DNA from: Pseudohongiella sp. O18 | GTDB lineage: Bacteria > Pseudomonadota > Gammaproteobacteria > Pseudomonadales > Pseudohongiellaceae | Direction: 5' to 3' | DNA: 64,000 bases | Assembly (NCBI RefSeq): GCF_021729085.1 | Contig: NZ_JAJSAR010000001.1 | Location: forward strand, 1 to 64,000 | Shown here: piece by piece, positions 1 through 64,000 of the stretch | Layout of the letters: every line of letters begins with the position of its first letter | How positions within the stretch are numbered: position 1 is the stretch's first letter | Position numbers and translations under genes: made by a program | The notes under the pieces: model-generated | Told to the model about the DNA's origin: nothing | Databases searched by the model: none | What the model saw: the letters and a program-made list of their open reading frames with translations, nothing else

Positions 1-84
1 TACCGGGCCTGCCTGCTGAAGTTGCCCTTCAGCTGTCAGGGGCGCGCATTATGCCACAGTTTTTGATGCCTGCAAGCGATTTTT

Positions 85-108
85 ATGACAGCACTGTCAT
101 TTTCTTTA
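85..108. other. Short palindrome downstream of tyrS
   Basis: An inverted repeat, ATGACAG then CTGTCAT, is followed on the plus strand by TTTTCTTT. It lies just beyond the tyrS stop. The T-run is on the wrong strand to terminate tyrS, which runs on the minus strand, so it may serve a plus-strand transcript entering from outside the window or be fortuitous. The rest of bases 1-123 shows nothing recognisable. Confidence 0.25.
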
Positions 109-123
109 AATCGCGCCGCAACA

Positions 124-1407
124 CTAGCAAATACGTAATAGATGAAACTGCTTCTTGCCGCGCTTGAGGATAATGAAGCGACCAAAGCGAGCCTGCTCGC
201 GACCAATGCTCGCCTCAAGGTCGGAGATCTTTTCCCCATTCACTGACACGGCACCGGCATTAATAAACTCCCTGGCGACACGATTGGACTGCGCCAGCCC
301 GCTGTCCACCAGTGCCTGAACCAGCGTGAGCGCTTCGCCACCTATATCTGTGGCTGGCAAGCCATCCAGACGCAGCTGCTCGAAATCTTGTTCCCGCAGA
401 TCATCCAGCCTGCCCGAGAACAGAGCCGAACTGATTCGCTCGGCCGCCTCTACACCTTCTTGCCCATGGACCAGTCCAGTCACCTCGCGCGCCAGAATGC
501 CCTGCGCCTGCGGCCGACCGCTGGCACCCACATCGGCGGCCTCGATTTCATCAATCTGTGCCGGCGTCAGAAACGTAAAGTAGCGCAGAAATTTATAGAC
601 GTCCGCATCTGCGGCATTTAACCAGAACTGATAAAAAGCATAGGGAGATGTCTTTTCCGCGTTCAGCCACACAGTGCCCGTTTCAGTCTTGCCGAACTTC
701 TGCCCATCGGCCTTGGTGACCAGCGGCACAGTCAAGCCATACACCTGCCCCTGATAAAGCCGGCGGGTCAGATCAATACCGCCGGTAATGTTGCCCCACT
801 GATCACTGCCACCGACCTGTAAAGTACAGTTGTGCTGGTGATAGAGCTGCGCAAAATCATAGGACTGCAGAATCATGTAACTGAACTCAGTAAAGGAGAT
901 GCCTGAGCCCTCTCTTTCGATGCGTTGCTTGACCGACTCTTTCTGAATCATTGCATTGACCGAAAAATGCTTGCCAACATCCCGTAGAAAATCCAGCACA
1001 CTGAGCTGCTTGGTCCAATCCAGATTGTTTACCACCACTGCCGATGCAGCACCGCAGTCAAAGTCGAGAAACTGCTCCAGCTGCGCTTTAAGGCTGGACA
1101 CCCAACCGCTGATCACTTCAACAGAGTTTAACTGCCGCTCGGCCGCCTTAAAGCTGGGGTCACCAATCATGCCAGTCGCACCGCCGACCAGAGCCAGGGG
1201 TTTATGGCCGGCCAGCTGAAAGCGGCGCAGCACCAGCAATGGAACCAGATGGCCAATATGAAGACTGTCTGCCGTCGGGTCAAAGCCGCTATACAGAGTG
1301 CGGCTACCACCCGCCAGGTGCGCTTTTAATTCATCTCCGGAAGTCGTCTGGGCGATCAAACCACGCGCCTCCAGATCGGCAACAATTTCCACTTTATTTA
1401 CAGACAT
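124..1407 (-). CDS. tyrS: Tyrosyl-tRNA synthetase
   Basis: Cytoplasmic class I aminoacyl-tRNA synthetase that charges tRNA-Tyr with tyrosine using ATP. The class I signature HIGH is in the N-terminal third (SLHIGHL), and KFGKT occupies the KMSKS position. The tyrosine-pocket segment with GGSDQWGN is intact, and an S4 RNA-binding domain with the RGKKQFH tail ends the protein. About 427 residues is normal for the family. I chose the ATG giving MSVNKVEI, which has a GGA about nine bases upstream; in-frame ATGs at 1416 and 1425 are alternatives. It is divergent from the M23 peptidase/anmK pair, a common gammaproteobacterial arrangement. Confidence 0.97.
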
Positions 1408-1553
1408 ATCGGTCATTCCAATCATCGAGTTTCTACAAGGCGGACAATTCTACACCATACGTTGGAATAAGACTTGACCTTGCCCGTGAAAGCCTTAAGA
1501 ATTGGGGGATAATTTGGTCCGCCAGCCAGTAATATCGAGACAACAAGAATTCC

Positions 1554-3005
1554 ATGGAACCGATACACCAAAGAACAACCGTACCTCGCAAAAAGCCAAC
1601 GCTTCAGAAGCGATACCAAGCCAGCGCCATACCCGGGCCCCAGCAGGGCAAGCGTCTCAGCCTGAAACAGATTCCCCGACAGCATATTGTGCTCGCGAGC
1701 ATACTCAGCGCAGTGCTGTTTGCCGTCACAACAATGATGCCGGAAGAGTCCGCCCACGGGGACAGACTGGCATCCGACCAGCAATTGCCAAGACTGGCTT
1801 CGATGCAGAGCCAGCTGGCAGATCAGGTCGGGCCGCAACCAATGATTGGCCCCATGCAGCCTAAAAATCACGGCTGGACGGAATTGACGGTCGCCCCCGG
1901 CGACACACTTTCATCTATTTTCAACGAAGTGGGCCTCTCGGCTCAGGAGCTGCACCGGCTGATCGACACCACAGATGAAGCCACTGTGCTGAACCGTCTT
2001 CGGCCTGGCTATCAACTGAGCTTTCACATTCCCAGCCCCGGCGAACTGCGACAACTGCAGGTTCTGACGTCCCCACTGGAAGGCTTTGTCTACAAGCGCT
2101 ACGACGCACGTTATGAAGTTGAGCCGGTTTTGCGGACTCCAGATATCCGGGAAGTCGTCAGACAGGGCGAGATATCAGACAGCCTGTTCCTGGCCGCACA
2201 ACGAGCCGATATCCCCGCCAATGTCATCATGGGTATGGCCGATGTGTTTGGTGGCGTAATCGACTTCCTGCTCGATCCGCGACAGGGCGACCGCTTCAGT
2301 ATCATTTATCAGGAAAAGTATCTCGACGGCGAATACGTCGGCCCTGGTGAAATAATAGGTGCACAATTCATCAACCGCGGTCGCGAGCATATCGCGGTCC
2401 GATATGAAAACACCCAGGGTGAAAGCGGCTTCTTCAGCCCAACTGGCGAAAGCATGCAGAAGGCCTTCCTCAGGAACCCGCTGGATGTATTCAGAATCAG
2501 CTCCAATTTCAACCCGAACCGCCGCCACCCAATTCTGAACACCATACGTGCGCATAAGGGCACCGACTACGCAGCACCGACTGGAACACCAGTACGCGCA
2601 ACTGCGGACGGCACTGTAACCTGGGCAGCCCGCAATGGCTCATTTGGCAAGCTGGTCGTTATTGAACATCACGGCTCCTACGAGACCAAGTACGCGCACC
2701 TGAATGACTATGCCGATGGTATTCGCAAAGGCAGCCGGGTCAGACAAGGCCAGGTAATTGGTTACGTTGGTGCCACTGGCGGCGCCACTGGCCCGCACCT
2801 GCATTATGAATTCCTGGTGAGCGGCGTTCACAAGGACCCACGCACTATCGTCGATCAGCTGCCCCAAGCCGTTACACTGGAGCCTGCTGAAATGCCGAGA
2901 TTCCTGGAGCGTTCAAGAGCAATTATTGAGCGCTTCCCACCATCCAGTGCCGACAGTCGCCTGCTGACACTGGCCGGACCAGCACTGCCGTCGCTGGAAC
3001 ACTAG
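1554..3005 (+). CDS. M23-family murein DD-endopeptidase (OapA/LysM-type N-terminus)
   Basis: Predicted periplasmic zinc peptidase that cuts peptidoglycan cross-links (MepM/YebA type). A membrane-anchor or signal hydrophobic stretch lies near residues 40-65 (IVLASILSAVLFAV). A LysM-like/OapA segment follows (WTELTVAPGDTLSSIF). The M23 catalytic domain has zinc ligands H334 and D338 (HKGTD) and the HLHYE motif (H415, H417), all intact. At 483 residues it is typical for the family. Its stop codon overlaps the GTG start of anmK by one base, so the two murein genes are translationally coupled: this enzyme remodels the wall and AnmK recycles turnover sugars. The ATG start has only a weak ribosome site. 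Confidence 0.93.
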   Translation: MEPIHQRTTVPRKKPTLQKRYQASAIPGPQQGKRLSLKQIPRQHIVLASILSAVLFAVTTMMPEESAHGDRLASDQQLPRLASMQSQLADQVGPQPMIGPMQPKNHGWTELTVAPGDTLSSIFNEVGLSAQELHRLIDTTDEATVLNRLRPGYQLSFHIPSPGELRQLQVLTSPLEGFVYKRYDARYEVEPVLRTPDIREVVRQGEISDSLFLAAQRADIPANVIMGMADVFGGVIDFLLDPRQGDRFSIIYQEKYLDGEYVGPGEIIGAQFINRGREHIAVRYENTQGESGFFSPTGESMQKAFLRNPLDVFRISSNFNPNRRHPILNTIRAHKGTDYAAPTGTPVRATADGTVTWAARNGSFGKLVVIEHHGSYETKYAHLNDYADGIRKGSRVRQGQVIGYVGATGGATGPHLHYEFLVSGVHKDPRTIVDQLPQAVTLEPAEMPRFLERSRAIIERFPPSSADSRLLTLAGPALPSLEH

Positions 3006-4189
3006 TGAGCACCCGGGCGGATCCTTCGAGTTCAGCCCGCCACGGGCCGGCCGGGCTTTATATTGGGCTTATATCCGGCACCAGTGTCGACGGCATTGAC
3101 TGCGCTCTGATTGAAACCGGTCCTGAGGGTACCCAGCTGCTGGCCACGCAGGCGCTCGAATACTCGCCCGCGCTTCGCTCAAAGATTCTGGCCATCTGCC
3201 ATGATGGACAGGTATCACTATCGGATCTTGGCGACACCGACGTCGCAATCGGCAAGGCCTTTGCGGCGGCAGCCAATGCGCTGATGCGACAGGAAGGACT
3301 GACCGCAGGTCAGATAGTCGCCATAGGCAGTCATGGACAGACCATCTATCACCAGCCGCAAGGCACTCACACCTTCAGTCTTCAGCTGGGGGACCCGAAC
3401 ACCATCGCTGCACTTACTGGCGTGACAACCGTTGCCGATTTTCGCCAGCGCGACATGGCGATGGGAGGTCAGGGTGCGCCGCTGGCTCCCCTGTTTCATC
3501 AGCACTTCTTTCATTCTCCAGAGCAGCACACCCTGGTGCTGAATATTGGCGGCATGGCCAATATTACAGTTGTGGATATGAATCCTGCTGCCTGTCCAAC
3601 AGGGTTTGATACCGGTCCCGGCAATGTCCTGATGGATCTGTGGATAGAGCAGTATTACGGCAAGCCCTACGATGCTGATGGCGCATGGGCCGCCAGTGGT
3701 CAGGTGCTGCCAGCACTGCTTTCGGTCTTGATGGCGGAACCCTATTTCTCGCTACCAGCCCCAAAAAGCACCGGTCGAGAATTGTTCAACGCTCGCTGGC
3801 TTGGGAGTGCGATGCAACAGGCTCTGCAGCTGGAGGGCGTCGCCAGCTATGCACCAGAGGATGTACAACGCACTCTACTGCAGCTTACAGCTCTCAGTAT
3901 CGCCGAAGCTGTCGCGGGCTGCGTAGACCAATCAACAGATGCAGGCATAATCGCAGTGTGTGGTGGAGGCGCCCACAATCGCAGCCTGATGTCGCAATTG
4001 CAGACCGAACTCCCGACCTATCAGGTAGTCTCCAGCGATCATCTCGGTATGCCGGCCGACTGGGTAGAGGCTGCGACCTTTGCATGGCTGGCCAGCAATA
4101 CTATCGGCGGCATTGCCTTAGACTGCAGCAAACTGACCGGATCACGCAGCCCCGTGATTCTGGGTGGTATTTATCAGTCGGAGAGATAG
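3005..4189 (+). CDS. anmK: Anhydro-N-acetylmuramic acid kinase
   Basis: Phosphorylates and opens 1,6-anhydro-MurNAc to MurNAc-6-phosphate in the cytosol, the entry step of muropeptide recycling. The N-terminal GLISGTSVDGIDCALI phosphate-binding motif is characteristic. GQGAPLAP and the FDTGPGNVLMD region are also present, and a GGGAHN ATP-site motif lies near the C-terminus. 394 residues is slightly longer than the usual 365-370, mainly at the N-terminus. The start is the GTG sharing one base with the preceding peptidase stop (TAGTG). A downstream start nearer GLYIGLISG would be closer to family length. It is convergent with erpA. Confidence 0.96.
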   Translation: MSTRADPSSSARHGPAGLYIGLISGTSVDGIDCALIETGPEGTQLLATQALEYSPALRSKILAICHDGQVSLSDLGDTDVAIGKAFAAAANALMRQEGLTAGQIVAIGSHGQTIYHQPQGTHTFSLQLGDPNTIAALTGVTTVADFRQRDMAMGGQGAPLAPLFHQHFFHSPEQHTLVLNIGGMANITVVDMNPAACPTGFDTGPGNVLMDLWIEQYYGKPYDADGAWAASGQVLPALLSVLMAEPYFSLPAPKSTGRELFNARWLGSAMQQALQLEGVASYAPEDVQRTLLQLTALSIAEAVAGCVDQSTDAGIIAVCGGGAHNRSLMSQLQTELPTYQVVSSDHLGMPADWVEAATFAWLASNTIGGIALDCSKLTGSRSPVILGGIYQSER

Positions 4190-4195
4190 GTCGTT

Positions 4196-4549
4196 TCAGA
4201 TGGAGAACGACGAGCCACAACCACAGGTAGTGGCTGCCATTGGATTGTTGACAACAAAACGTGAGCCTTCAAGATTCTCGACATAGTCGACGCGCGCGCC
4301 GACCAGATACTGATAACTCAATGGATCAACCAGCAGGGTTGCCCCCTTGTGATCCACCACGGTATCTTCGTCCCCAACTTCCTCGTCAAAGCTGAAACCG
4401 TACTGAAAACCTGAGCAACCGCCGCCGGTTACGAATACGCGTAACTTCAGGGATGGCTTGCCTTCTTCCTCGATCAGGCTTTTTACTTTGTCGGCCGCGT
4501 TATCTGTTAACGCAATAATGACCGGATCGTGTGTCTGTACCGTGGACAT
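4196..4549 (-). CDS. erpA: Iron-sulfur cluster insertion protein ErpA
   Basis: A-type iron-sulfur carrier that delivers clusters to apo-enzymes such as those of isoprenoid synthesis. The three conserved cysteines are present: one in [11 protein letters not shown], and the pair in the C-terminal CGCGSSFSI. At 117 residues it is the usual size. [11 protein letters not shown] and the [11 protein letters not shown] segment separate ErpA/IscA types from other small proteins. It is transcribed toward anmK with only six bases between stop codons. The neighbourhood with bactofilin, a DUF6776-like protein and argC is the same as in many pseudomonads. Confidence 0.97.
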
Positions 4550-4637
4550 ATTTCAAGTTACTCAAAACAACTGCAGAATATTTCTCACGAAATTATGGAC
4601 ATATCCGAGTATTTTAGTCAACTATTGTGCTGCAGCT

Positions 4638-5078
4638 TTAGCTGCCCTGGGCGACACTGGAATGGGCGCCATCATCGTGCGTCAGGGCTCTCAATTGAGA
4701 CTTAGCCTCATCACCGCAGACAAGACTGCCGTTCACCTGGGCGCCCGCCACCATTTCCAGCAATCGATACTGCACCGAGCCAGTAATGCGGGCTTTTGCT
4801 GCAAGTTCAAGGTGGGAGGCAACTTTGACGTCACCTTCTATTTCGCCATTAACCACAGCGTTGGGAACGCTGATGTTGCCATTGACCCGTCCTGTCTCTG
4901 CTATTCGCAATACGGCCGCGCTATCATCGGCAGCCTTGATGTCCCCAACCACCAGCCCTTCGATAATCAACTCCCCCTTGAAGGCAAGGTTACCGGTCAC
5001 CTCGGTATCTACCGAAATCAGCGTATGTGCGTCGGTTCGACTTTTGGATACCAGCTTGTTGTCATTCGATTTGAACAT
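4638..5078 (-). CDS. Bactofilin family (polymer-forming cytoskeletal) protein
   Basis: Small self-assembling beta-helical scaffold protein. The middle consists of repeated short beta-rungs (TEVTGNLAFKGELIIEGLVVGDIKA and following) typical of the bactofilin/DUF583 domain, flanked by disordered tails. I chose the internal ATG (MFKSNDNKL, 146 residues) because AGGGGC stands about eight bases upstream; the longer frame opening at 5150 runs back through the preceding gene and looks spurious. With this start the gene overlaps the end of the DUF6776-like gene by 17 bases, indicating one operon, argC-DUF6776-bactofilin. Its cellular role cannot be read from sequence. Confidence 0.88.
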   Translation of the reverse strand: MFKSNDNKLVSKSRTDAHTLISVDTEVTGNLAFKGELIIEGLVVGDIKAADDSAAVLRIAETGRVNGNISVPNAVVNGEIEGDVKVASHLELAAKARITGSVQYRLLEMVAGAQVNGSLVCGDEAKSQLRALTHDDGAHSSVAQGS

Positions 5079-5811
5079 GAACGGGCCCCTGTTGTTGCCA
5101 TTCGGCATTGATAGACGAAGCAGGCAGTGTCGCGCTCGCATCCGCAACACTTATTTCTGCCGCTGTCGGTACAAACCCCTCGGGCAACACAATGCTGCCG
5201 GAAAAGCGATACAGATAGTTAAAGCTTGCCTTCAGCTCCTGAGGCAGCACTGCGATGGTATCCAGATCAAACGATTGCGGCTCACCGGCCAGCTCACCAT
5301 TGATAACTATGTTGGCTTCTACGTCCACCACAGCATCCTGATTGCCATGTACTGCAACCAGTAATTGATAGGCGTAGCCACGTTCTACCTGCGCTACATC
5401 CGAGAGCTTGAACTGAACAATAGTCAGCGCGGGCGTCGCACTGCTTGCCAGGCTCATTACCTGTCGGTAGAGCCCGTTGTCACGCTGCAACTCGATATTG
5501 CTTTCACGCAGGGACGCGATTGTCGTCTGTGCCTGGCTCAGTGCCTGCTGATCAAGTTCGCGATTGCGTTCACTGACGGCGAGCTGTGCCTGCAGGTTCG
5601 TTAGCTGGGTGGCATTCTCCGGCTCCATCGCGCGCAATTGGGCGAGCTGCTGCGCCAGTTGCTGGCGATCGTCGCTGCCATACCAGTAGCCAGCCGCAGC
5701 GGCCAGGGCAATAATAACCAGAGCAGCCAGACCGAGGATATACGGCTGCCATGGCCGATACCTGACAACCCGCATCCGATATTGCTTGCTACCCTTGACG
5801 GCCCCAGGCAT
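5062..5811 (-). CDS. DUF6776-like membrane protein with coiled coil
   Basis: A 249-residue bitopic protein. Residues about 24-44 form one transmembrane helix (ILGLAALVIIALAAAAGYWYG) preceded by a basic N-terminus. Residues about 50-115 are a Gln/Leu-rich coiled coil. The remainder is a beta-rich periplasmic domain with no catalytic signature. The family is conserved beside argC and erpA in gammaproteobacteria, but its function is unknown. It lies 18 bases downstream of argC and overlaps bactofilin, so a joint envelope or cytoskeletal role is plausible but is inference. Confidence 0.8.
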   Translation of the reverse strand: MPGAVKGSKQYRMRVVRYRPWQPYILGLAALVIIALAAAAGYWYGSDDRQQLAQQLAQLRAMEPENATQLTNLQAQLAVSERNRELDQQALSQAQTTIASLRESNIELQRDNGLYRQVMSLASSATPALTIVQFKLSDVAQVERGYAYQLLVAVHGNQDAVVDVEANIVINGELAGEPQSFDLDTIAVLPQELKASFNYLYRFSGSIVLPEGFVPTAAEISVADASATLPASSINAEWQQQGPVHVQIE

Positions 5812-5829
5812 CGCCAGTCAGCGTGTCGT

Positions 5830-6867
5830 TTACAGTAACAGCGACAGCGTGTCCAGACCGCTGCGCTCACTGAGACCAAACATGATGTTCATATTCTGCA
5901 CCGCCTGCCCGGAGGCACCTTTAACCAGATTGTCGATGACCGATAGAACCACAATGGTATCGCTGTCAGCCAGATAGTGAACAGCTATCTGGCAACGGTT
6001 CGAGCCTTTGACATTGCGTGTAGCTGGATGGCTGCCAGCTGGCATCACATCTACAAACGGTTCATCGCGGTAGCGATCTTCAAACAGACTCTGTAGTTGC
6101 TGCGCCGTCACCTCAGAGGTCGGCCTGGCATAAAGAGTCGCATGAATGCCGCGAATCATTGGTGTCAGATGTGGAATAAAGGTCAGATTAACATCCGTGC
6201 CTGCCGCATTTCGCAAACCCTGAGAAATCTCGGGCAAATGACGATGCCCCGCCACGCCATAGGCGCTCATCGACTCTGATGCCTCACACAGGAGACTGCC
6301 CACTTTGGCGCCGCGGCCAGCGCCGCTGACACCCGACTTGGCATCGGCAATCAAATGCGCTGGATCTACCAGGCCTTTTTCCAGCAAGGGAATGAGGCCC
6401 AACTGCACAGCTGTCGGATAACAACCCGGAACAGCAATCAGCTGTGCATCGCGAATCGCGGCACGATTGACTTCGGGCAGGCCATAAACAGCCTTTTCGA
6501 TCAGCTCCGGGCTTTCATGCTCCTCTTTATACCACTTCTCCCAAAGCTCGCGATCTTTCAGGCGAAAATCGGCCGACAGGTCGATTATCCGCACGCCGCG
6601 CGCCATGAGGCTTGCCGCACTTTTCATCGCAACGGTATGGGGTGTGGCATAAAACACCACATCGCAGGCAGCCAACGCATCATCGTCAGGAACCGTAAAG
6701 CGGATATCAAGATACCCCCGCAAATTAGGGAACAGGTCTGCTACAGAGGTCCCCTCAAGCTCGCGCGAGGTGACAACGTCTATTCGCACGTCATCGCGAA
6801 GCGCCAGCAAGCGCAGCAATTCAACGCCTGTGTATCCGGTGGCACCGACAATTCCGACTTTGATCAC
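5830..6867 (-). CDS. argC: N-acetyl-gamma-glutamyl-phosphate reductase
   Basis: Catalyses the NADPH-dependent third step of arginine biosynthesis, giving N-acetylglutamate semialdehyde. The N-terminal Rossmann motif [17 protein letters not shown] is intact. The active-site cysteine lies in [13 protein letters not shown]. The C-terminal domain carries the HRHLPEI motif common to this family. 345 residues matches the ArgC type-1 enzymes. It is first of the minus-strand operon leading into the DUF6776 and bactofilin genes and is divergent from hemJ. I see no ARG box that I could defend in the 139-base divergent region. Confidence 0.97.
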
Positions 6868-7006
6868 AACTTTCTCCTGATCCCAATAATGGCTTTGTTC
6901 CGTATTCTAACACCAGCGAGCAGCTTTTTGCCGGATGCGGCTGTACTCAGGCTGCTGCCATCTGCATAATCGTGAATTCATCAATCCAAGTTTTTGAAGG
7001 ACAGAC

Positions 7007-7429
7007 ATGGCCTGGCTGGAAGCATTTCATTTGATCTCGGTAATCTGCTGGTTTGCAGGTATTTTTTATCTGCCGCGGCTATTTGTCTATCACGCCATGA
7101 GCGACGACCCCATCAGCAAAGAGCGCTTTGTTATCATGGAGCGCAAGCTGTACAGGGGCATCATGACGCCATCTGCCGTGGCCACTGTGTTCTTCGGCGC
7201 CTGGCTGATCTATAGCGCACCGGATTTTTATCTGCGCCAGGGCTGGTTGCACGTGAAGCTCGTCATCGTTGCCCTGCTGATCGCTTACCACATCAGCTGC
7301 GGCTGGTTCTGGGCACGGTTTCGCGACGATCGCAACACTCACAGCCACAAGTTCTTTCGCATCTACAATGAAGTGCCAGTGTTCGCCCTGGTCGCGATTG
7401 TCATCCTGGCCGTGGTAAAACCGTTTTGA
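7007..7429 (+). CDS. hemJ: Protoporphyrinogen IX oxidase HemJ
   Basis: Integral inner-membrane enzyme oxidising protoporphyrinogen IX to protoporphyrin IX. The 140-residue protein has four predicted helices. A conserved histidine lies in LEAFHLISVICWFAGIFYLPRL, and the family's Arg/Lys-bearing segment is KLYRGIMTPSAVATV. The GGACAGAC sequence immediately upstream supports this ATG. The gene overlaps thiD by four bases, and hemL lies 1.5 kb downstream, so haem and thiamine genes share one transcription direction. HemJ replaces HemG or HemY in many proteobacteria. Confidence 0.93.
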   Translation: MAWLEAFHLISVICWFAGIFYLPRLFVYHAMSDDPISKERFVIMERKLYRGIMTPSAVATVFFGAWLIYSAPDFYLRQGWLHVKLVIVALLIAYHISCGWFWARFRDDRNTHSHKFFRIYNEVPVFALVAIVILAVVKPF

Positions 7430-8229
7430 GCAGGTCAGCGCATACAAAACCCATGGTGCTGTGTCTGAGCGGACTGGATCCCAGTGGTGGTGCCGGCATT
7501 CAGGCGGACATGGAGGCAATGCTGATGACCGGCTCACACTGCCTGCCGGTCATTACATCACTGACGGTTCAGAACACCCAGAACGTGCAGGCCACACAGC
7601 CCGTTAACGGCGAAATATTGCGTCACCAGGTCGAATCACTCCTGTCCGACCTCAGCATTTCGGCAGTCAAGATCGGCCTGCTTGATGGTCCCGACAATGT
7701 CCGTGTGGTGGCGGACATTCTCAAGCAGTTGCGCGACGTCCCAGTGGTTGCGGACCCGGTATTGATCGCGGGAGGCGGCTATGATTTTGGCGCCGTCGAT
7801 ATTATCGACCTCTATCTCGAACAGATCGCTCCTCACGCCACCATCATGACTCCCAATACCCATGAACTTTTCCGGCTCGCCAAGGGATCTGATTCTCAGT
7901 CAGAGGCGGCCGAAAGATTGCTGCAGGCCGGTGCGAAACATGTACTTGTGACGGGCGGTCACGAACCCGGCGAGCTGATCACCAACCGCCTCTACTCTGG
8001 CCAAAAGGGCGACGAACCCTCTCAGTGGCAATGGGCACGCCAGCCCGGGGAGTATCACGGTTCCGGATGCACACTGGCCGCAGCGTTGGCGTCGTATCTT
8101 GCTCAGGGCCATATCGTCACAGACGCCGCCAGCCTGGCGCAGGACTTCACCTGGCAAGCCATCAAGTACGGCTGGCAGCCTGGTGCCGGACAGCTCATTC
8201 CCAATCGCCGGTATCCGCTTGAGATATGA
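7426..8229 (+). CDS. thiD: Hydroxymethylpyrimidine/phosphomethylpyrimidine kinase
   Basis: Phosphorylates HMP and HMP-phosphate for thiamine synthesis. It is a ribokinase-fold enzyme with the substrate motif SGLDPSGGAGIQAD and the anion-hole/catalytic motif GEYHGSGCTLAAALASYLAQG near the C-terminus. 267 residues is normal. The frame opens at a TTG overlapping the hemJ stop by four bases (TTGA). The N-terminal extension before VLCLSG matches the length seen in pseudomonad ThiD proteins; an ATG at 7453 is the alternative. It is followed by thiE, with which it supplies the pyrimidine moiety. Confidence 0.94.
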   Translation: MSRSAHTKPMVLCLSGLDPSGGAGIQADMEAMLMTGSHCLPVITSLTVQNTQNVQATQPVNGEILRHQVESLLSDLSISAVKIGLLDGPDNVRVVADILKQLRDVPVVADPVLIAGGGYDFGAVDIIDLYLEQIAPHATIMTPNTHELFRLAKGSDSQSEAAERLLQAGAKHVLVTGGHEPGELITNRLYSGQKGDEPSQWQWARQPGEYHGSGCTLAAALASYLAQGHIVTDAASLAQDFTWQAIKYGWQPGAGQLIPNRRYPLEI

Positions 8230-8286
8230 TACGGCCGCCTGCTTTGCTAGAATGGCGGGCGGTGCAGACAACCCAGGATTAAACTT

Positions 8287-8922
8287 TTGACCGACCAGCA
8301 GGCGCAAATGCTTCGCGGCGTATATGCAATCACTGACGCAAAGCTGCTCGGCGAGAAGCGATTGCTTCCTGCAGTCGAAGAGGCCCTGGCAGGTGGTGTG
8401 AGCCTGGTCCAGTACCGTAACAAGAGTGCAGACTGGTCAGTGCGACTTGGCGAAGCGACGAGCCTGCAGGCCCTCTGCAGCAAATTCGGCGCAATGCTGC
8501 TGATCAACGATGACATTGAATTGTGCCTGGCGGCCGGCGCAGCCGGTGTGCATCTTGGCCAGAGTGACACCAGCCTTGTGCAGGCCAGACGCACACTCGG
8601 CCCGGATGCCATTATCGGCATCACCTGCCACAATCGGGACGAGCTTGTAGTCAAAGCAGAACAGGAAGGTGCAAGTTATATTGCTCTTGGCCGGTTTTTC
8701 CCGTCAGAGACCAAACCTGATGCACCAGCTGCAAACCTGAATGACTTGCGACGCGTAAGACAGTTGACGACTTTGCCAATAGTCGCGATTGGCGGTGTCA
8801 CTGCTGATAATGGCGGCGCTTTGCTGGATCTTGGTGCCGACATGCTGGCAGTCATTCATTACCTGTTCGCCAAGCCAGATGTAAAAAAACGAGCCGAAGC
8901 CCTGGCCCAATTATTTGCCTGA
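8287..8922 (+). CDS. thiE: Thiamine-phosphate synthase
   Basis: Joins HMP-diphosphate to the thiazole phosphate to give thiamine phosphate. It is a TIM barrel with the classic segments [48 protein letters not shown] and VAIGGVT. 211 residues is the usual length. The TTG start is supported by AGGA nine bases upstream; the ATG at 8308 lacks a comparable site. It lies 57 bases after thiD and 32 bases before hemL. No TPP riboswitch is visible before hemJ, thiD or thiE. Confidence 0.95.
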
Positions 8923-8954
8923 CAGAACATCCAGACAGAAGGATTAAACCCGAT

Positions 8955-10265
8955 ATGACTGAATCACACGTACCCCACCACGACCCCAAACGCTCTGCGG
9001 CCCTGTTCGAAGAAGCTCAACAGTATATCCCCGGTGGCGTTAATTCACCGGTCCGGGCATTCCGCGGTGTGGGCGGCACGCCACTTTTTTTCAGTGGCGG
9101 ACAGGGTGCTTACCTGATAGACGAAGACGAAAACCGTTACGTAGACTTTGTTGGCGCCTGGGGCCCCATGATTCTCGGCCATTGCCATCCGTCCGTCATT
9201 CAGGCACTGCAGCTGCAGCTGAACAAGGGCCTCGGATATGGGGCCTCAACAGCAGCGGAAGTAGAGATCGCCAAAACCATCTGCAAGCTGGTTCCGTCCA
9301 TAGAAAAGGTCCGCCTGGTAACCTCCGGTACAGAGGCAACCATGAGCGCTATTCGCCTGGCACGCGGTTACACCCGCCGCGACAAGGTGGTCAAGTTTGA
9401 GGGCTGCTATCATGGCCATGTTGACGGATTGCTGGTCAAAGCCGGTTCAGGGGCACTGACACTTGGCGAGCCTGACTCTTTGGGTGTGCCGACATCGTAC
9501 ACAGATCAGACCTTTGTGCTGACCTACAATGATATCGACGGGATGCGCGAGTTATTCGATCAACGGGGCGAGGAAATTGCCTGCGTCATTGTGGAGCCAG
9601 TAGCCGGCAACATGAACCTGGTACCACCAGTGCCCGGATTCCTGGAGGCGATGCGCGAGCTTTGCACCAAGTATGGCGCAGTGCTGATATTTGATGAAGT
9701 CATGACTGGATTCAGAACCGCACTGGGTGGAGCCCAGTCGGTTTATGGTGTGACACCCGACCTGACTACATTGGGCAAAGTTATTGGCGGAGGCTTGCCG
9801 GTGGGCGCTTTCGGTGGCAAGGCCGAGATCATGAATTGTATTGCTCCACTCGGTGGAGTTTACCAGGCCGGCACACTGGCGGGCAGCCCGCTCGCAGTGG
9901 CGGCTGGCCTGGCCATGCTGACAGAGATCCAGCGACCCGGTTTCCATGACCAGCTGACCGCACGCACCGCGCAGATGCTGGCCGGCCTCCAGGAACTGGC
10001 AGACGCCGCTGGCATACCCTTCACAACCAATCAGGTGGGAGGCATGTTTGGATGTTTCTTCTCGGAGGAAGAGCAGGTAACACGTTTCGACCAGGTCATG
10101 GCCTGCAACGTGGAGCAATTCAAGCGCTACTTCCATTTGATGCTGGAAAATAACATCTACCTGGCGCCATCTGCTTTTGAAGCTGGTTTTGTTTCAGCTG
10201 CGCATGGCGACAAAGAAATCGAACTGACTCTGGCAGCTGCCAAAAAAGCTTTTGCCGCTCTGTGA
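8955..10265 (+). CDS. hemL: Glutamate-1-semialdehyde 2,1-aminomutase
   Basis: PLP enzyme converting glutamate-1-semialdehyde to 5-aminolevulinate, the first committed tetrapyrrole precursor in the C5 pathway. It has the [13 protein letters not shown]-terminal signature, the GSGALTLG loop, the FDEVMTGFR cofactor motif and the PLP lysine in [18 protein letters not shown]. 436 residues is typical, and AGAAGGATTAA gives a good ribosome site. With hemJ and the siroheme methyltransferase elsewhere in the window it marks a C5-pathway organism. Confidence 0.98.
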
Positions 10266-10295
10266 CACATCAGGAACCAAAATCAGGAACTATCA

Positions 10296-11291
10296 ATGAC
10301 AACATATGACGTGTACGGCATCGGCAATGCGCTGGTCGACAAAGAATTCGAAGTAGACGACAACTTTTTTGTCGAAGCAGGTATCGAGAAAGGCTTCATG
10401 ACACTGATGGATGAGCACCCCCAACAGGTCATTCTGGACCTGCTGAGCCAGCGCTATCCGTTGAAAAAGCAGGCCGGTGGCGGTTCCGCTGCCAACACGC
10501 TATACGCCGTAAGCCAGTTTGGTGGTAAAACATTCTATGCCTGCAAAGTAGCCAATGATGAGACAGGCGACTTTTACGTAAGCGCCCTTGGCGACCATAA
10601 CATCAGCACCAATCTGGGCGCTCAGCGCGAACCTGGTATTACTGGCCGCTGCCTGGTCATGGTGACACCTGATGCTGAACGGACCATGCTGACACACCTG
10701 GGCATCTCATCACAGGTCTCCCCGTCAGACGTTCAGGAAGAAATCGTGGCTCAGGCCAAATTCGTATATATCGAGGGTTATCTGGTTACATCTGATTCGG
10801 CGCGCGCGGCTGCAAAAAAACTGAAGGCCTGCGCAGAGCAGCATGGCGTCAAGACGGCATTGACCTTCTCCGATCCTGCGATGGTCGAGTATTTTAAAGA
10901 TGGGGTTAATGAAGTGCTTGGTGATGGCGTCGACCTGCTGTTCTGCAATGAGCAGGAGGCCAAGATCTGGGCCGACGAAGACGATTTCGAAAAAGCCTGT
11001 AAAAAAATTGCCACAGTGGCCACTAGCTTTGTGATTACACGTGGTGCCAGAGGCGCATTATTATTCGATGGTCAGAATTACATTGATATTGCGCCACACA
11101 GCGTCAAGGCGGTGGACACAAACGGGGCGGGAGACATGTTTTCCGGTGCATTTCTTTATGGCATCACACAGGGCATGTCATTCCAGAAAGCCGGTGAACT
11201 TGCCAGTCTGGCATCAGCAACGGTGGTCACTGAGTTCGGCCCACGACTGGATCCGGAGCAGCACTTACGCTTGCTGGAGAAGTTGAACTAG
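10296..11291 (+). CDS. PfkB-family carbohydrate/adenosine kinase
   Basis: Ribokinase-fold sugar or nucleoside kinase of 331 residues. The N-terminal YGIGNALVDKEFEV, the substrate motif GGGSAANTLYAVSQFGG and the C-terminal signature AVDTNGAGDMFSGAFLYG with its catalytic Asp are all intact. Annotated homologues are called adenosine kinase or PfkB kinase, and the true substrate cannot be fixed from sequence. It follows hemL by 30 bases. Downstream are two GC-rich hairpins before convergent dnaJ. Confidence 0.9.
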   Translation: MTTYDVYGIGNALVDKEFEVDDNFFVEAGIEKGFMTLMDEHPQQVILDLLSQRYPLKKQAGGGSAANTLYAVSQFGGKTFYACKVANDETGDFYVSALGDHNISTNLGAQREPGITGRCLVMVTPDAERTMLTHLGISSQVSPSDVQEEIVAQAKFVYIEGYLVTSDSARAAAKKLKACAEQHGVKTALTFSDPAMVEYFKDGVNEVLGDGVDLLFCNEQEAKIWADEDDFEKACKKIATVATSFVITRGARGALLFDGQNYIDIAPHSVKAVDTNGAGDMFSGAFLYGITQGMSFQKAGELASLASATVVTEFGPRLDPEQHLRLLEKLN

Positions 11292-11304
11292 GACTTGTTT
11301 TCAG

Positions 11305-11374
11305 CGGGCCACTGAGTGTAGGCCCGGATGGCAACTTGCCCGGCCCTGCAGGCGTTTAGCCAGCGGGCCGGGCA
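11305..11374. terminator. Two GC-rich hairpins between PfkB kinase and dnaJ
   Basis: The first hairpin is CGGGCC/GGCCCG (11305-11326). The second is a ten-base perfect stem, TGCCCGGCCC/GGGCCGGGCA (11337-11374). They sit between the convergent genes and could stop transcription from both sides. Neither is followed by a clear U-tract, so termination may be weak or Rho-dependent. Confidence 0.45.
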
Positions 11375-11387
11375 GCACAGTCACGAT

Positions 11388-12512
11388 TCAGGCACGAAGA
11401 TCGTCGACGAACTTCTTCACGCCATCAAACCAACTGGTTTTCTTTGGAGACTGCTGACCTTCGGTATCTCCGATGGTCTGAAACTCCTGCAGCAATTCTT
11501 TCTGGCGGCGCGTCAGTTTGACTGGCGTTTCCACCACAACCCGACACAGCAGGTCGCCCGGGCCACCACCTCTGACAGAACTGACGCCCTTGCCACGCAG
11601 ACGGAATAATTTCCCGGTTTGTGTCTCGGCAGGAATTTTCAGTTTGACACGGCCATCGAGAGTCGGGACTTCAAGTTCCCCTCCCAGAGCCGCATCAACG
11701 AAACTGATCGGAATTTCGCAGTGCAGGTCTCGGCCTTCACGCACAAATATTTTGTGAGGGCGCATGTGAATCTGCACGTACAGGTCGCCGGGAGGTCCTC
11801 CGTTTACACCGGCCTGACCTTCGCCGGTGAGACGGATTCGGTCACCCTCATCCACGCCCGCAGGCACTTTAACCGAGAGAGTCTTCTGCTCTTCAACCTG
11901 ACCGCGGCCGTGGCAGGAGTTACAGGGATCCTTGATCTGCTTGCCACTGCCATGACAGCGTGGACAGGTCTGCTGCACAGAGAAAAATCCCTGCTGCATT
12001 CGAACCTGACCCAGGCCGTTGCAGGTTGAACAGTCAACGGGCGCCGAACCTTTTTTGGCGCCTGTGCCGTCACAGCTATCACAGGTGACCGCGGTTGGGA
12101 TGCGAATCTTGACCGTTGTTCCCTTGACGGCGTCTTCCAGATTCAGCTCCAGGTTGTAGCGCAGATCCGAGCCCTTGCGGACACCGCTGCGGCCGCCACC
12201 AGCGCGGCCGCCTCCACCAAAGATGTCTCCAAAGATATCACTGAAGATATCACCGAAATCACCGGCTCCATGAGCACCACCCTGCTGGTTAACACCAGCG
12301 TGCCCGTACTGGTCGTAGCGGGCACGTTTATCCGGGTCGGACAGCACTTCAAATGCTTCGTTGGCCTGTTTGAACAGTTCTTCCGACTCTTTGTTGCCGG
12401 AATTCCTGTCAGGGTGATGCTTCATGGCAACGCGCCGGTAGGCCTTTTTGATATCGGCCTCCGACGCATCGCGGGCTACACCCAGTACTTCGTAATAATC
12501 TTTTTTCGACAT
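11388..12512 (-). CDS. dnaJ: Chaperone DnaJ (Hsp40)
   Basis: Co-chaperone that delivers clients to DnaK and stimulates its ATPase. The domain order is canonical. The J-domain has HPD (KHHPDRN) within residues 1-70. It is followed by a Gly-rich linker with [16 protein letters not shown]. Next come four CxxCxGxG zinc repeats ([36 protein letters not shown]) and C-terminal client-binding domains. It is 374 residues and lies 18 bases downstream of dnaK in the heat-shock operon grpE-dnaK-dnaJ. Confidence 0.98.
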
Positions 12513-12530
12513 AGTCCGTCAGCCAGTATC

Positions 12531-14465
12531 TTATTTATCGTCCTTCACTTCCTCGAACTCCGCATCCACTGCGTCATCCGCACCTGAGGACTTGTCGTTG
12601 GCTCCAGCGTCATCAGCACCAGCATCTGCAGCTCCGGCGGCACCCTGCTGCTCAGCATACATCTTCTGAGCCAGGCCTGATGATGCTTCGGTCAAGGCTT
12701 TGGTCTTTTCCTCGATCTGCTCAAGCTCGCCAGCTTTCATGGCCTCTTCCAGATCGTTGATGGCAGACTCAATCTTGGCCTTTTCATCAGCGTCCACCTT
12801 GTCACCGGCATCAGCAAGTGTTTTGCGGGTGGCATGGATCAGACCATCGGCTGTATTGCGGGCTGTCACCAGTTGCTCAAACTTCTTGTCTTCCGCTGCG
12901 TTAGCTTCGGCATCCTTGACCATACGCTCGATCTCTTCGTCGGTCAGACCGCTGGACGCCTTGATGACAATCGACTGTTCTTTGCCCGTCGCCTTGTCTT
13001 TGGCAGATACGTTCAGAATACCGTTGGCATCGAGGTCGAATGCTACTTCAATCTGTGGCATGCCACGCGGTGCCGGCGGGATATCGCTCAGGTCGAAACG
13101 GCCCAGAGACTTGTTCTGGTTAGCCTGCTTGCGCTCACCCTGCACGACGTGAATGGTCACCGCAGTCTGGTTGTCGTCCGCCGTCGAGAAGACCTGTGTC
13201 TTCTTGGTGGGGATCGTTGTGTTCTTATCGATCAACACACTGGTTACACCGCCCAGTGTTTCGATACCCAGAGACAGCGGAGTTACGTCCAGCAACAGTA
13301 CGTCATTCACTTCGCCTGACAGTACGGCAGCCTGAATTGCGGCGCCCATCGCAACCGCCTCATCCGGGTTAACGTCACGACGTGCTTCCTTGCCGAAAAA
13401 GTCAGCGACTTTTTTCTGCACAAGAGGCATACGTGTCTGACCACCCACCAGAATGACGTCGTTGATTTTGCCAACATCCAGACCAGCGTCTTTCAGTGCG
13501 GTACGAACCGGCTCCAGTGTGCGCTCAACCAGCGCTTCCACCAGTGATTCGAACTTGGCACGGGTCAGCTTTTGCACAAGGTGCTTGGGACCTGATGCAT
13601 CAGCAGTAATGTAAGGCAGATTCACCTCTGTCTGCTGTGACGATGACAGCTCGATCTTGGCTTTCTCAGCAGCTTCTTTCAGACGCTGCAGTGCCAGCGG
13701 ATCGCTGCGCAGATCCATGCCGGACTCTTTCTTGAACTCATCCGCCAGGTAGTCGATCAGACGCAGGTCGAAATCCTCACCACCGAGGAAGGTATCGCCA
13801 TTGGTCGACAGTACCTCGAAGGTATGTTCACCATCTGTTTCGGCAATTTCGATGATGGATATATCAAACGTACCACCACCCAGGTCGTATACTGCAATGG
13901 TGCTGTCGCCGGACTTCTTGTCCATACCATAAGCCAGCGCCGCTGCGGTCGGCTCATTGATGATGCGCTTGACCTCGAGGCCCGCGATTTTGCCAGCATC
14001 CTTGGTTGCCTGGCGCTGTGAATCGTTAAAATAGGCAGGCACCGTCACCACCGCCTCAGTGACTGGTTCGCCCAGATAATCCTCAGCAGTCTTTTTCATC
14101 TTTTTCAGCACTTGGGCTGAAATCTGGGGCGGTGACATGTTGTTGTCGTTCACACGAACCCAGGCATCACCATTATCTGCCTTGGTAATTTCGTAAGGCA
14201 CCATCTTGATGTCTTTCTGAACAACTTCGTCTTTAAACTGCCGGCCAATCAATCGCTTGATGGCAAACAGCGTATTTTTGGGGTTGGTGACCGACTGGCG
14301 CTTGGCGGGCTGACCCACCAGCGTTTCGCCATCTTTAGTGTAGGCGATGACGGACGGCGTTGTACGATCCCCTTCCGCATTCTCAATGACCTTGGCCTTG
14401 CCGCCTTCCATAATGGAGACACAGGAGTTGGTTGTACCGAGGTCAATACCGATTATCTTGCCCAT
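12531..14465 (-). CDS. dnaK: Chaperone DnaK (Hsp70)
   Basis: ATP-driven Hsp70 chaperone. The nucleotide-binding domain begins [15 protein letters not shown]. It includes the [13 protein letters not shown] and [12 protein letters not shown] signatures, followed by the [18 protein letters not shown] linker and substrate domain. A disordered acidic tail ends in the EEVKDDK signature that recruits DnaJ and GrpE. From the internal ATG at 14465, which has GGAGAGGATATT upstream, the protein is 644 residues. The in-frame extension to 14534 is not needed. A sigma32-like promoter of its own lies in the 85-base gap after grpE. Confidence 0.98.
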
Positions 14466-14495
14466 AATATCCTCTCCAGAAAACCTTTGATTTCT

Positions 14496-14523
14496 ATATT
14501 GGTTCACAGCCGCTGATTTCAAG
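14496..14523 (-). promoter_or_regulatory. Sigma32-type heat-shock promoter for dnaK
   Basis: On the minus strand a perfect -35 element CTTGAAA is followed after 13 bases by ACCAATAT, which matches the sigma32 -10 consensus CCCCATNT at six of eight positions counting the free base. It lies between grpE and dnaK and would allow separate heat-shock induction of dnaK-dnaJ. Assignment is by consensus only. Confidence 0.6.
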
Positions 14524-14550
14524 GGCTGCAGCAAATTTATTTAAGCCCGT

Positions 14551-15222
14551 TCAGGCTTTGACGCTGACGCCATCGTGACCGCCAGCGCCTGATGGCGCCT
14601 TGGCGACCATGACCATGGCAGGGCGCAGCACGCGACCATTGAGTGTGTAACCTTTCTGCATAACCGCTACCACGGAATCGGGCTCTGCCGTATCGCTCTC
14701 CATCATGCCCATGGCCTGATGGAATTCAGGGTTGAAGGGCTCACCCACCGGATCCAGCGCCGATACATTGAACTTCTGCAGACAGTTGGTGAAGCTCTTC
14801 AGCGTCAGTTCCACACCCTGCTTGAGTGCCGTTACCAGCTCATCATCCTTGTCCGCTGCCGCCTGCAGCGCACGCTCCAGATTGTCAATGACAGGCAACA
14901 GTTCAGAGACCAGCTTCTCCTGGCCATATTTGTGCGCTCGCTCTACATCCTGTTCGGCCCGGCGCCGAATATTTTGCATGTCAGCATGCAGGCGCAGAAC
15001 TTCGCTTTGATGAGCCGCCATTTTCTCCTCCGCCTCTGCCAGGCGGTCCAGTGCCTGCTGCAGGGTCAGCCCGTCATTACCGGCCGCATCCTGCTTGTCT
15101 GCGGAGGCTTCTTGTGCGCCATCAGACTCAGTGCCGGCAGCCTGCTCGACGCCCTCGTCATTCGGCTGCAAGTTTTCTTCCTTTGTATCCTGCTTGTTGG
15201 TTTCAGGCGTTTGCTCACTCAT
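14551..15222 (-). CDS. grpE: Nucleotide exchange factor GrpE
   Basis: DnaK nucleotide exchange factor and thermosensor. A disordered Glu/Gln-rich N-terminus of about 65 residues precedes a long coiled coil (residues about 65-115, with [21 protein letters not shown]). The beta-domain carries the family signature in [13 protein letters not shown] and [20 protein letters not shown]. 223 residues is normal. It is first gene of grpE-dnaK-dnaJ and is divergent from recN, with a strong sigma32-type promoter upstream. Confidence 0.97.
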
Positions 15223-15297
15223 ATCTATGCAACCTCAATCCTCTGCAATCTTGATTCTGTAGCTCATCGAATTTCTGCCACGCGGGCTATCTGCTCA

Positions 15298-15325
15298 ATA
15301 TGGGGGCGTCGTGATATGATTCAAG
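15298..15325 (-). promoter_or_regulatory. Sigma32-type heat-shock promoter for grpE
   Basis: The minus strand reads CTTGAA, 14 bases, then CCCCATAT, an essentially perfect match to the sigma32 consensus CTTGAAA-N13-17-CCCCATNT. It lies 76 bases upstream of the grpE start. This is the best heat-shock promoter in the window and predicts RpoH control of grpE-dnaK-dnaJ. Confidence 0.8.
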
Positions 15326-15357
15326 GCATCAACACAGCGATTTTTCAAACCAGGCAC

Positions 15358-15363
15358 TATAAT
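15358..15363 (+). promoter_or_regulatory. Consensus -10 box immediately before recN
   Basis: A perfect TATAAT lies nine bases before the recN ATG, which puts the expected transcription start about two bases before the codon. No TTGACA-like -35 is seen at 16-18 bases. No Shine-Dalgarno sequence is present. A leaderless recN message is possible. No LexA box (CTGT-N8-ACAG) is visible in the intergenic region. Confidence 0.35.
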
Positions 15364-15371
15364 CAAATTAA

Positions 15372-17063
15372 ATGCTGATACTTCTGTCCATACGCAACTA
15401 CGCCATCGCCGAGAGCCTGGATATTGAACTGTCGGCGGGCATGACCGCCATTACCGGCGAAACCGGCGCCGGCAAGTCAATCATCCTGGGGGCCATGAGC
15501 CTGATCCTCGGCGATCGTGCCGACCGCGACGCAATTCGCAGCGGCTGCGACCGTGCCGATATCACAGCCGAGTTTGATGTCTCCCGACTGACGGCAGCGC
15601 GCCAATGGCTGGCGGACAACGCTCTGGATTCGGACCATCCGGACCAGTGCCTTATCCGGCGCAGCGTATCAGCCGATGGGCGCTCAAGAGCATGGATCAA
15701 TGGGGCACCAGTAACTCTGCAGTCGCTAGCCGAGCTCGGCGCTCTGCTGATGGACATACACAGCCAGCATGAGCATCACTCTCTGCTCAAGAAGGCTACC
15801 CATCAGCAGCTGCTGGATGATTACGCTGGCCATGCGCCAGCAACGACCAGGCTGCGCGAACTGGCAGAGCAGTGGCGCCAGACGCATAAAGAGCTGGAGA
15901 GCCTGCTGAATGACAGTAATGAACAGTCTGCTCAACTTGAACTTGCCCGATACCAGCTGGAGGAGCTGGACCAGCTGAACCTGCAGGACGACGAGCTGGA
16001 CAGCCTCGACCAGGAACTTGATGAGTTAACTCACGCCGAATCGCGCCTGGCCAAACTGCAGGCGCTGCTTCAGCTATGTCGAGAGGATGACGAAGCCAAT
16101 ATTGTGCAGATGCTTCAGCACAGCCAGGCACTGGCCGCCGAATGCGGGCAGAGCAGCGCACTGCAGAATATTCAGGACATGCTCAGCACCGCCCTGATAC
16201 AGGTTGAAGAGGCCGCCAGCGAGATCAACCGTCATCTGGACAGTATCGAGATCAACCCGGAACGACTGAATGAAGTAAACGAACGGCTTGGACAGATTCA
16301 TCAACTGGCGCGCAAACATAAAGTCAGACCCGAGTCACTGGTCGAGATGCGGGCACAGCTGCAGCAACAACTTCAATCTCAGGCGAGCAGCGCCGAAGCA
16401 ATCACTCACTTACAGGAAGCAGCCGACCGCTTGCAGCGCGAGTGGCAGGATCAGGCCAGCCAGATTAGCGCCGCGCGCTCAAAGGCAGCCGACCTTCTCT
16501 CAGAGGCCGTCAATAAGCAGCTCGCCGCACTTGCCATGCCAGACGCGCGGCTTTCAGTTGAGCTGGTCGCACAGGACAGCGCCCACCCGCAGCCCTTCGG
16601 CCTGGAACAGGCGGAGTTTCTGATCAGCACCAACACCGGGCAGTCCGCCAAACCTCTGGCCAAGATTGCCTCAGGAGGCGAATTGTCCCGCATCAGCCTG
16701 GCCATTCAGGTAATCACGGCGATGACTTCGGACACACCAACGCTGGTATTCGACGAGGTCGACGTAGGCATTGGAGGCTCTATCGCACGGACTGTTGGCA
16801 GGCTGCTCAAGCAACTTGGAGCGCGCAGTCAGGTATTGTGCGTGACCCACCAGCCGCTGGTTGCCAGCCAGGCCAATCAACACCTTTTTGTCAGCAAGCA
16901 GACGCAAGGCAATCAGACACAATCGAGTGTCTCGCTGCTGGAAGAAGAGGACAGGTTGACGGAAATCGCCAGAATGCTGGGCGGCGACAGCGGATCGAAA
17001 GGCCGGCCCAGCGAAGAGTCGCTTGCCCATGCTCGGGAACTGACGGCTATCAGTACCAGTTGA
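15372..17063 (+). CDS. recN: DNA repair protein RecN
   Basis: SMC-like ATPase acting in double-strand-break repair with RecA. The N-terminal Walker A is GETGAGKSIILGAM, and the C-terminal half has the ABC signature KIASGGELSRISLAI and Walker B LVFDEVDVGIGG. The long central region (residues about 150-350) is Gln/Glu/Leu-rich coiled coil. 563 residues is normal. It is divergent from grpE and convergent with fur. The first codon has no ribosome-binding site, so translation may be leaderless. Confidence 0.97.
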   Translation: MLILLSIRNYAIAESLDIELSAGMTAITGETGAGKSIILGAMSLILGDRADRDAIRSGCDRADITAEFDVSRLTAARQWLADNALDSDHPDQCLIRRSVSADGRSRAWINGAPVTLQSLAELGALLMDIHSQHEHHSLLKKATHQQLLDDYAGHAPATTRLRELAEQWRQTHKELESLLNDSNEQSAQLELARYQLEELDQLNLQDDELDSLDQELDELTHAESRLAKLQALLQLCREDDEANIVQMLQHSQALAAECGQSSALQNIQDMLSTALIQVEEAASEINRHLDSIEINPERLNEVNERLGQIHQLARKHKVRPESLVEMRAQLQQQLQSQASSAEAITHLQEAADRLQREWQDQASQISAARSKAADLLSEAVNKQLAALAMPDARLSVELVAQDSAHPQPFGLEQAEFLISTNTGQSAKPLAKIASGGELSRISLAIQVITAMTSDTPTLVFDEVDVGIGGSIARTVGRLLKQLGARSQVLCVTHQPLVASQANQHLFVSKQTQGNQTQSSVSLLEEEDRLTEIARMLGGDSGSKGRPSEESLAHARELTAISTS

Positions 17064-17082
17064 AAGAATCGTTAGGCAGATC

Positions 17083-17505
17083 TCAGGCAGAGCGCTGACA
17101 CTCAGAGCATATGCCGTACAGGTAGAGGCTGTGATCGGTTATTTCGAAGCCAAATTCGGCGGCAATCTTGTCCTGCCGATCCTCAATGACCTCATCAAAA
17201 AACTCTTCTACACGTCCACACTTGTTGCAGACCAGGTGGTCATGGTGCTCGGCTGTGTGAAGTTCGAAAACAGAATGTCCGCCCTCGAAGCGGTGTCGCA
17301 TTACCAGGCCAGCCGATTCGAACTGGGTCAGCACGCGGTACACCGTAGCCAGGCCGACTTCCTCACCAGCTTCAATCAATGCCTTGTAGACATCTTCAGC
17401 ACTCATGTGGCGGGTTTCGGAACTTTCCAGCAATTGCAGAATCTTTACCCTCGGCAATGTGACTTTGAGGCCCGCTTTGCGTAGTTCCTGATTTTCTGAG
17501 GACAT
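17083..17505 (-). CDS. fur: Ferric uptake regulator Fur
   Basis: Fe(II)-dependent repressor of iron acquisition. The N-terminal winged helix has KVTLPRVKILQLLE and the recognition-helix segment GLATVYRVLTQFE. Metal-site residues follow in HTAEHHDHLVCNKCGRVEEFFD and the C-terminal CSECQ. The start chosen is MSSENQELRK, giving 140 residues as in typical Fur; the longer frame adds 22 unconserved residues. The divergent fur/bamE arrangement is widely conserved in gammaproteobacteria. It is convergent with recN with 19 bases between. Confidence 0.97.
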   Translation of the reverse strand: MSSENQELRKAGLKVTLPRVKILQLLESSETRHMSAEDVYKALIEAGEEVGLATVYRVLTQFESAGLVMRHRFEGGHSVFELHTAEHHDHLVCNKCGRVEEFFDEVIEDRQDKIAAEFGFEITDHSLYLYGICSECQRSA

Positions 17506-17607
17506 TTTGATTCTCGCACAGTTTTTGGCTAAAGGTGTTATCCTGCCTTGTTTTACCGCAGGCAACTGCATACGCTATTATGCACTCTAATCAGGTGAGT
17601 TAAAAGT

Positions 17608-18039
17608 TTGGACCCGTTATCCATGGTTGATCATATGAATACATCCCGCCATCCAAAATGGCGCTTAGCGCCAATGGCCATCATGGCATGCCTCATCCTG
17701 GGCGCGTGCTCCTCCCTGCCCGTGCCACAGTTCCCGGGGGTCTATAAGATTCCAATCGCACAGGGCAATATCATTACCCAGGAAATGGTTGACCAGCTTG
17801 AACCTGGCATGACGCCCCGGCAGGTGATCTTTGTCATGGGTTCACCGCTGGTGCGTGACCCATACAATCAGCAGCGCTGGGATTACGTCTACAATTACCA
17901 GCCAGGCGGCGGCGAACGTGGCCAGGAACGCCTGACACTGTACTTCGAAAACGATGAACTGGTCCGCTTTGAAGGCGACTTTGAGCCAGGCCCGGATGCT
18001 GCGTGGCACAGTGTCAGCGAAGCCCAGGAAGCTTCCTGA
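17608..18039 (+). CDS. bamE: Outer membrane assembly lipoprotein BamE (SmpA/OmlA)
   Basis: Small lipoprotein of the BAM complex that inserts outer-membrane beta-barrels. A signal peptide ends in the lipobox LGAC, so the mature N-terminus is the lipidated Cys followed by SSLPVPQFPGVYKIPIAQGN. The conserved QLEPGMTPRQVIFVMGSPLV and RWDYVYNYQPGG motifs define BamE. The frame opens at a TTG with AGGTGAG eight bases upstream. ATG codons at 17623 and 17635 give shorter, equally plausible signal peptides. It is divergent from fur. Confidence 0.95.
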   Translation: MDPLSMVDHMNTSRHPKWRLAPMAIMACLILGACSSLPVPQFPGVYKIPIAQGNIITQEMVDQLEPGMTPRQVIFVMGSPLVRDPYNQQRWDYVYNYQPGGGERGQERLTLYFENDELVRFEGDFEPGPDAAWHSVSEAQEAS

Positions 18040-18086
18040 GCATTTCCACCAGCTATTCGAAACCACTCAAGCGAAGGGTTTAATTC

Positions 18087-18566
18087 ATGATCAGCGACAT
18101 CGACAAAACGCTTGAACATGCTCAGCAGATCTGTACACAACAGGGTGTGCGGCTAACCGAGAAGCGCCGTCGTGTCCTGCAGGTTGTTCTGGAATCGGCA
18201 GAGCCACTGTCCGCCTACCAGATAGCCGACAACTATAGAGATCTCTACGGAAAGACGCTGTCCGTCATGTCTGTGTATCGAATGCTTAACTTCCTCAAGG
18301 ACAATGAGCTGGTCCATCGCCTGGAGACTACCAACCAGTACCTGCCATGTTCACATATCCGCTGCCAGCACGACCACGAGGTGCCGCAATTCCTGATCTG
18401 CGACAGCTGCAAGGGTGTAGAGGAAGTAGGTATCCGCAAAGAAATTCTCAGCGAGCTCAGCGCCAATATCAAAGACACTGGATTCACACTGGCCCGCCAG
18501 CAACTTGAATTCAGGGGCATATGTAGCGCCTGCCAGCGGGCTGGCGCTACACTCAAGCTCAACTGA
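18087..18566 (+). CDS. Fur-family transcriptional regulator, Zur-like
   Basis: Second Fur paralogue in 1.5 kb, 159 residues. The winged helix carries VRLTEKRRRVLQVVLES and the recognition segment LSVMSVYRMLNFLKDNELVHRL. Zinc-binding cysteines lie in CSHIRCQHDHEVPQFLICDSC and at the C-terminal CSACQ. The sequence around YLPCSHIRCQHDHEVPQF is closer to Zur than to Fur, so a zinc-sensing repressor is most likely, but no znuABC genes are adjacent. It follows bamE by 47 bases and may be co-transcribed. Confidence 0.85.
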   Translation: MISDIDKTLEHAQQICTQQGVRLTEKRRRVLQVVLESAEPLSAYQIADNYRDLYGKTLSVMSVYRMLNFLKDNELVHRLETTNQYLPCSHIRCQHDHEVPQFLICDSCKGVEEVGIRKEILSELSANIKDTGFTLARQQLEFRGICSACQRAGATLKLN

Positions 18567-18590
18567 AGAGCTGGGGGTCAGAAGAACCAG

Positions 18591-19115
18591 TTAAAGAGAT
18601 ACACCCGGCGCAGGTGTAGCATTGCTTAACTGATCCAGTGTTGGCAGCTCCGGAGCAAACTCCCGGTGACAGGTTTCACAGGTCTCAATCAGTTGCCCAC
18701 CTGCACGCTGCATCAAATCTGTATTGCGACTACGCACCGCATTGACCGCACGGGCACCGTCCTGGCTCAGCTGTTCCGCCAACTCCAGCCAGCGAGGATC
18801 TGCCGCAAGCTCAGAATCGGCCTGCCCCGTGCCTGGCACTTGCAGCAACTCACCACCAAGCTGAACCTGATAGGCGAGATGCTCCAGCTCTCGAAAGTCG
18901 CGGTCAGTCTGTGGATTGTTCCAGGTAGCGGACCAGTAAGGGTCTGAGGCCTTATTGATCAAGGCAACCTTGATTGCATCAAAAGCGACCGGCAACTGGT
19001 TGACCACCGTATTGCCACCGCCATCACCGCCGCCGCCACAAGCGCTCAGTGTGGCCATCAGGGCAATCGCTGCCAAGGTTTTACCTGCAAGCTTTTCATT
19101 ATTATCGTGCCGCAT
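18591..19115 (-). CDS. Cytochrome c' -like haem lipoprotein
   Basis: A 174-residue exported protein. Its signal peptide ends in the lipobox LSAC, followed by a Gly-rich linker (CGGGGDGGGN) tethering the domain to a membrane. The rest is helical and has a single haem-attachment motif CETCH about 25 residues from the C-terminus, the layout of class II cytochrome c'. Electron partners are unknown. It is transcribed away from the ArsA operon and convergent with the Zur-like gene. Confidence 0.75.
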   Translation of the reverse strand: MRHDNNEKLAGKTLAAIALMATLSACGGGGDGGGNTVVNQLPVAFDAIKVALINKASDPYWSATWNNPQTDRDFRELEHLAYQVQLGGELLQVPGTGQADSELAADPRWLELAEQLSQDGARAVNAVRSRNTDLMQRAGGQLIETCETCHREFAPELPTLDQLSNATPAPGVSL

Positions 19116-19201
19116 TTGCCAACTCCTGTCAGTTTAGGATCAATCAGTCAAACCAATGCTATGCGTAACACGCAAGCATTACAACCATTCCCCAGCCGCC
19201 C

Positions 19202-20182
19202 TCAGAACTGACTCGCAAAAGCCCGCAGCGCGTCAACTCCAAGCACGTCAGCCGGTGCCAGTTGCAGGTCCTGTCGTGTCACCTGCCCCAGACTGTCATT
19301 CAATGTTGCAAGATGGATATCCTCCTGCGACTTTCGCTCTGCCAGGAAACCCTGCAGACCATCTGGCAGCCGTTTATTCACCACCAGACCGGCAACATCC
19401 ACGCCTGCGCGAACGAGCTGCGCATGCAGCTCTATCGTCTCCAGCACGGGCAGGCGTTCCGCCGCCAGAACGATCACAAAACCTGTCTTGCCGGCGTCGG
19501 AGAGCGCATCACGCAAGCCCGCAAAACGTTGCTTGCGACGATTTAACAGGCGCCGGATCCGGCTTTCGCGATCCTGGTCCTGCTGTGCGGGTTCATCCCC
19601 CAGCGCATTTGCGCCAACACTGGAGTCACGGGCCAGACTCTTGAGGACGGCGCTAAAGCTGTCTGCTTTGTCTCGTCTCTTGATCAAACCTTCGGTCCAC
19701 GCGGACATCATTTCCGGCAATGCCATCAAGCGGGCCGTATGACCTGAAGGCGCCGTGTCAAACACCACCAGATCATAGTCCGATGCCTGTTCAATCACTT
19801 CTGCAATACGCTCCAGCATGGCAGCCTCCTGCATCCCGGGGGCATCGCGGGACAGCTCCATGTGCTTGTCAATTTCACCACTCAAATGAGCCGGCATCAT
19901 ACGTCGCAACGCAGCAGTTACCTCCTCAAGGTGGCGATCAACAGTCTTCTCCGGGTCCAGCTCCAGACCGTCCAGCCCTGAAGCCAGCTTTACCGGCTTG
20001 GGGCCGATGCGTCGATCAAACAGATGACCCAGATTATGGGCGGGGTCTGTCGAGACCAGCAGCACATTCTTGCCCTGGTCCGCTGCAGCCAATGCAGTCG
20101 CTGCGGAAACAGTGGTCTTCCCGACACCACCCTTACCACCAAAAAAAAGAATCTTCCGTGAGCTGGCAAGTTTCAGCAACAT
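19202..20182 (-). CDS. ArsA/Get3-family ATPase
   Basis: Cytosolic ATPase of the SIMIBI class, 326 residues. It has the deviant Walker A FFGGKGGVGKTTVSAATALA, switch I STDPAHNLGHLFD and switch II VVFDTAPSGHTARLMALPE. A long helical middle (residues about 95-130) resembles Get3/ArsA client-binding regions. It is a single ATPase unit, not the two-domain arsenite pump. No arsenic genes are nearby. It overlaps the CC-tail gene by ten bases and belongs to ratA-ratB-CC-tail-ATPase, so partnership with the CC-tail protein is more likely than arsenite efflux. Confidence 0.87.
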   Translation of the reverse strand: MLLKLASSRKILFFGGKGGVGKTTVSAATALAAADQGKNVLLVSTDPAHNLGHLFDRRIGPKPVKLASGLDGLELDPEKTVDRHLEEVTAALRRMMPAHLSGEIDKHMELSRDAPGMQEAAMLERIAEVIEQASDYDLVVFDTAPSGHTARLMALPEMMSAWTEGLIKRRDKADSFSAVLKSLARDSSVGANALGDEPAQQDQDRESRIRRLLNRRKQRFAGLRDALSDAGKTGFVIVLAAERLPVLETIELHAQLVRAGVDVAGLVVNKRLPDGLQGFLAERKSQEDIHLATLNDSLGQVTRQDLQLAPADVLGVDALRAFASQF

Positions 20183-20445
20183 TTGATGTGATCCAATGGA
20201 GAGTGTTCAAGACCCATGCGATGGTGCCATTCATGGAAACGGTCGTAGACCACTGGCAGCAGTTCCAGCGTGTAGTAGGCAGCCGGATTCGGTACGCCCA
20301 ATGTTTCTGCAAACACCATCAGCATAAAAAGATCGTCTTCATCTCTTTGAGCACGCGCAAACGACTGGCGATAGGGCGCCACATAAAACTCTCGCAGCCC
20401 TTTCTCCAGCTGCCTGAAAAAGCTGCCGGGCGACTCCTTACTCAT
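20173..20445 (-). CDS. Small CC-terminal protein (cory-CC-star-like)
   Basis: A 90-residue protein that ends in Cys-Cys immediately before the stop. It has a conserved-looking helical core (LREFYVAPYRQSF, DDLFMLMVFAETLGVPNPAAYYTLELLP). I recognise it as resembling the cory-CC-star family, which is known to occur next to ArsA-family ATPases; that matches the gene immediately downstream. It overlaps ratB by four bases (ATGA) and the ATPase by ten. Function is unknown. The paired C-terminal cysteines could bind a metal or be a recognition tail for the ATPase, which is inference. Confidence 0.72.
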   Translation of the reverse strand: MSKESPGSFFRQLEKGLREFYVAPYRQSFARAQRDEDDLFMLMVFAETLGVPNPAAYYTLELLPVVYDRFHEWHHRMGLEHSPLDHIKCC

Positions 20446-20771
20446 GATTTCTCCGTCGATCTTCTTGCGGTGACTTTCTTCGCGCGTTTCGCCCTGAGAA
20501 GCCGGGCCTCTTTCGGATCAATGATCAATGGCCGGTACAACTCTACGCGATCGTGGTTGGCGAGCTGGTACTGCTCTGCTGTAGGGTTGCCACGGCCATC
20601 GAGCAGACGTGCATAAATCCCTACTCTGACTGTCTGCGGGTCGATTTCCGGAAACTGCTGCAACAGCCCGGAAAGCCCAACTGCCTGCCATGCAGTCGTG
20701 CCATCAGGTACCTCAAGGGACACCTTATGCTGCTGATCCGGCAATGCGTATATCACTGTTACTTCAAGCAT
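20442..20771 (-). CDS. ratB: RnfH-family ubiquitin-like protein (RatB)
   Basis: A 109-residue protein of the RnfH/RatB beta-grasp family. It begins MLEVTVIYALPDQQH and contains VRVGIYARLLD and the family motif DRVELYRPLIIDPKEAR with a basic tail. The start at 20771 lies three bases after the ratA stop, whereas the frame that opens at 20879 runs through ratA. RatA-RatB were described as a toxin-antitoxin-like pair, but an envelope or ubiquinone-related role is also proposed for such pairs. The coupling to the CC-tail/ArsA genes is notable. Confidence 0.9.
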   Translation of the reverse strand: MLEVTVIYALPDQQHKVSLEVPDGTTAWQAVGLSGLLQQFPEIDPQTVRVGIYARLLDGRGNPTAEQYQLANHDRVELYRPLIIDPKEARLLRAKRAKKVTARRSTEKS

Positions 20772-20773
20772 AA

Positions 20774-21205
20774 CTACCCGTAGAGTACCCGTGCACGTGC
20801 GATGACCGAGTCGACCTGCGAATTGGCCGAATGCTGGAAGAGCTTTTCCATAGCGGCACCCAGCAAGGATCCCGACCACTCAAAATGCATTTCCAGACTG
20901 ACTTTGCAGGCCGAATCGGACAGCGAGGTAAAGCGCCATGTCGCATCAAAGCTTCGGAACGGCCCCTCAACCAGCTTCATATGCATTGACTCATTGGGCA
21001 CGAGAGTATTGCGAGTAGTGAAACTGTAGCGAATTCCAGCCTTGCCCAGCGTCAGCTTACCCACCACCACATCTTCGTCACGCTCCAGAATCTCTGCCGC
21101 AATGCAGCCCTGCATGAAATTGGGATACTGTTCGATGTCGTTCACCAGCGCATACATCTGGGCGGCGGAATAATTGACCAGCGCACTGCGCTCTATGCTT
21201 ACCAT
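20774..21205 (-). CDS. ratA: RatA/COQ10-type START-domain protein
   Basis: A 143-residue START/SRPBCC-fold protein homologous to mitochondrial Coq10 and E. coli RatA (YfjG). It begins with IERSALVNYSAAQMYALVNDIEQYPNFMQ, and a DATWRFTSL strand and a hydrophobic C-terminal helix complete the fold. Members bind ubiquinone-like lipids; E. coli RatA was also reported to block 70S ribosome association. It is first of the four-gene minus-strand operon. In many bacteria it is next to smpB, as here, with only the NSS transporter between. Confidence 0.93.
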   Translation of the reverse strand: MVSIERSALVNYSAAQMYALVNDIEQYPNFMQGCIAAEILERDEDVVVGKLTLGKAGIRYSFTTRNTLVPNESMHMKLVEGPFRSFDATWRFTSLSDSACKVSLEMHFEWSGSLLGAAMEKLFQHSANSQVDSVIARARVLYG

Positions 21206-21219
21206 CCTCCGGCTCCCGG

Positions 21220-22650
21220 CTAGCCCGCCAAAAAGGCAATCAGATCAATAGCGAAATACTTCGCCGCCACTGAATTGATGAATACAAACAACAGCACGAC
21301 AGGCACGAAGGTACGCAAAGAGAATGTCAGATAGCGGGCCAGCCCCGAACTGCTGAAACCCGCATCGCCAGAGCTTAGCTCGGCGGCAAAACCGTCACGC
21401 CAGCGATAGGCGCAGATGATACAGGCAAAGAAACCAACCAGCGGCAGAATCACTTCAGAGAAGGTATCCGCGATCAGATCGAACAATGACTTCGGACCAC
21501 CGCCATAGGGGATAAAATCCGTCAGCATCGGTGACATGCCGAATGACAGCGCCGCCAGCACGGCACACAGAGTCACCAGTGTTGCCTGCACTAGCACTGC
21601 CTTGCGACGTGAGAAATTCAACTCGTCAATCATGTAAGCAATCGGGATCTCCAGGATCGACACCAGAGAAGTTACGGCAGCAAAAAACACAAGTGCAAAA
21701 AACACCGTGGCCACCATGCTGGCGCCAAAGTAACCGACCGCCTCCTGCATGGACAGGAATATCTGCGGCAGATAGGTAAAGATCAATCCCACGCTGCTGG
21801 TAGACAGATCATCCGGATCAGTGGCGGGATTGAAAGCAAAGATTGCTGGCAATATCAGCAGGCCTGCCATAAAGGCAACCGAGGTGTCAGCGATGGCAAC
21901 CATCTTGCCTGAATTGGGGATATTGTCCTCCCGGCTGAAATAGGAGCCGTAAGTAATCATGATACCCATGCCCAGAGACAGCGAGAAGAATGCCTGATTC
22001 AAAGCGGCATTGATCACCTGACCATTCAGGCGACTGAAGTCAGGCACCAGGTAGTACTGTACCCCGAGCATTGCATCATCGAGTGTCATGACAAAAAGTA
22101 TAAGTCCCACCAGCATTAAGGCCAGAGTAGGCATCAGCACACGTGCGAGCCTCTCGATGCCTCCTTTGACGCCGCCGAGCAGCACTCCGAACACGAGAAT
22201 CTGAAGCAGTACAAACCAGGGGAAAATGCCTGGGGACCCAATCATTTCTCCAAATGCGGCATCGGTAGCGAGCTCCGACAGACCACCGGTCAGCGCACGA
22301 AACAGAAATATGAGAATCCATACTGTCACGACCGTGTAGAAAACGGCGATCATGAATGGAGTGACTATGGCCAGTTTTCCCGCCCAACGCCAGCCAGTGC
22401 TATTGTTGGTCAGGGCAGAAAATGCGCCAACCGGGTTTCGCCGTGTATGGCGCCCGATAGCGATTTCAGCCAGCAATACCGGGAAACAGATCAAGGCGAC
22501 GAAGAGAATATAGACCATCAGGAAGACAGCACCGCCGTTTTTCGATGCCATGACCGGGAATGCAACCAGATTGCCCAGACCAACTGCCGAACCTGCTGCC
22601 GCCAGCACGAAACCCAGGCGTGAACTGAACTGACCCCGATCTATTGCCAT
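21220..22650 (-). CDS. Sodium-dependent NSS/SNF-family transporter
   Basis: Inner-membrane sodium symporter for amino acids or similar small molecules (LeuT fold), 476 residues with about 11-12 hydrophobic helices. The signature of helix 1 (SRLGFVLAAAGSAVGLGNLVAFP) is clear, and the unwound helix-6 region and the GMGIMITYGSYFSRED segment follow. The ATG at 22650 has AGAGGACA upstream; the longer frame runs into the smpB promoter region. Substrate cannot be deduced. It lies between ratA and smpB and is divergent from smpB. Confidence 0.92.
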   Translation of the reverse strand: MAIDRGQFSSRLGFVLAAAGSAVGLGNLVAFPVMASKNGGAVFLMVYILFVALICFPVLLAEIAIGRHTRRNPVGAFSALTNNSTGWRWAGKLAIVTPFMIAVFYTVVTVWILIFLFRALTGGLSELATDAAFGEMIGSPGIFPWFVLLQILVFGVLLGGVKGGIERLARVLMPTLALMLVGLILFVMTLDDAMLGVQYYLVPDFSRLNGQVINAALNQAFFSLSLGMGIMITYGSYFSREDNIPNSGKMVAIADTSVAFMAGLLILPAIFAFNPATDPDDLSTSSVGLIFTYLPQIFLSMQEAVGYFGASMVATVFFALVFFAAVTSLVSILEIPIAYMIDELNFSRRKAVLVQATLVTLCAVLAALSFGMSPMLTDFIPYGGGPKSLFDLIADTFSEVILPLVGFFACIICAYRWRDGFAAELSSGDAGFSSSGLARYLTFSLRTFVPVVLLFVFINSVAAKYFAIDLIAFLAG

Positions 22651-22761
22651 GATGTGTCCTCTTGTTGTTGATCTGCGGATTTTAGGGAGTCTGCCCAGCA
22701 ACCGCAAATATAGGCCGGCAATTTTAGCGAAGGCATGGAAATAAATGTATAATCCGCCGCC

Positions 22762-23244
22762 ATGGCCAAAGCAAAGAAATCCAAAGTCCCCGATACTACC
22801 ATTGTCCGCAATAAAAAGGCGCTCCACGACTATTTTGTGGAAGACACTTTTGAAGCCGGTATGGCACTGGAAGGCTGGGAAGTAAAAAGTCTGCGCGAGG
22901 GGAAAGTGCAGCTGGTGGACAGCTATGTCATTCTGAAAGATGGCGAGGCATCCATTATCGGCTGTCGCATTAACCCGCTGAACAGCGCCAGCACACATGT
23001 AGTTGCCGATCCGGATCGCACCCGCAAGCTGCTATTGCACAAGAAGGAGCTCGCACGGATGTTCTCCAGCGTGCAGCAGAAGGGCCACACCTGCATCGCC
23101 ACCAAGCTTTACTGGAAGGGACACTTGGTCAAGTGTCAGGTAGCGCTGGCAAAAGGCAAGAAGGATCACGATAAGCGTGACACGATCAAGGATCGCGAAT
23201 GGGCGATTCAGAAACAGCGTGTCGTTCGCCATCAGAACCGTTGA
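22762..23244 (+). CDS. smpB: SsrA-binding protein SmpB
   Basis: Small basic protein that carries tmRNA to stalled ribosomes for trans-translation. It starts with a Lys-rich segment, then the OB-fold with [35 protein letters not shown], and ends in a basic tail ([22 protein letters not shown]) that mimics the codon-anticodon helix. 160 residues is normal. Its RNA partner, ssrA, lies 740 bases downstream on the same strand, separated only by a HAD gene. Confidence 0.98.
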
Positions 23245-23265
23245 AGCCCGGACACTGATTAATCC

Positions 23266-23919
23266 ATGAGAACCCAGCCCTTCAAGGTGGCGATATTCGA
23301 CTGGGACGGCACCGTTGTCGACTCCGTCGAACACATCACTGACTGCCTGCATCACGCCGCCACTACCATTGGCTTTCCAGCGCTGGAGCGGGCCGCTTAC
23401 CGTAACATCATCGGCCTGGGGCTCGTAGAGGCACTGAAACAGCTTTATCCCGGCATAACAGCTGAGCAGATGGGCAGCATGCGTGAGGCCTATAGCCGGC
23501 ATTTTATGGCAACCTCTGCTGCAAATCAGCGCGTATTTCCCGGGATTACCGGCATTCTGGAAGCACTGCACAGCAGCAACCGCCTCTGCGCCATCGCCAC
23601 CGGTAAAAGCCGCCGCGGACTCGATCTCGCTCTGCAGGCCAGCGGGCTGGCACACTGGTTTCACCTCAGTCGCTGTGCGGATGAAACACGCTCCAAACCG
23701 GATCCCGCAATGCTGCTGGAAATACTGGCACACTTCCAGATCGAGCCAGATGAGGCGGTCATGATCGGAGATACTGTCTACGACCTGGCCATGGCAGAGG
23801 CAATTGGTATGCCCGCCATCGGCGTGACCTGGGGCGTTCATGAGTCCGAAGCCCTGGCGGCGCACAAGCCCATCGCGATCACTGGCGACATGGCAGAGCT
23901 TCAGGCCCTGCTGCGCTGA
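23266..23919 (+). CDS. HAD-IA family phosphatase (Gph-like)
   Basis: Phosphoglycolate-phosphatase-like hydrolase, 217 residues. Motif I is FDWDGTVVDSVE, motif II CAIATGKSRRGLD, the motif III Lys is in RSKPDPAML, and motif IV is MIGDTVYDLAMAEAIGM. An alpha-helical cap occupies residues about 15-85. It probably removes phosphate from a small metabolite; phosphoglycolate is one option but the substrate is unproven. It lies 22 bases after smpB and just upstream of ssrA. Confidence 0.88.
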   Translation: MRTQPFKVAIFDWDGTVVDSVEHITDCLHHAATTIGFPALERAAYRNIIGLGLVEALKQLYPGITAEQMGSMREAYSRHFMATSAANQRVFPGITGILEALHSSNRLCAIATGKSRRGLDLALQASGLAHWFHLSRCADETRSKPDPAMLLEILAHFQIEPDEAVMIGDTVYDLAMAEAIGMPAIGVTWGVHESEALAAHKPIAITGDMAELQALLR

Positions 23920-23985
23920 CAACCACCCACGGTGAAATAAATCAACGGGCTTACCTGTCTTATGTGATACACTGAAAGTCATTTC

Positions 23986-24347
23986 GGGGCTGATTTGGAT
24001 TCGACGCCGGTATCAAAATCCGAGGTGCATGCCGAGAGGGTATAGACTCTCGTAAATCAATCTATGCAACTTCTATAGTTGCCAACGACGAAAACTACGC
24101 TCTCGCAGCCTAAATAGAGCCGCGAGCGATTGCCACCGGGATGCCTGTAAACCAGTGATCGCAATCGTCATATAGAACAGGATCGCTGTGGAGTGTGCCT
24201 GGCGCAAAGCAGCTAAAACTCACCAGGCTCGCCCAAACCGCCCTGCCCGTCGGGCCGGTACGGGTTAACTCAATAGACGACGCTAAGCATGTAGATCCGA
24301 GGACAGCGGACTGACGGACGCGGGTTCAACTCCCGCCAGCTCCACCA
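23986..24347 (+). ncRNA. ssrA: Transfer-messenger RNA (tmRNA)
   Basis: One-piece tmRNA of about 362 bases. The 5' acceptor side begins GGGGCTGATTTGGATTCGACG. The 3' end carries a T-arm (GGGTTCAACTCCCGCCAGCTCC) and an encoded CCA. The tag reading frame is GCC AAC GAC GAA AAC TAC GCT CTC GCA GCC TAA (24081-24113), giving ANDENYALAA. With SmpB it rescues ribosomes on non-stop mRNA and tags products for ClpXP-type proteolysis. A strong terminator follows four bases later. Confidence 0.97.
24081..24113 (+). other. tmRNA proteolysis-tag reading frame
   Basis: Ten codons from the resume codon GCC to TAA encode ANDENYALAA. The terminal LAA-type degron is like that of E. coli (ANDENYALAA), which supports a gammaproteobacterial source. 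Confidence 0.95.
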
Positions 24348-24351
24348 ATTG

Positions 24352-24397
24352 AAAAGCAAAGGGGCGGTATCTCGCGATACCGCCCCTTTGCTTTTTC
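24352..24397 (+). terminator. Intrinsic terminator of ssrA
   Basis: A near-perfect long inverted repeat, AAAGCAAAGGGGCGGTATC / GATACCGCCCCTTTGCTTT with loop TCGC, ends in a T-run. It starts four bases after the encoded CCA. This is the strongest intrinsic terminator in the window, and its symmetric A/T flanks could work in both directions. Confidence 0.9.
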
Positions 24398-24691
24398 AAC
24401 CAGGGATATGCGCGCTGTTGATCTCAATACGCCCGGGATCACAAAACGGCAGGACAGCCGTTTTGGACGCCGCTTGCCGGCGGTGCGAAGCACCGAGCGC
24501 CAGGGAAGGCGCGAGTCCACTCCCGCCAGCCAAAATTCTTGGCGCCGTCCGGTATCGGGACATCTGACAGCAGCTCACTTTATCTTGTTCCAGCGCCCGT
24601 TTAACGTTCTTTGAGATTCCCCACAAAAGTTTTGTGATCAATGATCGATATTACCGAATAACAACACCGAGAACCTGTTGCGGAGACAATT
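24398..24691. other. Structured intergenic region after tmRNA
   Basis: About 294 bases with no credible gene. It holds a nine-base hairpin (CAAAACGGC/GCCGTTTTG, 24442-24465), a second hairpin (CGGTGC-GAA-GCACCG, 24481-24495), then the degenerate tmRNA 3'-end copy at 24511-24540. Short ORFs here lack ribosome sites and match nothing known. It may be the scar of an element once integrated at ssrA. Confidence 0.4.
24511..24540 (+). repeat. Degenerate direct copy of the tmRNA 3' end
   Basis: The segment contains ACTCCCGCCAGC, identical to bases 24329-24340 within the tmRNA T-arm/acceptor, followed by CAAAATT where tmRNA has TCCACCAATT, and preceded by a GCGnGnnTC pattern shared with the T-arm. 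Spacing between copies is 190 bases. Integrases that target ssrA leave direct repeats of this kind, but no integrase gene is present. Confidence 0.45.
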
Positions 24692-25996
24692 GTGTTTAAT
24701 ATTGGCAACAACAAACAAAAAGCAGCCGAACTCGAGGCACAACTGAAATCTCAGCGCAATTTCATCACAGCAATCGAAACGCACCTGGCCTGTATCGAGT
24801 TTTCACCACAGGGCACAATTCTGCACGCCAGTCCTCGCTTTCTCAAGGTGGTTGGATATACGCTGGAGGAAGTCAAAGATCAGCATCATCGAATCTTCTG
24901 CAGCCCGGAATACACCAGCAGCGACGCTTATGGTGACTTCTGGAAGCGGCTCGCCAGTGGCCACTCTCATCACGGTAATTTTCAGAGATTTCACAAAGAT
25001 GGCAGCACCTTGTGGGTGGAGGCTACCTATTTTCCAGTGCTTGAAAACAATCAGGTAATCAAGATTGTAAAAATTGCCAAAGACGTCACCAGTCAAACCC
25101 GTCAAAAGCGCGAATATGAGGCATTGCTAAAAGCACTGGATAGCTCACAGGCAGTTATCGAGTTCAACCCTGATGGCACCGTTATCACAGCAAACGCTTT
25201 GTTTCTGGCTACCATGAAATACAAGTTGCACGACATCGTCGGCAAGCATCATCGCATGTTTTGCGATGACCGGTTCTATCGTGACAACCCTGACTTCTGG
25301 GACCGGCTCGCAAAAGGCAGATTTGAATCCGGTCAGTTCATGCGCTTTGATAGCCAGGGCAGGGAAATTCATCTCGAAGCAAGCTATAACCCGGTGTTCG
25401 GAGAAAGCGGCGAAGTAGTTAAAGTAGTAAAGTTCGCATCTGATGTCAGCGACAAAGCCAATCAACGCAAGGCAATTATGCAAACCTCACAAGTTGCTGC
25501 AGAAGTTTCAACCGAGAATGCTTCGGCCTGGGTAAAGTGCAGCGAACTATTTCACGAAGTTGTAGGCAATACAAACCGAATTGTGGACGAGCTATCCTCC
25601 ACTTCCGATATTCTGGCCAAGTTAGACACTCAGTCACGGGAAATATCTAAAATCGTCAATACTATCCGTGGCATTGCGGATCAGACCAATTTGCTGGCCC
25701 TGAATGCAGCCATCGAAGCCGCACGCGCCGGTGATCATGGCCGTGGATTTGCTGTTGTTGCAGATGAGGTGCGGCAACTGGCATCTCGCACCAGCAGCTC
25801 CACGCTTGAAATAGAAAATGTCGTGGACACCAACAACGGGCTGACCGGCGTTATCCTGGAACGAATAAACACTATCTGCATTGACTCCAACCAGGAGCAG
25901 GAACTGATCAGCCAGGTAACCTCTGTTTTTGATAGCATCAAAAAGTCGTCTGATCGAGTCAACCAGGCAATGGCAGAGTTGGGCGCAATAAACTGA
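24692..25996 (+). CDS. Soluble double-PAS methyl-accepting chemotaxis protein (BdlA-like)
   Basis: A 434-residue cytoplasmic chemoreceptor without transmembrane helices. Two tandem, mutually similar PAS domains (residues about 25-135 and 145-255) each carry an HHR-[IM]-FC segment and a G-F-x-R-F strand. The MCP signalling domain follows with the hairpin tip [37 protein letters not shown]. Layout and length match the biofilm-dispersal regulator BdlA and Aer-type sensors. The signalling helix after the tip is short and there is no CheR-docking pentapeptide. The start is GTG with CGGAGACA upstream. No che genes are nearby. Confidence 0.88.
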
Positions 25997-26122
25997 CAAC
26001 AGCGGAAATGTGACTTCCCTGGGCTGGTTTATTATCACCCATTGCCCGTGTCAGGCGTTGAGCACCTCTTGCGTTGGCCCAGGCGGCACGGTCTTTTGCC
26101 TAGCCCTACGACACTGGCGCTT

Positions 26123-26776
26123 TCAGCCAGTCAGTATCTCGAATCTATCGCTATGTTGTGGTTGCCCGCGAACGGCGGCATAGTCGTGCGGGTGATTGAT
26201 ATTGGCAAACTGAACAGCATCGACCCCTGGTAATCGCACCTCGACTACAGGCTTATGTTCCAGCCAGCGGTGAACGGAGCGGCCGCCAGCATCCAGCCAG
26301 TCACGCAGATCAGCTCGCCAGTGCCCCGGATTCAACGCCAGGCACAAAGGCTGCCGCTGTGTGCCATCGTGCAACACCGCTATTGTGTCCGGTGAGCACA
26401 GGCTGCTCACCAGCTCTAGCGGCAGCAGCGCAGGCAGCAACGGCATATCACAGGGAACAATCACCAAGGGTATGTTGCCTGAGGCGACCGCCAAGATTGA
26501 CTCAATGCCGCCCAGAGGCCCCACACGCACCGGTCTCAGGTCAGCAACTACAATCCCCGGCATGCGCCCGTAGATGCTCAGGTTTCGGTTTGCGCTGATA
26601 ATCACAGAAGTATCTGGCAAGCCGGGACAGCGAAATCGATCCGCAAGCATCTCGACAAATGTGACCTGACGCTCTAGCAGGCGCAGGCCGAGCAGACCTT
26701 TATCCTGCCCGCCCATTCGCTGCCCGGCGCCGCCACAAAGAATCGCCAGATCGTATCGGCCGTTGCCGTCAAACAT
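26123..26776 (-). CDS. mobA: Molybdenum cofactor guanylyltransferase MobA
   Basis: Attaches GMP to Mo-molybdopterin to form the guanine dinucleotide cofactor needed by NasA-type nitrate reductases. The N-terminal nucleotide-binding motif LCGGAGQRMGGQDKGLLGL is intact, as are RPVRVGPLGGIESIL and VIVPCDMPLLP. 217 residues. It is the last gene of the nirB-to-mobA operon, starting directly after the cobA/porin stop. Its presence there fits cofactor supply for the upstream nasA. Confidence 0.94.
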   Translation of the reverse strand: MFDGNGRYDLAILCGGAGQRMGGQDKGLLGLRLLERQVTFVEMLADRFRCPGLPDTSVIISANRNLSIYGRMPGIVVADLRPVRVGPLGGIESILAVASGNIPLVIVPCDMPLLPALLPLELVSSLCSPDTIAVLHDGTQRQPLCLALNPGHWRADLRDWLDAGGRSVHRWLEHKPVVEVRLPGVDAVQFANINHPHDYAAVRGQPQHSDRFEILTG

Positions 26777-28006
26777 TCAGAACCGCGCCTCTGCCATCAA
26801 CCAGAACTTGCTGGTATCCCGGGCGAACTGCTCCGCCTGATAACGCGCGTACTTGGCTGTCAGCGTGTAACGCGTGCCGAAGGCTCGGCCAAGCTGAATA
26901 TTCCACTCTTTACCGTAGTCAAGGCCAGAAACATCCGCCTGATAGTCATGATGATGCAACTGCAGAGCAAATCCTGCGACGACACCCGATACGCTGAACT
27001 GGTTATCCCGCATGCCGGCAGTGGGCGTCGTCAGAAATTTATCTGCCCAGCCCTGAAAAGCGTGCAGTGTCGCCAGTGGCGTCTGCATGGCAACGCCAGC
27101 ACTGCTGTCCGCGCCCAGCGACTCATGCGCCCAGCCAATCCGCCATCCGGCATGTGTAAGCCCCAGGCCCGCATGATGGTAATTCACGTCAAAACTGGCC
27201 GGGTTATTGGCTGCATCCGTTTGCTGTGCAACTTCAGCTCTATAATCCAGCCGCAGATTCTCTCTGGCATCAAACGCCCCGCTGACGATCAGACCCGTGG
27301 TTGCAGAGGACAATGCAGCTGCATCGTCGAAATCCAGCGCGATATGATAGGCAGCCACATCAATAGCCGGGCTGACCGTCCAGCGTGCGTTCAGAATATG
27401 ATGATCGCTGTCCAGCGATGCTGCCGGCACACCTGACTCGGGTCCAAAGATACGTTGAGTATCGTCAACCCAGGCGTAGTTGAGCTGCACCTGCTCAGCG
27501 GGTTTATAAGCAACATCAATGGCATCGTAGGTCTGTTCGTTCTGACGCCAGCCGACGCCACCAATCATTCGCTGATTTTCCCGCAGCAGGCGCTGTCGGC
27601 CTGCCGTCACGGTCAGCCGGTCACGTTCCAGTCGCAACGCAGCCTGATTAAGATCGGTCCCGTCCGGATCAACAATGACTGGTCGCATTATCATGCCATT
27701 ACGAGTGTTGTTGAAGCTGTCGTCACCCAGATAACTGACATTGTCCACTTCCACCAATAGCGACAGGCTTTGCCAGCTTCCACTTCGATACGTCAGTCGG
27801 GTACGCAGCGTATTGGCCACTGCATCTCTGGGCAGAGCATCGTCGTCAACCTGTTCACTTCGCGCCCTGAATGAAATTGACGTGCTACCTTGCGCCAGCG
27901 CTTCGGCGACACTGTCTGAATCTGCAGCGCCTGCCAATGCTGGCGCTGTTGTCAGCATCATGGCAGCAGCGACGTTTCTGCCCAGTGCCATTTTGCTGCG
28001 AGACAC
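26777..28006 (-). CDS. Internal-start porin-like outer-membrane protein (alternative product of the cobA frame)
   Basis: If translation restarts at GTG 28006 (VSRSKMALG) or ATG 27991 (MALGRNVAA), the product is a secreted protein of about 404-409 residues. It would have a basic n-region, a hydrophobic core and an ALAGA-ADS cleavage site. The mature part is rich in alternating strands, with Tyr/Trp girdle residues and a C-terminal Phe (FWLMAEARF) as required for BAM recognition. Ribosome sites are weak: AGG 11 bases before the GTG. Placement in a nitrate operon suggests passage of nitrate or nitrite through the outer membrane, which is inference. Confidence 0.5.
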   Translation of the reverse strand: MSRSKMALGRNVAAAMMLTTAPALAGAADSDSVAEALAQGSTSISFRARSEQVDDDALPRDAVANTLRTRLTYRSGSWQSLSLLVEVDNVSYLGDDSFNNTRNGMIMRPVIVDPDGTDLNQAALRLERDRLTVTAGRQRLLRENQRMIGGVGWRQNEQTYDAIDVAYKPAEQVQLNYAWVDDTQRIFGPESGVPAASLDSDHHILNARWTVSPAIDVAAYHIALDFDDAAALSSATTGLIVSGAFDARENLRLDYRAEVAQQTDAANNPASFDVNYHHAGLGLTHAGWRIGWAHESLGADSSAGVAMQTPLATLHAFQGWADKFLTTPTAGMRDNQFSVSGVVAGFALQLHHHDYQADVSGLDYGKEWNIQLGRAFGTRYTLTAKYARYQAEQFARDTSKFWLMAEARF

Positions 28007-28792
28007 CTGATGCGATGCCTGTTCAACGGCAGCCCTCGCTTGCTGGGCCAGGGTGATCACTTTGCCCACCACCAGCAGGCAGGGTGTCTGAAGATTGTGC
28101 TGTTTTGCCATTTGCTCGATTTCCTTAAGTTTGCAAGTAATAGTTCTCTGATGTGCGTAGCTTCCGTTCTCGATTAGCGCGGCCGGTGTATCGGGCGACA
28201 TGCCATGAGAGCCAAGGTTCTTCTGAATTCGCTGCAGGGAACTCAGCCCCATGTAAAAGACAAGCGTGCGTTGCGGATCTGCAGCCAGCGAAGCCCAGTC
28301 GGTGTCATCCCCATCGTCACTGTGGTGAGCGGTCGTCAGGCAAACGCTATCGGCGACCTTACGCTGTGTCAGCGGAAAGCCCGATGCCGCTGCACAGGCA
28401 GCCGCAGCTGTGATTCCCGGCACGACATGTACGGGGACCCCCGCTGCGCGCAGAGTCAACATTTCCTCGCCGCCGCGACCGAAAATAAATGGATCACCGC
28501 CCTTTAGCCGGACCACTTTGCAACCACGGCGGGCATGCTTGACCAGCAGCGCCTCGATTTCGTGTTGGGGCACCCGATGAAAGCCCGGCCGTTTACCAAC
28601 ATCCAGCATGACGGCGTCATCGCGCGCCTCTTTTAATAACTGTGGCGAGACCAGACGATCATAGACCAACACGTCCGCCTCTCGGATCAGGCGTAAACCA
28701 CGCACGCTGATCAGCTCCGGGTCGCCCGGGCCTGCGCCAACCAACCACACCTCACCTACCCTGTGAATATCACTCTGTACTAGTGACAACAT
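26777..28792 (-). CDS. cobA: Uroporphyrinogen-III C-methyltransferase fused in frame to an outer-membrane porin-like barrel
   Basis: A 671-codon uninterrupted frame with two unrelated parts. Residues about 12-255 are a complete SUMT (CobA): GEVWLVGAGPGDPELISVRGL, VVRLKGGDPFIFGRGGEE, VVPGITAAAACAA and TLVFYMGL. It makes precorrin-2 for siroheme, the NirB cofactor. After residue 262 comes a perfect signal peptide (VSRSKMALGRNVAAAMML...ALAGA) and about 380 residues of alternating amphipathic strands ending in Phe, as in alginate-export/porin-type barrels. A cytoplasmic enzyme joined to an exported barrel is topologically implausible. Two products from one frame, the second from an internal start, seem likelier. 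It overlaps nasA by 13 bases. Confidence 0.85.
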   Translation of the reverse strand: MLSLVQSDIHRVGEVWLVGAGPGDPELISVRGLRLIREADVLVYDRLVSPQLLKEARDDAVMLDVGKRPGFHRVPQHEIEALLVKHARRGCKVVRLKGGDPFIFGRGGEEMLTLRAAGVPVHVVPGITAAAACAAASGFPLTQRKVADSVCLTTAHHSDDGDDTDWASLAADPQRTLVFYMGLSSLQRIQKNLGSHGMSPDTPAALIENGSYAHQRTITCKLKEIEQMAKQHNLQTPCLLVVGKVITLAQQARAAVEQASHQVSRSKMALGRNVAAAMMLTTAPALAGAADSDSVAEALAQGSTSISFRARSEQVDDDALPRDAVANTLRTRLTYRSGSWQSLSLLVEVDNVSYLGDDSFNNTRNGMIMRPVIVDPDGTDLNQAALRLERDRLTVTAGRQRLLRENQRMIGGVGWRQNEQTYDAIDVAYKPAEQVQLNYAWVDDTQRIFGPESGVPAASLDSDHHILNARWTVSPAIDVAAYHIALDFDDAAALSSATTGLIVSGAFDARENLRLDYRAEVAQQTDAANNPASFDVNYHHAGLGLTHAGWRIGWAHESLGADSSAGVAMQTPLATLHAFQGWADKFLTTPTAGMRDNQFSVSGVVAGFALQLHHHDYQADVSGLDYGKEWNIQLGRAFGTRYTLTAKYARYQAEQFARDTSKFWLMAEARF

Positions 28793-31473
28793 ACCGCCTC
28801 CTCGGCTTCAGCCGGCTGGTTCTCAGCCAATAATCTTTTGATCTCTGGTATGCAGGAACCACAATTGGTACCCGCCCGACAGCATGAGCCTACTTTTTCA
28901 ACTTCGTCACAACCCGCATCAATCGCAGCCATAACAGTACTTTGATAAACGTTGTGGCAGCTGCAGACCAGGGGTCCGGCTTGTTGTGCAGACTGGTCGG
29001 CAGGAATACCCAGCAGTAGCGCCGGCATCGACATGCTCGTTGCAGCAGCGTCCTCTGCCAGCAGTGCGTCAAGCAACCAGGATTCGTCGATCTGTGGAGG
29101 CTGGGGGGCTTTGGCAAACCACAGCTGAGCACCGTTTTCACCAGTACCCAGCAATCGCAGGTGTTCGCCGTCATCATCCTCCACTTCCGTCCAGGCTGTG
29201 ACATGCTCACCCCACAGTGTCCGGCACGTATTCATACTGACAGGTTCGGTGCCTGCCAGCGTTACCACCTGCCAGTCACCCATTTGTCGCCGGCTCCAAT
29301 ATTTATTCTCAGGTAGTGGCTGCTCCGTCCTGGTAATAAGCAGGGCATACCAGTCAACTTCTACAGCCTGCAGCATCACCGGTATCTGCTTGAATGCCGG
29401 CTGACCCGAGAACGGATCTACGCGAGAAGGCGCCAGAGCACCCACTCTTGCCTGACTGGCAAAACAATCATTCCAGTGAATGGGCATAAAGGCGGACCCG
29501 GCTTTCTGCCCTGGCTGCGGACGCGCGCGAACGACGCAATTCCCCTGGGCGCTGGACACTCTGACAATCGCGCCATCAGTAATATTCAGCTCTGCCATAT
29601 CCTCAGGGTTCAGCTCAACAAATGGCTCTGAGATATGTCGCTGCAGCCGGGAGCTGAGACCTGTGCGTGTCATCGTGTGCCATTGATCACGGATGCGGCC
29701 GGTGTTGAGCACGAACGGGAAATCGACATCAGTCACATCAAGCGTTGCCGGGATGTTGACCGGTACAACATTGGCGCGGCCATCGCGGGTAAAAAAGCGG
29801 CCATCAGCAAGCATTCTTGATGTGCCCTGCAGTTGTGTCAGAAAAACGCTTGCCTGGTGAGCAGGGACGGGCCACTGAATAGGTGTCAGCTGGTCGTACT
29901 CGGCATTGGACAGTGTGGCTAGCGCACCGATATCAAAATCGCGGCTGCCGTTGTTCTGATGACCGGACAGGGCTGCGTGCTCTCGAAAGATATCGGCTGC
30001 GCAGTGGTAATCGAAGGCGTGTCCATAGCCAAGCTTTTCGGCCACCCGACTGATAATCTGCCAGTCCGGCAAAGCCTGGCCAGATAATGGTAGAAAGGCG
30101 CGTTGTCGCGAGATACACCGTTCCGAGTTGGTGACGGTACCATTCTTTTCACCCCATGCTGCTGCAGGCAATTGAATGTGCGCCAGACGCAGCGTGTCTG
30201 TATCCGCAACACAGTCAGACACCACTACATGATCACATCCGGCAAGGGCGCGAATAATCGTGTCTGATTCGGGCAGGGACACGACCGGATTGGTTGCCAT
30301 GATCCAGATAAATTTTATTTTGCCATCGGCGACTGCGCGGAACATGTCCACCGCTTTTAGTCCGGGTTTCTCTGGCAGTTTGTCGCTGCGCCAGAATTCA
30401 CCTACCAGCGCGCGATGCTCTGTATTGTCAATGTCCATGTGCGCAGCGAGCATATTGGCAAGGCCGCCGACCTCGCGCCCACCCATGGCATTGGGCTGCC
30501 CAGTGATGGAGAACGGGCTGCTGCCAGGCTTTCCAACACGGCCCGTGACAAGGTGGCAGTAAAGAATCAGACTGGCCTGATCAACGCCATGCGCAGACTG
30601 ATTAATGCCCTGGGAGAACACGGTTACTGTGGACTGCGTTTGCGCAAATTTCTGATAAAACGCCGCAAGCTCCTCAGCTGTCAAACCACAGCGGCCGGCT
30701 ATCTCACCAAGGTTGCCGCTGCGCGCCTGACTTGCAGCGATCATGTCATCCATGCCATTGGTATGCTGGTCAATGTACTGACGGTCTAGCGCATCATGAG
30801 TACCAAGATAGGCAAGCAAGCCGTCAAACAGCCACACATCACTGCCAGGTGCAATCTGCAAATGCAGGTCAGCCTGTTCTGCTGTCACGGTGCGTCTTGG
30901 ATCGATGACAACTATCGTCATTTCCGGACGTTGCTGTTTGGCCGCCATCAGTCGTTGAAATACCACTGGGTGTGTCCATGCCATATTGGACCCGGTCAAC
31001 ACGACCAGGTCAGCCAGTTCCAGATCCTCATAGCATCCCGGCACTGTATCACTGCCGAATACCCGTTTATGCGCTGCCACCGCTGTCGACATACACAGAC
31101 GACTGTTGGTATCAATATTGGCGGAGCCCAGAAAGCCTTTGATCAGCTTGTTGGCAACATAATAGTCTTCAGTCAACAATTGACCTGATACATAAAACGC
31201 AACCGATTCAGGCCCGTAACGCTTGAGTGTTTTTTCCAGCCGTTTGGCAACTTCGGAGGTCGCATGATCCCAACTGGCCAGCAGACCGTCTACTCGAGGC
31301 TGCAGCAGTCGGCTCTGCGATCCAAGAGTCTCTGCCAATGCGCTGCCTTTGACACACAGCCTGCCGCCGTTGGCCGGGTGCTGCGTGTCTCCAAGCAATT
31401 CACTGGATTTCGAATCCATTTGAAGACCGCATCCCACACCACAGTAGGGGCATGTCGTTCTGATACTGTTCAT
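28780..31473 (-). CDS. nasA: Assimilatory nitrate reductase catalytic subunit NasA
   Basis: Cytoplasmic Mo-bisMGD enzyme reducing nitrate to nitrite, 897 residues. The N-terminal 4Fe-4S motif is CPYCGVGCGL with a downstream Cys in GGRLCVKG. The molybdopterin oxidoreductase core contains GSNMAWTHPV and the nitrate-reductase segment TGQPNAMGGREVGGLANML. A molydopterin-dinucleotide-binding domain lies near residues 560-680. The C-terminal BFD-like 2Fe-2S domain has CSCHNV and CCRAGTNCGSC. There is no Tat signal, which fits the assimilatory type. It overlaps the FAD reductase by four bases and cobA by 13. Confidence 0.96.
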   Translation of the reverse strand: MNSIRTTCPYCGVGCGLQMDSKSSELLGDTQHPANGGRLCVKGSALAETLGSQSRLLQPRVDGLLASWDHATSEVAKRLEKTLKRYGPESVAFYVSGQLLTEDYYVANKLIKGFLGSANIDTNSRLCMSTAVAAHKRVFGSDTVPGCYEDLELADLVVLTGSNMAWTHPVVFQRLMAAKQQRPEMTIVVIDPRRTVTAEQADLHLQIAPGSDVWLFDGLLAYLGTHDALDRQYIDQHTNGMDDMIAASQARSGNLGEIAGRCGLTAEELAAFYQKFAQTQSTVTVFSQGINQSAHGVDQASLILYCHLVTGRVGKPGSSPFSITGQPNAMGGREVGGLANMLAAHMDIDNTEHRALVGEFWRSDKLPEKPGLKAVDMFRAVADGKIKFIWIMATNPVVSLPESDTIIRALAGCDHVVVSDCVADTDTLRLAHIQLPAAAWGEKNGTVTNSERCISRQRAFLPLSGQALPDWQIISRVAEKLGYGHAFDYHCAADIFREHAALSGHQNNGSRDFDIGALATLSNAEYDQLTPIQWPVPAHQASVFLTQLQGTSRMLADGRFFTRDGRANVVPVNIPATLDVTDVDFPFVLNTGRIRDQWHTMTRTGLSSRLQRHISEPFVELNPEDMAELNITDGAIVRVSSAQGNCVVRARPQPGQKAGSAFMPIHWNDCFASQARVGALAPSRVDPFSGQPAFKQIPVMLQAVEVDWYALLITRTEQPLPENKYWSRRQMGDWQVVTLAGTEPVSMNTCRTLWGEHVTAWTEVEDDDGEHLRLLGTGENGAQLWFAKAPQPPQIDESWLLDALLAEDAAATSMSMPALLLGIPADQSAQQAGPLVCSCHNVYQSTVMAAIDAGCDEVEKVGSCCRAGTNCGSCIPEIKRLLAENQPAEAEEAVCCH

Positions 31474-32777
31474 GAGGCAGCCCGGCTTGACGGCGCCAAC
31501 AGCGTGGCAGGATTGGAATCAGCCTTGCACCCATCTTCGATCATACGCAGATAGTGACTGCTGTCTCCTATGTCTCCAAACATCACAGCCCCAACCAGCT
31601 GACTGCCACGCCACCAGAGACGTCGATAATGGCCAGTGCGACCATCACGCATTGCCATGCTGCGCAAGGGGGCACTGTTGTCCGGTGACGCCAGCATGCC
31701 AGCAGAGAAAACGTCCACACCGCTGACTTTTAAGCGTGTTGGCAGCGGCTGACGCTGGTAATGAGGGAGCACACTGGCATGGTTGTCGACATCAGGCGAG
31801 ATTCTCTCAGTGCCAGTTGTCGCTTTATATAGCAGCACTGCGGAAAGAATGTCGGCCTGCTGATAGATTGGCGCTACCAGCCCAAACATTTCACTTTCAA
31901 TCTGGCAACATTCACCCAGAGCGAATACACGCTCATCACTGGTCTGCAACCACTTATCAACGACTATTGCACGCTCTACTACCAGGTCCAACTGACGCGC
32001 CAGCGATACCTCCGGAATAATGCCCAGCGCCATGACGGCGGTAGTACACGGCAGGCGCCGGCCGTCAGCGAGTAACAATGCAGAGACAGTCTCACCCGTG
32101 GCGTCCGCCTCGAATCTCACGCAGTTTGCTTCTGGATTAAAACCGATTCCACGCTGCTGCAGCGTGCGCCGAAGCAATTCACCAGCTTCACCATCCAGTT
32201 GGCGATTCATTGGCCAGGATTCATTGTGCACGACAGTCACTTGCATGCCGCGAGCCTGCAGCGCACACGCCGCTTCCAGGCCAAGCAGACCGCCACCAAC
32301 CACCACAGCATTTTTGTCAGATTCTGGATTGCCAGCGTCTCGCGAGCGGGCGATAAGCTGCTTTGCCTCCTGGAGCGTACGCAGCGTCATGACGCCATCA
32401 AGATCAGTACCGGGGATAGGTAAGCGTGCCGCACGCGAACCAGTTGCCAGAACCAGATAGTCCCAATTCAGTTTCCGTCCACTTTCAGTGGTGGCGCTCT
32501 GTGTGTCCAGTTCGATGCTACTGACTGCATCACCGGCGATCAGCTGTATATCATGTTGGCGATACCAGCTCCGGTCCTGCATGGCCAGTGCGGCTTCATC
32601 CGATTCTCCGGCAAGCAAGGATGACAGCAGGACGCGGTTGTAGCCGCCAAGCTTCTCGTCGCCAACGATGGTTATGGCAAATTGCCCCGGAGACTTTTCT
32701 TCAAGATCGCGGACCAGCCGGGTCGCGGCCATGCCATGTCCAACAATCAGCAGTCGCTTTCTGGATGAGACCAACAT
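31470..32777 (-). CDS. FAD-dependent NAD(P)H oxidoreductase, nitrate reductase electron-donor subunit (NasB-type)
   Basis: A 435-residue pyridine-nucleotide-disulfide-family flavoprotein. FAD-binding GHGMAATRLVRDLEEK is at the N-terminus, the NAD(P)-binding GGGLLGLEAACALQARGMQV near residue 160, and the second FAD motif is FALGECCQIE. It resembles the N-terminal half of NirB and rubredoxin reductases. Lying between nirD and nasA with a four-base overlap to nasA, it most likely passes electrons from NADH or NADPH to NasA. A role as an accessory nitrite reductase flavoprotein is possible. Confidence 0.85.
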   Translation of the reverse strand: MLVSSRKRLLIVGHGMAATRLVRDLEEKSPGQFAITIVGDEKLGGYNRVLLSSLLAGESDEAALAMQDRSWYRQHDIQLIAGDAVSSIELDTQSATTESGRKLNWDYLVLATGSRAARLPIPGTDLDGVMTLRTLQEAKQLIARSRDAGNPESDKNAVVVGGGLLGLEAACALQARGMQVTVVHNESWPMNRQLDGEAGELLRRTLQQRGIGFNPEANCVRFEADATGETVSALLLADGRRLPCTTAVMALGIIPEVSLARQLDLVVERAIVVDKWLQTSDERVFALGECCQIESEMFGLVAPIYQQADILSAVLLYKATTGTERISPDVDNHASVLPHYQRQPLPTRLKVSGVDVFSAGMLASPDNSAPLRSMAMRDGRTGHYRRLWWRGSQLVGAVMFGDIGDSSHYLRMIEDGCKADSNPATLLAPSSRAAS

Positions 32778-32779
32778 AA

Positions 32780-33142
32780 CTACTCCCCGGCTGCGATCCA
32801 GACGCGTGAATCACGAACTGTCACAGCGAAGGTCTGCAACCTGACAGAACCATCTTCAAGACATTCTCCACTGCGCAGACAGAAGTGCTGCTTGTAGACT
32901 GGAGAAGCCACAACCAGCCGGCCTCCTATATCACCGACAATCCCGCGCGAAAGAACATTGGCGCCACTGAAAGGATCATGATTCTGAACCGCGAAGATTC
33001 CATCCCGCGTATTGAATATGGCAACCTGCGCCTTGCCCAGGCGTGCTGCAGCACCTGTGCCCGGGACTATCTGATCGATATCCGCGATATCAAACCAATC
33101 GCTGCGCTGCACGGCAGCCGCTTCCATTTGCTGACTCATCAC
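32780..33142 (-). CDS. nirD: Nitrite reductase small subunit NirD
   Basis: A 120-residue Rieske-fold subunit partnering NirB in NADH-dependent nitrite reduction to ammonium. Typical segments are VAIFNTRDGIFAVQNHDPFSGANVLSRGIVGDIGG, SPVYKQHFCLRSGECLED and the C-terminal VRDSRVWI. As in other NirD proteins the Rieske cluster ligands are not all retained. Its start overlaps the nirB stop by four bases, and its own stop is two bases before the FAD oxidoreductase start. Confidence 0.95.
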   Translation of the reverse strand: MMSQQMEAAAVQRSDWFDIADIDQIVPGTGAAARLGKAQVAIFNTRDGIFAVQNHDPFSGANVLSRGIVGDIGGRLVVASPVYKQHFCLRSGECLEDGSVRLQTFAVTVRDSRVWIAAGE

Positions 33143-35658
33143 ACTACCTCCACGAGTTCTACCTTGTCTTTTTCCTCTGCCCGCGCGGGACGCTTTTGAC
33201 CGCGCTCGCGCACATAAACGATCTGTTCATCGGGATTGTCGTCGTTCAGGAATGGCCGGAAGCGTTGTAGCGCCACCGGATCTTCGATAGTTCGTTTCCA
33301 TTCGCACACGTAGGTATCAATGACACCCTGCATTTGTGCCTCCAGTTCAGCGGCTATGCCAAGCGAATCATTGATGATGACGTCCTGCAGGTACTCGAGC
33401 CCGCCCTCGAGGTTGTCGCGCCATATTGACGTGCGCTGCAGGCGATCCGCGGTGCGAATGTAAAACATCAGGAAGCGGTCGATGTATCGAATCAGTGTCT
33501 CGTCGTCGAGGTCACTTGCAAACAGCTCGGCGTGCCGGGGCCGCATGCCGCCATTTCCACAAACGTAAAGATTCCAGCCTTTTTCCGTCGCAATGACGCC
33601 AACATCTTTACTCTGGGCCTCGGCGCACTCCCGTGTACAACCGGAAACTGCCATCTTCAGTTTGTGCGGTGATCGCAGTCCGCGATATCTTTCCTCAACG
33701 TAGATGGCCATGCTGACAGAGTCCTGTACGCCGTACCGGCACCAGGTTGATCCGACACAGGACTTCACTGTTCGCAGCGCTTTACCGTACGCGTGGCCCG
33801 ATTCGAAACCAGCGTCGACCAGATCACGCCATATAAGTGGCAGCTGCTCTACACGTGCACCAAACAGGTCAACACGCTGACCGCCGGTAATTTTTGTATA
33901 CAGGTCATATTTCTGTGCGACCTGTCCCAGTACGAGTAACTTCTCCGGGGTAATCTCACCACCAGGAATTCTAGGTACGACAGAGTAGCTGCCGTCTTTC
34001 TGAAGGTTGGCCAGGAAGTTGTCATTGGTATCCTGCAGACCAACGTGTTTAGGGTCGAGGACGTAGTCGTTCCAGCATGATGCGAGAATGGACGCCACTG
34101 CTGGCTTGCAGATGTCGCAACCGCGGCCGGTACCGTGACTTTCAAGCAGCTCATCGAAACTGCGGATCTTGTTCACTCTCACCAGATGGTAGAGACCCTG
34201 CCGACTGTAAGCAAAATGCTCGCAGATGTGATCATTGACCTCGACACCACGACGCTTCAGTTCGGCGTCGAGAACCTGTTTGACCAGTGTGGCACAGCCA
34301 CCGCAGGTCGCTGACGCTCGTGTTTCGGTTTTTAACGCGCCGATTGTCATACAGCCACTTTCTATTGCCTGACACAGGGCGCCTTTCGACACATTATTGC
34401 AGCTACAGATCTGGGCCTGCGCCGGCAGGGCATCCACACCCAACACAGGCTTGTTGTCCGAAGGCAGTATCAGGCTGACGGGAGACTCAGGCAAATCAAG
34501 TCCATTCAGGGCGTATTGCAGCAACATGTCATAGTCACTGGTATCACCTACCAGCACGGCACCCAACAGGCGGGTAGCGTCTTGGTTGATAACCAGTTTT
34601 TTGTAGAAGCCCTTGATGCTGTCTTCAACAACGCACACCCGACTCCCTTCGGTATTACCGTGAGCATCACCGATAGATCCCACTTCTACGCCTAGCAGTT
34701 TTAACTTTGTGCTCATGTCGGCGCCACTGAAAGGCTCGCCCTGGTCGCACAGATGGCCGGCAAGTTTGCGTGCCATGTCGTAACCGGGTGCTACCAGACC
34801 AAATATGCGAGACTGCCAGAGCGCCACTTCGCCGATGGCAAAAATGGCAGGATCGGATGTCATACAGTGATCATCGATGACAACACCACCGCGATCGCCT
34901 ATGGTCAGGCCACAGTCTCTTGCCAGTTTGTCCTGAGGACGTATACCGGCTGAAAAGACAACCATATCGGTCTCCAGCTCACCATCAGCAAACACCAGCC
35001 GATGCCGGGCCTTATCACCCGCCTCGATACGCTGAGTAGCCTTCGACGTGTGAACATTCACACCGAGTGCTTCAATTTTCTCTCGCAACAACTGACCACC
35101 CCGGGCATCCAGCTGCACCGCCATCAGTTGTGGTGCAAATTCAATTACATCGGTCGTCAGGCCCAGGTCTTTCAATGCCTTGGCTGCCTCAAGCCCGAGC
35201 AGGCCACCGCCGATGACTACCCCTCGACGACAGCCTTCGGCAGCCGCCTTGATCTGGCGCAGATCTTCCAGTGTGCGGTAAACGAAACAGGCTTCACGGT
35301 CGTGCCCTGGGATTGGCGGAACAAAGGGATAGGAACCGCTTGCCAGGACCAGTACATCATAGTCAACGACAGTTCCTTTGTTTCCAGAGACCTTGCGTTC
35401 AGCCCGGTCGATCGTTGCTGCCGCTTCGCCAATGATCAGGCGAACACCGTGGCGCTCAAAAAAGGCCAGGTCTGTCAGCGCAAGATCCTCATCAGTGGCG
35501 CCGCTGAACCAGCTGCTGAGCTGGACTCGATCATAGGCTGGACACGGCTCTTCACAGAAAACAGTAATCTGAAAATCCTGATCCATGGCGACCAGCTCTT
35601 CCAGGAAGCGCTGCCCTACCATGCCATTACCGATCACTACCAGCTGTTTCGTTTGCAT
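33139..35658 (-). CDS. nirB: NADH-dependent nitrite reductase large subunit NirB
   Basis: Cytoplasmic sirohaem enzyme reducing nitrite to ammonium, 839 residues. The N-terminal FAD/NAD module has VIGNGMVGQRFLEEL and GGGLLGLEAAKAL. Two BFD-like 2Fe-2S regions follow (CSCNNVSKG; CGGCATLV; GRGCDICKPAVASIL). The sirohaem/4Fe-4S half has CVGSTWCRYG and SGCTRECAEAQSKDVGVIATEKGWNLYVCGNGG, which hold the cluster cysteines. It is first gene of the minus-strand nitrate operon, preceded by a sigma54 promoter and a terminator-containing leader. The ATG has an AGGGG site nine bases upstream. Confidence 0.97.
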   Translation of the reverse strand: MQTKQLVVIGNGMVGQRFLEELVAMDQDFQITVFCEEPCPAYDRVQLSSWFSGATDEDLALTDLAFFERHGVRLIIGEAAATIDRAERKVSGNKGTVVDYDVLVLASGSYPFVPPIPGHDREACFVYRTLEDLRQIKAAAEGCRRGVVIGGGLLGLEAAKALKDLGLTTDVIEFAPQLMAVQLDARGGQLLREKIEALGVNVHTSKATQRIEAGDKARHRLVFADGELETDMVVFSAGIRPQDKLARDCGLTIGDRGGVVIDDHCMTSDPAIFAIGEVALWQSRIFGLVAPGYDMARKLAGHLCDQGEPFSGADMSTKLKLLGVEVGSIGDAHGNTEGSRVCVVEDSIKGFYKKLVINQDATRLLGAVLVGDTSDYDMLLQYALNGLDLPESPVSLILPSDNKPVLGVDALPAQAQICSCNNVSKGALCQAIESGCMTIGALKTETRASATCGGCATLVKQVLDAELKRRGVEVNDHICEHFAYSRQGLYHLVRVNKIRSFDELLESHGTGRGCDICKPAVASILASCWNDYVLDPKHVGLQDTNDNFLANLQKDGSYSVVPRIPGGEITPEKLLVLGQVAQKYDLYTKITGGQRVDLFGARVEQLPLIWRDLVDAGFESGHAYGKALRTVKSCVGSTWCRYGVQDSVSMAIYVEERYRGLRSPHKLKMAVSGCTRECAEAQSKDVGVIATEKGWNLYVCGNGGMRPRHAELFASDLDDETLIRYIDRFLMFYIRTADRLQRTSIWRDNLEGGLEYLQDVIINDSLGIAAELEAQMQGVIDTYVCEWKRTIEDPVALQRFRPFLNDDNPDEQIVYVRERGQKRPARAEEKDKVELVEVV

Positions 35659-35711
35659 CTCTATTCCCCTGCGCTCGTGCGGGCCATTCGATTTTCTGTA
35701 AGCCAGAAAAC

Positions 35712-35756
35712 AAAAAAGGCGCTCATCACACGAATGTTCGTGTCATGAGCGCCTTT
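35712..35756 (-). terminator. Leader terminator upstream of nirB
   Basis: On the minus strand AAAGGCGCTCATGACACG-loop-CGTGTGATGAGCGCC is followed by TTTTTTG. The 15-base stem has a single mismatch and the loop is AACATT. It lies about 55 bases before the nirB ATG, inside its transcript. Unless antiterminated, it would stop transcription before nirB. The same stem also has a short T-run on the plus side. Confidence 0.85.
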
Positions 35757-35782
35757 GCCCGGTGTACTTTTGTCTGCAGTAT

Positions 35783-35800
35783 CTGCTCGCCGTTGAGCAG
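35783..35800 (-). promoter_or_regulatory. ANTAR-type hexaloop hairpin in the nirB leader
   Basis: The minus strand reads CTGCTC-AACGGC-GAGCAG: a perfect six-base stem closing a six-base loop with A at position 1 and G at position 4. That is the recognition pattern reported for NasR/ANTAR antitermination RNAs. It lies between the sigma54 promoter and the leader terminator. A partly overlapping seven-base stem (AGCAGGA/TCCTGCT, 35796-35822) could be the competing fold. NasR is encoded at 39.6-40.8 kb. Confidence 0.75.
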
Positions 35801-35830
35801 GACTGATTAAATGAATCCTGCTATGACGCC

Positions 35831-35846
35831 AGCAATTCCTGTGCCA
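35831..35846 (-). promoter_or_regulatory. Sigma54 (-24/-12) promoter for nirB operon
   Basis: The minus strand reads TGGCACAGGAATTGCT, matching the sigma54 consensus TGGCACG-N4-TTGCW with the obligatory GG-N10-GC spacing. The expected transcription start is near 35820, giving a leader of about 160 bases that contains the hexaloop hairpin and terminator. It predicts NtrC-dependent expression under nitrogen limitation. Confidence 0.82.
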
Positions 35847-35999
35847 GATGTTTTGACTACATCAGATCGAGAGTCTCAATTGCCGGAAAATCCTGTGTAT
35901 AAAGGATCAAATCCTGCCCTTGTCCTTTTGTACTGACTATTCCTGGTTTGCAAAAATCACATTTCCCCAGTCCACTGATGCTTGATTTTTGTGCATGAC

Positions 36000-36014
36000 G
36001 CACCAAAAGAATGC
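36000..36014. promoter_or_regulatory. Putative NtrC-binding box
   Basis: GCACCAAAAGAATGC agrees with the strong NtrC site GCACCAAAATGGTGC of glnA at 12 of 15 positions. It overlaps a second palindrome, GTGC-ATGAC-GCAC (35991-36003). It lies about 116 bases upstream of the transporter sigma54 promoter and about 155 bases upstream of the nirB one, suitable enhancer distance for both divergent operons. Confidence 0.55.
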
Positions 36015-36129
36015 GGATTCCTGCCGAATTAGAGACACATACCGGGTCACTGAATTGCAGCCCAATTCCGGATCAAGTTTCCGCCTGGACAATGAGTTAA
36101 GTGTGATACCCGTAGTCTTGCCATGGCTC

Positions 36130-36145
36130 TGGCACACTTCCTGCA
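36130..36145 (+). promoter_or_regulatory. Sigma54 (-24/-12) promoter for the nitrate transporter operon
   Basis: TGGCACACTTCCTGCA has GG-N10-GC spacing and departs from TGGCACG-N4-TTGCA only at the seventh base and at the first T of the -12 element. The expected start is near 36156. The resulting leader (about 128 bases) contains a hexaloop hairpin and an intrinsic terminator before the GTG start of the binding-protein gene. Confidence 0.82.
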
Positions 36146-36163
36146 TTGCCCTTCCTGACATTT

Positions 36164-36190
36164 GTCGGTAGTCCAATGAAGGGCCAGCCG
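36164..36190 (+). promoter_or_regulatory. ANTAR-type hexaloop hairpin in the transporter leader
   Basis: GTCC-AATGAA-GGGC (36171-36184) forms a four-base stem, including one G-U pair, with a six-base loop having A1 and G4. The outer bases TCGG/CCGA extend the helix beyond a small internal loop. It begins about ten bases from the predicted transcription start and precedes the terminator by about 20 bases, as in nasF-type leaders bound by NasR. I could not identify a convincing second hexaloop. Confidence 0.7.
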
Positions 36191-36208
36191 ATCCGATAAC
36201 GGGCAATG

Positions 36209-36262
36209 GCGCCCACAGACGCAAGGCACTTAAAACGCCTGACGACTGTGGGCGCTTTTTTA
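36209..36262 (+). terminator. Leader terminator upstream of the nitrate transporter genes
   Basis: GCGCCCACAG pairs perfectly with CTGTGGGCGC (36246-36255), with a loop of 27 bases, followed by TTTTTTA. It lies 22 bases before the GTG start of the substrate-binding protein, so it sits inside the operon's leader and implies regulated read-through. Confidence 0.88.
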
Positions 36263-36283
36263 TTTATAGCGAGGGGGTTTACC

Positions 36284-37690
36284 GTGAAGCAGCAAGGAAA
36301 ACCAGCACAAATTCTGAACCGATTCATCAAAAGTATACGCGCAGTTACATTGTTACTGGGTTCACTGACAGCTGGTGCAGGGACAGCAAGTATTGCTCAC
36401 GCTGAAACTGGCTGGCCAGAAAAAGCAGAGCTTACTATTGGCTTTATCAAACTGACCGACATGGCACCCCTGGCAATTGCCTATGAGAAATTCTACTTCG
36501 AGGACGAAGGTTTATATGTCACTCTCGAGCCACAGGCAAACTGGCGTGTGCTGCTGGATGGCTTGATTGACGGGCGCCTGGATGCAGCCCACATGCTCGC
36601 CGGGCAGCCACTTGCAGCGACAATCGGCTATGGCACTCAGGCAAACATCATCACACCGCTCAGCCTGGACCTGAATGGCAACGCCATCACAGTTTCCAAC
36701 GACATCTGGTCAAAGATGCTGCCACATCTGGAAACCGAGAATGGTGAGGTCAAGCGACCAGTCTCAGCCAGCGCGTTGCGTCCGGTAGTCGACCATTACC
36801 GCCAGCAGGGAATGCCCTTCAATATGGGCATGGTATTTCCGGTATCGACGCACAATTATGAATTGCGCTACTGGCTGGCGGCAGCCGGCATTCACCCAGG
36901 CTTCTATGCTCCACATAAAGGCGATACCGCTGGAACACTAAGTGCCGAGGTTCTGCTCTCAGTGACACCACCGCCGCAGATGCCTGCCACTCTGGACGCG
37001 GGCACGATCCTGGGTTACAGCGTTGGCGAGCCATGGAACCAGCAGGCTATCTACCGCGGAATCGGTGTACCGGTAGTCACCGACTACGAAATCTGGAAGA
37101 ACAACCCGGAAAAAGTGCTCGGCATGACAGAGGAGTTCGCACGTGAAAATCCGAACACCGCCGTCAGACTGGTAAAGGCGCTGCTACGCGCTGGCAAATG
37201 GCTTGACGCGGAGAATAATGCAAACCGGGAAGAGGCCGCTCAAATTCTGTCTCGCAGTGAATATGTAGGGGCCGACTATGAGGTCATCGCAAACTCCATG
37301 ACTGGCACCTTTGAGTATCAAAAGGACGAGGTTCGATCAGTCCCGGACTTCAACGTATTCTTCCGACATCATGCGACCTATCCCTATTACTCGGATGCGA
37401 TCTGGTATCTCACCCAGATGCGTCGCTGGGGTCAGATCAGCGAACCCAAAAGTGATGAGTGGTACTTTGAAACTGCAGCAAAAGTCTATCGGCCTGACAT
37501 CTATCAACAGGCCGCTGAAGACCTGATCAACGAGGGCATTCTGAGCCTTGAAGATTTTCCTGACTTCTCCACCGAGTCCGGTTACAGACCCACTCAGGAC
37601 GAATTTATAGATGGTATCCCCTACGACGGTAAACAGCCGAATGCGTATCTGCAGTCACTGTCCATCGGATTGAAAGACGAAATATTGTAA
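36284..37690 (+). CDS. nrtA: Nitrate ABC transporter substrate-binding protein (NrtA/NasF type)
   Basis: Periplasmic nitrate-binding protein of the NrtA/CmpA family, 468 residues. A signal peptide ends AHA-ETG. The mature protein starts [28 protein letters not shown] and contains [28 protein letters not shown] and an aromatic/Arg-rich C-terminal lobe. I chose the GTG at 36284, with GAGGGGG six bases before it; the longer frame from 36206 would run through the leader terminator. First of the three transporter genes. nrtA is used by family resemblance (nasF in Klebsiella). Confidence 0.92.
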
Positions 37691-37702
37691 GAGGTAGTAA
37701 CG

Positions 37703-38689
37703 ATGTTGCAACGAGCCCGAGTAATGACCAGCGAACTTCTCAACCGCATGTCTGGCGTCGACATGTCGGCATTGCTCAGGTCGTGGACGCTGACCGTATT
37801 TGGCATCATTGCCTTTGTCCTGCTTTGGGAGCTGGGCGCCAGCCGTATCGATACGGCACTGGGTAAATTCCCGGGTCCTCAGCAGGTATGGAGCCAGACC
37901 CAGAGTCTGTATGATGATCATGTGCGAGAACAGGAGCGGCGCCAGGACTTTTATGAGCGACAGGACCAGCGCAACGCCGAACGCCTGGCAGCCAACCCGG
38001 ATGCAGAGGTTCAGTTCCGCGACTACACAGGCAGACCCACGTTCCTGGATCAGGTAAAAACCAGTCTGATCACCGTCGCATTCGGATTCACACTTGCCAT
38101 GCTGGTAGCGATACCACTTGGCATCGTCTGTGGCCTCAGCAATACCATGTACAGTGTCGTCAACCCGGTGGTGCAGGTATTCAAACCAGTGTCTCCACTG
38201 GCCTGGCTGCCGCTGGTTACCATGGTTGTCAGCGCCCTGTACGTTACGGAAAGCCCGCTGGTCAGCAAGGCATTTCTGACCTCCGCCATTACTGTTGCCC
38301 TCTGTTGCCTCTGGCCTACGGTCATCAATACAACTGTTGGTGTCGCCAGCGTAGACAAGGACCTGATCAACGTCAGTCGGGTCATACAGTTACCGGCACT
38401 TCAGCACGTGCGAAAGATCGTTTTGCCATCAGCCATTCCGATGATCTTTACCGGCATGCGTCTGTCACTGGCGACTGGCTGGATGGTGCTGATCGCGGCA
38501 GAAATGCTGGCACAAAGCCCGGGGCTGGGTAAGTTTATCTGGGATGAGTTCCAGAACGGCAGCTCGGACTCACTTGGAAGAATTATGGTGGCCGTGCTCG
38601 CGATCGGCCTGATCGGATTTCTGTTGGACAAACTGATGCTGCTGTTGCAGCGCCGCATGAGCTGGGACAAAACCACGGCATTGCGGTAG
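37703..38689 (+). CDS. nrtB: Nitrate ABC transporter permease (NrtB/NasE type)
   Basis: Inner-membrane permease, 328 residues. After helix 1 (residues about 30-50) a charged periplasmic insert of about 55 residues is rich in Gln, Arg and Glu (HVREQERRQDFYERQDQRN). Further helices follow, with the permease coupling motif in EMLAQSPGLGKFIWDEF. The insert is seen in proteobacterial NrtB proteins, so I do not treat it as abnormal. It lies 12 bases after the binding-protein gene with AAGAGGTAG upstream. Confidence 0.92.
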   Translation: MLQRARVMTSELLNRMSGVDMSALLRSWTLTVFGIIAFVLLWELGASRIDTALGKFPGPQQVWSQTQSLYDDHVREQERRQDFYERQDQRNAERLAANPDAEVQFRDYTGRPTFLDQVKTSLITVAFGFTLAMLVAIPLGIVCGLSNTMYSVVNPVVQVFKPVSPLAWLPLVTMVVSALYVTESPLVSKAFLTSAITVALCCLWPTVINTTVGVASVDKDLINVSRVIQLPALQHVRKIVLPSAIPMIFTGMRLSLATGWMVLIAAEMLAQSPGLGKFIWDEFQNGSSDSLGRIMVAVLAIGLIGFLLDKLMLLLQRRMSWDKTTALR

Positions 38690-38719
38690 AGCATCACCAA
38701 AAAAGGACAGGAGAGACTC

Positions 38720-39517
38720 ATGAGAAGTTATCTGGAACTCAGCAACGTAAGTATCGAATTCACCTCCAAGAACAGTACATTTCGTGCTCTGGATAAAGTC
38801 AATCTGCATGTCAACAAGGGTGAATTCGTATCCTTGATTGGCCACTCCGGTTGTGGCAAATCGACGGTCCTGAATATTGTGGCTGGTCTTTATCAGGCAA
38901 CTGAAGGCGGTGTCATTCTGGAGGGCAAAGAGATTGATGCGCCAGGGCCCGATCGCGCGGTGGTATTTCAGAACCATGCGCTGTTGCCGTGGCTGACGGT
39001 CTATCAAAACGTTGAACTTGCTGTTGCACAGGTATTCAAGGGGAAGCGCAGCCCATCGGAGATTCGGGACTGGATCTTACACAACCTTGACCTGGTTCAT
39101 ATGACACATGCCATGGACAAGTATCCGCACGAAATCTCCGGCGGTATGAAGCAAAGGGTTGGCATCGCACGTGGACTTGCCATGGAACCCAAAGTATTGC
39201 TGATGGATGAACCATTTGGTGCCCTCGACGCGCTGACACGCGCTCACTTGCAGGACGAGGTCATGCGCATTCATGCCAGCCTCAACAACACCGTAATCAT
39301 GATCACCCATGACGTCGATGAGGCCGTGCTGCTCTCGGATAAAATCGTCATGATGACGGTTGGTCCAAACGCGCGTATTGGCAATATTCTGGATGTAGCG
39401 CTGCCCAGACCACGTGATCGTCTGGCCATGGCCAACGACACGCAATACAACCACTATCGCCAGGAAGTACTCAAGTTTCTGTATGGCGGCCACAGCCAGC
39501 GGGAACTTGCAGCCTGA
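38720..39517 (+). CDS. Nitrate ABC transporter ATP-binding protein (NrtD/NasD type)
   Basis: A 265-residue ATPase. Walker A is GHSGCGKSTVLN, the Q-loop VVFQNHALLPWL, the signature HEISGGMKQRVGIARGLAMEP, Walker B VLLMDEPFGALDAL and the H-loop MITHDVDEAVLLSD. It has no extra C-terminal NrtA-like sensor domain, so it resembles NrtD/NasD rather than cyanobacterial NrtC. It lies 30 bases after the permease with GGACAGGAGAG upstream. Confidence 0.93.
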   Translation: MRSYLELSNVSIEFTSKNSTFRALDKVNLHVNKGEFVSLIGHSGCGKSTVLNIVAGLYQATEGGVILEGKEIDAPGPDRAVVFQNHALLPWLTVYQNVELAVAQVFKGKRSPSEIRDWILHNLDLVHMTHAMDKYPHEISGGMKQRVGIARGLAMEPKVLLMDEPFGALDALTRAHLQDEVMRIHASLNNTVIMITHDVDEAVLLSDKIVMMTVGPNARIGNILDVALPRPRDRLAMANDTQYNHYRQEVLKFLYGGHSQRELAA

Positions 39518-39577
39518 CCAGCCTTAAGTGGCCGGCAGCGCTGGCCAATACTTTGGCAGCTTGACCGCCGGGCACGG

Positions 39578-40828
39578 TTACGGCTGCAGAATGTCGGCCA
39601 TCTCTATCACTGAACGTGCCACATCTGTCAGGCGACGGCTCTGGTTCATCGCGGCCTGGCGCAGCGCCCGGTAAGCTTCATCTTCATTCAGCCCTCGATG
39701 CTTCATAAGAATCAGCTTGGCGCGTTCGAGCACTTTGCGCTCCTCCAACGCCGATTTGGCTGCATCCAGCTCGGCTCCCATCTCCTGCAGGCGCCGCGCC
39801 TGAAATTGCAGCAACTCCATCATTGAGCGTCCCACAGGAGGTTGTTCAGTAACTGAGCTATTGGCGTCTGCCGCGCTGACCGGCACCAGAAAAACGGTAT
39901 TATCAGGGCCAGCCTGCCTATCCAGCTCTTCGAGCGCAAGCTGATTGCAGTCCAAGAGCTGCCTGGCCTCAGAGAGTTGCACCTGGCACAACTGTTTCAA
40001 TGCCAACTGAAGTTTCTGTTCAATGTCATACATGGCATCAATGCGCTCGGTGGCTATCCGGAACCATCGATCAGCCAGCGACTCATCACCAAGACTGCCA
40101 CCGCGGGCGGCAAGCGCTCGCAGGCCCTTTAACTCAGGAATAATGGCTGCGCTTCCAAGCTCAGACCATAGGCGCAATGAACGCTCATCGGCAAATTGGG
40201 CAAAGACTTCAAAGCAGCGCTCCTGGGATTCAACCAGGTGTTGCAGCCGGCTTACCTGATCTGCGGTGAACTGGCGGGCTGCGAAACCAGCCGAGCCGAC
40301 AGCTCGCTCCTGACCAGCCAGCTCCTTGCCCTGCATGAAATTGAACAGAGCGACCAGGCCTCGCGTAATTGCAGGATCGGACGCGGCATCTGCTGTTTCA
40401 AACACAACCCCCAGCAATGATTGAATCACCTGCGAATACGCGTCTGTCACTTTATTCAGCGCAAGCTTTCGCGACAGCACCTGGTCACGCAGCACTGCAA
40501 TACCGGTCAACAGGTGCACTGCACTGGCTATCCGGCTAAACAGGCGTGCGCCGCCCGGAAACACGCCCAGCTCAGCGTTGGCGCGGCTAAGTGTCAGGTG
40601 AAAACTGCCTGTTTCACTGTCAACCTGCTTCTGAATGACCTGCAAACGGTCCTGGTAGTCCTGACCGCCTGAAGCCAGATACACATTCGATGCACCGCGC
40701 TCTCTCTGCAAAGCATGCACCAGCGCACCGATAGCTGACACGAGTTCGCCCAGCGCAAGAAAACTTGTCAATCCCTGTATTTCGCACCGTTTGGAGGCAA
40801 CCAGAAAATCTGCCGCACTCATAGCCAA
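39578..40828 (-). CDS. nasR: Nitrate-responsive antiterminator NasR (NIT-ANTAR)
   Basis: A 416-residue RNA-binding regulator. The N-terminal two thirds form a helical NIT domain that senses nitrate and nitrite, including HALQRERGASNVYLASGG typical of NIT. The C-terminal 60 residues are an ANTAR domain with LERAKLILMKHRGLNEDEAYRALRQAAMNQSRRLTDVARSVI. On binding nitrate, NasR binds leader hairpins and prevents termination. Matching leaders occur before nirB and before nrtA. It is convergent with the transporter genes and probably follows the DUF2058 gene in one transcript, since the gap is 19 bases. Confidence 0.94.
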   Translation of the reverse strand: MAMSAADFLVASKRCEIQGLTSFLALGELVSAIGALVHALQRERGASNVYLASGGQDYQDRLQVIQKQVDSETGSFHLTLSRANAELGVFPGGARLFSRIASAVHLLTGIAVLRDQVLSRKLALNKVTDAYSQVIQSLLGVVFETADAASDPAITRGLVALFNFMQGKELAGQERAVGSAGFAARQFTADQVSRLQHLVESQERCFEVFAQFADERSLRLWSELGSAAIIPELKGLRALAARGGSLGDESLADRWFRIATERIDAMYDIEQKLQLALKQLCQVQLSEARQLLDCNQLALEELDRQAGPDNTVFLVPVSAADANSSVTEQPPVGRSMMELLQFQARRLQEMGAELDAAKSALEERKVLERAKLILMKHRGLNEDEAYRALRQAAMNQSRRLTDVARSVIEMADILQP

Positions 40829-40847
40829 TATCCTTTAGCTTACTTGC

Positions 40848-41396
40848 TTACCACATCAGGTCATCAGGAATCGGGTAATCCTTGTAAGGATCGTCATCAT
40901 CCGCACCGTCCGTTGCTTTGTCGGCTCTGAAAATAACCGCATCCGCGAAACGCTCGGCTATCTTGTCCGCTATTGTCGCTGGCACGATAACATAGCGTGT
41001 GCCGTCACTGCAGATTGCCAGCATACCGGCAGCCAGTTGGTCCTGCTGCTTCTGGCTGACATAGATCTGTTTGATTTTACTGGTGTTAGGATCCGTGAAA
41101 TTAAACCGGACATCACCATCTGTCTTGATACCGCTGTGCTCCAGCATCTGTTTAACCTGCGCCCGCATGGCCTTTTGTCGTTCGGCCTCGACTCGCTGCA
41201 GGTTTAACTGTCTGTCGCGCTCGGCTTTCTCCGCACGTTGCTGCTCAATACGAAGCTGTGTGTCATTTGGAGTCGCAACGCCCTTTTTCTGTTTTGGCTG
41301 TTTGTTCTGTTGACGCTGCTCTTTCTGCGCCTGCTTGACTTTTTTCTGATCAACCAGGCCGGCTTTCAAAAGTTGGTCGGCGAGTGATTTTGGCAT
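40848..41396 (-). CDS. DUF2058 family protein (YaiL-like)
   Basis: A 182-residue basic protein with the typical start MPKSLADQLLKAGLVDQKKVKQAQKEQR. A Lys/Gln/Arg-rich coiled coil (residues about 20-85) follows, then a folded C-terminal half with VRFNFTDPNTSKIKQIYVS. Family members are described as nucleoid- or ribosome-associated, but the function is unproven. It lies upstream of nasR with a 19-base gap. Confidence 0.88.
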   Translation of the reverse strand: MPKSLADQLLKAGLVDQKKVKQAQKEQRQQNKQPKQKKGVATPNDTQLRIEQQRAEKAERDRQLNLQRVEAERQKAMRAQVKQMLEHSGIKTDGDVRFNFTDPNTSKIKQIYVSQKQQDQLAAGMLAICSDGTRYVIVPATIADKIAERFADAVIFRADKATDGADDDDPYKDYPIPDDLMW

Positions 41397-41508
41397 ACTA
41401 ATCGTTCTCTTAGCGTTCCGTTTATGACGTTTATAGCGTTTTCCCCGGGCAAAAACCGGTTTTGAGAAGCCGGGATTGTCGCCATCACCATTATCAGTTC
41501 ATAATGTG

Positions 41509-43155
41509 ATGACTACCTCGTTGATAGTCTCGTTTATCATGCCCAAGCTGCAACGTCTGCTTGCTATTCTATTCAGCATTATATGCCTGATTACGGTCTT
41601 TATCACCGTCAGTGCCGCATCAAAGGCGCGCGAGGAGCGCACCAACCACGCGCTGGCAAGTGATGCCTATCAACGTATTCTGCAGATTGAAAACCTAGTG
41701 ACAGCCCTGTTCGAGGCCGAATCCAGCCAGCGAGCGCTGCTGGTGACTCAAGACAATGTCTATTTCCTGGAGCATCAAAGTCGGCGGCAAGTGGTTGAGT
41801 CCTTACTTGTGCCCTTTCAGACCAACAGTACATCAGGCAATGACAGCACGGCGCAGGAACTGGTATCCCTGACGAATGAGCGCCTGGCGTTGATGGATCG
41901 TATCAGTCAGACCCTGCAGTCTAGTGGTGTCGCGGCCGCCGCAGAAAGTCTGCATGCTTACGAAGGTAAGTTTTTGATGGACCAGATCGTTGCCGTAGCT
42001 GCGGAACTGACAGCCAATGAGCGGGACGGGCTGCAGGCGCGCAGTGCTCTCTCAAGTGACCATACAGATCAGCTTACATGGCTTTTAGCATCAGTGGCTG
42101 CTCTGAATCTCATTCTACTCTCAGGTGCTTTTCTGGCGATCAGCAATACGCTTCGCAAAAACTCAACGCTGATGTTCAAAGCGAAAAGCACAACTGATGA
42201 TATTTCCCATATCAATCAGCTCAGTAGCAGCCTGCAATCATGCAATTCGCTGCCTGAGAGCGTACCGGTACTGCAACACTATTTGCTGCGGCTGTTTCCA
42301 TCCAGCAGTGGCGGGATCTATCTGCTTCGTGCATCGCGTAATCTGCTGCAGTTATCAGCCTCCTGGGGTGACATCACCGGCTTGCCGGATCCGATCGAAC
42401 CAAATGACTGCTGGGCACTGCGACTTGGTAAATCACACATCATGCCGGATCGCCGTTCGGCGCTGCCCTGCCCCCACCATGAGTCTGACGCCTCCAGCAT
42501 CTGCATTCCCTTGCTGGCACAAAGTGACATTGTAGGCCTGTTGACCCTGCGGTTTGAAAACCCCCGATTGCTTGTGGAGTCACAGGTTCGCGCCGAACTG
42601 GTCGCAACACATACCAGTGCGGCACTGGCCAGCATTATCCTGCGCGAGGCGCTCCAGCAACAGAGCATCCGTGACCCGCTGACCGGACTTTTCAATCGGC
42701 GTTATCTGGAAATCACGCTGGAAAGGGAGCTGACGCGAGCCGAACGCAGTAAAGCCTCACTCAGTATCATGATGCTGGATGTCGACCACTTTAAGTCCTT
42801 TAACGATCAGTTTGGCCACCAGGCAGGTGACCATGTACTAAAAGAATTTGGTCAGGTTTTGCGCAAACAGGTCCGGGGGGAGGACATCCCATGCCGCTAT
42901 GGCGGTGAGGAATTTCTGGTCGCTATGCCCAACACTTCGGCCGACGAGGCCAAAATGCGTGCCGAGGAAATACGACAGCAACTGACAAACCTGTCACTGG
43001 CTTTCCAGGGACAGCCGCTGCCCCGCATCACAATTTCAGTCGGTGTCGCAGCATACCCGATGCACGCGAGCGATCGTGATGCGTTAATACACATTGCCGA
43101 CAATGCGCTGTACAGTGCCAAAAAACAGGGTAGAGACCGGGTAGTGGTTGGCTGA
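41509..43155 (+). CDS. Membrane diguanylate cyclase with CHASE3-like and GAF domains
   Basis: Signalling enzyme making c-di-GMP. One helix lies near residues 17-38. A periplasmic CHASE3-like segment (VTALFEAESSQRALLVTQDNVYFLEH) precedes a second helix near 190-212. A GAF domain occupies about 230-385, and the GGDEF domain follows with RDPLTGLFNRRYLEI, DVDHFKSFNDQFGHQAGD and the active site GGEEF. An RGED motif five residues before GGEEF is an intact product-inhibition I-site. The frame opens at TTG 41476. I use ATG 41509; neither has a good ribosome site. Confidence 0.9.
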   Translation: MTTSLIVSFIMPKLQRLLAILFSIICLITVFITVSAASKAREERTNHALASDAYQRILQIENLVTALFEAESSQRALLVTQDNVYFLEHQSRRQVVESLLVPFQTNSTSGNDSTAQELVSLTNERLALMDRISQTLQSSGVAAAAESLHAYEGKFLMDQIVAVAAELTANERDGLQARSALSSDHTDQLTWLLASVAALNLILLSGAFLAISNTLRKNSTLMFKAKSTTDDISHINQLSSSLQSCNSLPESVPVLQHYLLRLFPSSSGGIYLLRASRNLLQLSASWGDITGLPDPIEPNDCWALRLGKSHIMPDRRSALPCPHHESDASSICIPLLAQSDIVGLLTLRFENPRLLVESQVRAELVATHTSAALASIILREALQQQSIRDPLTGLFNRRYLEITLERELTRAERSKASLSIMMLDVDHFKSFNDQFGHQAGDHVLKEFGQVLRKQVRGEDIPCRYGGEEFLVAMPNTSADEAKMRAEEIRQQLTNLSLAFQGQPLPRITISVGVAAYPMHASDRDALIHIADNALYSAKKQGRDRVVVG

Positions 43156-43164
43156 TTGATTTTG

Positions 43165-43548
43165 TTATTGCTCTGTATCTGTTTTCTTCTTCTCGGGCAG
43201 ATTTGCCACCTGTTCCAGATAGGGTTTCAACAGCCGCCCGCGAGCCCAGTGATTGAAGGTCAATGTTCCAGCCACACACAAAGGTACGCACCAATCCAGG
43301 TATTTCAAGGCATTTTCTGCAAATGGCGGTGAGGCTATTATCGCAAGCAGTAATGGTAAACCTATAAAAAGCGCCGTTCCGAATAACAATGATAGTGGAA
43401 ACAGCAAATGCAGCCAGACCGCATTCGGCCCGCGAGAAGCCATTCGCAGCGCCTGTTGAACTCGAAAGCTTTCTTCGTCTTGCTTATTATTGATTGCTTG
43501 TACCACCGGCGTCCGAACCATGGTCATCTGATCCGGCTGGCATGGCAT
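43165..43548 (-). CDS. Small two-helix membrane protein, candidate immunity partner
   Basis: About 127 residues, unrecognised. Residues about 45-70 and 82-105 are hydrophobic (LLFPLSLLFGTALFIGLPLLLAIIA; WCVPLCVAGTLTF), and the tail is basic and acidic. The start at ATG 43548 has AGG nine bases upstream; later ATGs at 43527 and 43521 are possible. It overlaps the preceding small gene by about 60 bases. Its topology and a W/H-x-R...K-x-YL segment after the second helix resemble that neighbour, so the two may be distant paralogues. Immunity to the adjacent peptide is inference. Confidence 0.55.
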   Translation of the reverse strand: MPCQPDQMTMVRTPVVQAINNKQDEESFRVQQALRMASRGPNAVWLHLLFPLSLLFGTALFIGLPLLLAIIASPPFAENALKYLDWCVPLCVAGTLTFNHWARGRLLKPYLEQVANLPEKKKTDTEQ

Positions 43549-43771
43549 CAAGATATACCTTGGACACTTTCAGCATCACGTAGCGGTGCCAGAAGGCAAG
43601 ACCAGCGAAAAGCAAACCAAACCCGCTGTCTGCAAGGACAAATATCGATAGAAGCGACATCCCTAAACAACCGATGAACATTACGGTCAAATTGACACGG
43701 AAGTTCTTGGAGGCGGCGGATTTAAGTTCGAGAAAGAAAAAGTACTCAAAAAATTTTTTCAATCGATTCAC
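43487..43771 (-). CDS. Small two-helix membrane protein, candidate immunity partner
   Basis: 94 residues, unrecognised. A basic N-terminus (MNRLKKFFEYFFFLELKS) is followed by two hydrophobic segments (residues about 28-46 and 48-62) and a hydrophilic Asp/Gly-rich tail. AGGTGA lies five bases before the ATG. It stands 63 bases downstream of the double-glycine peptide gene on the same strand. Small membrane proteins directly after bacteriocin genes are often immunity proteins, but no family resemblance supports this here. Confidence 0.6.
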   Translation of the reverse strand: MNRLKKFFEYFFFLELKSAASKNFRVNLTVMFIGCLGMSLLSIFVLADSGFGLLFAGLAFWHRYVMLKVSKVYLDAMPAGSDDHGSDAGGTSNQ

Positions 43772-43834
43772 CTGGATATAGCGTGGCGCCCTACGTAATA
43801 GGCGTAAAGGCGCAACGCATCTCGTTAAACTCGT

Positions 43835-44029
43835 CTAGGAGCCAAAATCAGTTCCGTAACAACTAGCAACCGCCCCCACTGCCGAGTAAAAAATCGCCGC
43901 TGGCCCGAAAAAAGGCGATACTCCAAACCCAATCAGTGACACAAAGCAATCTACCCCCATGGTCTCCGGAGGCCCTTCATCACCGCCACCGCCCACCATT
44001 CCAACCTCCTGCACACTTAACTCTCTCAT
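43835..44029 (-). CDS. Candidate bacteriocin precursor with double-glycine leader
   Basis: A 64-residue peptide starting MRELSVQEVGMVGGGG, which fits the double-glycine leader pattern (M-[RK]-EL-[ST]-x-x-E-V-x-x-V-x-GG) cut by C39-peptidase ABC exporters. The core after the glycines starts acidic (DEGPPETMG). It continues as a Gly/Ala/Phe-rich hydrophobic stretch bounded by C28 and C57, able to form one disulfide. AGGGAG eight bases before ATG 44029 supports this start over the longer frame to 44092. No exporter gene is in the window. A similar leader also occurs on non-toxic peptides, so activity is unproven. Confidence 0.65.
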   Translation of the reverse strand: MRELSVQEVGMVGGGGDEGPPETMGVDCFVSLIGFGVSPFFGPAAIFYSAVGAVASCYGTDFGS

Positions 44030-44125
44030 CACACTTACTCCCTGTGTATTAATGAAGCCTGCAATAGTGGTATAGACTAGCCAGCAGCACATTGCCCAAA
44101 AAAAATCACAACTCAGGCCAAGACA

Positions 44126-46606
44126 ATGCCAAATCTGCTTCCGACATCTGCGCTGTTCCTGCTACTGACAACCAGCACCCTGGTCGTCGCCCAGCCGTCC
44201 GACAACACTGATTTTGACCTACAGGCCCACCGCGGCGGTCTGGGGCTGGTGACCGAAAGCACGCTGCAGGCTTTTGCTAATGCGCTTGAGCTGGGTGTCA
44301 GCACGCTCGAGCTGGATACTCAGGTAACGGCCGACGGTTATGTGGTTGTCACTCATGATCGTCAGGTGCTGCCACACCGATGCCTGGATACTGCCCCTGC
44401 CACAGCTGACGATCCGCAGTTTCCATACGTAGGCAAATACATCAACGACCTGAGCTGGTCTCAGGTCAGAACACTGGATTGTGGCTCACAGCGGGCATCT
44501 GCCCATGCCAGTCAACAGACGGTGCCTGGTGCGCGGCTGGTTCTGCTCAGCGAAGTCTTCGATCTGGTCAAGCGTCATCGCGCCTTCGATGTCATGTTGA
44601 ACATCGAGACCAAGGTCGAGGCTGGTGCACCTGAGGAAACAGCGCCACGTGAGGTCTTCGTGCAGGCAGTCATTGACCAGATCTACGAGCACGATATGCA
44701 GCACCAGGTCAGCATCCAGAGTTTTGACTGGGGCGCCCTGATGCATGTGCGTGAGTTGGCTCCTGAGTTGCCCATTATTGCACTGTCCAATGAGCAGTCC
44801 TTCCTGCAGTGCGGTATGCCCGGCGCCTCGCCGTGGACTGGCGGCATCGACATGGACGATTTTGACTGCAATCTGCCCGCCGCTGCCGCGTCGTTTGGCG
44901 CTGATGCAATCTCTCCTGTGCACGGGCACCCGCAGGATGCCAGCGTGACTGAAGCCAACTACCAGCCTTTCACTACGCCGGAGATGGTCACGCAGGCGCA
45001 AACGCTGGGAATAAGAGTGATCCCATGGACCATCAATGACGCGGCCACCATGGCACATCTGATAAGCATCGGCGTTGATGGCATCATTACCGATTACCCT
45101 GACCGTTTGCGCACAATCCTGGCCACTGAAAATCGTCCACTGCCTGCACCACAGGCGGCAGTTGAACCAGAAACCAGTGACCTCGGAGAACAATCCATCC
45201 TGAGCCTGCAGCAACGGATGGCAACTGGCACGCTCAGCGCGGAACAGCTTGCCCAGCACATGCTGGGGAGAATCAGTCGTTACGATGATCAGGGCCCAGC
45301 GCTTAACACAATCATCACGCTAAACCCGGATGCTGTTGCGCAGGCACGACGACTGGACGAAGAACGTCAGTTCAGTGGACCGCGCAGCCTGTTGCATGGC
45401 ATCCCGATACTACTGAAGGACAACTACAACACAACAGATATGCCAACGACCGGCGCATCGCAGGCACTGGCAGACTTTACCCCGAGTGCTGAAGCCACGC
45501 AGCTAAGGCTGCTGCGGGAAGCCGGCGCCGTGATACTGGGCAAAACCAATCTGCATGAATTTGCCTACGGTATTACGTCCATCAGTTCGCTGGGAGGACA
45601 GTCGCGCAACCCCTACGATCCATCTAGAGTGCCAGGTGGCTCCAGCGGTGGCTCAGCAGCAGCTGTGGCTGCCGGTTTCGCAACTATCGCGACTGCTTCG
45701 GATACCTGTGGCTCAATTCGTATTCCCGCGGCCTTTAACAATCTGGCAGGGTTGCGTCCCAGCAAGGGCCTGAGCAGCATTTACGGCATCATGCCGCTTG
45801 CCAGCACCCCTGATGTCGGCGGTCCACTGGCTCGCCATATCGAAGATCTGGCCATCGTATTGGACCTGACCACAGGTTACGACCCACTTGATGAGGCAAC
45901 CGCTGTCATGCTGAGCCGCAGTCGTCCGCAGTTCCAGCGTCACCTGAATACAGCAGACATCGAGGGGCTGCGTGTTGGCCGTCTGAGCAATTATATGGAT
46001 AGCGCGACTCCCGAAGTTGCACAAATGATGGCGCAGGCTTTCAGCGAGTTTGACCGGCTAGGGGCGGAGATAATTGATATTTCGATTGAAGACATGTCTG
46101 CTCTGATCAGCGCCTCAGGCTTGATTGGACACGAATTCGAAGCTGACCTGAACCACTACCTCCAGACCTTTGGCAGTGTGCGCTACCCGACGCTGCAAAG
46201 CATAGTGGAAAGTGGCCTGTATCATGAAGCCGTCGCCAACCTGCTGCAACGAAGCGCCGCCGGCGAACAGAATCCGGAAGCTTACCGCCAGGCTCTGGTA
46301 GCTCGTCAGCCCTTGCAGGCGGCCATTGATTCCGTGATGGCAATGCATGACCTGGACGTGATTGCCTACCCACCCATTGGCGCACTGCCAGTGCTGACAG
46401 GTGAGAGCCAGCCGGGCAACAACTGCAGTCTCAGTGCTAACGCGGGCTACCCGGCACTTTCTGTGCCGGTCGGGTTTTCCGCAGATGGCCTGCCGATGGG
46501 AATCGAGCTGCTGGGCGGCTATATGAGCGATGTACGCCTGCTGTCGATTGGCCATGCCATCGAGCAGGCGTGGCCACAGCGTCGCGCGCCGATATTAGAC
46601 CAGTGA
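44126..46606 (+). CDS. Exported glycerophosphodiester phosphodiesterase-amidase fusion
   Basis: An 826-residue secreted two-enzyme fusion. The signal peptide is residues 1-22 (ending VVA-QPSDN). Residues about 30-335 are a GDPD domain: H35-R36, STLELDTQVTADGYVVVTHD, LNIETKVE and a C-terminal TDYPDRLR. Residues about 355-820 are an amidase-signature domain with catalytic Lys431 (LLKDNYNT), the GGSSGGS loop (Ser506/507) and Ser530 in SDTCGSIRIPA, where the usual Gly before GS is Cys. Both active sites look intact. The natural substrate could be an N-acylated glycerophospholipid cut at the phosphodiester and then at the amide, which is inference. Confidence 0.85.
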   Translation: MPNLLPTSALFLLLTTSTLVVAQPSDNTDFDLQAHRGGLGLVTESTLQAFANALELGVSTLELDTQVTADGYVVVTHDRQVLPHRCLDTAPATADDPQFPYVGKYINDLSWSQVRTLDCGSQRASAHASQQTVPGARLVLLSEVFDLVKRHRAFDVMLNIETKVEAGAPEETAPREVFVQAVIDQIYEHDMQHQVSIQSFDWGALMHVRELAPELPIIALSNEQSFLQCGMPGASPWTGGIDMDDFDCNLPAAAASFGADAISPVHGHPQDASVTEANYQPFTTPEMVTQAQTLGIRVIPWTINDAATMAHLISIGVDGIITDYPDRLRTILATENRPLPAPQAAVEPETSDLGEQSILSLQQRMATGTLSAEQLAQHMLGRISRYDDQGPALNTIITLNPDAVAQARRLDEERQFSGPRSLLHGIPILLKDNYNTTDMPTTGASQALADFTPSAEATQLRLLREAGAVILGKTNLHEFAYGITSISSLGGQSRNPYDPSRVPGGSSGGSAAAVAAGFATIATASDTCGSIRIPAAFNNLAGLRPSKGLSSIYGIMPLASTPDVGGPLARHIEDLAIVLDLTTGYDPLDEATAVMLSRSRPQFQRHLNTADIEGLRVGRLSNYMDSATPEVAQMMAQAFSEFDRLGAEIIDISIEDMSALISASGLIGHEFEADLNHYLQTFGSVRYPTLQSIVESGLYHEAVANLLQRSAAGEQNPEAYRQALVARQPLQAAIDSVMAMHDLDVIAYPPIGALPVLTGESQPGNNCSLSANAGYPALSVPVGFSADGLPMGIELLGGYMSDVRLLSIGHAIEQAWPQRRAPILDQ

Positions 46607-47971
46607 CAACTGAATATTGAATGTGGTGCCGAGGCTTTCATCCGAGGTGACGGACATATGGCCCCGATGATGCTCAGTGACAATAAAGTACGGATACGAG
46701 AGGCGCTGTTCAACCGGGCACGCCTCTGCGCCATCGGCGGACGCGAAGAAGGGCTCAAAAATACAGACCTGAGCCTGCTCGCTTAGCACCTGTCCTTTGT
46801 GTTCGATCTTGATCCATATCGAATCAAAAAACTTGCCGATACCGATCTTGATCTGAGGGCGCTGTCCCTCCGCCAGTGAGTCGGATTTCAGCGCATAGAA
46901 GGCACTGCGCAGCACACGCAGGAAGACCTGCTGCAACTCATTGGGATAACAGGCAATTTCAGGTACATCACTGCCATAGTCGCGTAGAATATCCACATCA
47001 GTAAAGTCCAGCCCGTCAACGTCCACCAGCAGTTTTGATGCCAGCTCGATGCTGCGTTCAACGATATCAGGGATGGCAGCAGTCTGTTTGACATCACGGT
47101 GACCACGCGACAGATCCAGCAGGTTCTGGACAATAGTATTGGCTTGCCGAGCACTCTGACCAACGACATCAACTTCGCGTAGCAGGAAGGTTTTTACATC
47201 GCCCAGGTCGCTGCTATCAAGGCGCTCGCGCGAGCGGTCCACGCGCTGCAGTATGGCGTCAATCGGCCTGCTGATATCGTAGGCCATTGCCGATGCAAGT
47301 TCGCCCAGTGCCGAGAGCTTGTCCCGCTCGGCAACTTTGTTTTCGGCGTTCACCTGCTTGGTGACGTCGGAAATCAGGATCACGATGCCTGTCTCGTCAT
47401 TGTGCTTGAGACGGTACAGCGTAATGTCATAGGTGTACTGGCCGCGCTGGCTGTGCTTGAGCTGCAGTGTCTCGCCACGCTCAAGCACGTCATTGACCTG
47501 TTCTTCCGTCAGGGTGATTCCAGGATAGGCCTGCCACAGGTTTTCTCCCACTACATCCGCGTAGGGCCGGCCAGTAAACTCTTCTGCCGTTTTATTCCAT
47601 TGGGTAACTTTGAGCTTGTCATTGATACCAACCAGCATCACCGGCATCGAGTTGACGATGCTGGCGATATAGGCTTCTCGCTTGCGCAGCTGTTCGGCGG
47701 TTTCCTGCAACACCTGGGTGCGCTGCGCAACCCGCTCCTCGAGCGTGGCCTTGATCTCGGTCAGCGCCCGGTTGGAGCGGCGTGCCCTCAGGTGAGCTCG
47801 AATCAAAAACCCCATGACAATCAAGAGGATGATGATCAGCAGGCTGGCACTGGTGTTGGCAATGTATTGCCAGTTGGTGCGCCCGTCCTCATAGCGAAAT
47901 ACCGCGAAGATATCAGCGTATGCGCTAACACTGACGCTCAACAATGCAAATAGGCCCAGTACCCGCTTCAT
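46595..47971 (-). CDS. Degenerate PAS-containing histidine kinase homologue
   Basis: 458 residues from ATG 47971, which has AGGA eight bases upstream. A signal-like segment ends SAYA. One transmembrane helix (residues about 40-62) is followed by a coiled coil and a PAS domain (about 95-210). A HisKA-like region follows in which the phosphoacceptor His is Tyr231 (ELASAMAYDISRP). The ATPase-like domain also lacks key features: EHKGQ replaces DxGxG, and the N-box reads FLRVLRSAFYAL. The IFEPFF segment is kept. It is probably a sensory scaffold without autophosphorylation. No response regulator is adjacent. Confidence 0.82.
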   Translation of the reverse strand: MKRVLGLFALLSVSVSAYADIFAVFRYEDGRTNWQYIANTSASLLIIILLIVMGFLIRAHLRARRSNRALTEIKATLEERVAQRTQVLQETAEQLRKREAYIASIVNSMPVMLVGINDKLKVTQWNKTAEEFTGRPYADVVGENLWQAYPGITLTEEQVNDVLERGETLQLKHSQRGQYTYDITLYRLKHNDETGIVILISDVTKQVNAENKVAERDKLSALGELASAMAYDISRPIDAILQRVDRSRERLDSSDLGDVKTFLLREVDVVGQSARQANTIVQNLLDLSRGHRDVKQTAAIPDIVERSIELASKLLVDVDGLDFTDVDILRDYGSDVPEIACYPNELQQVFLRVLRSAFYALKSDSLAEGQRPQIKIGIGKFFDSIWIKIEHKGQVLSEQAQVCIFEPFFASADGAEACPVEQRLSYPYFIVTEHHRGHMSVTSDESLGTTFNIQLSLV

Positions 47972-48037
47972 GCAATCATTCCTACCAATCATGCAGACTT
48001 GAAAGGCGCAGATTATATCACGTATGTACGTCAGCGC

Positions 48038-48907
48038 TCAGCGCCCACCAAGTACGGCATCTATATCAGCCGCGTCATGACGTTCACGCAGCTGGTTTTC
48101 CTCTTTGCCCCATGTTGTATTTACGATACGGCCGCGTCGCACGGCTGGTCGTTCAGCGATCTCATTGGCCCAGCGCATTACGTGTGTGTAGGTATGTGCC
48201 TCCAGGAACTCGGCAGCATTGTAGACTTTGTTAAGCACCAAAGCGCCATACCAGGGCCAGATGGCAATATCAGCTATGGTATAGCTGTCACCGGCAATAA
48301 AGCGATTGTCTTTCAACTGGCGATTGAGGACATCCAACTGTCTTTTGATCTCCATCGTGAACCGATCAATCGGATACTGCCACTGCTCGGGTGCGTAGCA
48401 GTAAAAATGTCCAAATCCTCCACCCAGATAAGGCGCGGACCCCATCTGCCAGAACAGCCAGTTAAGTGTTTCGGTCCGTGCAGCCGGCTCTGAGGGCAAT
48501 AATTCACCAAACTTTTCCGCCAGATAGAGCAGGATGGAACCTGACTCAAAAACGCGCTGTGCGGGCTGTGCACTGGTGTCCAGCAATGCCGGTATTTTGG
48601 AGTTTGGGTTAATCCCCACAAACCCGCTGCCAAACTGATCTCCCTCGGTGATGTTGATCAGAAAGGCGTCATATTCCGCGCCTGCATGGCCCAGTGCCAA
48701 CAACTCCTCCAGCATGATGGTTGCCTTTACACCATTGGGTGTACCCAGCGAGTAAAGCTGCAGCGGGTGTTTACCGATGGGCAGTGGTTTTTCATGCGTC
48801 GCTCCAGCTATTGGCCGATTGATACTGGTAAAGCGGCCACCGCTTTGTTTGTCCCATTTCCATACAGCTGGTGGCGTGTAACTTGCCGGGTTGTTTTTAG
48901 ACGGCAT
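48038..48907 (-). CDS. yghU: YghU-type glutathione-dependent disulfide oxidoreductase
   Basis: A glutathione S-transferase-fold enzyme of 289 residues. The N-terminal extension SYTPPAVWKWDKQSGGRFTSINRPIAGAT and LYSLGTPNGVKATIMLEEL are hallmarks of E. coli YghU/YfcG, which reduce organic disulfides with bound glutathione. The C-terminal helical domain has GDSYTIADIAIWPWYG. It is an isolated gene, divergent from the hybrid kinase with 202 bases between. Confidence 0.93.
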   Translation of the reverse strand: MPSKNNPASYTPPAVWKWDKQSGGRFTSINRPIAGATHEKPLPIGKHPLQLYSLGTPNGVKATIMLEELLALGHAGAEYDAFLINITEGDQFGSGFVGINPNSKIPALLDTSAQPAQRVFESGSILLYLAEKFGELLPSEPAARTETLNWLFWQMGSAPYLGGGFGHFYCYAPEQWQYPIDRFTMEIKRQLDVLNRQLKDNRFIAGDSYTIADIAIWPWYGALVLNKVYNAAEFLEAHTYTHVMRWANEIAERPAVRRGRIVNTTWGKEENQLRERHDAADIDAVLGGR

Positions 48908-49109
48908 AACAGACTCCTTACTTTTTCCCTAACCGGATTACAACAGTGTATGCGTTGTAAAACAATCACTGATGAATACATAACGTTACGCACCGGTTTT
49001 CAGCCTGGACTGGACAATTGCACAAAATCGGTGAAGAATGAGTTTAGAGACACGCTGGATTGATTAAACCAATTACAATATTACTATCTGAGCGGGTGTC
49101 CTGATTGTC

Positions 49110-51560
49110 ATGATGACGCACGACCAAAGTCAGCTCGATACCGACCAGCAGGCATTGCTGGATCTGGTGGCAGAAGTACTGCCCTCTACTGTCTGGATAG
49201 CAAGCGCAGACGGCAAGATCTCCTACATCTCTTCTGATATCAGCGACAAGACCGGCGAACCACCTTCTGTCCTGCTGGGAGATGGGTGGACTCGAACAAT
49301 TCACCCAGATGACCTGAATGACATTCTTATCAAGTGGCACGCCAGCGTGCAGAGCGGCGCGCCATACGATACTCGGTTTCGCCTCCTGTCTGTCAACTCA
49401 GGTGATTATGAATGGCATGAGGCACATGCCCGTGCACAGCGTGATACAACAGGCACCATTATTCGATGGGTCGGCACCACCACAAACACGCACGCTCGCG
49501 TTTCAGCCGAAACACGACTGACATTAGATAGGGAAATCGGAGAACTGGAGGCGCGGGTACTTGCGAAAATCAGCCGTGATGATCCGCTTAACGACATTCT
49601 GGATGAGATTACCCTCGCCGTTGATCACACAATGTCAGGTGCTCGCTCCTCCATACTGCTGGTCGCGGACGGTTACATCACGCAGTGTTCCGCCCCCGCC
49701 CTGCCCAAAGCCTTGTGTCAGGAACTCAGCGGGCTGGAAATTGGTGAGTCGGCCGGATCCTGTGGCACTGCCGCCTACAGACGCGAGACTGTCATTGTAA
49801 CGGATATTCGAACGGATCCGCTCTGGACGAACTACCAGCACATGATTGAGGGCACCCCCCTGAGGGCATGCTGGTCTGTGCCAGTGCTCGATACAGAAGG
49901 CAAATGTATCGCCACCTTTGCCGTCTATTTTGACTCCCCAAGGTCGCCAGCCTATGAAGAACTGAAGACTATCGAACGCATAGCGAAATTCGTCCGACTT
50001 GCAATCGAGCGCAGCCAGCAACACCAGGCACTGAAGCTTCAAGAAGAGCGACTTAAAATTATTACACAAGGCACCCATGATATCGTCTGGGATTGGGATA
50101 TCGTGAATGACTCCCTGTGGTGGAGTGACGGCATCAAGGTCCAATTCGGATACGATCCGGCTGAACTGACAGCAAGCTCCGACGCCTGGCTGAAACTGAT
50201 TCATCCCGATGACCTGCAGCAGCTCCAAATCAGCGTACAACGCGCGTTTGATGGCGACCTGGATCACTGGCAGGGCGAATATCGCATGCGACACAAAGAT
50301 GGCAAGTACCGGTACGTGCTGGACCGAGGCCATATCATCAGAGATCAGACGGGCAAACCAATCCGTGCGATTGGTTCACTAATCGATATTAGTGAACGCA
50401 GGGCCATGGAGGAGAAACTACATCATGCCCAACGGCTTGATTCGATCGGCAAACTGACGGGCGGTATTGCCCATGATTTCAATAATCTTTTGACTGTCAT
50501 CCTTGGTAACTCAGAGTTACTGGCAATGGAGCTGACATCCAATCCTTCACTCTTGGCGCTGGCTGAGATTACACAAACTGCTGCGACACGCGGCGCGGAG
50601 TTGACCAACAGATTACTTGCATTTGCAAGGCGTCAGCCACTTGACCCAAGCGTAACGGACATCAATCGCCTGGTCAGCAACTTTGAACCGCTATTAAGGC
50701 GGACTCTCGGCGAAAGTATTGAGATTGAAGTCGTTCAACGTGCAGGCCTCTGGCGCGCCATGGTTGATTCATCTCAACTTGAAAACGCCATTCTTAACCT
50801 TGCCATCAATGCCCGGGATGCCATGCCGGCGGGCGGCCGCTTAACCATAGAGACTGCGAATGTCGCCGTCGATGACCACTATGCTGATCTGAACGACTTG
50901 AATGCAGGCCAATACGTGCAGCTCGCCATCTCCGACACAGGCACGGGGATGGATGCCGACACGACCGCCCATGCCTTTGATCCCTTCTTTACAACGAAAG
51001 CCACAGGCAAGGGTAGTGGCCTTGGTCTTGCCATGGTGTATGGGTTTGTCCGGCAGTCGAATGGCCATGCCAGGATCTATTCTGAACCTGGGCACGGTAC
51101 AACTGTAAAGTTGTACCTGCCCCGCTCGTATGAAATTGACCATGACGACGCAGCGGTTTCAAACACATCCGGCATCATTACCGGACATGAGAAAATATTG
51201 TTGGTGGAAGACAACGACCTGGTTCGTCGTCACGTGGAAGGCTTGCTGAAATCATTGGGCTACAGCGTCTTAAGCGCCAGCAATGGCGCAGATGCAATCG
51301 TGATACTGGAGCAGGATTCGAGTATCGACATGATATTAACTGACGTCGTCATGCCAGGTGGCATAAGCGGCAAGGTGCTGGCCGACAGGGCCCAGGCCAT
51401 ACGACCGGGTCTGCCAGTTCTGTTTACGTCGGGGTATACCGAAAATGCCATTGTTCACCACGGTCGTCTGGACCCTGGCGTGCAACTGCTACAAAAACCC
51501 TTTCGCCGCCAGGAGCTTGCGAGCAAAGTTCGACGCGTGCTCTCCAGCGGCAATCGTTGA
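49110..51560 (+). CDS. Hybrid sensor histidine kinase with PAS-GAF-PAS input and receiver domain
   Basis: A soluble 816-residue hybrid kinase. The first PAS domain is residues about 15-125 and the GAF about 150-305 (ending IERSQQHQ). A second PAS/PAC lies at about 310-430 with [16 protein letters not shown]. HisKA has His455 in [11 protein letters not shown]. The ATPase domain has [17 protein letters not shown] and [17 protein letters not shown]-terminal receiver (about 690-812) has phosphoacceptor D745 in LTDVVMPG and LLQKPF. All catalytic residues look intact, in contrast with the neighbouring pseudokinase. It has no transmembrane helix, so the signal is cytoplasmic. Confidence 0.92.
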
Positions 51561-51563
51561 CTC

Positions 51564-52058
51564 TTACCAAAGGCTGCGTTTGGTCAGTTGCAGATTGGTT
51601 CTCGAACCGTCCGGCTGCTCGATGTGAATGGTGAACGTGTCGCCATCCAGTGTATAACCCAGCGAGCGCATGCCGGTCTCACCGACATTGTTGAAATGCA
51701 CATGATTGTCCATGATCATGGCCAGCTCCATTTTCATGGGCTCGGGCGTACGAGGCTGAAAGCCCGGATTGAACTGCTGCAAATGTAATACCAGCGAGCC
51801 ATCTACTTCTTCAATGGTGATCATCTCGAACATGCTGGTGCCATTGGGACCAGTCATACGGACCATTGCGGCGATGGAGCCACCTTCAGCGCCAATCCAG
51901 TTCTCTTCCAGCACATTCGGGCCCAGCTGACCGGCATAGTTGCCCGTCATCCAGTCCAGGTCTTCGATTGTCGCCGCTGGTGGCTGTGCCAGGGCAAAAC
52001 TCGCGCCCAGCCCCAGAATAGCCGCTGCACACCAGGACGTCAGTTGGGTGATTTTCAT
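51564..52058 (-). CDS. DUF6265-like exported protein
   Basis: About 164 residues. The signal peptide is residues 1-24 (ending ALA-QPPAA). The mature part starts with IEDLDWMTGNYAGQ and is beta-rich, with ENWIGAEGGSIAAMVRM and LHLQQFNPGFQP. It fits the DUF6265 type of lipocalin-like folds whose function is unknown. The start MKITQLTSW has GGAG seven bases upstream. It is convergent with the hybrid kinase (three bases apart) and divergent from the aldo/keto reductase. Confidence 0.75.
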   Translation of the reverse strand: MKITQLTSWCAAAILGLGASFALAQPPAATIEDLDWMTGNYAGQLGPNVLEENWIGAEGGSIAAMVRMTGPNGTSMFEMITIEEVDGSLVLHLQQFNPGFQPRTPEPMKMELAMIMDNHVHFNNVGETGMRSLGYTLDGDTFTIHIEQPDGSRTNLQLTKRSLW

Positions 52059-52184
52059 GTTGATCTCCATTCGGTTGTTGTTACTGTGCTCAAATCGTAT
52101 CCGATACGCTCAGCGTTTGACAGTCCACAAGTCACTAATGCCATAATCGGACGCTTGGATGATGATCAACATGGTGGAACAACA

Positions 52185-53204
52185 ATGAAATATCGTTATA
52201 TAGGCAACAGTGGATTGCGTGTCAGCCCCATTTGCATGGGCACCATGAGTTTTGGCAGCTGGAGCGACGAAGCAGAATCTTTTCGTATCCTGGACAAGGC
52301 GTACGAGCGTGGTATCAATTTCTACGATACCGCCGAGGTCTATCCAGTACCGCCGCGCAAGGAGACCGTTGGCGACACCGAGACCATTTTTGGCAAATGG
52401 ATCAAGACCCGCAACCGCGATTCCCTGATCATCGCGACCAAAGTCGCCGGCGCCGCTTCTGGCTGGTTTGTGCCGCCAATCCGCCACGGCCTGACGGCCA
52501 TTGATCGTCATCACATTGAGCGCGCCGTTGAAGGCAGCCTGAAACGCATGGGCATTGATTACATTGATCTCTACCAGGTGCACTGGCCCGATACCGTGGT
52601 ACCGATTGAGGAATCCATGGCGGCACTGGATCGGCTGGTAGAATCGGGCAAGGTCCGCTATCTGGGCACATCGAACGAAAACGCCTATGGACTTACCAAA
52701 GCCAATACAGTGGCCCACTACGAAGGTCTGGCGCGCTTCCAGTCAATACAGAACAACTTTTCCTTGCTGCATCGCCGCTTTCTGGATGAGCTCGCCACCG
52801 TCTGCCGTCGCGAAAAAGTATCGCTGCTGCCCTACTCGCCAATTGGGGGCGGTGTGCTCAGCGGCAAGTACAATACTGACAATTATCCGGAAGTGGCTCG
52901 TTTCAGCGAGTATCTCAAGCTGGAAAACCCGCGCCAGCGTGCCATGGCTGACCGCTTCCTGAATCCCGGAACGCTGGCCGCCACGGCCCGCTATATAGAG
53001 ATTGCCAAAGAAGCTGGTATCACACCAACCACATTGGCGACTGCCTGGAGCATGAACTTTGATTTCGTGGCATCCACCATCATTGGCGCGCGCACCGCAG
53101 ATCAGCTTGATGACTCACTGGCGGCACTGGATGTGACCCTGAGCGAAGAAACGCTCAAGGCCTGCGACCAGGTCCATAAAGATATCCCCTACCCCATGGG
53201 CTGA
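52185..53204 (+). CDS. Aldo/keto reductase
   Basis: NADPH-dependent TIM-barrel oxidoreductase of 339 residues. It has NFYDTAEVY with the catalytic Asp and Tyr, the Lys in IIATKV and the barrel signature GIDYIDLYQVHWPD. Near the C-terminus is the cofactor site STIIGARTADQLDDSL. It resembles the Tas/YghZ branch. GGTGGA is seven bases before the chosen ATG; the longer frame from 52044 overlaps the neighbouring promoter. Substrate is unknown. Confidence 0.92.
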   Translation: MKYRYIGNSGLRVSPICMGTMSFGSWSDEAESFRILDKAYERGINFYDTAEVYPVPPRKETVGDTETIFGKWIKTRNRDSLIIATKVAGAASGWFVPPIRHGLTAIDRHHIERAVEGSLKRMGIDYIDLYQVHWPDTVVPIEESMAALDRLVESGKVRYLGTSNENAYGLTKANTVAHYEGLARFQSIQNNFSLLHRRFLDELATVCRREKVSLLPYSPIGGGVLSGKYNTDNYPEVARFSEYLKLENPRQRAMADRFLNPGTLAATARYIEIAKEAGITPTTLATAWSMNFDFVASTIIGARTADQLDDSLAALDVTLSEETLKACDQVHKDIPYPMG

Positions 53205-53217
53205 GGATATAACACCG

Positions 53218-54642
53218 TCACGGACGCGAGCAGGCCGGCAGGCCCTCGCGATCCGGCGTCGTGAATGCACATCCATAGCTGTCCTGCGCGACGGCCTCAG
53301 GATCAAGCACCACATCACCGGCGGGTTTGGGCCCACCATTGACCCAGATCAGCCAGTCGCTCAGCGCAGTGCGAATTTCGTCAGCCGAGAAATCGCAGTG
53401 ACCGGGCGCCCGGATCGCGCGCTGCACCAGCAGCTCATCATTGCCATTACGAATCGCACCCTGCCGGTAGAGCTGCTGGTGCCGAAACGGCACATAGAAA
53501 TCACCCAGGGTATGCAGTGTCAGCACCGGGACTGAAAAGTCGCCGTGTATCTCCGGCAGCCAGCGCACGCCATCATTGCGGATGGCATTGACACCGCGGG
53601 CAGCCTCTTCCCGCATCATGATGTCATTGAATGACACTTCCATTTCGGTCGGACTTGTATTGTCAGTCCAGCGATAAACACGATCGGCGTTATCGTAAAC
53701 ATTGCGATCGAGAATCCCGCGCACAGAGCCGTCATCCCCTCCGCTGCCCATGACAGTGTATTGATAGCGGGACTGGAAGCCGTACTCAAAGATGGGCCGG
53801 TCACCGCCTGTCAGATTCATGGCCATGGCCATCAGGCGCTCACCATTGATATTGGCTGGCTCCCAGGTGGACTGGCCAGTGGCCGGATCAATCACGAACA
53901 GATTGCGGACTACCGGACCAGGGGCATCGGGCGTGCCAACCAGCTGTGGGAACTCTGAATATGGCAGATAACTGAATCCGGCCAACGTCATGGCCAGTCG
54001 ATTGTAGTCCCCCAGCCATTGAAACTGGTTCTGTTCCGCCTGACAGAATGGTGCGGCACCGGCATAGGGCACCGGATACAGGGTGCGCTGCATATTTTCC
54101 CGCTCTACAGCGGCAGCAGCCGTATGTCCGCCCAGCGACGTGCCGGAAATCAGGTACTGAGCGGGCTCGGCAAGCTGCTGTTGCCAGTCGCGCTGCAGAT
54201 AGCTGGTAAGCTCACGCGCCAGCTTGTTGGTATCTTCAATACCGGCGCGTACATCATAATAGTTGGCCGAGTAGGATGAAGCGGCCCAGGCATAACCAGC
54301 CGCCAGCACTGCCTCGCGAAACGCGGCAGGTGGCAAGGATGGCGCCAGCTCAGCCCCCGTCCCACGATACCCGTGGGTGTACATGACCAGACCGTCGCCG
54401 TCCCAGCCAGCGGGGAACTCTGCGGTGTAAACAGCTGAACCCTGCAAACCCTCATAGGTGCCATAAAACGCCCGTGCGCCGGGCTGCGCATCAAAGGCCA
54501 GCACAGCCATAGGCGCGAATGTCCGTGCATCATGCTCTCTCTGCCCGGTCATGCCGCCGCCTGCACAGGCGGTCAGAATCGTGGCACTGACAGCCATGGC
54601 CAGCAGTTGAGATTTACGGTTGGTTGTGCCATTGAGGGTCAT
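53218..54642 (-). CDS. Lipoprotein alpha/beta-hydrolase
   Basis: 474 residues. The signal peptide ends in the lipobox LTAC, so it is a membrane-anchored lipoprotein. An oxyanion-type MYTHGYRG segment precedes the nucleophile elbow GTSLGGHTA, a tannase/lipase-like arrangement. A candidate acid and His lie in LHTLGDFYVPF and APGHCDFS. Two C-terminal cysteines (YGCAF, PACSRP) may form a disulfide. Substrate is unknown; an esterase acting on a small ester is the best guess. Confidence 0.75.
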   Translation of the reverse strand: MTLNGTTNRKSQLLAMAVSATILTACAGGGMTGQREHDARTFAPMAVLAFDAQPGARAFYGTYEGLQGSAVYTAEFPAGWDGDGLVMYTHGYRGTGAELAPSLPPAAFREAVLAAGYAWAASSYSANYYDVRAGIEDTNKLARELTSYLQRDWQQQLAEPAQYLISGTSLGGHTAAAAVERENMQRTLYPVPYAGAAPFCQAEQNQFQWLGDYNRLAMTLAGFSYLPYSEFPQLVGTPDAPGPVVRNLFVIDPATGQSTWEPANINGERLMAMAMNLTGGDRPIFEYGFQSRYQYTVMGSGGDDGSVRGILDRNVYDNADRVYRWTDNTSPTEMEVSFNDIMMREEAARGVNAIRNDGVRWLPEIHGDFSVPVLTLHTLGDFYVPFRHQQLYRQGAIRNGNDELLVQRAIRAPGHCDFSADEIRTALSDWLIWVNGGPKPAGDVVLDPEAVAQDSYGCAFTTPDREGLPACSRP

Positions 54643-54848
54643 GTCGTAGTTCCTGTCTGAGGCTAGCCGGGGGCTGACATTTGAGGTTCATCGCTCCGGG
54701 CAAGCATTATTATTGTGGATGCGGGCCAGTATATGGCTCGCCCCGTCAAATTGCCAATTGGCCCAGCGTCATACGTGACTAAGGGCATGTTTGCATGGGC
54801 GACGCTTCGGGTTATGATGCTCGACCTGACTGAGTGACCTGAGCATCA

Positions 54849-55472
54849 ATGCTGATTCAACTGTACCGCCACATCCAGCGCAATATCAAAGAAGACGGCC
54901 TGATCGTAAGCAGTTCCCGATTTCTGGTATCGGCCATGCTGAAGCGGGTGGATTTCTCCCGTAACCTGCGTATTCTCGAAATTGGCAGTGGCCGTGGCGC
55001 CATTACCGATCAGCTGATTCAACGCATGTCGAACGGTTCAAGTTTGGACATCTGTGAAATCAAGTCTGAGTACAACGACTCGATTCACCGCCTGATGGCA
55101 TCCCATCCGGATAAACAGGTCGCTCTCTATAACAGCTGTGTGACCCAGCTGCTGACCCGCCCCGGCCACTATGACGTGATCATTTCCTCATTGCCATTGA
55201 AGAATTTTGAGGATGCAGCCAGCGCCAACGCCTTCCTGTACCAGATACTGAATGCTGTGCAGTATGGTCTCAGGGAAGGCGGCCTGTACCTGCAATATCA
55301 ATACTTCAAGAGCAACCAGAGCGATATCGAGCAGGTTTTTGGCAAATCCATGGATGATGTCAGCTTCGTGCCTCTGAATATCCTGCCAGCTTTTGTGTAT
55401 CAAATGTCCAAGCCAGCAGCCATGGCAACGCCGGCTGTACTCGATCGGGCGCCTCTTAATGAAAGCTCGTGA
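54849..55472 (+). CDS. Class I SAM-dependent methyltransferase (PmtA/KsgA-like)
   Basis: 207 residues. Motif I is LRILEIGSGRGAITDQLI, an acidic motif II IC-E follows, and motif IV is YDVIISSLPLKNF. The resemblance is to phospholipid N-methyltransferases and rRNA adenine dimethylases, which share an IxSxLP motif here. It lies 69 bases upstream of a DedA-like membrane protein on the same strand, which fits a membrane-lipid role, but this is inference. Confidence 0.8.
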   Translation: MLIQLYRHIQRNIKEDGLIVSSSRFLVSAMLKRVDFSRNLRILEIGSGRGAITDQLIQRMSNGSSLDICEIKSEYNDSIHRLMASHPDKQVALYNSCVTQLLTRPGHYDVIISSLPLKNFEDAASANAFLYQILNAVQYGLREGGLYLQYQYFKSNQSDIEQVFGKSMDDVSFVPLNILPAFVYQMSKPAAMATPAVLDRAPLNESS

Positions 55473-55540
55473 GTCATGAAACCGTGCAGGCATCCGTCCC
55501 ACTGAAAGCCAACAACGACCAAGCGGATCGCTGAAACTCC

Positions 55541-56131
55541 ATGGAAAAAGAAAAACTTGAACACCTGAACTTTTTTGGCCTGTACACCTGGCTGGGACTG
55601 GTGACGATCTGCCTGTCACTGTACTTCTTTCGACCCGACCTGTTTGAACCCCAGTTTATCCGTCAGTTCTTCAGTGAAAATCTGGTCAGTGGACTGTTTA
55701 TTTATTTCGTGATCTCTACACTGCGCGGCTTTACGCTGATCCCCTCCACGCCAATTGTGCTGGCGGGCATCCTGGTATTTCCGCCCCTGCCGCTATGGCT
55801 GGTCAATCAGCTGGCCGTATACACATCGTCTGCAATTGTGTACTACATGGCACGACATTTACGATTCGATCGCTACTTTCATGCGCATTATCCAAAACAG
55901 GTCGCTCAGCTGAGCGGGCTCCTCAAGAAAGCAGAGCTGACGGTGATCTCCACCTGGGGGTTCCTGCCGTTTGTGCCCAGCGACATGATTGTTTATGTGT
56001 GCAGTGTTCTGCGCGTCAGTGTCTGGAAAACCCTGTTCGGCATTTCGATCGGGGAAGGTGTTATCTGCGCCATTTACATTTTTGGCGGTGCCTACAGCCT
56101 GAATGCTATTCTGCAGTACTTTGCCGGGTGA
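55541..56131 (+). CDS. DedA/TVP38-type VTT-domain membrane protein
   Basis: 196 residues with about five hydrophobic segments. The VTT core includes TLIPSTPIVLAGILVFPPLPLW, a family G-x-P-like loop, and GFLPFVPSDMIVYVCSVLRVSVWKTLFGISIGE. Family members are lipid scramblases or carrier-lipid flippases. Its pairing with the methyltransferase upstream suggests a common lipid function. It is convergent with the thioesterase gene. Confidence 0.85.
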   Translation: MEKEKLEHLNFFGLYTWLGLVTICLSLYFFRPDLFEPQFIRQFFSENLVSGLFIYFVISTLRGFTLIPSTPIVLAGILVFPPLPLWLVNQLAVYTSSAIVYYMARHLRFDRYFHAHYPKQVAQLSGLLKKAELTVISTWGFLPFVPSDMIVYVCSVLRVSVWKTLFGISIGEGVICAIYIFGGAYSLNAILQYFAG

Positions 56132-56156
56132 CCTGCGCGGCGGCACCGCCGCGCGC

Positions 56157-56960
56157 TCAGTCCTTGAAATACACCATTTGATGAGATGTGGCCAGCAGCT
56201 CACCTTCTGGTGACCAGACCTCTGCGCTTTGATCGAAGAACCCGTCGCGGTAAGCCTGCGCGCGCGCGACACCCAGAAGGTGTCTGCTGCCCACTCGGCC
56301 AAGTGTTTGGCTGTCAGCATGAAAGTATGAAGTCAGTGTTACGGTACCGATGGGAGACCAGCGCTGGCGTCGTATCATGACCCTGGGAAAGAACACATCA
56401 CAGATGGATGCCAGCGCCGGGAAATCCAGTGGCCGCTCTGGCACATCGCGCACCCAGAGTTGAGATGCGCCATTTTCCCTTTCCGGCTCGGTAAACGTTT
56501 TCGGAAGTGAATCGTCGCTATAACGCAGATCGTAACGATGCGTGAACTCCGGGCGTTTGTCCCAGTTCATGGCAGCTACCGATTCCGGCGCCGGCGCATC
56601 AGGAAACTTCGCATCTGTGCCGGACCACGTCGGGCGACGAATGGCGAACACAGCTGTCGCCATGGCCACCAGTTTGTCGTCCTGAATGGCATTGATAAGC
56701 CAATGCTGTGTGGACCTATTGGTACGAACCGGGCGCGCCTCAATACGGAAAGCCCCATCAGCAATCGGTGCAGCAAAGTGCACGGTCTGCGATACGGGTT
56801 CACCTAAACGTTCCTCATGCAGCAGAGCCGCATTCAGCAGTTGCGCCGCAGTTATACCGCCAAATGGCCCGACAGCGTTGGCGTAGCCCGGATGTGTACT
56901 GGCGGCAAACATGCCCGGCGCCACGGGTTGCATAGCTATAGCTTCATCCAGCGGATGCAT
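56157..56960 (-). CDS. Acyl-CoA thioesterase family protein (double hotdog)
   Basis: 267 residues forming two hotdog units, as in TesB-like thioesterases. NAVGPFGGITAAQLLNAAL carries the helix of the first hotdog, and PVSQTVHFAAPI and RSTQHWLINAIQDDKLVAMATAVFAIRRP continue it. The second unit has SPIGTVTLTSYFHADSQTL and AEVWSPEGELLATSHQMVYF. It is predicted to hydrolyse acyl-CoA, with unknown chain specificity. It lies 44 bases downstream of the AtaL-like gene. Confidence 0.85.
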   Translation of the reverse strand: MHPLDEAIAMQPVAPGMFAASTHPGYANAVGPFGGITAAQLLNAALLHEERLGEPVSQTVHFAAPIADGAFRIEARPVRTNRSTQHWLINAIQDDKLVAMATAVFAIRRPTWSGTDAKFPDAPAPESVAAMNWDKRPEFTHRYDLRYSDDSLPKTFTEPERENGASQLWVRDVPERPLDFPALASICDVFFPRVMIRRQRWSPIGTVTLTSYFHADSQTLGRVGSRHLLGVARAQAYRDGFFDQSAEVWSPEGELLATSHQMVYFKD

Positions 56961-57004
56961 TCCTGTCTCCTGTTTCCCTGTGACCCTGTATCACGTGCAC
57001 GCGA

Positions 57005-57481
57005 TTACATATGAGCGTCCGACCAGCCCTCTGCAATCATTTCACGTATGACTTCAATGGCTTCCTGGTCATTCTGCACGTAGGCCGATTTCAGAAATTC
57101 GTCGGCATCCACACCACTATCGGCACCACTGATGGAGTCGCGCCGGTAACGGAATCGCACCAATAGCTCACCGGCGCCCGCCGACTCAATGCGCGTTACA
57201 CTCTCGGCATGCATGGGTTGATCGCGACCGTCGATCAGCGTTCTGATCTCCCGGTCTTCGATGACAGTAACCACATCGGTAAACTCCAGTTCACCGGCAA
57301 AGATCCGGCGCGTAAACCCCTCAGCATGTTCATCAACAAGCCGACACTTGATGGCCGGATTGAAGTGGCCCGGATAACGTGCGCGAAACAGCAAACCCTT
57401 CCATAAGGACTCGCGGGAAATTCGCTGATGATCAGGCTGCCCTTTCTCATTAATGACAATGGTATGTTCGAAATCCAGCAC
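57005..57481 (-). CDS. AtaL-like (DUF1857) SRPBCC-fold protein
   Basis: 158 residues from the GTG at 57481, which has AAGGGGG five bases upstream; the upstream in-frame ATG at 57520 adds 13 residues without a ribosome site. It starts LDFEHTIVINEKGQPDHQRISRESLWKGLLFRARYP, the pattern of DUF1857/AtaL. VRFRYRRD and a C-terminal helix complete a START-like lipid-binding pocket. Family members have no firm biochemical role. Probable operon with the thioesterase downstream. Confidence 0.78.
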   Translation of the reverse strand: MLDFEHTIVINEKGQPDHQRISRESLWKGLLFRARYPGHFNPAIKCRLVDEHAEGFTRRIFAGELEFTDVVTVIEDREIRTLIDGRDQPMHAESVTRIESAGAGELLVRFRYRRDSISGADSGVDADEFLKSAYVQNDQEAIEVIREMIAEGWSDAHM

Positions 57482-57668
57482 CTGGGCCCCCTTTGACTTA
57501 ATCGAATGGCAATAATACACAATCAGGCCTGAGCGAGCCCGCTTTCAGCCCTGTCATTTGCAATCCATCAACCCACGGCTTGGCAGCCGCCACCTTGCCC
57601 GCGTATTATCCATGGCCTGCCTATAGCACAGTTGATGACCCTGCATGACGTAACAGGAGTAAATACCC

Positions 57669-58094
57669 ATGGCCATCTGGAAGCGCACACCCTCACTGGA
57701 ACGGCTTGCCGAGAACGCTAAAAACACCGCTGTCGCCCACCTTGGCATAGAAATTACAGAGATTGGCGATGATTTTCTGACCGGGCGTATGCCCGTTGAC
57801 CATCGCACAGTGCAACCACATCGTATTCTTCACGGTGGCGCCTCGGTGCTGTTTGCCGAAACGCTGGGCAGCATGGCCGCGAATCTGTGCCTTGGCTCTG
57901 AGACTCAGGCAGCGGTTGGTCTCGACATCAATGCCAACCATCTCCGCCCTGTCAGCAGCGGCTGGGTGTATGGCACGGCCCGCCCGGTTCATATCGGAGC
58001 CACCACACAGGTGTGGGAAATCAAGATCAGTAATGAAGCAGGCAAGGCAGTGTGCATTTCGCGCCTGACCATGGCAGTAATCAAGGCACGTTAG
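57669..58094 (+). CDS. Hotdog-fold thioesterase (PaaI/YbdB-like)
   Basis: 141 residues. It has the hotdog motif HRILHGGASVLFAETLGSMAAN, including the HGG and Glu used by PaaI/EntH/MenI-type enzymes. GLDINANHLRPVSSGWVYGTARPVHIG and a VCISRLTMAVI strand complete the fold. It probably cleaves an aryl- or acyl-CoA. AGGAG stands upstream of the ATG. It is adjacent to, but not in one operon with, the other thioesterase. Confidence 0.9.
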   Translation: MAIWKRTPSLERLAENAKNTAVAHLGIEITEIGDDFLTGRMPVDHRTVQPHRILHGGASVLFAETLGSMAANLCLGSETQAAVGLDINANHLRPVSSGWVYGTARPVHIGATTQVWEIKISNEAGKAVCISRLTMAVIKAR

Positions 58095-58171
58095 AACCAA
58101 TTCGGGATTGAATACACCCACCCCCTCGGTTATTGTTTGGCAGCGGCCTAACAATAACACAGGGTACTTAG

Positions 58172-59701
58172 ATGGAAGCTCTCGTCAACACGATCAATAA
58201 TATCGTCTGGAGTCCGGCACTGGTGTTCCTGTGCCTGGGTGCCGGTCTCTTCTACTCCATCCTCACTCGCTTCGCCCAGCTTCGACATTTCAAAGAGATG
58301 TGGCGCCTGCTGTTTCAGGGCAGTGAATCAGCCGAGGGCATTTCATCTTTCCAGGCGTTGGCGGTTTCCCTGTCGGGTCGTGTTGGCGTCGGCAACATTG
58401 CAGGCGTCGCGGCAGCCATAGGATTCGGCGGGCCCGGCGCTGTTTTCTGGATGTGGGTCGTGGCATTCCTCGGGGCGAGCACAGCCTATGCAGAATCCAC
58501 ATTGGGCCAGCTCTATAAAGTCGAGGAAGATGGCCAGTATCGGGGTGGCCCTGCCTATTACTTCGAGCGATGTCTTGGACAGCGCTGGCTGGCCGTCCTG
58601 TTTGCAATTGCCGCCATTGTGGCCTGTGGTGTGTTTCTGCCGGGTGTTCAGGCCAATGCCGTCGGCAATGCCGTCACTCAGGTTTTTGGCGAGGGCAACA
58701 TTGTTTCGACCCAGTTTGGCGACGTTGGCACCAATAAACTGGTGGCGCTGGCAGTCATCCTGATGATCCTGGCATTTATCATTTTTGGCGGCATCAAGCG
58801 TATTGCCCATTTTACCCAGATCGTTGTTCCGTTCATGGCGCTGGGTTACATCATCATGGCGCTAATCATCGTGTTCATCAATTTTGACCAGATTCCGGGT
58901 GTATTTGCGCTGATCGTGGGCGATGCGTTTACTGCCCAGGCCGGTTTTGGCGCGGCAATAGGCTGGGGCGTGAGACGCGGCATCTATTCAAATGAGGCTG
59001 GCCAGGGAACCGGGCCGCATGCTGCCTCTGCAGCTGAAGTCGACCACCCGGCCCAACAGGGCCTGGTGCAGGCATTCTCCGTGTATGTCGACACGCTGTT
59101 TGTCTGCTCGGCAACCGCATTCATGATACTGATCACTGAACAATACAATATTCAGGGCACCCTGGAAGCCGGTCAGTTTGTCCTGCAGAATGTGCCTGCT
59201 GACACCGAGATAGCCTCTGCCGCCTTTACACAGATGGCGCTGTTCAGTGTGTTTGGTAACTTTGGCCCCGTCTTTGTGGGCATTTCCCTGTTCTTCTTTG
59301 CCTTCACCACCATACTCGCCTACTACTACATCGCCGAGACGAATGCAGCCTACCTCAATCGCTATTTCAAGGCTCGCATCCCACTGGTTCTGGTCAAAGT
59401 TGTGATCATGATGATGGTCAGCTATGGCATGGTGAACAGTGCAGGTTATATCTGGATGATTGGTGACATTGGCGTGGGCCTGATGGCCTGGATTAATATC
59501 GTTGGCATCCTGGCCATCTTTTTTGTGTCAGGGCCTGCCATGGCATGCCTCAAGGACTATGAGGAGCAGCGCGCTGCTGGCGGCCCCATTCATTTCGACC
59601 CCAGAAAGCTTGGCATCAAGAACGCGACTTTCTGGGAGCAGCGCATGGACAAGCAGGTAAAGCAGGCTGAAGAACAGGCTGATGGTGAGACCCGGCACTG
59701 A
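58172..59701 (+). CDS. Sodium:alanine symporter (AGCS family)
   Basis: Inner-membrane amino-acid/cation symporter of 509 residues with about ten helices. The GVGNIAGVAAAIGFGGPGAVFWMW motif and GVRRGIYSNEAGQGTGPHAASAAEVDHPAQQGL are diagnostic of the AGCS family, and LAYYYIAETNAAYL follows. It takes up alanine or glycine with sodium. A hairpin overlapping the stop codon probably terminates the gene. Confidence 0.95.
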   Translation: MEALVNTINNIVWSPALVFLCLGAGLFYSILTRFAQLRHFKEMWRLLFQGSESAEGISSFQALAVSLSGRVGVGNIAGVAAAIGFGGPGAVFWMWVVAFLGASTAYAESTLGQLYKVEEDGQYRGGPAYYFERCLGQRWLAVLFAIAAIVACGVFLPGVQANAVGNAVTQVFGEGNIVSTQFGDVGTNKLVALAVILMILAFIIFGGIKRIAHFTQIVVPFMALGYIIMALIIVFINFDQIPGVFALIVGDAFTAQAGFGAAIGWGVRRGIYSNEAGQGTGPHAASAAEVDHPAQQGLVQAFSVYVDTLFVCSATAFMILITEQYNIQGTLEAGQFVLQNVPADTEIASAAFTQMALFSVFGNFGPVFVGISLFFFAFTTILAYYYIAETNAAYLNRYFKARIPLVLVKVVIMMMVSYGMVNSAGYIWMIGDIGVGLMAWINIVGILAIFFVSGPAMACLKDYEEQRAAGGPIHFDPRKLGIKNATFWEQRMDKQVKQAEEQADGETRH

Positions 59702-59720
59702 TTTAACATCAGTGCCTTAT
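59694..59720 (+). terminator. Hairpin overlapping the symporter stop codon
   Basis: GGCACTGAT (59694-59702) pairs perfectly with ATCAGTGCC (59708-59716) around a five-base loop containing the stop region, followed by TTAT. It lies at the junction of the symporter and the convergent marC gene and may terminate both. The T-tract is short. Confidence 0.5.
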
Positions 59721-60328
59721 GCCGGAGCTGAGCTCAGATAACTGGCAATGCCATTGAGCAGCATCTGCACCGATACAGAAATGAGGATCATGCCCATCAG
59801 GCGCTCGATGGCCTTCAAACCACGGGCGCCCAGCACCTTGTAAAGTCGCTGCGACATCATCAGGATGATGGCCGTGACAGTCCACGCGCCACCCAGCGCG
59901 ATCAGCCAGTCAACACTGCGGTCGGGGCCGGATTCGGCGAGTAGAATGAGCGTAGCAAGCACCGATGGGCCAGCAATCAGGGGAACCGCGAGTGGCACGA
60001 CCAATGGTTCGCCATCATCGTCATCGGAGCCCATGACACCGCCCCGCGACGGGAAAATCATACGTACGGCTATGATCATCAGTACCAGACCGCCGCCGAT
60101 GGAAACGGCCTCGCGTGACAGGGCCAGCAAATGCAGAATGCCTGGCCCCATGAAGAGAAACAACAGCATAAGCCCCAGGGCGATCAGCAGCTCGCGCAGC
60201 AGGACTCGCCTGCGACGTTGCTCAGGCACCCTCGACAGCACGCTGAGGAATATGGGTATATTGCCCAGAGGATCCATAATCAGAAACAGAGTGACAGCAG
60301 CAGCGAACGTTTCCATGTACAAGATCAC
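59717..60328 (-). CDS. MarC/YhgN-family integral membrane protein
   Basis: 203 residues, six hydrophobic helices. It starts with the family motif AAVTLFLIMDPLGNIPIFLSVL and includes SREAVSIGGGLVLMIIAVRMIF and PLAVPLIAGPSVLATLILL. No transport substrate is established; the historical link to multiple antibiotic resistance is not supported. Convergent with the alanine symporter and divergent from the HAD-UbiA gene. Confidence 0.92.
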   Translation of the reverse strand: MILYMETFAAAVTLFLIMDPLGNIPIFLSVLSRVPEQRRRRVLLRELLIALGLMLLFLFMGPGILHLLALSREAVSIGGGLVLMIIAVRMIFPSRGGVMGSDDDDGEPLVVPLAVPLIAGPSVLATLILLAESGPDRSVDWLIALGGAWTVTAIILMMSQRLYKVLGARGLKAIERLMGMILISVSVQMLLNGIASYLSSAPA

Positions 60329-60390
60329 TATGTGTGTAGTGGCTGAAACCGTTATCTTACGCCGGTCTGTAAAAAATTCCCACGGATTTT

Positions 60391-61893
60391 ATGATTACTG
60401 CTACCATACCGCCTCATCAGACATGGCTGGCGGATACGTATGCCTGCGCTTTTCAGGGACTGGAGACATTGCGACCACTGGTAGTTGACCTCGACGGCAC
60501 GCTGATTCATACCGATATGTTGCACGAATCAGCATTGAAGGTGTTCCGGGAATCACCCTGGAGCGCCTTGCTGCTGCCTGTCTGGTTGCTGCAGGGAAAA
60601 GCCGTCTTGAAACAACGATTGGCGCAGCGCACCGCGTTCAACGCTGGCGTCCTGCCCTATAACCAGACGCTGATTGACTGGTTGCGCGAACAAAAGCAGC
60701 TGGGTCGTGAGATCGTGCTGTGCACCGCATCCGACCAGCGTTTCGCAGAGGCTATCGCTGAGCAGCTGGGGCTGTTCGACAGCGTGCTGGCCAGCGACGG
60801 TCAGACAAACCTGTCGGGGCGACAAAAAGCTCAGGCACTGGTTGATCGCTATGGCGAACAGGGATTTGACTATGCAGGCAATTCAACCAAAGACCTGCCT
60901 GTCTGGGCCAGCGCGCATCAGGCTGTTGTGGTGAATGCCTCCACGGCAGTCACCGAACGCGCCCAACAGTGTGCGCGCGTAGAGACGGTATTCCCTCCTG
61001 CACCCACCGGTATCATGGCCTGGCTGAAAGTAGTTCGTGCTCACCAGTGGCTGAAAAACCTTCTGCTATTTTTTCCGGCTATCGCCGCACACGACCTCAA
61101 CGACCCGGCGATTCTGGGGGTCCTGGCTTTGGCGTTCTGCTCATTCAGCCTCTGTGCGTCAGCGGTTTACATTACCAATGACCTGACTGACCTGGAGAGT
61201 GATCGCCTGCATCCACGCAAGCGCAACCGTCCCTTTGCATCAGGTGCGATTGCAGCCTGGAAAGGTGTGCTGCTGTCACCCATGTTGCTACTCGGCAGCG
61301 TTGTGATCGGAAGCCTGGTAAGCATGGAGTTTCTAGGCTGGCTGGCAGTATATTTCCTGCTGACGCTGGCCTACTCATTCGGACTCAAGCGCCTGATGAT
61401 CGTCGACTGCCTCGTGTTGGCAATGCTGTACACGCTGCGAATTATCGCCGGCGCGGCAGCCTCCGAAAATGCCCTGACCTTCTGGCTGTTGACCGAGTCC
61501 GTTTTCCTGTTTTTGTCGCTTGCTTTTGTCAAACGCTATGCGGAACTGAAACTGCAGTCGAAGGCGGGTGCCAGTCAGGCACATGGTCGCGGCTACCTGA
61601 CCAGCGACGCGCCGCTGATTCAGAACCTCGGGATCAGTGCAGGATTCATTGCGGTGCTGGTACTGGCACTTTACCTGAATAGCGACTCCGTGCTTGGCCT
61701 TTACCAGAATACGGCGTTGGTTTGGGCCGCCATCCCTATCCTGCTGTTCTGGATCAGCTGGATGTGGATGCAGGCTAACCGCGGCAATATGAACGACGAT
61801 CCCCTGGTTTTTGCCGTGAAAGACAAGACAAGTCTGATGGCAGGCGCGGCGTTTGCTCTGGTTCTGGCGCTGGCAACACTGGGGTGGCCATGA
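60391..61893 (+). CDS. HAD phosphatase-UbiA prenyltransferase fusion
   Basis: 500 residues. Residues about 25-200 are a HAD phosphatase with motif I VDLDGTLIHTDML, motif II LCTASD and an acidic motif IV in DYAGNSTKDLP. Residues about 215-500 are a UbiA-type membrane prenyltransferase with eight or nine helices and the Asp-rich motif NDLTDLESDRLHP. This resembles decaprenyl-phosphate phosphoribosyltransferase (Rv3806c type) fused to a phosphatase that could remove the 5-phosphate. It overlaps the next gene by four bases, so the DprE1- and DprE2-like genes act in one operon. Confidence 0.85.
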   Translation: MITATIPPHQTWLADTYACAFQGLETLRPLVVDLDGTLIHTDMLHESALKVFRESPWSALLLPVWLLQGKAVLKQRLAQRTAFNAGVLPYNQTLIDWLREQKQLGREIVLCTASDQRFAEAIAEQLGLFDSVLASDGQTNLSGRQKAQALVDRYGEQGFDYAGNSTKDLPVWASAHQAVVVNASTAVTERAQQCARVETVFPPAPTGIMAWLKVVRAHQWLKNLLLFFPAIAAHDLNDPAILGVLALAFCSFSLCASAVYITNDLTDLESDRLHPRKRNRPFASGAIAAWKGVLLSPMLLLGSVVIGSLVSMEFLGWLAVYFLLTLAYSFGLKRLMIVDCLVLAMLYTLRIIAGAAASENALTFWLLTESVFLFLSLAFVKRYAELKLQSKAGASQAHGRGYLTSDAPLIQNLGISAGFIAVLVLALYLNSDSVLGLYQNTALVWAAIPILLFWISWMWMQANRGNMNDDPLVFAVKDKTSLMAGAAFALVLALATLGWP

Positions 61894-63203
61894 TAAAACT
61901 CAGCTCCTGGGGCCGCCTTAGCCGTCAGCCGCATACCTGTATTGCCTTAAACGACCGCAGCAGCGTGGCAGGCCAGCTTGAACAGTTCCAGCCCGGCATT
62001 TGTTATGGCATGGGGCGCAGTTACGGGGATGTGTGCCTGAACAGAGAGGGAATAAGCTGGCAGACTCGCGGTCTGGACCGCCTGATTGAATTCGATGCAG
62101 AGACTGGCGTGCTCGTCTGCGAATCAGGAGCCCTGCTAAAGGAAATCCAGGATCTGATGGTACCCCGAGGCTGGATGCTGCCGGTGACACCTGGTACCCA
62201 GCTGATCACCGTGGGGGGAGCAATCGCCAATGATGTTCATGGTAAAAACCATCATGTGCACGGCACCTTCGGCGAGCATGTGCAGGAGCTGATTCTGCAG
62301 CGCACCGATGGCCAGCTGCTGCGCTGCAGCTCTGCGGAAAATGCCGATATGTTCCGGGCCACCATCGGAGGCCTTGGATTAACGGGCGTCATTCTGCAGG
62401 CAAGCCTGAAGCTGCGGCCGGTCGGCTCCGCCTGGCTGGACACAGACACACTGGCTTACCAGTCGCTACCCGAATTTTTTGAACTGTCGCAGGCGTCGGA
62501 GGCAGACTGGGAACATACTGTATCCTGGATCGACTGCCTGTCCGGGGACACGCCAAGGGGCATTTTTCTGCGAGCGAACCACCGGGAACAGGTACCCCCT
62601 GATCATAAATCACAGTCTTCACGAAAAAAATCAGGCCTGCAGATGCCATTGGTCCCACCAGTGTCTCTGGTCAACCGTCTTAGCCTGCGGCCCTTCAACA
62701 CTGCCTACTACGCGCTTAACAAACGCAAAGAGGGTGCCGGTATCGCACATTACCAGCCATTTTTTTATCCACTTGATGCAATCGGTCACTGGAACAGAAT
62801 GTACGGCCCACGCGGCTTCTATCAGTACCAGTGTGTGGTGCCAGAGGACAACATGCATGGAGCGATAGGCGAAATGCTGACTGCCATTGCCCGCAGCGGT
62901 CAGGGTTCTTTTCTGGCTGTACTAAAAACATTTGGCAAGCGGCCAGCGGCCGGCCTGCTGAGTTTCCCTATGCCAGGCGCGACACTGGCGCTGGACTTCC
63001 CCAATCAGGGGCAAAAAACACTTTCATTGTTTACCAGGCTGGATGACATCGTCAGTCAGGCTGGCGGCCGCCTTTATGCTGCCAAAGACGCACGCATGCC
63101 GGCGGATATGTTCCTGCGCGCGTACCCTGCTTTGTCCGAATTCACTAACTACCGAGATCCTGGCATCAGTTCCGACATGTCACGTCGGCTGATGGGCAGT
63201 TAA
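61890..63203 (+). CDS. DprE1-like FAD-dependent oxidoreductase
   Basis: About 437 residues from the ATG in the ATGA overlap with the preceding stop; a GTG at 61884 is the alternative. The VAO-type FAD-binding domain has CYGMGRSYGDVCLN, PVTPGTQLITVGGAIANDVHGKNHHVHGTFGEHV and ATIGGLGLTGVIL. These segments resemble the mycobacterial decaprenylphosphoryl-ribose 2'-oxidase closely. It probably oxidises the ribose 2'-OH of a polyprenylphosphoryl sugar. Flanking HAD-UbiA and SDR genes complete the same three-step logic. Confidence 0.85.
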   Translation: MIKLSSWGRLSRQPHTCIALNDRSSVAGQLEQFQPGICYGMGRSYGDVCLNREGISWQTRGLDRLIEFDAETGVLVCESGALLKEIQDLMVPRGWMLPVTPGTQLITVGGAIANDVHGKNHHVHGTFGEHVQELILQRTDGQLLRCSSAENADMFRATIGGLGLTGVILQASLKLRPVGSAWLDTDTLAYQSLPEFFELSQASEADWEHTVSWIDCLSGDTPRGIFLRANHREQVPPDHKSQSSRKKSGLQMPLVPPVSLVNRLSLRPFNTAYYALNKRKEGAGIAHYQPFFYPLDAIGHWNRMYGPRGFYQYQCVVPEDNMHGAIGEMLTAIARSGQGSFLAVLKTFGKRPAAGLLSFPMPGATLALDFPNQGQKTLSLFTRLDDIVSQAGGRLYAAKDARMPADMFLRAYPALSEFTNYRDPGISSDMSRRLMGS

Positions 63204-63228
63204 AACAACGGTACGGAGAACTCCACTC

Positions 63229-63993
63229 ATGAGCAGTCCCTCTGCCAATAAAGTACAGCGAATTGTCATCGTCGGCGCCACCTCGGCAATAGCCGAACGT
63301 TGCGCCAGATGCTGGGCCGAACAGGGCGCCACGCACTTCTACCTGCTGGCCCGTAATCAGGAGAAGCTGTCGGCAATTGCGGCAGATTTGAAAGTACGAC
63401 AACCGCAGGCGGAAATCGTCACAGCCGTTGGCGATTTTGTTGACCCTGCAGCCATACAGTCGCAGGTAACTGAAATCATGACGCAGGCGGCAGATATCGT
63501 GCTGATTGCGCATGGCAATCTTCCTGACCAGCAGCAGTGCCAGGCCTCACTTTCAGAGACTGCCGAGGCCATACAGATTAATGGCATTTCTCCGGTGTTA
63601 TTCGCCGAGGCGTTTGCGACATTAATGAGTCAGGCAGATCGTGGCACTCTGGCAGTCATTGGTTCAGTTGCGGGTGACCGGGGACGAAAGTCCAATTATG
63701 TTTATGGTTCGGCAAAAGGCCTGGTGACCCGCTATGTGCAGGGTCTGCAACACCGCACTGCCGGCTCCGGGTTTAAAGTGGTGCTGGTAAAACCAGGCCC
63801 GACGGACACCCCCATGACTGCGCATCTGAAGCAGAATGGCGCCGCACTGGCCAGCGTAGAGGATGTCGCTGACGACATCGTAAACGGCATAGCAAAAGGC
63901 AAACCGGTAATCTACACGCCATCAAAATGGGCGTTGATCATGATGATCATTCGCCATCTGCCACGTTTTATTTTCAACAGAATGGATATCTGA
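63229..63993 (+). CDS. DprE2-like short-chain dehydrogenase
   Basis: 254 residues. The Rossmann motif is VIVGATSAIAERCARCWAEQG, and the catalytic Ser lies in GSVAGDRG with YVYGSAKG (YxxxK). NGISPVLFAEAF and KPGPTDTPM follow. SDR enzymes of this branch reduce the 2'-keto sugar made by DprE1. The C-terminus is hydrophobic (MMIIRHLPRFIF), as in DprE2. The stop codon is seven bases from the window edge, so the operon may continue. Confidence 0.83.
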   Translation: MSSPSANKVQRIVIVGATSAIAERCARCWAEQGATHFYLLARNQEKLSAIAADLKVRQPQAEIVTAVGDFVDPAAIQSQVTEIMTQAADIVLIAHGNLPDQQQCQASLSETAEAIQINGISPVLFAEAFATLMSQADRGTLAVIGSVAGDRGRKSNYVYGSAKGLVTRYVQGLQHRTAGSGFKVVLVKPGPTDTPMTAHLKQNGAALASVEDVADDIVNGIAKGKPVIYTPSKWALIMMIIRHLPRFIFNRMDI

Positions 63994-64000
63994 TCTCATG

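Follow-up and report, generated by a model that had tools for sequence, protein, structure and literature searches.

An in-frame fusion of cobA to a predicted outer-membrane porin in the nitrate operon of two Pseudohongiella species

The cobA-porin frame and its operon

The window, a stretch of 64,000 nucleotides from Pseudohongiella sp. O18, contains on its minus strand (28792–26777) a single open reading frame of 671 codons, which begins with ATG and has no internal stops. A sequence-only reading, in which the strand was not given, had described this frame as a SUMT, then a signal peptide, then a porin with a terminal Phe, had proposed porin starts at GTG 28006 and ATG 27991, and had assigned the gene to a nitrate operon. 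The frame, its parts, and the operon are borne out by the analysis. The two proposed start codons are codons 263 and 268 of the frame, and the tight minus-strand operon has the order nirB, nirD, FAD oxidoreductase, nasA-like reductase, cobA-porin, and mobA. At the other five operon junctions, the genes overlap by up to 13 nt or are at most 2 nt apart. The fusion and its immediate neighbours comprise the following features.

28780–31473, minus strand: nasA-like molybdopterin reductase (Pfam Molybdopterin, 2e-62), overlapping the cobA start by 13 nt
28040–28792, minus strand: CobA/SUMT domain, fusion residues 1–251 (Pfam, TIGR01469, 1pjq, and dN/dS)
28004–28006, minus strand: candidate internal start GTG, codon 263 (SD energy -2.5 here and +0.4 in the sister species)
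27992–28039, minus strand: linker, residues 252–267 (from comparison of the junction; open and free of indels relative to the sister species)
27989–27991, minus strand: candidate internal start ATG, codon 268 (SD energy -3.8 here and -0.2 in the sister species)
27926–27991, minus strand: putative internal Sec-type signal peptide, residues 268–289 (read by eye; A-x-A motifs)
26780–27925, minus strand: predicted mature porin, residues 290–671, with a C-terminal Phe (AF2 model, Foldseek, and Alginate_exp)
26123–26776, minus strand: mobA-like gene (Pfam NTP_transf_3, 3.1e-21), directly after the stop of the fusion

The CobA half is a complete uroporphyrinogen-III methyltransferase (SUMT). It matches Pfam TP_methylase (PF00590) over residues 15–225 (E=1.6e-52, 179 bits against a cut-off of 27.8) and exceeds the curated threshold of TIGR01469 (298.1 bits, cut-off 185). 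Its match to the solved siroheme synthase 1pjq has an E-value of 9.1e-73, and the fold match is at 50% identity. The porin scores marginally above the gathering score of 25.2 bits for Pfam Alginate_exp (PF13372), both alone (26.4 bits) and within the whole fusion (25.6 bits), and reaches 18.3 bits against the curated cut-off of 150 for the Opr family porin model NF033923. A porin profile searched against sequences of solved structures gave five weak matches, all to short viral capsid chains, which we judged to be due to chance. The putative signal peptide was assigned by eye to residues 268 to about 289, and its first codon is the candidate start ATG 27991.

The AlphaFold (AF2) model of the fusion, calculated from 52 aligned rows, has a mean pLDDT of 82.0 and a pTM of 0.60. 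It contains the SUMT domain, a helix spanning residues 245–281 that is of low confidence at 262–271, and 18 beta-strands within residues 303–670. The porin half is thus predicted to be an outer-membrane beta-barrel of 18 strands. The SUMT half takes the majority of places among the 50 fold matches listed by Foldseek, and the barrel is matched by OccAB4 and OccAB2 of Acinetobacter (ranks 44 and 49, TMt 0.71, identity 12 and 14%).

The names of two neighbouring genes, nasA-like and mobA-like, rest on Pfam domains and genomic setting, because their NCBIfam matches lie below cut-off: those of the reductase to Fdh-alpha and NasC, and that of the mobA-like protein to TIGR02665 (113.1 bits, cut-off 151.85). 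The nasA-like reductase has a C-terminal BFD-like [2Fe-2S] domain, and its start has a weak SD. Divergently, on the plus strand, lie nrtA (Pfam NMT1_2) and genes for a permease and an ABC ATPase, the latter two recognised by eye. Past the nrt genes, a minus-strand gene (39578–40828) encodes a protein with NIT and ANTAR domains, by its domain make-up a NasR-like nitrate-responsive antiterminator. Another two-domain protein of the window, 826 aa long, combines a glycerophosphodiester phosphodiesterase (GDPD) with an amidase and is encoded on the plus strand at 44126–46606.

The neighbourhoods of the 80 best porin relatives in named genomes were examined in flanks of up to 4 kb per side. In 31 of them, the flank encodes a homologue of another operon protein or of NrtA or NrtB. 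The count rises to 52 when NarK-, NarL-, PilJN-, NasT-, and MoaA-like genes are admitted, a loose figure, since NarL- and MoaA-like genes are common; the flanks of the other 28 contain none of these genes. The neighbourhood points to nitrate instead of alginate export, and from gene neighbourhood alone it is fair to infer a role of the porin in the passage of nitrate or nitrite.

Distribution of the fusion and selection on its parts

Fifteen Pseudohongiella genomes, including that of the window, were compared. Ten contain the cobA-porin pair, and it is fused in two, the window's own genome and that of a sister species (G008). The sister frame also has 671 codons and is free of indels, with 90% protein identity and 205 synonymous differences. 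In the other eight genomes (G002, G005, G006, G007, G011, G012, G013, and G014) cobA ends in a stop codon and is followed after 25–102 nt by the porin, which shares the frame of cobA in five of these genomes; the porin of G002 is truncated by a contig end. The position of the linker is occupied in these relatives by the tail of cobA, the stop codon, and the spacer with the porin SD. No match to the pair was found at E<=1e-74 in the remaining five genomes (G001, G003, G004, G009, and G010).

Trees of the porin and of CobA were calculated from 14 rows each, leaving out locus L124, in which no frame was found by motif. The fused pair is grouped with support of 100/100 in the porin tree and 100/99 in the CobA tree. 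In both, it adjoins G007, G011, G012, and G013 (92/93 and 93/96) and is nested among unfused relatives, which is most simply explained if the fusion arose once. On these trees, the fusion is a derived, lineage-specific state kept in two species. The suggestion of the sequence-only reading that the cobA stop was lost recently therefore holds as a lineage-specific loss and fails as an accident of one genome, because the sister species shares the frame. Separate genes in all close relatives, which it had set against a fusion, are found in eight of the ten genomes with the pair, but the nearest relative is fused too. It had also named a sequencing error as a refuting case. One lost or gained base could create such a frame, and nothing was found in favour of an artefact of sequencing or assembly that removed a stop; it retains almost no probability, as the same in-frame junction occurs in G008 at the divergence given above, which rules the error out.

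The 104 porin rows collected correspond to 90 distinct loci after removal of 14 repeats (L033–L036, L047–L050, and L127–L132), and upstream sequence is visible in 89, since locus L099 starts within the porin. The porin is fused to cobA in 2 of the 90, those of the window's genome and G008, where the upstream open stretches are 292 and 297 codons long. Apart from L133, treated below, the longest other open stretches leading into the porin (162 codons in L072, 140 in L083, and 133 in L103) are too short for CobA. Adjacent but separate cobA and porin genes also occur outside the genus, for example in G507, with TAA between them. The same two fusions were the only ones found in 137 genomes of the family (E<=1e-74, up to eight candidates scored per genome). 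Among the matches listed for 390 genomes of the order (E<=1e-90) and 369 of the class (E<=1e-95), with up to three candidates per genome, only the window's own fusion was found; the family, order, and class sets overlap, and the order and class rows, from which G008 is absent, are samples. A 921-aa open frame in G101 (L133) was considered as a second fusion and rejected: its upstream part overlies another gene on that strand, histidine kinase-like by eye, whose reading frame differs.

Selection was estimated by the Nei–Gojobori method from the window's genome and G008. The dN/dS is 0.084 for the whole frame (dS 0.61), 0.082 for CobA (251 codons), and 0.064 for the mature porin (382 codons). 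These ratios indicate that both halves are maintained by purifying selection, and that of CobA is consistent with a fused SUMT that still methylates uroporphyrinogen-III. The values for the linker (0.30, 16 codons) and the signal peptide (0.59, 22 codons) come from short segments with little power. The pS of the signal peptide is low (0.168, 22 codons), and it is equalled by other 30-codon stretches near the start of the gene. Between 43% (16 codons) and 60% (26 codons) of simulations under neutrality gained a stop in the linker, so its openness is weak evidence.

A further SUMT domain of the genome lies in a frame of 462 aa, which is 50% identical over residues 9–251 and CysG-like by length alone. 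The fusion might accordingly be tolerated with one half idle, the SUMT being supplied by the CysG-like protein or the porin being no longer exported. We regard this as unlikely, because the low dN/dS of each half argues that both are kept. Furthermore, the fused porin is the sole match in its genome (one match at E<=1, four candidates scored), and the search there turned up no other porin like it.

Start signals and the fate of the fusion product

All eight unfused relatives of the genus have an SD match where the porin starts, with anti-SD duplex energies between -5.0 and -7.4. The energies at the two candidate starts of the window fall to near zero or above it in G008, and no SD match at codon 263 or 268 is common to the two fused species. 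G008 has an additional ATG at codon 270, with an anti-SD energy of -4.1, which is missing from the window. The test separates the cases only moderately, since a value of -5, as in the relatives, is not extreme among the 265 internal ATGs of the window's ORFs, of which 36.6% score <=-3, 21.1% <=-4, and 15.1% <=-5.

The folding energy of mRNA separates fused from unfused starts better than the SD energy. In the eight unfused relatives, the 60 nt around the porin start have folding energies between -3.5 and -7.9, and each of these starts lies in the most open 0–5% of the local mRNA structure of its own porin gene. At codon 268, the energies in the two fused species are -18.7 and -19.9, the 76th and 83rd percentiles counted from the most open; the relatives' starts sit in spacers, and base composition may account for part of this contrast. 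In G008, codon 263 lies in a fairly open region, at the 11th percentile, and lacks an SD. Control starts in the window are open for nirB, nirD, mobA, nrtB, and nrtC (0–26%) and not open for cobA (48%), nasA (43%, SD -2.9), and the FAD gene (67%), and the first ATG of nrtA lies at the 75th percentile with an SD of -1.1. Some presumably genuine starts of the window are thus themselves neither open nor strong, which counts against the polyprotein reading. The nasA start, with its weak SD, overlaps the preceding gene by 4 nt and can be coupled to it. No cobA stop precedes the internal porin starts, so translational coupling or re-initiation of the nasA type is unavailable to them. Both fused species thus lack the start signals that their relatives retain, a finding that favours a single long chain.

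The sequence-only reading had preferred a porin nested within the longer frame. Translation from an internal start of its own (GTG 28006, ATG 27991, or ATG 270 in the sister species) would then give an ordinary preporin, with the whole fusion as a by-product or as the source of SUMT. Read from codon 263 or 268, the signal peptide appears whole and its n-region contains R/K, and the starts of the unfused relatives align within a few codons, in an alignment that took codon 263 as the first residue. Each fused species also has a weak SD-like match at one ATG, codon 268 in the window and codon 270 in G008. Against this stand the lack of a start with an SD match in both species, the structured ATG regions, unlike those of the eight relatives, and the missing stop. 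In addition, all ribosomes initiating at cobA would still yield the fusion. We therefore consider a separate internal start possible, but on the improbable side, and the weaker of the two readings.

Over the nested porin start we favour a polyprotein that signal peptidase would divide at the internal signal, and we consider it slightly probable that the fusion frame encodes one. Its translation mode, export, cleavage, and SUMT location are what we infer as follows. The cobA stop, the spacer, and the porin ribosome-binding site would have been lost in the common ancestor of the two species, after which one ribosome would synthesize SUMT, linker, signal peptide, and porin. The SUMT would fold and remain cytoplasmic, while the internal signal peptide would enter SecYEG as a loop and keep its N-side inside, and the porin part would be translocated. 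Signal peptidase I would cleave near the A-x-A sites, and the released barrel would pass to the BAM complex. The SUMT would keep the remnant of the signal peptide as a C-terminal tail, which would hold it at the inner membrane at first and might be trimmed later. It is quite possible, if not quite probable, that a single chain divided by signal peptidase in this way tethers the SUMT to the inner membrane and fixes a 1:1 output of SUMT and porin.

An internal signal can be cleaved by signal peptidase while the part N-terminal to it stays cytoplasmic, and FbcH of Bradyrhizobium and engineered internal signal sequences are precedents for export of this kind. The sequence-only reading had held that a single polypeptide would need the barrel to be exported with the enzyme at its N-terminus; by the mechanism proposed here this would not be required, as an internal signal would suffice. 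By eye, the A-x-A motifs and the R/K residues ahead of the hydrophobic core are kept in both fused species. The peak KD hydrophobicity of the signal peptide is 1.48 in the window and 1.51 in G008, compared with 1.91–2.38 in the eight unfused relatives. An internal signal is expected to need a higher hydrophobicity, and the low values therefore count against the polyprotein; they fit a normal N-terminal signal, as the nested porin would have.

Related systems and implications

The FbcH protein of Bradyrhizobium is a cytochrome b-c1 polyprotein with an internal signal peptide as its cleavage site. It resembles the proposed polyprotein in that one bacterial gene gives two proteins, separated by an internal signal peptide and signal peptidase. 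The two products of FbcH are subunits of one inner-membrane complex, whereas those of the fusion would be a soluble enzyme and an outer-membrane barrel. No paper was recognised in the literature searched for FbcH and internal-signal precedents. The likeness of the CobA half to CobA/SUMT proteins and the C-terminal domain of CysG (1pjq, 2ybo NirE, and 1s4d) extends over sequence and predicted fold; unlike the fusion, those chains lack a porin. The porin half shares with Alginate_exp and OprD-like porins such as OccAB4 and OccAB2 the 18-strand barrel predicted here, but it differs from them in sequence, at only 12–14% identity, in its nitrate-assimilation neighbourhood, and in its fusion to CobA. 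In hepatitis C virus, the C-terminus of core is the signal peptide of E1, which follows it, and the cut by signal peptidase leaves core anchored (PMC5402940). This is a viral polyprotein at the ER, and the analogy is one of layout only.

The fusion of a cytoplasmic enzyme to an outer-membrane porin is real, conserved, narrow in distribution (two species), and unusual. No report of a CobA-porin fusion was found in the literature searched, which left most subscription journals outside. The fusion gene could mislead annotation, as it may be named for one half alone. How far a signal peptide can lie from the N-terminus has been studied with engineered fusions. If the frame encodes a polyprotein, it would be a natural test of the distance at which a signal peptide still drives Sec export, here of an outer-membrane barrel preceded by a folded cytoplasmic domain, and the unfused species of the same genus are a ready control.
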